Shown here: positions 1-16,763 of the stretch, in pieces
How the letters are laid out: each line of letters begins with the position of its first letter
How positions within the stretch are numbered: the first letter of the stretch is position 1
NCBI GenBank assembly: GCA_030628225.1
Contig: DAOVRJ010000018.1
Location: 1 to 16,763, forward strand
Source: Candidatus Zixiibacteriota bacterium
GTDB taxonomy: Bacteria; SM23-81
DNA length: 16,763 nucleotides
Direction of reading: 5' to 3'
Position numbers and translations under genes: made by a program
The notes under the pieces: model-generated
Told to the model about the DNA's origin: nothing
What the model saw: the letters and a program-made list of their open reading frames with translations, nothing else
The model's database searches: none

Positions 1-1094
1 CTTTTACTCCGATAGCGCTAAATTGTGCCGTCATCCTGGCGGTGATTATCTATGCTGACCGTTTAGGTCCTCTTGGGATTGTCCTTGGGTTTCTCGTGGG
101 GGGTACACTTCAATTTCTTATCCTTTCAAGAGTTTTCCGCATTTATCGGTTTTCTTTTAGGGACAAATTGCACATCGCGGAACCAGCGATGAGGAAAGTT
201 TTTCATTTAGGAGTTTTCATTTTTCTGGTGCAGGCCACCTGGGGATCTTATTTGGTGGTGGATCGTATTTTAGCCTCTTCTCTTCTCAAAGGCAGTATCT
301 CAGCCCTCGCTTTTGCAGACAGACTCATACAGCTTCCCGTAGGAGTTTTTGTTTTGGCCCTAAGTATAGCCGTTCTTCCCCGGATGTCTATCTCTGTGGC
401 CCAGAAGGACTATCGGCGGGTAGAACGGATCTGTTCTGCGGGCCTAAGACTGCTTCTGTTCGTCATCGTCCCGATTAGCATACTATTTTGCATTATGCGC
501 TTCCCTTTGATCAGGGTTCTCTATCAACGCGGTTCTTTTGATGCCAACGCCACGAGATTGACCGCAGGACCACTACTGGCTTATTCCCTGGGACTTTGTG
601 CATTTTCCGGGCAAATTTTCATCCTGCGAGTGTATTTCGCCTTTCAAGACACAGTTACTCCTATTTTAACAGGTTTAATATCTCTGGGAATAAAAATCGT
701 TCTCAGTCTCGTTTTAGTGAGAATATTCGCAGTTACCGGTATTGCCCTGGCCACTTCTATTGCGGCTTCAGTTAACACTGCCCTTCTCGCACTGATGCTG
801 GTAAAAAAAGGTCATGTAACGAAAGTATTTGACAGGTGGCGTAGCCTCGAAAAGTTGTCTTTGGGGTGGTTGCTTTTAGGAGTGGTCAGCTTTTTCGTTT
901 TTCGATCATTCGGTCATTTGTCAGTTTCCCCACAATATTTAGCGGATATCATTCAGATCGCGGGGACGGTGATTTTGGGCAGTCTCGTTTATATAGGAAC
1001 AATGGCTCTTCTTCGAGCTGAAGAGATCGCGAGAATTAAAGAAGCTCTTTGGTCTAGAAGCATATTCCGGACATCACCAAGGAACAATCCCTAG
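1..1094 (+). CDS. murJ: MurJ-family lipid flippase, 5'-truncated by window edge
   Basis: Polytopic inner-membrane protein of the MurJ/MviN family, which flips lipid-linked precursors (lipid II) across the cytoplasmic membrane. The frame is open from base 3 to the TAG at 1092-1094, so the gene begins before the window. The GTG at 42 is internal: the residues before it (TPIALNCAVI) read as part of a membrane helix. About 363 residues are present of the roughly 500 usual for the family. Hydrophobic helices alternate with short loops. The stretch around FILRVYFAFQDTVTPI, followed by a long helix and GIALATSIAASVNT, is very typical of the MurJ C-terminal half. It is followed 15 bases later by an O-antigen ligase-like gene, so a role in exporting a surface polysaccharide intermediate instead of lipid II (Wzx-like) is possible. 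The family call is firm; the substrate is inferred. Confidence 0.88.
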   Translation, partial: FTPIALNCAVILAVIIYADRLGPLGIVLGFLVGGTLQFLILSRVFRIYRFSFRDKLHIAEPAMRKVFHLGVFIFLVQATWGSYLVVDRILASSLLKGSISALAFADRLIQLPVGVFVLALSIAVLPRMSISVAQKDYRRVERICSAGLRLLLFVIVPISILFCIMRFPLIRVLYQRGSFDANATRLTAGPLLAYSLGLCAFSGQIFILRVYFAFQDTVTPILTGLISLGIKIVLSLVLVRIFAVTGIALATSIAASVNTALLALMLVKKGHVTKVFDRWRSLEKLSLGWLLLGVVSFFVFRSFGHLSVSPQYLADIIQIAGTVILGSLVYIGTMALLRAEEIARIKEALWSRSIFRTSPRNNP

Positions 1095-1109
1095 AAACTT
1101 TATTTGCTG

Positions 1110-2531
1110 ATGGTTCAATTTCTGACAACAATATGCTTGCCAAGGAATTGGCAGAGGAAAGTACCTTCCTATTGGGTTTGGGGTTTTCTAAGCCTTGAGG
1201 CGGGACTACTTACTATCTTCGGCCTGGCTGGTGCAAAGTATGCGTTGCTGATTCTCATCGGTGCAGCCGCCCTTTTCATTTGTTTTGCGGGCAGAGTATC
1301 GGTTATATGGGCTCTCATCGTGGTTTCCCCTGTGGTGTTTCTGGAGGGCATCTCCCTGGGGGCTATAAGAGCTGGCAAGTGGGCCTTCGTTATCTTCATC
1401 GTCCTCTTATGGTTCCTCGGGAAAGCCATGAGGGGTGAGAAGATCTTCATCCCCAGCACGTCGGTTAACTATTTTATAATCGGATTTGTGTCATGGGGGG
1501 TCCTCATCTCGCTGAATGCTCTAGACCCCATAGAAAGTTTTATAAACTTGTTGAGGATGAGCAGTTTTTTTGGGCTGTTTTATGTGTTTGTGGATGTCTT
1601 ACAAAGCCGAGAGGGCATCAGGAAAACGGTGGGAGTGTGGATTGGGACGGGGATTTTTCTGTCTATGTTGGGGATTTTCCAATATCGACTCTCCATGATA
1701 CGCTACGGTATTGGACAAAGAGTCTGGGCGACGTTCGAGAATCCCAACAATCTGGGAATCTTCCTGTTCTTGTTGTTACCTGTGGCGCTGAGTTTATTTT
1801 TTCTTCGAGGCAAGCTGATGAAGAAAATTGCTTTGGGTATCGTCATTCTTTTATTTCTATTGTGTCTGTTATGGACAGGGTCACGCTCTTCATGGCTTGC
1901 TACGTACATCGCTTTTGTGGCATTCGGGATTATTGCCAAGAAAAGACGTTTTACCCTGTTGCTTATTGCGCTCGGAGCGATTTTGGGCTTAGCGGTCTCT
2001 TATTCATTGTTGAGAGGAGAGCTATCTTCTCTGTTGAGAATAGGGCGAGGTCTTGCCTTTCGGCCGATTTTGTGGGATATCTCTTGGCGGATCTTCTTAG
2101 ATCATCCCCTGTTTGGTGTGGGTTTCGGATGTATTCCCATTGTTTTTCAGAGCTACTACCCGGTGAGTATCCTCTCACTCTACAAATTGCTCTCCCCCGC
2201 GGCAGGCAGCCCGCATAATCTTTTTCTGCAGATTGGTGCGGAGATGGGAATTATGGGAATTTTACTCCTCTTGGGATTTTTTACAGCCTATTTTTTGGAG
2301 TTGAGAGAGGGGTTAAAGAGAACCCGCGACAAGTATTACCAGGCCCTTGTGATGGCGTTTTTGGCGACTCTTCCAGGGCTTTTCGTTCACTCCTTTTTTG
2401 AACTTTCGGGCGTCATCGGCCCCGGTTCCTATACGGTGTTCTTTTGGCTCTCGGTGGCTCTTCTACAGGCCATTAAGAGAATGGAAGGCAGAACCAGCCC
2501 ATCGGAAAAATGTCTTGACACAGCTGGATGA
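1110..2531 (+). CDS. O-antigen ligase/polymerase-like membrane protein (Wzy_C/WaaL type)
   Basis: Inner-membrane protein of about 473 residues with some ten to twelve hydrophobic helices. Members of this family either ligate lipid-linked O-antigen to lipid A-core or polymerise polysaccharide repeat units at the periplasmic face. Numbered from the ATG at 1110, the visible family marks are F-E-N-P-N (N211/N213) at a helix start, T-G-S-R-S-S-W (S258/R259), a large periplasmic loop beginning WDISWRIFLDHPLFGVGFG, and S-P-H-N (H369/N370) followed by hydrophobic helices. The TTG at 1104 could add two residues; no convincing Shine-Dalgarno marks either start. The gene sits between murJ and two glycosyltransferases, which supports surface polysaccharide assembly. 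Ligase and polymerase cannot be told apart from sequence alone. Confidence 0.82.
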   Translation: MVQFLTTICLPRNWQRKVPSYWVWGFLSLEAGLLTIFGLAGAKYALLILIGAAALFICFAGRVSVIWALIVVSPVVFLEGISLGAIRAGKWAFVIFIVLLWFLGKAMRGEKIFIPSTSVNYFIIGFVSWGVLISLNALDPIESFINLLRMSSFFGLFYVFVDVLQSREGIRKTVGVWIGTGIFLSMLGIFQYRLSMIRYGIGQRVWATFENPNNLGIFLFLLLPVALSLFFLRGKLMKKIALGIVILLFLLCLLWTGSRSSWLATYIAFVAFGIIAKKRRFTLLLIALGAILGLAVSYSLLRGELSSLLRIGRGLAFRPILWDISWRIFLDHPLFGVGFGCIPIVFQSYYPVSILSLYKLLSPAAGSPHNLFLQIGAEMGIMGILLLLGFFTAYFLELREGLKRTRDKYYQALVMAFLATLPGLFVHSFFELSGVIGPGSYTVFFWLSVALLQAIKRMEGRTSPSEKCLDTAG

Positions 2532-2542
2532 TATCATGTAAA
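2515..2542 (+). promoter_or_regulatory. Possible sigma70-type promoter before the glycosyltransferase gene
   Basis: A perfect -35 hexamer TTGACA lies at 2515-2520, overlapping the end of the upstream gene. A 4/6 match to the -10 box, TGTAAA, follows at 2537-2542 after 16 bases. It precedes the 132-base gap before the next gene, the longest gap in the polysaccharide block, so separate initiation of the two glycosyltransferase genes is plausible. The -10 is weak and single hexamer matches arise by chance. Confidence 0.3.
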
Positions 2543-2663
2543 TTTGATTTATTGAGCCCTCGAACATGAACTTAATTCTTAGTTTGCTTCATGGTCTTGC
2601 TGCTTGTGATCGTCGGGGGTGCGTATTGTCAGTCGGAATCCACCACACAATGGCCTAACTAAC

Positions 2664-3761
2664 GTGAAAATATGCTATTTAGCTGATGGAAAAAGCATTC
2701 ATACCCAAAAATGGGTTAGATTTTTTGCGAATCGAAGGTGTGAAGTTCATTTAATATCTTTCCAAAGTGCAGACATCTCGAATATCGTTTTTCATCCAAT
2801 AAAGATATCTTTTTCTCTTCAAATAAGTCCATCTGCGCCTTCATACACAAAAATTGGCTATTTATTTTACCTTAACACAGTAAAGCGCATCATCCGCAGC
2901 ATTGCTCCTGATGTCCTTCACGCCCACTGGGCCACCTCTTATGGATTGCTGGGGGCATTTTCTGGCTGCCATCCTTTCGTTTTATCTACGTGGGGCAGCG
3001 ATGTTTTTGATTTTCCCCATAAGTCTTATTGGCACAAGAAAATACTTGAATATACGATTAACAGAGCGGATTATCTTACAGCCACCAGCCGAATGCTGGC
3101 CGAGGAGACTCGCAAGCATCTACGAAAAAAAAAGATAGTCCATACGATACCATTTGGTGTAGACATAGCTCGATTCAGCCCCAAGGCGCCAAAGGTCCAA
3201 CAAGACTTCACCGTTGGTATTGTGAAGAAGTTGGAAAGAAAATATGGTATCGATTATTTAATCAAGGCATTTGCAAAACTCTTTCGCGCCAACCGCAAAG
3301 CGAAACTGTTGATCGTCGGAGATGGATCTGAAGAGTCGACGCTTAAAAAGTTATGCAAGTCGCTGGATGTGGACCGTAATGTCCGTTTTATAGGTTTTGT
3401 GGAAAACGAACAGGTGCCGGACTATCTGAGCCAGATGGATATTTTCGTGGTCCCTTCAATTATGTCTTCGGAGACCTTTGGTGTCGCCGCAGTAGAAGCT
3501 GCTGCTTGCAAATTGCCGGTAATCGCTTCCAATATTGGGGGACTTCCGGAGGTCGTGATCGATGGAGAGACGGGGTTCTTGGTGCCATCGAAAGATCCGA
3601 ACGCTATCGCGGAAAAAATGGTATTGCTTATGCAGGAGATTGAATTGAGAAAAAGAATGGGTGAGGCGGCTAGACGGTTCGTCGAACAAAACTATGTCTG
3701 GGAAGAGAATGCTAAGGAGATGGAAAGGTTATATTTGCGCGCTGCCAAGAAACGCGGTTGA
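2664..3761 (+). CDS. Glycosyltransferase family 4 (group 1)
   Basis: Cytoplasmic, probably membrane-associated GT-B retaining glycosyltransferase that adds a sugar from an NDP-sugar to a growing lipid-linked glycan. The N-terminal acceptor domain opens V-K-I-C-Y-L-A-D, the usual GT4 first strand, followed by SIHTQKW and later STWGSDVF. The C-terminal donor domain shows GIVKKLERKYGIDYLIKAF, LLIVGDGSE, VRFIGF and the E-x7-E element in SSETFGVAAVEAA, then GLPEVV-DGETGFLVP. I chose the GTG at 2664 because the family's first beta strand begins there; a GTG at 2619 in the same frame would add 15 residues that do not look like the family. Neither start has a good Shine-Dalgarno. Part of the gene is AT-rich (23 G+C of 60 in 3241-3300). 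Donor and acceptor sugars are unknown. Confidence 0.88.
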   Translation: MKICYLADGKSIHTQKWVRFFANRRCEVHLISFQSADISNIVFHPIKISFSLQISPSAPSYTKIGYLFYLNTVKRIIRSIAPDVLHAHWATSYGLLGAFSGCHPFVLSTWGSDVFDFPHKSYWHKKILEYTINRADYLTATSRMLAEETRKHLRKKKIVHTIPFGVDIARFSPKAPKVQQDFTVGIVKKLERKYGIDYLIKAFAKLFRANRKAKLLIVGDGSEESTLKKLCKSLDVDRNVRFIGFVENEQVPDYLSQMDIFVVPSIMSSETFGVAAVEAAACKLPVIASNIGGLPEVVIDGETGFLVPSKDPNAIAEKMVLLMQEIELRKRMGEAARRFVEQNYVWEENAKEMERLYLRAAKKRG

Positions 3762-3816
3762 ACCTGGGCACCAGAGTGCCAGCTTGTCTTTGTTTCGCGT
3801 AACCATTGGTAAAGAT

Positions 3817-3821
3817 AGGAG
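3817..3821 (+). promoter_or_regulatory. Shine-Dalgarno site deciding a TTG start
   Basis: AGGAG lies eight bases before the TTG at 3830. The next residues (R-I-L-F-I-T-Q-Y-F-P-P-E) are the classic N-terminus of WbuB-like GT4 enzymes, so the site and the family alignment together fix this non-ATG start. Confidence 0.7.
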
Positions 3822-3829
3822 TCTTTTAA

Positions 3830-5071
3830 TTGAGAATACTTTTCATCACCCAATATTTTCCCCCGGAGGTGGGCGCCGCCGCCTCAAGGGTTCAGGATAT
3901 TACCGAAGAGCTGTCTGGTCTCGGGCATGATGTAACTGTGGTAACGGAGATTCCCAATTATCCTACAGGGATAATCCATGAGAGGTATCGGTTTAAGCTG
4001 TTTCACAAGGAGAGAGTCAACGGCATCAAAATTATCAGAACGTTTGTCTTGGCCTCCGGGCGCAGGTCTTTTCTGCAGAGGATGTTGCTATACATCTCTT
4101 TTATGGTTTCTGCAATATTTGGATCCTTGTTTCTGAACGGAATTGACGTCGTGGTGGCCACATCACCTCCGCTTTTCGTGGGTTTTTCCGGATTCGTGAT
4201 CGCTCGTTTAAAAGGGGCCAGATTCGTCTTTGACGTTCGCGATCTCTGGCCGGAGTCCGCCATCGCCCTTGGCGAACTGAGCAGCAAACGCCTCAGGAAG
4301 CTATCTGTTAGCTTGGAGCAGTTTCTTTACAGGAAAGCGAAGAAAATAACAGTGGCCGTTCCTGGTTTTCGGGAAAAAATAGCCGGGAATTCGATAAAAC
4401 CAGATAAAATACGGTCGATCACGAATGTCGTTGATGTAGAGAAGTTTACCCCTCATCCTGACAAGCAAGTTTTCAGAAGAGAATTTGGCTGGAAAGATCA
4501 GTTCATCGTTTTATTCTCAGGAAATCACGGTCTCGCCCAGGGTCTCAGCACGATCATGGAGGCGGCGAATCTGTTGAAAGACCGGGAAGAAATTTTGTTT
4601 GTTTTCGTGGGAGAAGGGGTAGAAAAGCCTCATCTGGAGCATATTAAAAAGGATCTTCTACTAAATCAGGTATTTTTCGTTAATGAGCAGCCCAGGGAGC
4701 GGATGTCTTCCTTTATAAACATGTCAGATGTGTGCTTAGTTCCATTAAAAGATCTCAGTCTTTTCGATAATGCACTGCCGTCTAAAATGTTGGAATACAT
4801 GTCTTGTGCTCGTCCCATTATTGGTTCCCTGCGAGGTGAGGCGAAAGCCCTCATAGAAAGAGCCGGGGCGGGTGTTGTGATAGATCCTGAAGATCCGCAG
4901 AAATTAGCTGAGGCTATTATCCGTCTTCATGATCAACCTGGGCTTCGCCAAAAACTGGGCAGATGCGGGCGTGAATTTGTGAGCAAACATTACTCCCGAG
5001 AACGGCGGGCAAAAACCTTTGAACGCATTTTGCTGGATATTTATCCGCACCAAGATATATCTTCAACGTAG
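3830..5071 (+). CDS. Glycosyltransferase family 4, WbuB-like
   Basis: GT-B glycosyltransferase of 413 residues for surface-polysaccharide assembly. WbuB-type enzymes of this subfamily transfer an amino sugar, such as N-acetyl-L-fucosamine, to the lipid-linked chain. The N-terminal domain has ITQYFPPEVGAAASR and the G-H-D-V-T-V-V-T strand. The middle has the subfamily signature FDVRDLWPESAIALGEL, then a basic amphipathic region that may contact the membrane. The C-terminal domain shows LFSGNHGLAQGL, FVFVGEGVEK and LPSKMLEYMSCARPIIGS. The strict E-x7-E element is replaced by the K-M-L-E-Y form, as usual in this subfamily. It starts with TTG behind a good AGGAG. It lies 68 bases after the previous glycosyltransferase and 40 bases before the glycosylphosphotransferase, in the same direction. 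The exact sugar is not predictable here. Confidence 0.9.
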   Translation: MRILFITQYFPPEVGAAASRVQDITEELSGLGHDVTVVTEIPNYPTGIIHERYRFKLFHKERVNGIKIIRTFVLASGRRSFLQRMLLYISFMVSAIFGSLFLNGIDVVVATSPPLFVGFSGFVIARLKGARFVFDVRDLWPESAIALGELSSKRLRKLSVSLEQFLYRKAKKITVAVPGFREKIAGNSIKPDKIRSITNVVDVEKFTPHPDKQVFRREFGWKDQFIVLFSGNHGLAQGLSTIMEAANLLKDREEILFVFVGEGVEKPHLEHIKKDLLLNQVFFVNEQPRERMSSFINMSDVCLVPLKDLSLFDNALPSKMLEYMSCARPIIGSLRGEAKALIERAGAGVVIDPEDPQKLAEAIIRLHDQPGLRQKLGRCGREFVSKHYSRERRAKTFERILLDIYPHQDISST

Positions 5072-5111
5072 TAGACATATTCCCATCTGTCCTTAAATTA
5101 GCAGATATCCC

Positions 5112-6509
5112 ATGCACAAATTCCGCGAAAGAGCTTTTCTGATCTTAGCTGATATCGTCGCCCTGAACCTGGGCCTTTTCCTGATGTACTGGTTCAGGTT
5201 TCGATCCGGGGTGGCGCCGACAGTGGCCGATTTGTCGCCGGTCAGTTATCTGGTTCCGGCCCTGTGGATTACCATCTACTGGCTGATTATCTTCGCCTTT
5301 AACGGGCTGTACAAAACCTCCTGGGATGTCTCTCGAATCGACGAAGCTCTCTCCCTGTTCAAGGCCATCACCCTGGGCGTCCTCGTCATGGCGGTGGCCA
5401 CCCTGGACCTCTCGGATCCATTTCCCATCTCTCGTCTGGTCGTTTTCGGCTACTGGCTGACCCTGCTCGTTCTTCTGAACATCTTTCGGCTCAGCTTAAG
5501 GGGTGTGGAGAAACATTTCCAGAGCCGCGGCTATGGGCGAAGGCGGGCGGTCATCGTCGGAGTTGCTGAGCGGGGGGAACTGCTTTTAGGGGAGCTCTGT
5601 GAGTATCGCGCTCTGGGATACGATATCTTGGGTTTTGTGGACGATGATCCGGCAAAGGCCGACAAAGAGATATTGGGCAAAAGGGTGCTGTGTTCAACGG
5701 CGGACCTGCCCCGCCTGATACGAGATCAGAGCATAGAGGAGGTGCTCATCGCCATCTCAAGCACCTCTCACCAGGCCATTTTGCGCATTATGAGCCTCTG
5801 CATAGGCACCAAGGTGGTTTTCAGAATCGTTCCCGATCTCTATGACATCGTCAGCGGACATAAAACCAGCCAGGTTTACGGATTTCCTCTGATACGGCTC
5901 TTCCCGGAGCCCATGGACATGGGACAGAGGTTTCTGAAGCGATTCTTCGACATCGTCTTCTCCCTGATCTTTCTGGTGGTTTTTTCGCCTCTGTGGGTTT
6001 TGGTGGCCGTGGCTATAAGGCTGAATACCAGAGGGCCGGTTTTATTCCGGCAGCAGAGGATCGGCAAGGGCGCCAGGCAGTTTGTTCTTTACAAGTATCG
6101 CTCCATGATTGAGGATGCCGAAAAGGAGACGGGACCCGTGTGGGCTCAGAAGGGCGATCGCCGGGTGACCGGAGTGGGTCGAGTGCTACGCCGGGCCAGG
6201 CTTGACGAGATCCCCCAGTTGATCAATGTCCTCAAGGGCGAGATGAGCCTGGTGGGGCCCCGTCCCGAGAGGCCGTATTTTGTGAGTAAGCTGATGCAGG
6301 AGATACCTCTGTATTCCCGTCGGCTGAACGTAAAACCAGGGCTCACCGGCTGGGCCCAGACGAGACACAACTACGATGCCTCCATCGATGACGTTCGGGA
6401 GAAAGTAAGGTACGACCTGTACTACATCGAGAACATGTCCCTGAGCCTGGATCTGAAGATCCTGGCGCGAACTATTCTGGTGACTCTCACCGGCTCCGGG
6501 GCACACTGA
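5112..6509 (+). CDS. Polyprenyl glycosylphosphotransferase (undecaprenyl-phosphate sugar-1-phosphate transferase)
   Basis: Inner-membrane enzyme that starts polysaccharide repeat units by moving a sugar-1-phosphate from an NDP-sugar to undecaprenyl phosphate. The layout of the 465 residues matches the WbaP/WcaJ/EpsL-like family. There are four N-terminal helices within about residues 8-130. A Rossmann-like CoA_binding_3 domain runs from about 140 to 245 (AVIVGVAERGELLL, LGFVDDDP). A re-entrant hydrophobic helix starts after K-R-F-F-D (K276-D280). The Bac_transf catalytic domain follows, with LFRQQRIG, YKYRSM, R-L-D-E-I-P-Q (D365/E366, the conserved catalytic pair), MSLVGPRPERP and KPGLTGWAQ. 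The ATG at 5112 opens directly into the first helix. Hand counts give higher G+C here than upstream, so it may not share a history with the block before it. The sugar (glucose, galactose or an amino sugar) is unresolved. Confidence 0.93.
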   Translation: MHKFRERAFLILADIVALNLGLFLMYWFRFRSGVAPTVADLSPVSYLVPALWITIYWLIIFAFNGLYKTSWDVSRIDEALSLFKAITLGVLVMAVATLDLSDPFPISRLVVFGYWLTLLVLLNIFRLSLRGVEKHFQSRGYGRRRAVIVGVAERGELLLGELCEYRALGYDILGFVDDDPAKADKEILGKRVLCSTADLPRLIRDQSIEEVLIAISSTSHQAILRIMSLCIGTKVVFRIVPDLYDIVSGHKTSQVYGFPLIRLFPEPMDMGQRFLKRFFDIVFSLIFLVVFSPLWVLVAVAIRLNTRGPVLFRQQRIGKGARQFVLYKYRSMIEDAEKETGPVWAQKGDRRVTGVGRVLRRARLDEIPQLINVLKGEMSLVGPRPERPYFVSKLMQEIPLYSRRLNVKPGLTGWAQTRHNYDASIDDVREKVRYDLYYIENMSLSLDLKILARTILVTLTGSGAH

Positions 6510-6656
6510 GCAGTGATGATGTGTCCAAGAATTTTGTCATAAAAAGGGGTATAACTTGCTAAAGGGGGTGAGGCGAATTATCGTTTAACTGGAGGTGTAT
6601 GCGAGAAAGAGCAGAGATGAAAGGTGGGTAAACATCTATTTTAAGGAGGTTAAACC

Positions 6657-7520
6657 ATGAGAACGGCCTTGGCGTTTTTTGTATTGGCTCTCTCCCTGAT
6701 GCTGATCTGGGGTTGTGAGGAGACGATCACGGAGATCCTGACAGTGGAAAAGTCCGAGCTCAACCCGCCCCTGGGATTGCGAACCATCACCGGGGACGGC
6801 CAGGTGACCCTGCGCTGGTATGCCAGCAACTACGAGGAGGATTTTGGGGGTTACTTGATCTATCAAGCTACCGGTGATTATCTGGGGGTGGCTCCGGAGG
6901 AACTGCCCACCGCTTTTGTGGCCGTTGAGACTCTGGAGGTTTTTGGAAGCTCACCGCCCACGGTGCATACGATATTGGGCCTCACCAACGGGACCACCTA
7001 CAGCTTTGCGCTGACGAGTATCGACGACAACCTCACCAAGGAAAGCTATCCCAGCAACATCGTGGCCGACACCCCACGGCCCTATGGCACAGCTAAGATC
7101 TATCAGCAGGAGGCCGACAGCCTATCCGGTTTTGACTTCAGCGCAGAGATCACTGTGCCATATAATGATGCCGATTGCGACATTTTCCTGGATGTCTACA
7201 CCATCGGCGATAATCTTCACTTCTCCTTGACCAGCCCCGACCAGGCTAATTCTTCTCTGCGGACTACCGTGATCCAGGACATGGGATATACCGACAGCTT
7301 CGACGACATCGACATCTCCCCTATAACAGGCTGGGATCCCGATTACAGCGTGGATGTCCTGAACATGGAGGGCCACACCTTTGCCCTGAAAACGGAGGAT
7401 ACTAACTACATCAGACTCAGGATCTTGGACACCGGCGGCAGCCATCCGCAGCAGTGGGTCCAGTTCGAATACGGCTATCAGACCGTCCCCGGCGATCCCA
7501 ATTTCAAGGTCATGCCCTGA
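6657..7520 (+). CDS. Lipoprotein with one fibronectin type III domain
   Basis: Exported lipoprotein of 287 residues with no recognised overall family. Residues 1-20 form a short basic start, a hydrophobic stretch and the lipobox I-W-G-C (C20). A tryptophan at -2 is unusual, but the overall shape is convincing. Residues of about 38-130 read as a fibronectin type III domain: PPLGLRTITGDGQVTLRW, GGYLIYQ, then GLTNGTTYSFALTSIDDN. The remaining 155 residues, rich in Asp, Ser, Thr and aromatics, look like a beta-rich extracellular module I cannot name (QWVQFEYGYQ near the end). The ATG at 6657 has an ideal AAGGAGG at 6643-6649. A terminator follows directly, and 147 bases separate it from the gene before, so it is probably transcribed alone. 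An adhesion, scaffold or sensing role at the envelope is only a guess. Confidence 0.8.
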   Translation: MRTALAFFVLALSLMLIWGCEETITEILTVEKSELNPPLGLRTITGDGQVTLRWYASNYEEDFGGYLIYQATGDYLGVAPEELPTAFVAVETLEVFGSSPPTVHTILGLTNGTTYSFALTSIDDNLTKESYPSNIVADTPRPYGTAKIYQQEADSLSGFDFSAEITVPYNDADCDIFLDVYTIGDNLHFSLTSPDQANSSLRTTVIQDMGYTDSFDDIDISPITGWDPDYSVDVLNMEGHTFALKTEDTNYIRLRILDTGGSHPQQWVQFEYGYQTVPGDPNFKVMP

Positions 7521-7553
7521 TGGAATAGATCTCATGAGTCATGAGCCCTTGGG

Positions 7554-7584
7554 AGGGCCGGTTCTCCGCGGGCCGGCCCTTTTT
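7554..7584 (+). terminator. Rho-independent terminator after the lipoprotein gene
   Basis: The arms AGGGCCGG (7554-7561) and CCGGCCCT (7573-7580) pair perfectly around an 11-base loop and run straight into a T tract (7580-7584). It lies 34 bases after the stop codon and separates this gene from the serS promoter just downstream. Confidence 0.88.
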
Positions 7585-7607
7585 GGTGTGTGGTCCGCCG
7601 ACTTCGC

Positions 7608-7636
7608 TTGACATTTGAGGACTTCTTTGGTATTTT
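7608..7636 (+). promoter_or_regulatory. Sigma70-type promoter for the serS operon
   Basis: A perfect -35 box TTGACA (7608-7613) is followed after exactly 17 bases by TATTTT (7631-7636), four of six matches to the -10 consensus. It stands between the terminator ending at 7584 and the serS start at 7688, where a promoter is needed. The implied leader is about 45 bases, too short for a T-box or similar riboswitch. Confidence 0.65.
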
Positions 7637-7674
7637 ATGACGTTAGGCATTTTATCATGTCAAGCGGAAAAGAT

Positions 7675-7681
7675 GGAAGGA
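7675..7681 (+). promoter_or_regulatory. Shine-Dalgarno site deciding the serS start
   Basis: GGAAGGA lies six bases before the ATG at 7688. It supports that start over the in-frame ATG at 7637, which coincides with the putative -10 region of the promoter and would add 17 residues not found in the family. Confidence 0.75.
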
Positions 7682-7687
7682 ATATCC

Positions 7688-8959
7688 ATGTTGGACTTGA
7701 AATTCGTTCGTCAGAATGCCGACCTGGTCAGAGAGGCCATCGCAAACAAGGGGGAGAAGGTTGATCTGAACCGGTTTCTGAGTCTGGATCAGGAGTACCG
7801 GGATCTGCTGGTGCGCGGAGATCGCCTGAAGCATGAGCGCAATGTGGTCTCCAAACAGATCGGGGCTTTGCCGGGCAAGGACCAGGAGGCCGGGGAGCAG
7901 ATGGCCAAAATGAGGGAGGTTTCCCGGCAGATCAAGGATCTGGACACGCGAGGCAAGGTTCTGGAAGGCGAAATTCAGCAGATTGCCATGGCCATCCCCA
8001 ATATACCCCACTCGTCGGTGCCCATTGGCCGGGACGATGGGGATAACGTGGAGATCAAACGTTGGGGAGAGCTGCCCCAATTTGATTTTCAACCGCTGCC
8101 CCACTGGGAAATCGGCGAGCGACTGGACATATTGGATCTGAAAGCCTCTTCTAAGATCAGCGGTTCGGGTTTCATCCTCTTCAAGGGACTGGGCGCCTTG
8201 CTGGAAAGGGCATTGATTTCTTTCATGCTCGACCTGCACACCAGGGAACACGGTTACCTGGAAGTGGCGCCGCCTTTCTTGGTCAACCGGAAGTCCATGG
8301 AAGGCACCGGCCAGATTCCCAAGCTCAGCGAAGACATGTACCTCTGTGAACAGGATGATCTTTTTTTGATTCCCACGGCTGAGGTGCCCCTGACCAATAT
8401 CCATCGGGAGGATATCCTCCGAGGTGATGATCTTCCCCAGAATTATGTGGCGTATACTGCCTGTTTTCGCCGTGAGGCCGGATCCTACGGGAAGGATACC
8501 AGGGGAATCACCAGGGTTCACCAGTTCGACAAAGTGGAGCTGGTCAAGTTCGTTCGGCCAGAACGATCCTATGATGAACTGGAAAACCTCCTGGGTCATG
8601 CCGAAAAAGTCTTGCAACTGCTGAATTTGCCTTATCGAATAAGGGTTCTTTGCACCGGCGATCTCAGCTTTGCCGCGGCCAAGTGTTATGATATCGAGGT
8701 CTGGGCCGCCGGACAGGATAAGTTTCTGGAGGTCTCCTCTTGCAGCAACTTCGGAGATTTTCAGGCGCGCCGCAGCGGCATCCGCTTTCGGGAAACTCCC
8801 GGAGCCAGGTCCGAATACGTACACACTCTTAACGGCTCAGGGGTGGCCCTGCCCAGGACGGTCATCGCCATCCTGGAGAACTGCCAGACCGCATCAGGAG
8901 ATGTGCTCATTCCTGAGGTCCTGCGTCCATATATGCGAGATTTGAAAAGGATCGAGTGA
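7688..8959 (+). CDS. serS: Serine--tRNA ligase
   Basis: Cytoplasmic class II aminoacyl-tRNA synthetase that charges tRNA-Ser (and tRNA-Sec where present) with serine at the cost of ATP. The 423 residues match the normal length. The N-terminus M-L-D-L-K-F-V-R-Q-N is the standard opening of the tRNA-binding helical arm, whose charged coiled coil fills residues of about 30-105 (LKHERNVVSKQIG). The catalytic core shows TAEVPLTN, motif 2 (FRREAGSYGKDTRG, then RVHQFDKVELVKF) and motif 3 (LEVSSCSNFGDFQARR with NGSGVALPRTVIAILEN). It is first in an eight-gene apparent operon with a promoter 52-80 bases upstream. Only one base separates its stop from the histidine kinase start, so translation of the two is probably coupled. 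Long antisense frames here are codon-bias shadows. Confidence 0.98.
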   Translation: MLDLKFVRQNADLVREAIANKGEKVDLNRFLSLDQEYRDLLVRGDRLKHERNVVSKQIGALPGKDQEAGEQMAKMREVSRQIKDLDTRGKVLEGEIQQIAMAIPNIPHSSVPIGRDDGDNVEIKRWGELPQFDFQPLPHWEIGERLDILDLKASSKISGSGFILFKGLGALLERALISFMLDLHTREHGYLEVAPPFLVNRKSMEGTGQIPKLSEDMYLCEQDDLFLIPTAEVPLTNIHREDILRGDDLPQNYVAYTACFRREAGSYGKDTRGITRVHQFDKVELVKFVRPERSYDELENLLGHAEKVLQLLNLPYRIRVLCTGDLSFAAAKCYDIEVWAAGQDKFLEVSSCSNFGDFQARRSGIRFRETPGARSEYVHTLNGSGVALPRTVIAILENCQTASGDVLIPEVLRPYMRDLKRIE

Positions 8960-8960
8960 A

Positions 8961-10217
8961 ATGATGGCCTTCAGGGAAAAAGGGAGCCGTTCTTATCAAG
9001 CCTATAGGTTTTCCTGGTTTTTTAGGGGATTTCTGTTTTTGGGCGGCATGGCTCTCATTTTTCTTTTTCTTCTGTACACTCAGAGCTTGATGGCCAAGCT
9101 CAAGGAGAATGCCACCAGCGTTTCCAATGCCTATGCCAAGCTTCTGGCCGTGGCCACCTATTCAAACACAGCGGGTCCAGAGCTCAACGTGATCTTCGAG
9201 GAGGTGATTCGCAAAACGGATTTCCCCATCATCCTGACAGATCCCGATGGAATTCCGCAGGTGTGGAAGCATGTACCTGTCTCCTGGGATGATGAAACCC
9301 CCCAGGCAAGAGCCAGGTTGCTGAAGCTGGCCCAGAAGCTTGACCGGCAAAACGACCCCATTCCCCTGCAGACCGGGTCCGAGGATCAGATTATCGGGTA
9401 CCTGCACTATGGAGAGTCCCAGCTGATCAGGCGGTTAGGGTGGTTGCCCTATGTAGAGGTGGTGGTGGCCATTTGTTTTGTGCTTATTGGGGTCTATGGT
9501 TTTCAGAACATCAAGAAAAGTGAGCAGCGCTACATCTGGGTGGGTATGGCCAAGGAGACAGCTCATCAGTTTGGCACTCCGCTGTCATCGCTTATGGGCT
9601 GGCTGGAGTTGATGAAGGACCAGGTGGACAGGAACCACCAGAAAATGGATCCTGAAGGTTACGAGAAATTCGACTCCATGGTGCTCGAGATGAAGGGTGA
9701 GGTGGATCGTTTGAGCAAGATCGCCTCCCGTTTTGGTAAGATCGGGTCTACACCGGAGCTGGAAAGGACAGATATTGTTCCTGTTCTCACCAGCGCTGTG
9801 GCATATATTCGCCGACGCCTGCCCCGGATGGAGAGGGAGATCAAGATTATAGAGACCTATGAAAAAGTGCCCCTGGTAGCCATCAACAAAGATCTTATGA
9901 TCTGGGTAGTGGAGAATTTGATCAAGAACTCTCTGGATGCCATCGCCGAGCGCTATAGCGTTATCAGGATAGTGATTGAGAAAGACCGTTCCGGCAAATG
10001 CGTCAATATTCTGATCAAGGATCAGGGTCGGGGAATCAGCCCTAAGGAACAAAAGAGGATCTTTCTTCCCGGGTACACCACTAAAAAGAGAGGATGGGGA
10101 TTGGGGCTCACCCTGGCTAAAAGAATTGTGGAGGAATATCATCGGGGAAAGTTGTACCTGGCCGAAAGCAAACCCAAGCAGGGATCCACTTTTGTTATCT
10201 CGCTGCCCGTTGCCTGA
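8961..10217 (+). CDS. Membrane sensor histidine kinase, PorY-like partner of the adjacent PorX-type regulator
   Basis: Inner-membrane sensor kinase of 418 residues. A first helix spans about residues 20-39 and a second about 162-183, enclosing an extracytoplasmic sensing domain of about 120 residues (FPIILTDPDGIPQVW, IIGYLHYGES) that may be PAS/Cache-like. The kinase core begins immediately after helix 2. The H box reads M-A-K-E-T-A-H-Q-F-G-T-P-L with phosphoacceptor H202, in the AHQ(L/F)GTP form common among Bacteroidetes kinases rather than the usual SHELRTP. The ATPase part has the N box with N323 (ENLIKNSLDA), the G1 box D354-Q-G-R-G and the G2 box at G378 (GWGLGL). The ATG at 8961 has AAAAGGA upstream; an ATG at 8964 is an equal alternative. 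It lies between serS and the regulator, 18 bases before the latter, so the two are probably a cognate pair. The signal it senses is unknown. Confidence 0.9.
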   Translation: MMAFREKGSRSYQAYRFSWFFRGFLFLGGMALIFLFLLYTQSLMAKLKENATSVSNAYAKLLAVATYSNTAGPELNVIFEEVIRKTDFPIILTDPDGIPQVWKHVPVSWDDETPQARARLLKLAQKLDRQNDPIPLQTGSEDQIIGYLHYGESQLIRRLGWLPYVEVVVAICFVLIGVYGFQNIKKSEQRYIWVGMAKETAHQFGTPLSSLMGWLELMKDQVDRNHQKMDPEGYEKFDSMVLEMKGEVDRLSKIASRFGKIGSTPELERTDIVPVLTSAVAYIRRRLPRMEREIKIIETYEKVPLVAINKDLMIWVVENLIKNSLDAIAERYSVIRIVIEKDRSGKCVNILIKDQGRGISPKEQKRIFLPGYTTKKRGWGLGLTLAKRIVEEYHRGKLYLAESKPKQGSTFVISLPVA

Positions 10218-10235
10218 GCAAGGAGTGATCTGGCC

Positions 10236-11795
10236 ATGGAGGAGAAGAAAAAGCTTCTTTGGGTCGATGACGAGATCGATCTGTTGAAATCGCACATCAT
10301 CTTCCTGGAGGGTCGGGGCTACACTGTGGTGCCCGTCTCCAACGGGGACGACGCCATCTCCCTGATTCAGAAGGGCCATTTTGATATCGTTCTGCTGGAC
10401 GAGATGATGGCCGGCAGGGATGGTCTTTCCACCTTGGAGGGGATTAAGGAGGTGGAGCCCAATGTGCCGGTGGTGATGGTCACCAAGAGCGAGGAAGAGA
10501 CGTTGATGAATGAGGCCATCGGCCACCGTATCGACGATTACCTGACCAAGCCGGTCAACCCCAGCCAGATTTTGTCTGCCTGCAAACGGCTCTTGGAATC
10601 CCGCAAGATTCAGGAGCAGCAGGTGGCCAAGGATTATGTCGCGGAGTTCAACCGGCTGAGAGCTCAAATGGCCACCGGCCAGATGAGTTGGCGGGAGTGG
10701 ATAGATGTGCACAAGAGTTTGTCTGAGTGGGATCTGCTCCTGGACCGCTTTCCCGACGTGGGCCTGAAGCAAACTCAAGAGGATCAGAAGAAGGAGTGCA
10801 ATCACGCCTTTGCTAAATACGTCGCGGAGAATTATCGCCATTGGATCGGGGAAAAAGATCCCCCTGTGCTCTCGGTGGATGTGGTCGCCGAGCATCTCTA
10901 CCCGCTATTGCTGGCCAAGAAACATGTATTCTTCGTGGTCATCGACTGCATGCGTTTGGATCAGTGGCTGGCCATTGAGGCCATTTTAGCCGACTACTAT
11001 GACATCACCAAACACTACTATTACTCCATTTTACCCACCGCCACGCCCTATTCCAGAAATGCACTGTTCAGCGGGCTATACCCCGGGGAAATTGCCAAAA
11101 GCTATCCGGATCTGTGGAGGCCGGGCACGGCTGACGACCAGAGTAAGAACCGGCATGAGCGACAGTTGCTGGATCGACAGCTTAAGAAGATGGGTTTGAG
11201 TCTGTATCCGGAGCCCAAATATGTCAAGGTGCTGGACGTGAAGGAAGCTGCCAACGTCCACAGGAAACTCTCCGCTTACTACGAGATCCCCCTGGTCTCC
11301 ATGGTGTTCAATTTTTTGGACATTCTGGCCCACGGCCGGTCCGAATCGGAGATTTTGCAGGAGATCGCTCCGGATGAATCGGCCTTTCGATCTCTGATGC
11401 GGTCCTGGTTTTTACACTCCCACCTGTTTGAAATTCTTAAAGCCCTTTCCAAGCGCGACGTGACTGTGGTGGTGACCACTGACCACGGGAGTGTGCTGTG
11501 CACCAGGGGAACGAAGGCCTTCGGCAAGAAGGATACCTCCACCAACCTGCGATACAAGTACGGTAATAACCTTCGCTGTGATACCAAACAGGCTCTGTTG
11601 ATTAAAAAACCAGAGGATTATAAGCTGCCCGCTTACAGTTTCAACACCACCTACATCATCGCTGAAGAGGACTTTTATTTCGTCTATCCCACAAAGTTTC
11701 ACGAGTATCAACGCCAGTACAGGAATAGTTTTCAGCATGGGGGCATCTCTTTAGAGGAGATGATACTCCCGGTGGCAGTGATGAGGCCCAAGTAG
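10236..11795 (+). CDS. porX: PorX-like response regulator with PglZ domain
   Basis: Cytoplasmic response regulator of 519 residues, the length of Bacteroidetes PorX, which controls type IX secretion genes and carries an alkaline-phosphatase-superfamily PglZ domain with reported nucleotide phosphodiesterase activity. The receiver domain (about 5-125) has the acidic pair D11/D12, phosphoacceptor D55, T83 and K105, plus the PorX-like strings LLWVDDEIDLLKSH, VTKSEEE and DYLTKPVNPSQIL. A helical linker spans about 126-225. The PglZ domain (about 226-519) has VVIDCMRLDQW (D237), P-T-A-T (T268, T270) and T-T-D-H-G-S (D416, H417). These are the expected metal ligands and nucleophile. It ends with NSFQHGGISLEEMILPV, as PglZ proteins usually do. 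AAGGAG precedes the ATG by ten bases. It is adjacent to its probable kinase and abuts tsaE with no gap. There is no DNA-binding domain, so output is enzymatic or by protein contact. Confidence 0.93.
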   Translation: MEEKKKLLWVDDEIDLLKSHIIFLEGRGYTVVPVSNGDDAISLIQKGHFDIVLLDEMMAGRDGLSTLEGIKEVEPNVPVVMVTKSEEETLMNEAIGHRIDDYLTKPVNPSQILSACKRLLESRKIQEQQVAKDYVAEFNRLRAQMATGQMSWREWIDVHKSLSEWDLLLDRFPDVGLKQTQEDQKKECNHAFAKYVAENYRHWIGEKDPPVLSVDVVAEHLYPLLLAKKHVFFVVIDCMRLDQWLAIEAILADYYDITKHYYYSILPTATPYSRNALFSGLYPGEIAKSYPDLWRPGTADDQSKNRHERQLLDRQLKKMGLSLYPEPKYVKVLDVKEAANVHRKLSAYYEIPLVSMVFNFLDILAHGRSESEILQEIAPDESAFRSLMRSWFLHSHLFEILKALSKRDVTVVVTTDHGSVLCTRGTKAFGKKDTSTNLRYKYGNNLRCDTKQALLIKKPEDYKLPAYSFNTTYIIAEEDFYFVYPTKFHEYQRQYRNSFQHGGISLEEMILPVAVMRPK

Positions 11796-12290
11796 ATGAA
11801 TGGGTCGGAACCTTCTGAGGTGGAGACCAACAGCGTCGAGGAGACCAGGGCCCTGGGCGAGCGGTTGGGGAGGCAGTTAAATCGGGGGGATGTGGTGGCG
11901 CTGATGGGTGATTTGGGCAGTGGCAAGACATCCCTGATTCAGGGGATCTGTCGCGGACTGGGGGTGAAGGGTGTGGTCAACAGCCCCAGCTACACCATCG
12001 TCAACGAATACGCGGGCCGCTGTTCCGTGTATCATCTGGATTTTTACCGCCTGCATGGCCGGGATGACCTCCTGTCTCTGGGCTACGAAGAGTATTTTTA
12101 CGGGGATGGGATCTGCCTCATCGAGTGGGCGGAGAGAGCTGCCGATCTGTTGCCTGCCCAGCGGGTTGAGGTGCATTTGATAAGGGGCAGGGGCACGCGG
12201 AGAACCATCGCCATCAGGAGGATGGGCGAGAATGAGGGTTCTGGCAGTGGAGACGGCCACTCCTCTGGGCTCAGTAAGCCTGGTGGATGA
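11796..12290 (+). CDS. tsaE: tRNA t6A biosynthesis ATPase TsaE
   Basis: Small cytoplasmic ATPase that, with TsaB and TsaD, supports transfer of threonylcarbamoyl to adenosine 37 of ANN-decoding tRNAs. The 164 residues show the family pattern: helix EETRALGERLG, Walker A G38-D-L-G-S-G-K44-T45, the switch-like segment SPSYTIVNEY, then Y-H-L-D-F-Y-R-L and LIEWAERA. The ATG directly follows the stop of the regulator gene, with GAGG nine bases before it. The normal domain ends around TIAIRRMGE; the last 19 residues, a Gly/Ser-rich tail, lie inside the start of tsaB in another frame (59-base overlap), an unusually long overlap. tsaD, the catalytic subunit gene, is not in this window. Confidence 0.95.
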   Translation: MNGSEPSEVETNSVEETRALGERLGRQLNRGDVVALMGDLGSGKTSLIQGICRGLGVKGVVNSPSYTIVNEYAGRCSVYHLDFYRLHGRDDLLSLGYEEYFYGDGICLIEWAERAADLLPAQRVEVHLIRGRGTRRTIAIRRMGENEGSGSGDGHSSGLSKPGG

Positions 12291-12930
12291 GGATGGCGTA
12301 ATTTTAGAGCGTGAATCAGGGGCGGTGAGCGCCCACTCGACCTGGCTTCTGCCGGCCATTCGTGATTTGCTGGCCACAGCCCGGCTGTCCCTGGAAGAGG
12401 TGACCGGCTTCGCCGTATCAGCGGGTCCGGGATCTTTCACCGGTCTGCGCATCGGCATGAGCACCGTCAAAGGGTTGGCATTGGCCACGGGGAAGCCGAT
12501 GGTCGCAGTGCCCACTCTGGACGCTCTGGCGGAGATGATCCCCTTCTGTCGCCATCTGGTCTGCCCCATTCTGGATGCCCGAAAAAAAGAGGTTTATGCG
12601 GCCCTGTACCGTCACCTGCCAAGAGGGGGTGTTCGCCGGCAGGGTGACTATCTCGTTCTGGCGCCCCGCGATCTGGCCTGCATGATTACCGGGAAGGTTC
12701 TTTTTCTGGGCACAGGGGTCGATCTTTACAGAGATCTGATGATGGAGCTTCTGGGGAAGAAGGCTCTCTTTGCCTCAGCCCACTTCCGGCATCCGCGGGC
12801 TTCTGCTGTTGGTCGACTGGGCTTGCGTCGGCTGGCCCGGGGTCAAGCAGACGATTTGGACCGCTTGGAGCCGCTGTACGTGCGGCCATCGCAGGCGGAG
12901 TTGATCAGGAAAGGTCGCTTGAAAGGATGA
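12232..12930 (+). CDS. tsaB: tRNA t6A biosynthesis protein TsaB
   Basis: ASKHA-fold protein of 232 residues that dimerises with TsaD and is needed for tRNA t6A37 formation. It opens M-R-V-L-A-V-E-T-A-T with LGSVSLV, the usual first strands. It then shows the S-A-G-P-G-S-F-T-G-L-R-I-G signature (VSAGPGSFTGLRIG) and DARKKEVYAALY. The start at 12232 lies within tsaE. No other in-frame start would keep the first beta strand, so the overlap is real unless tsaE ends early through an error. It overlaps rimI by four bases (ATGA), a translational-coupling arrangement. Confidence 0.95.
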   Translation: MRVLAVETATPLGSVSLVDEDGVILERESGAVSAHSTWLLPAIRDLLATARLSLEEVTGFAVSAGPGSFTGLRIGMSTVKGLALATGKPMVAVPTLDALAEMIPFCRHLVCPILDARKKEVYAALYRHLPRGGVRRQGDYLVLAPRDLACMITGKVLFLGTGVDLYRDLMMELLGKKALFASAHFRHPRASAVGRLGLRRLARGQADDLDRLEPLYVRPSQAELIRKGRLKG

Positions 12931-13448
12931 AATCGAGACGAAATAGAGAGCTGGTCCTGCGGCCCATGCGGGAGTCGGACCTGGATCAGGTATTAGCCAT
13001 AGAAGCAGCTTGTTTCTCCAATCCCTGGTTGAGAACGAGCTTTCTGTTCGATCTCTATTCGGAGGATTCCTGCTGTATGGTTGCCCGACTGGGCAACGAA
13101 GTGCTGGGATTTATCATCGGGTGGTTCGTTCTGGGCGAGCTGCATGTTCTCAACCTTGCTGTTGGTTCCCAGTACCGGCGAAGGGGGGTGGGTGAGGGGC
13201 TGCTGAAATTTCTCCTGGGCAGGGCAGAAAAGCGGGGTTGCCGGCGGGCGACTCTGGAGTTGCGGGGCTCTAATGAGGCAGCCCTGAACCTATATGAGAA
13301 GTACGGATTCCGGCCAATGGCCATCAGAAGAGCTTACTATCAGCAACCGGTGGAGGACGCCGTGTTGATGTTGATGGATTTCCGCGCCGGTTCAAGAAGA
13401 GATCCGGCCGGCATGGAGGTTCAAGATGGAATGGTTTCAGAAGGTTAA
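12927..13448 (+). CDS. rimI: Ribosomal-protein S18-alanine N-acetyltransferase RimI-like (GNAT)
   Basis: GNAT acetyltransferase of 173 residues; RimI acetylates the N-terminal alanine of ribosomal protein S18 and in some bacteria other N-termini. Visible are the first strand LVLRPMRESDLDQVLAIE, the RimI-typical CFSNPWLRTSF, GELHVLNLAVGSQYRRRGVG (the acetyl-CoA pyrophosphate loop, Q/R-x-x-G-x-G/A in the form RRRGVG), then LELRGSNEAALNLYEKYGF. It is about 20 residues longer than usual at the C-terminus; the extra tail runs 23 bases into accD. AGGAAAGG lies twelve bases before the ATG. The tsaB-rimI order is conserved in many bacteria, which supports RimI over a general GNAT assignment. Its actual substrate is inferred. 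Confidence 0.9.
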   Translation: MKSRRNRELVLRPMRESDLDQVLAIEAACFSNPWLRTSFLFDLYSEDSCCMVARLGNEVLGFIIGWFVLGELHVLNLAVGSQYRRRGVGEGLLKFLLGRAEKRGCRRATLELRGSNEAALNLYEKYGFRPMAIRRAYYQQPVEDAVLMLMDFRAGSRRDPAGMEVQDGMVSEG

Positions 13449-14274
13449 GCGCGGCCTTAAGATCCAGAAAAAGAAGGATATCCCCGATGGCCTGTGGATA
13501 AAATGCGAGAGTTGCGGGGAGATCATCTACAAAAATGAGCTGGAGAGAAATTGCTGGGTTTGCTCCAAATGCCAGTATCACTTCCGGATCAACAGCGCCC
13601 AGTATGTGCAGGTTCTCATGGATGATGGCCAGCTGATGGAGCTCGATCCTGATCTTACCTCGACCGATCCGCTGAAGTTCAAGGATACCAAGAAATACTC
13701 CGATCGGATAAAAGCGGCCGTGCAGAAGAACAAGATGAAGGCGGCGGTGCGGGTGGGCGCCGGCAAGATCGCCGGGCGGCCGTTGGTGGCAGCCTTTCTC
13801 GATTTCAGTTTCCTGGGTGGCAGTATGGGCTCGGTGGTGGGAGAGAAGATTGCCCGGGGTATACGCCATGCCATCGAGAAACGATGCCCGATAGTGATTC
13901 TGTCCAGCTCCGGGGGCGCCCGGATGCAGGAGGGGATACTTTCCCTGATGCAGATGGCCAAAACCGCGGCTTTCTTGGGCCAGCTCTCCGATGCCGGGCT
14001 GCCGTACATCTCCATCCTCACCCATCCGACTACTGGCGGAGTCTCGGCCAGCTTTGCCATGTTGGGCGACGTGAACATCGCCGAGCCGGGAGCCCTCATC
14101 GGATTTGCCGGGCCCCGGGTCATCGAGCAGACCATCGGCCAGGAGCTGCCCGAGGGGTTCCAGCGCACAGAGTTCCTGATGGAGCACGGCTTTGTGGATA
14201 TCATCGTGCCCCGCAGTGAGCTAAAGGAGAAAATAGCTACCCTATTGGAGTTTCTCTGGGATGAGCAAGCCTGA
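13426..14274 (+). CDS. accD: Acetyl-CoA carboxylase carboxyltransferase subunit beta
   Basis: Beta subunit of the carboxyltransferase that moves carboxyl from biotin carboxyl carrier protein to acetyl-CoA, giving malonyl-CoA, the first committed step of fatty-acid synthesis. It works as an alpha2beta2 complex with AccA, whose gene is not in the window. The 282 residues match the family. The N-terminal zinc ribbon has C27, C30, C46 and C49 in C-x2-C-x15-C-x2-C spacing. The crotonase-like domain shows DFSFLGGSMGSVVGEK, SSSGGARMQEGILSLMQMAK and THPTTGGVSASFAMLGD. GGAGG (13415-13419) sits six bases before the ATG. The gene overlaps rimI by 23 bases and folC by 14. accD-folC adjacency also occurs in E. 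coli. Confidence 0.97.
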   Translation: MEWFQKVKRGLKIQKKKDIPDGLWIKCESCGEIIYKNELERNCWVCSKCQYHFRINSAQYVQVLMDDGQLMELDPDLTSTDPLKFKDTKKYSDRIKAAVQKNKMKAAVRVGAGKIAGRPLVAAFLDFSFLGGSMGSVVGEKIARGIRHAIEKRCPIVILSSSGGARMQEGILSLMQMAKTAAFLGQLSDAGLPYISILTHPTTGGVSASFAMLGDVNIAEPGALIGFAGPRVIEQTIGQELPEGFQRTEFLMEHGFVDIIVPRSELKEKIATLLEFLWDEQA

Positions 14275-15571
14275 GATGAAGGGCCGCGTTTCGCCAACAT
14301 ACCAGAGTGTTCTCCAGGAGCTTTACGGCCTGGGCAAATTCGGGATCAAGCTGGGGTTGCACAACGTCTTCTCCCTCCTGAAAAGCCTGGACGATCCGCA
14401 CCACACATTCCCCTCTATTCACTTGGCTGGCAGCAACGGAAAGGGCTCCACGGCAGCCTGCCTGGCGGCGGTCCTTCAGGCCGCCGGTTTCCGCGTTGGT
14501 CTGTATACCTCCCCACATCTGGTAGATTTTCGGGAACGCATACGGGTGGATGGAAAGCTCATCTCCCCCGGGGGAGTGGTCCGTCTCTGGAAACAGGTCC
14601 GGCCCCGGGTCAGGGAGCTGAGGGCCACCTATTTCGAGGCCGTCACCGCCATGGCCTTCGAGCACTTCCGGGCCAGGAAGGTCGATGTCGCCGTGGTGGA
14701 GGTGGGTCTGGGTGGGCGCCTGGACGCCACCAACGTCCTTTTGCCTGATGTTGTGGTGATCACAAATATCTCCCGGGAGCACACTCAATGGTTGGGCACC
14801 CGGTTGGATAAGATCGCCCGGGAGAAGGCCGGGATCGTCAAGGAGGGCATCCCGGTGGTCTGTGCCGAGACCAGGAAAACCCCCCTGGGGGTCATCCGGC
14901 GGATCTGTCTTCGCCAAAAAGCACCTCTTCGCCTGGTGGATGAGGAGCTTAGCTGGCAGGTGCAGAAGGTTTCACTGGGGGGAACTGACCTTTTGGTCAA
15001 GTTCGAGGGGAAGGATTGTGGCCAGTTCCACCTGAGCCTGGCCGGCCGGCATCAGGTGCGCAATGGGATGACAGCATTGCTGGCTGTGCAGGTAATGCGC
15101 AACATCGGCTGGCAGATCTCGTTTGAGGCCGTGCATACGGGCTTCAACCTGGTGCACTGGCCGGGGCGGCTGCAGGTTGTCCGCGAGTCTCCTTTGGTCC
15201 TGCTGGATGTGGCTCACAATCCCGCGGGAAGTAAAGCTTTGAGCCTTGCCCTGAGGGAGTTGTTGCCCGATAGAAAGATCCGCTTCGTCTTCGGGGTTCG
15301 GGAGGACAAGGAACGTGGGTTCATGATCCGTCATTTGTCCCCCCTGGCCGAGGAGTTTTACCTGACCCAGGCCCAGTGGAAGGGCGCCGAGGATCCCCAG
15401 GAGCTGGCCCGGGAGGCGAAATCTGCCGGCGTCCAATGTCAGGTCCATCTCCGGGTGAAAGAGGCCGTCGTGGCCGCCTTGGACCGGGCCGGCCCCCGAG
15501 ATGTGGTTTGCGTCACCGGGTCGCATTTTGTGGTCGGGGAGGCGATGGAGGTGCTGGGGGTGAGGGCGTGA
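14261..15571 (+). CDS. folC: Folylpolyglutamate synthase / dihydrofolate synthase
   Basis: Mur-ligase-like cytoplasmic enzyme that adds glutamate to folates and, in most bacteria, also joins dihydropteroate to glutamate. Length is 436 residues, normal for the family. The ATP-binding part shows HLAGSNGKGST (P-loop), YTSPHLVDFRERI, EAVTAMAFEHF, VEVGLGGRLDATNV and NISREHTQWLG followed by KIAREKAGIVKEG, whose lysine is usually carboxylated. The C-terminal glutamate-binding domain has LLDVAHNPAGSKAL and VTGSHFVVGEAM. The ATG at 14261 lies 14 bases inside accD with GGAG (14247-14250) ten bases upstream; a second ATG at 14276, just after the accD stop, is possible but lacks a good site. It is last in the operon; the terminator is about 155 bases after its stop. 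Whether it has both activities cannot be seen. Confidence 0.95.
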   Translation: MSKPEMKGRVSPTYQSVLQELYGLGKFGIKLGLHNVFSLLKSLDDPHHTFPSIHLAGSNGKGSTAACLAAVLQAAGFRVGLYTSPHLVDFRERIRVDGKLISPGGVVRLWKQVRPRVRELRATYFEAVTAMAFEHFRARKVDVAVVEVGLGGRLDATNVLLPDVVVITNISREHTQWLGTRLDKIAREKAGIVKEGIPVVCAETRKTPLGVIRRICLRQKAPLRLVDEELSWQVQKVSLGGTDLLVKFEGKDCGQFHLSLAGRHQVRNGMTALLAVQVMRNIGWQISFEAVHTGFNLVHWPGRLQVVRESPLVLLDVAHNPAGSKALSLALRELLPDRKIRFVFGVREDKERGFMIRHLSPLAEEFYLTQAQWKGAEDPQELAREAKSAGVQCQVHLRVKEAVVAALDRAGPRDVVCVTGSHFVVGEAMEVLGVRA

Positions 15572-15579
15572 ATGTACCA

Positions 15580-15611
15580 ATGAAAAATGCAAAATGAAAA
15601 ATGAAAAATGG
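15580..15611. repeat. Short heptanucleotide tandem repeat after folC
   Basis: Four 7-base units in a row (ATGAAAA, ATGCAAA, ATGAAAA, ATGAAAA) followed by ATGG, starting nine bases after the folC stop. This AT-rich stretch contrasts sharply with the GC-rich coding DNA before it. No function is evident; it resembles the short tandemly repeated heptamers scattered between genes in some cyanobacteria and candidate phyla. Confidence 0.75.
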
Positions 15612-15724
15612 AAGTTACAACAAAACCAACAGTCTTCTCATTGTAGCAGGGGTCTGCTGATCTCGATTTCCAGATAAACGAAGCTCGATTTTTTCTCCTT
15701 CATATTGCTGTTTTCTTTTTATGA

Positions 15725-15756
15725 AAAAGCCCTCCTGGATCTCCAAGAGGGCTTTT
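15725..15756. terminator. Bidirectional rho-independent terminator
   Basis: The arms AAAAGCCCTC (15725-15734) and GAGGGCTTTT (15747-15756) are exact complements around a 12-base loop that can extend with TGG/CCA pairs. The A tract on the left and T tract on the right let the hairpin work on both strands. It sits between convergent folC (+) and the LVIVD protein gene (-), 23 bases from the latter's stop. Confidence 0.88.
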
Positions 15757-15779
15757 CACCTATCTAGCTGAGTTGTGCT

Positions 15780-16763
15780 TCATCTGACCAGCACCATCTT
15801 GATGGTTTTGTCAAAATCACCAGCCTTCATCTGGCAGAAATAGACGCCGCTGGCCACTGGGACTCCCCTTAGATCTCGGCCGTCCCAGCGAACCTGATGG
15901 GTGCCGGCAGCCTGGGGTTCATCCACCAGTGTGTTGACCAGTTGCCCATTGACGTTGTAAACCCTGATGGTGATCGGGCCTGGCTCGGGCACCTGGTAGC
16001 TGATCCAGGTCTCGGGGTTGAAGGGGTTGGGGTAGTTTTGACTCAAAGAATAGGCGGTCGGCAGTTCTGTTGCGCTGATGACATTGTCTTCAACTCCCGT
16101 GCCACCTGTGAATTCCAGAATGATCAAACCACCATCCCCATCCGCCACGTAGGCATAGTTCCCAGAGACCACCACACCACGGGCAGAGCCCGGAGTGTCG
16201 TAGTAACCTTGCTCGTGGGGATTGGCAGGATCGCTCACGTTCACCACTCGAAGACCATATACAGCCGCCACGTAGGCAGAACTCCCGGAAACCGCCACAT
16301 CTTGGGAATAACCATGAGTTTCGTAGAAACCTTCCTCGTATGGATTAGCAGGATCACTCACATTCACCACACGAAGACCACCAGCCGCCACATAGGTATA
16401 ACTCCCAGAGACCGCCACACCCCAAGCCCATTCCGGAATGTCGCATTGACCTTCCTCGTATGGATTAGCAGGATCACTCACATTCACCACTCGAAGACCG
16501 CCGTACCCATCTGTTATATAGACATAGCTCCCGGAGACCGTCACCCCCCAAGCCCAATCCGAAGTGTCGTAGAAGCCTTCCTCATAGGGATTGGCAGGAT
16601 CGCTCACGTTCACCACTCGAAGACCAGAAAGCCCAGTTGCCACGTAGGCATAACTTCCGGAGACCACTACATTGCGAGCAGAACCCGGAGTGCCGCAGTA
16701 GCCTTCCTCGTACGGATTGGCAGGGTCATCCACGTTCACCACACGAAGACCATCATACCCATC
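15780..16763 (-). CDS. LVIVD-repeat beta-propeller surface protein with C-terminal type IX-style sorting domain, 5'-truncated
   Basis: C-terminal 327 residues of a secreted or surface protein. The frame is open to the window edge, so the GTG at 16742 is internal (DGYDGLR precedes it) and the signal peptide lies outside. Five repeats of 40-42 residues with the core G-L-R-V-V-N-V-S-D-P-A-N-P-Y-E-E-G match the LVIVD repeat, which forms beta-propeller blades. A linker follows (VEDNVISATELP). The last 90 or so residues are a FlgD-like immunoglobulin/type IX sorting domain: YSLSQNYPNPFNPETWISY, ITIRVYNVNGQLV, VRWDGRDLRG, VASGVYFCQMKAG and the basic end K-M-V-L-V-R. Such C-terminal domains direct cargo through the type IX secretion pathway in Bacteroidetes and are abundant in related phyla. 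It runs convergent to folC and shares the bidirectional terminator. The ligand or function of the propeller is unknown. Confidence 0.9.
   Translation of the reverse strand, partial: DGYDGLRVVNVDDPANPYEEGYCGTPGSARNVVVSGSYAYVATGLSGLRVVNVSDPANPYEEGFYDTSDWAWGVTVSGSYVYITDGYGGLRVVNVSDPANPYEEGQCDIPEWAWGVAVSGSYTYVAAGGLRVVNVSDPANPYEEGFYETHGYSQDVAVSGSSAYVAAVYGLRVVNVSDPANPHEQGYYDTPGSARGVVVSGNYAYVADGDGGLIILEFTGGTGVEDNVISATELPTAYSLSQNYPNPFNPETWISYQVPEPGPITIRVYNVNGQLVNTLVDEPQAAGTHQVRWDGRDLRGVPVASGVYFCQMKAGDFDKTIKMVLVR
16125..16763 (-). repeat. Near-identical in-frame DNA repeats encoding LVIVD blades
   Basis: Five tandem units. Taking the recurring CGAAGACC as marker (at about 16249, 16372, 16492, 16618 and 16744), the periods are 123, 120, 126 and 126 bases, all whole codons. 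The segment coding VVNVSDPANPYEEG is almost unchanged at DNA level between units, while the blade centre (DTSDWAWG, ETHGYSQD, DTPGSARG) varies. High DNA identity suggests recent duplication or gene conversion. The array continues past the window edge. Confidence 0.85.

Follow-up and report, generated by a model that had tools for sequence, protein, structure and literature searches.

The stretch of DNA analysed here (the window; 16,763 nucleotides of contig DAOVRJ010000018.1 from a Candidatus Zixiibacteriota bacterium) carries a membrane sensor histidine kinase gene, herein porY (8961..10217, + strand; 418 aa; HATPase_c E 6.7e-19, weak HisKA), followed by the gene of a response regulator that joins a receiver to a PglZ domain, herein porX (10236..11795, + strand; 519 aa). 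Reading of the open reading frames agrees with the preliminary description that kinase and regulator are co-directional and lie 18 bases apart, with an 18 bp stop-to-start gap (10218..10235, +) that contains a ribosome-binding-like AAGGAG (10220-10225), 10 nt upstream of the porX ATG. The description of the locus as a two-gene pair holds for the pair itself, but the row is longer: serS, encoding seryl-tRNA synthetase (7637..8959, +; TIGR00414, 518 bits), ends 1 bp ahead of the kinase gene, and downstream the first base of tsaE (11796..12290, +; PF02367, E 2.7e-41) is the base after the porX stop. The end of tsaE is in turn overlapped by tsaB (12232..12930, +; TIGR03725), beyond which gene order continues with rimI-like, accD and folC genes. 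A terminator scan of the region found no terminator-like site between porY and porX, and promoter- and terminator-like sites in the region were no commoner than in shuffled sequence; because the genes are so tightly spaced, the row is likely transcribed as one unit. Further upstream (42-6509) lies what appears, from the look of the sequence, to be a polysaccharide-export and glycosyltransferase cluster (flippase-like, ligase-like, two glycosyltransferases and a sugar-phosphate transferase).

The identity of the regulator is clear. The NCBIfam model T9SS_RR_PorX (NF052313) matches it over its full length (residues 6-519) at 677.5 bits, and we use the name porX because this equivalog score is more than twice the cut-off of 300; the solved PorX structures 7pv7 and 8ted (from Porphyromonas gingivalis and Flavobacterium johnsoniae) match it with E about 1e-133. 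Its receiver domain (residues 8-115; 10257..10580, +; PF00072, 83.1 bits) contains D55 (codon 10398..10400, +) in the motif LLDEMM, the residue put forward as phospho-acceptor in the preliminary description, and in an alignment of PorX sequences D55, T83 and K105 are invariant in 110 of 110. The PglZ (alkaline-phosphatase-like) domain (10923..11504, +; PF08665, 64.5 bits) is equally well preserved at its catalytic metal site: D237, T270, D416 and H417 are invariant in all 110 sequences and H501 in all 109 that align at that position, T270 being aligned with the Thr that is replaced by Ala in structure 7pvk. A reading of the regulator as a BREX PglZ protein was rejected, the BREX-3 PglZ model scoring 103.7 bits, far under its cut-off of 250; BREX PglZ proteins have the PglZ domain in common with PorX, whereas the receiver domain is a feature of PorX, and no BREX genes were seen within the window.

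The naming of the kinase rests on family comparison because the window kinase scores below the cut-off of every NCBIfam kinase model, which leaves room for the idea that a kinase from an unrelated family, and not PorY, has been placed beside porX. We regard this idea as close to refuted. Along almost its entire length, including the sensor, the window kinase shares 37-49% identity with its best 80 named relatives, and in a control profile search (kinase-family profile of 38 sequences) kinases outside the family reached at most about 132 bits, as against at least 313 bits for full-length members. Each of 155 Bacteroidota genomes carries one family member, and the F. johnsoniae genome (G703, with a PorX 100% identical to that of structure 8ted) has exactly one, of 384 aa; F. 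johnsoniae was used as the reference instead of P. gingivalis, whose PorX as query gave at best 59% identity in the order searched (that of G215). Counted in ORFs, the F. johnsoniae member lies 36 beyond PorU and 37 beyond PorV, both recognised by curated models, and a published table gives PorV as Fjoh_1555, PorU as Fjoh_1556 and PorY as Fjoh_1592 (PMC5445135), so that the member is Fjoh_1592; such a count is accurate to within a few genes, exact on the PorU side and four too high by the SprA-sized gene (expected Fjoh_1653). By sequence comparison, then, the window kinase is identified as PorY, with the link to P. gingivalis PorY (PGN_2001) running through Fjoh_1592, and the possibility raised in the preliminary description that the kinase might belong to a clade unrelated to PorY did not materialise. 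Its ATP-binding catalytic domain spans residues 314-417 (9900..10211, +; PF02518, 68.8 bits). The histidine singled out in that description as the kinase phospho-site, H202 (codon 9564..9566, +), lies in ETAHQFGTP and is invariant in 110 of 110 PorY sequences; it is predicted to be the phosphorylated residue and corresponds to residue 183 of 384 in the F. johnsoniae member. In P. gingivalis PorY the H-box phospho-histidine is His193.

Structure prediction gave a full kinase model with mean pLDDT 85.9, in which a small alpha-beta sensor accompanies predicted membrane helices, and a model of the extracytoplasmic sensor by itself (residues 42-163; 9084..9449, +) that again formed a small alpha-beta domain (mean pLDDT 79.1). 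A fold search with the whole kinase model returned only generic kinase cores. Foldseek on the sensor placed 7dud, 3cwf and 4ywz first with probability 0.95-0.98 but E 0.025-0.05, and the modelled sensor may thus resemble the extracellular PAS-like domains of WalK and PhoR-type kinases, a lead on fold that is silent on ligand. Downstream of the phospho-histidine, positions 8, 11 and 12 are S, G and W, with hardly any variation whether the kinase is linked or not; counted from H260, the phospho-histidine of HK853, positions 8 and 11 match two HK853 residues altered in rewired HK853-RR468 structures (as read from the structure titles).

The adjacency of the two genes is not unique to this genome, as the preliminary description had allowed it might be. 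Among 98 genomes of the Zixibacteria phylum, 92 have PorX, 93 have PorY and 91 have both, and in 89 of these 91 the genes are adjacent, kinase first and on the same strand, an order more frequent than chance would give. One of the two non-adjacent cases is real (G070), with serS-porY and porX-tsaE on different contigs and about 6 kb read past porY without porX; in the other, the contig ends at porY. In the three genomes with one gene only, the genes are incomplete or lie close to the end of a contig. A wider scan kept the best 80 named-genome loci found with a profile of linked kinases, which biases its fractions and makes the Zixibacteria count the less biased of the two: porX follows on the same strand in 44 of the 80 loci (within 206 bp in 40 of them), at least 2 kb of downstream sequence lacks porX in 27, and nine end too early. 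Of the 44 loci with porX downstream of porY, 35 also keep serS in its upstream place.

Some loci depart from this pattern in detail. Four Eisenbacteria (L060, L068, L073, L092) have inserts between porY and porX that hold a Gly/Asp-rich repeat protein and peptidase-like genes, mostly on the opposite strand; we considered and set aside a functional meaning for these 1-4 kb inserts, the inserted genes looking unrelated and mostly antisense. In one Zixibacteria MAG (L043, 6001-7221) PorY has three in-frame stops beside an intact PorX, and a second genome of the same phylum (G1032) also has stops within PorY, which may reflect frameshift, assembly error or a decaying kinase. The PorX matches of three further genomes (G991, G992, G1018) run through one in-frame TAA.

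Published work describes porX and porY as orphan genes at separate locations (PMC4800418, PMC10951265, PMC11320123). The statement in the preliminary description that the two are unlinked in Bacteroidetes is borne out by these papers and by our own count, in which porX and porY were adjacent in 0 of 145 Bacteroidota genomes, the nearest pair being about 11 kb apart. The shortest spacings in the phylum, 11-13 kb, are those of five Bacteroidota genomes (G142, G146, G252, G228, G158).

Quick trees built with 110 sequences each of PorY and of PorX place the 45 linked pairs in one group, with four unlinked pairs inside it in the PorY tree and three in the PorX tree; one genome (G033) sits on a long branch and its placement is unsure. 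The trees need five (PorY) and four (PorX) changes of linkage state, as against about 35 in shuffles. Linkage was gained or retained once, in about one event, and broken a few times, and since the trees are unrooted either state may be ancestral. Because the linked state is essentially one clade, the many genomes that show it cannot be counted as independent events.

Measured over the two trees as a whole, PorY and PorX distances correlate at 0.89. A plain correlation of this kind was counted as evidence only after controls with the flanking genes: at 26 linked loci the PorY-PorX correlation was 0.90 and remained 0.63 with SerS and TsaE distances removed; the same treatment left 0.36 for PorY-SerS and -0.06 for PorY-TsaE.

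Co-occurrence points the same way. In a sample of 198 Bacteroidota genomes (E-value limits 1e-80 for PorX and 1e-50 for PorY), PorX and PorY were found in an identical set of 155, one copy each, and 43 had neither; the positive genomes are identical in both tables, as are the 20 negatives listed, and a Fisher test on these counts would overstate significance because the 43 negatives probably reflect few independent losses. Among 60 genomes of relatives (the window's included), 15 have PorX; a PorY match (E up to 1e-30) accompanies it in 14, two of them (G009, G028) with the match split across contigs. The 45 relatives without PorX include one MAG with a full PorY (G058); in the remainder, any match is to the generic kinase core and reaches no more than about 132 bits. 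A PorX-like protein in one relative (G042; L015, G042:C141, 1483-3102; 455 bits) has D55 replaced by Ser and K105 by Met, and in that genome neither PorY above background nor SprA was found. It is a natural control, in which the phosphorylation input has been lost.

PorX and PorY are controllers of the type IX secretion system (T9SS), a bacterial protein-export machine, and the T9SS translocon gene SprA (TIGR04189) scored above cut-off in 16 of the 60 relatives, the window's own genome (G000) among them, a set nearly the same as the PorX/PorY set. As read from this gene, the window PorX appears to occur in a T9SS genomic background. Two genomes break the match: the MAG with PorY and no detected PorX (G058) has SprA, and a 92% complete MAG of the window's own family (G001) has SprA, with PorX and PorY not found; because porX and porY are linked in its phylum, one missing contig could account for both absences. 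Within the window, an LVIVD-repeat protein (15780..16742, - strand) carries a C-terminal T9SS type A sorting domain (TIGR04183, 41 bits, cut-off 23; PF18962, 28.1 bits, cut-off 27) and is probably a secreted T9SS cargo encoded near the control genes.

From the gene identities, the adjacency, the one-to-one co-occurrence, the conserved catalytic residues and the presence of the SprA gene, all shown by the analysis, we hold it highly probable that the locus encodes an orthologous PorY-PorX two-component system, its genes neighbours in a serS-porY-porX-tsaE row, in which an envelope signal would drive phosphotransfer from H202 to D55. Two predicted membrane helices would anchor PorY and carry a PAS-like extracytoplasmic sensor; an envelope signal would trigger autophosphorylation at H202, and the phosphate would then be passed to D55 of PorX. 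For the window organism, we infer the phosphotransfer, the signal and the downstream action.

How much the gene order itself contributes deserves care. The preliminary description took adjacency as direct genetic evidence of partnership; adjacency gives strong circumstantial support but falls short of proof of phosphotransfer, and serS and tsaE are equally neighbours without being obvious partners. One could accordingly suppose that a true PorY and a true PorX lie passively side by side in a housekeeping row (serS ... tsaE) and that PorX receives its phosphate chiefly from other kinases or from acetyl phosphate, both of which have been proposed for PorX (PMC11320123). Indeed, porX stays next to tsaE in most unlinked genomes too, F. 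johnsoniae included, with no known functional tie between them. We consider this account improbable, however: PorY is present in every sampled Bacteroidota genome with PorX, the correlation between PorY and PorX distances outlasts removal of SerS and TsaE, and both genes persist in genomes where the block has broken up (in L036 and L037 PorX lies elsewhere).

Reading the locus as a PorY-PorX two-component system bears on a live dispute over which kinase phosphorylates PorX. In vitro, P. gingivalis PorY binds PorX and phosphorylates it (PMC4800418); T9SS function reportedly survives deletion of P. gingivalis porY, a deletion also reported to be milder than that of porX (PMC11320123). The linked porY-porX row elsewhere in the FCB group and the strict one-to-one co-occurrence of the two genes in Bacteroidota lend the pairing independent support, and the linked loci offer kinase-regulator pairs whose identity is known for use in phosphotransfer and coevolution studies. 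Several papers give the T9SS as restricted to Bacteroidota, and we found no report in the open-access literature of porY-porX linkage, PorX or type IX secretion in Zixibacteria; here, genes of T9SS control and the translocon gene SprA are present outside Bacteroidota. We lean, somewhat beyond an even chance, towards the wider proposal that PorY and PorX serve only each other, as one pair that is a core module of T9SS control throughout the FCB group, that the unlinked state of the P. gingivalis type is the exception of some lineages, and that Zixibacteria and relatives keep, or gained once, a hard-wired row. If this is true, the PorY-PorX control module reaches well beyond Bacteroidota.

Among known systems, the closest are the PorX-PorY pairs of P. 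gingivalis (PGN_1019, PGN_2001) and F. johnsoniae (Fjoh_2906, Fjoh_1592), which the window pair resembles in having the same REC-PglZ regulator and the same family of membrane-sensor kinases, the phospho-histidine and phospho-aspartate conserved, and the same T9SS background (SprA). It differs in gene order: porY and porX lie next to each other on one strand, flanked by serS and tsaE, whereas they are separate in P. gingivalis (according to the literature) and in 145 of 145 Bacteroidota. In this respect the window pair is like classical operon-encoded pairs of the EnvZ-OmpR type, with kinase and regulator adjacent on one strand across a short gap; unlike these, it is kinase-first, and its output is a PglZ phosphodiesterase rather than a DNA-binding domain.
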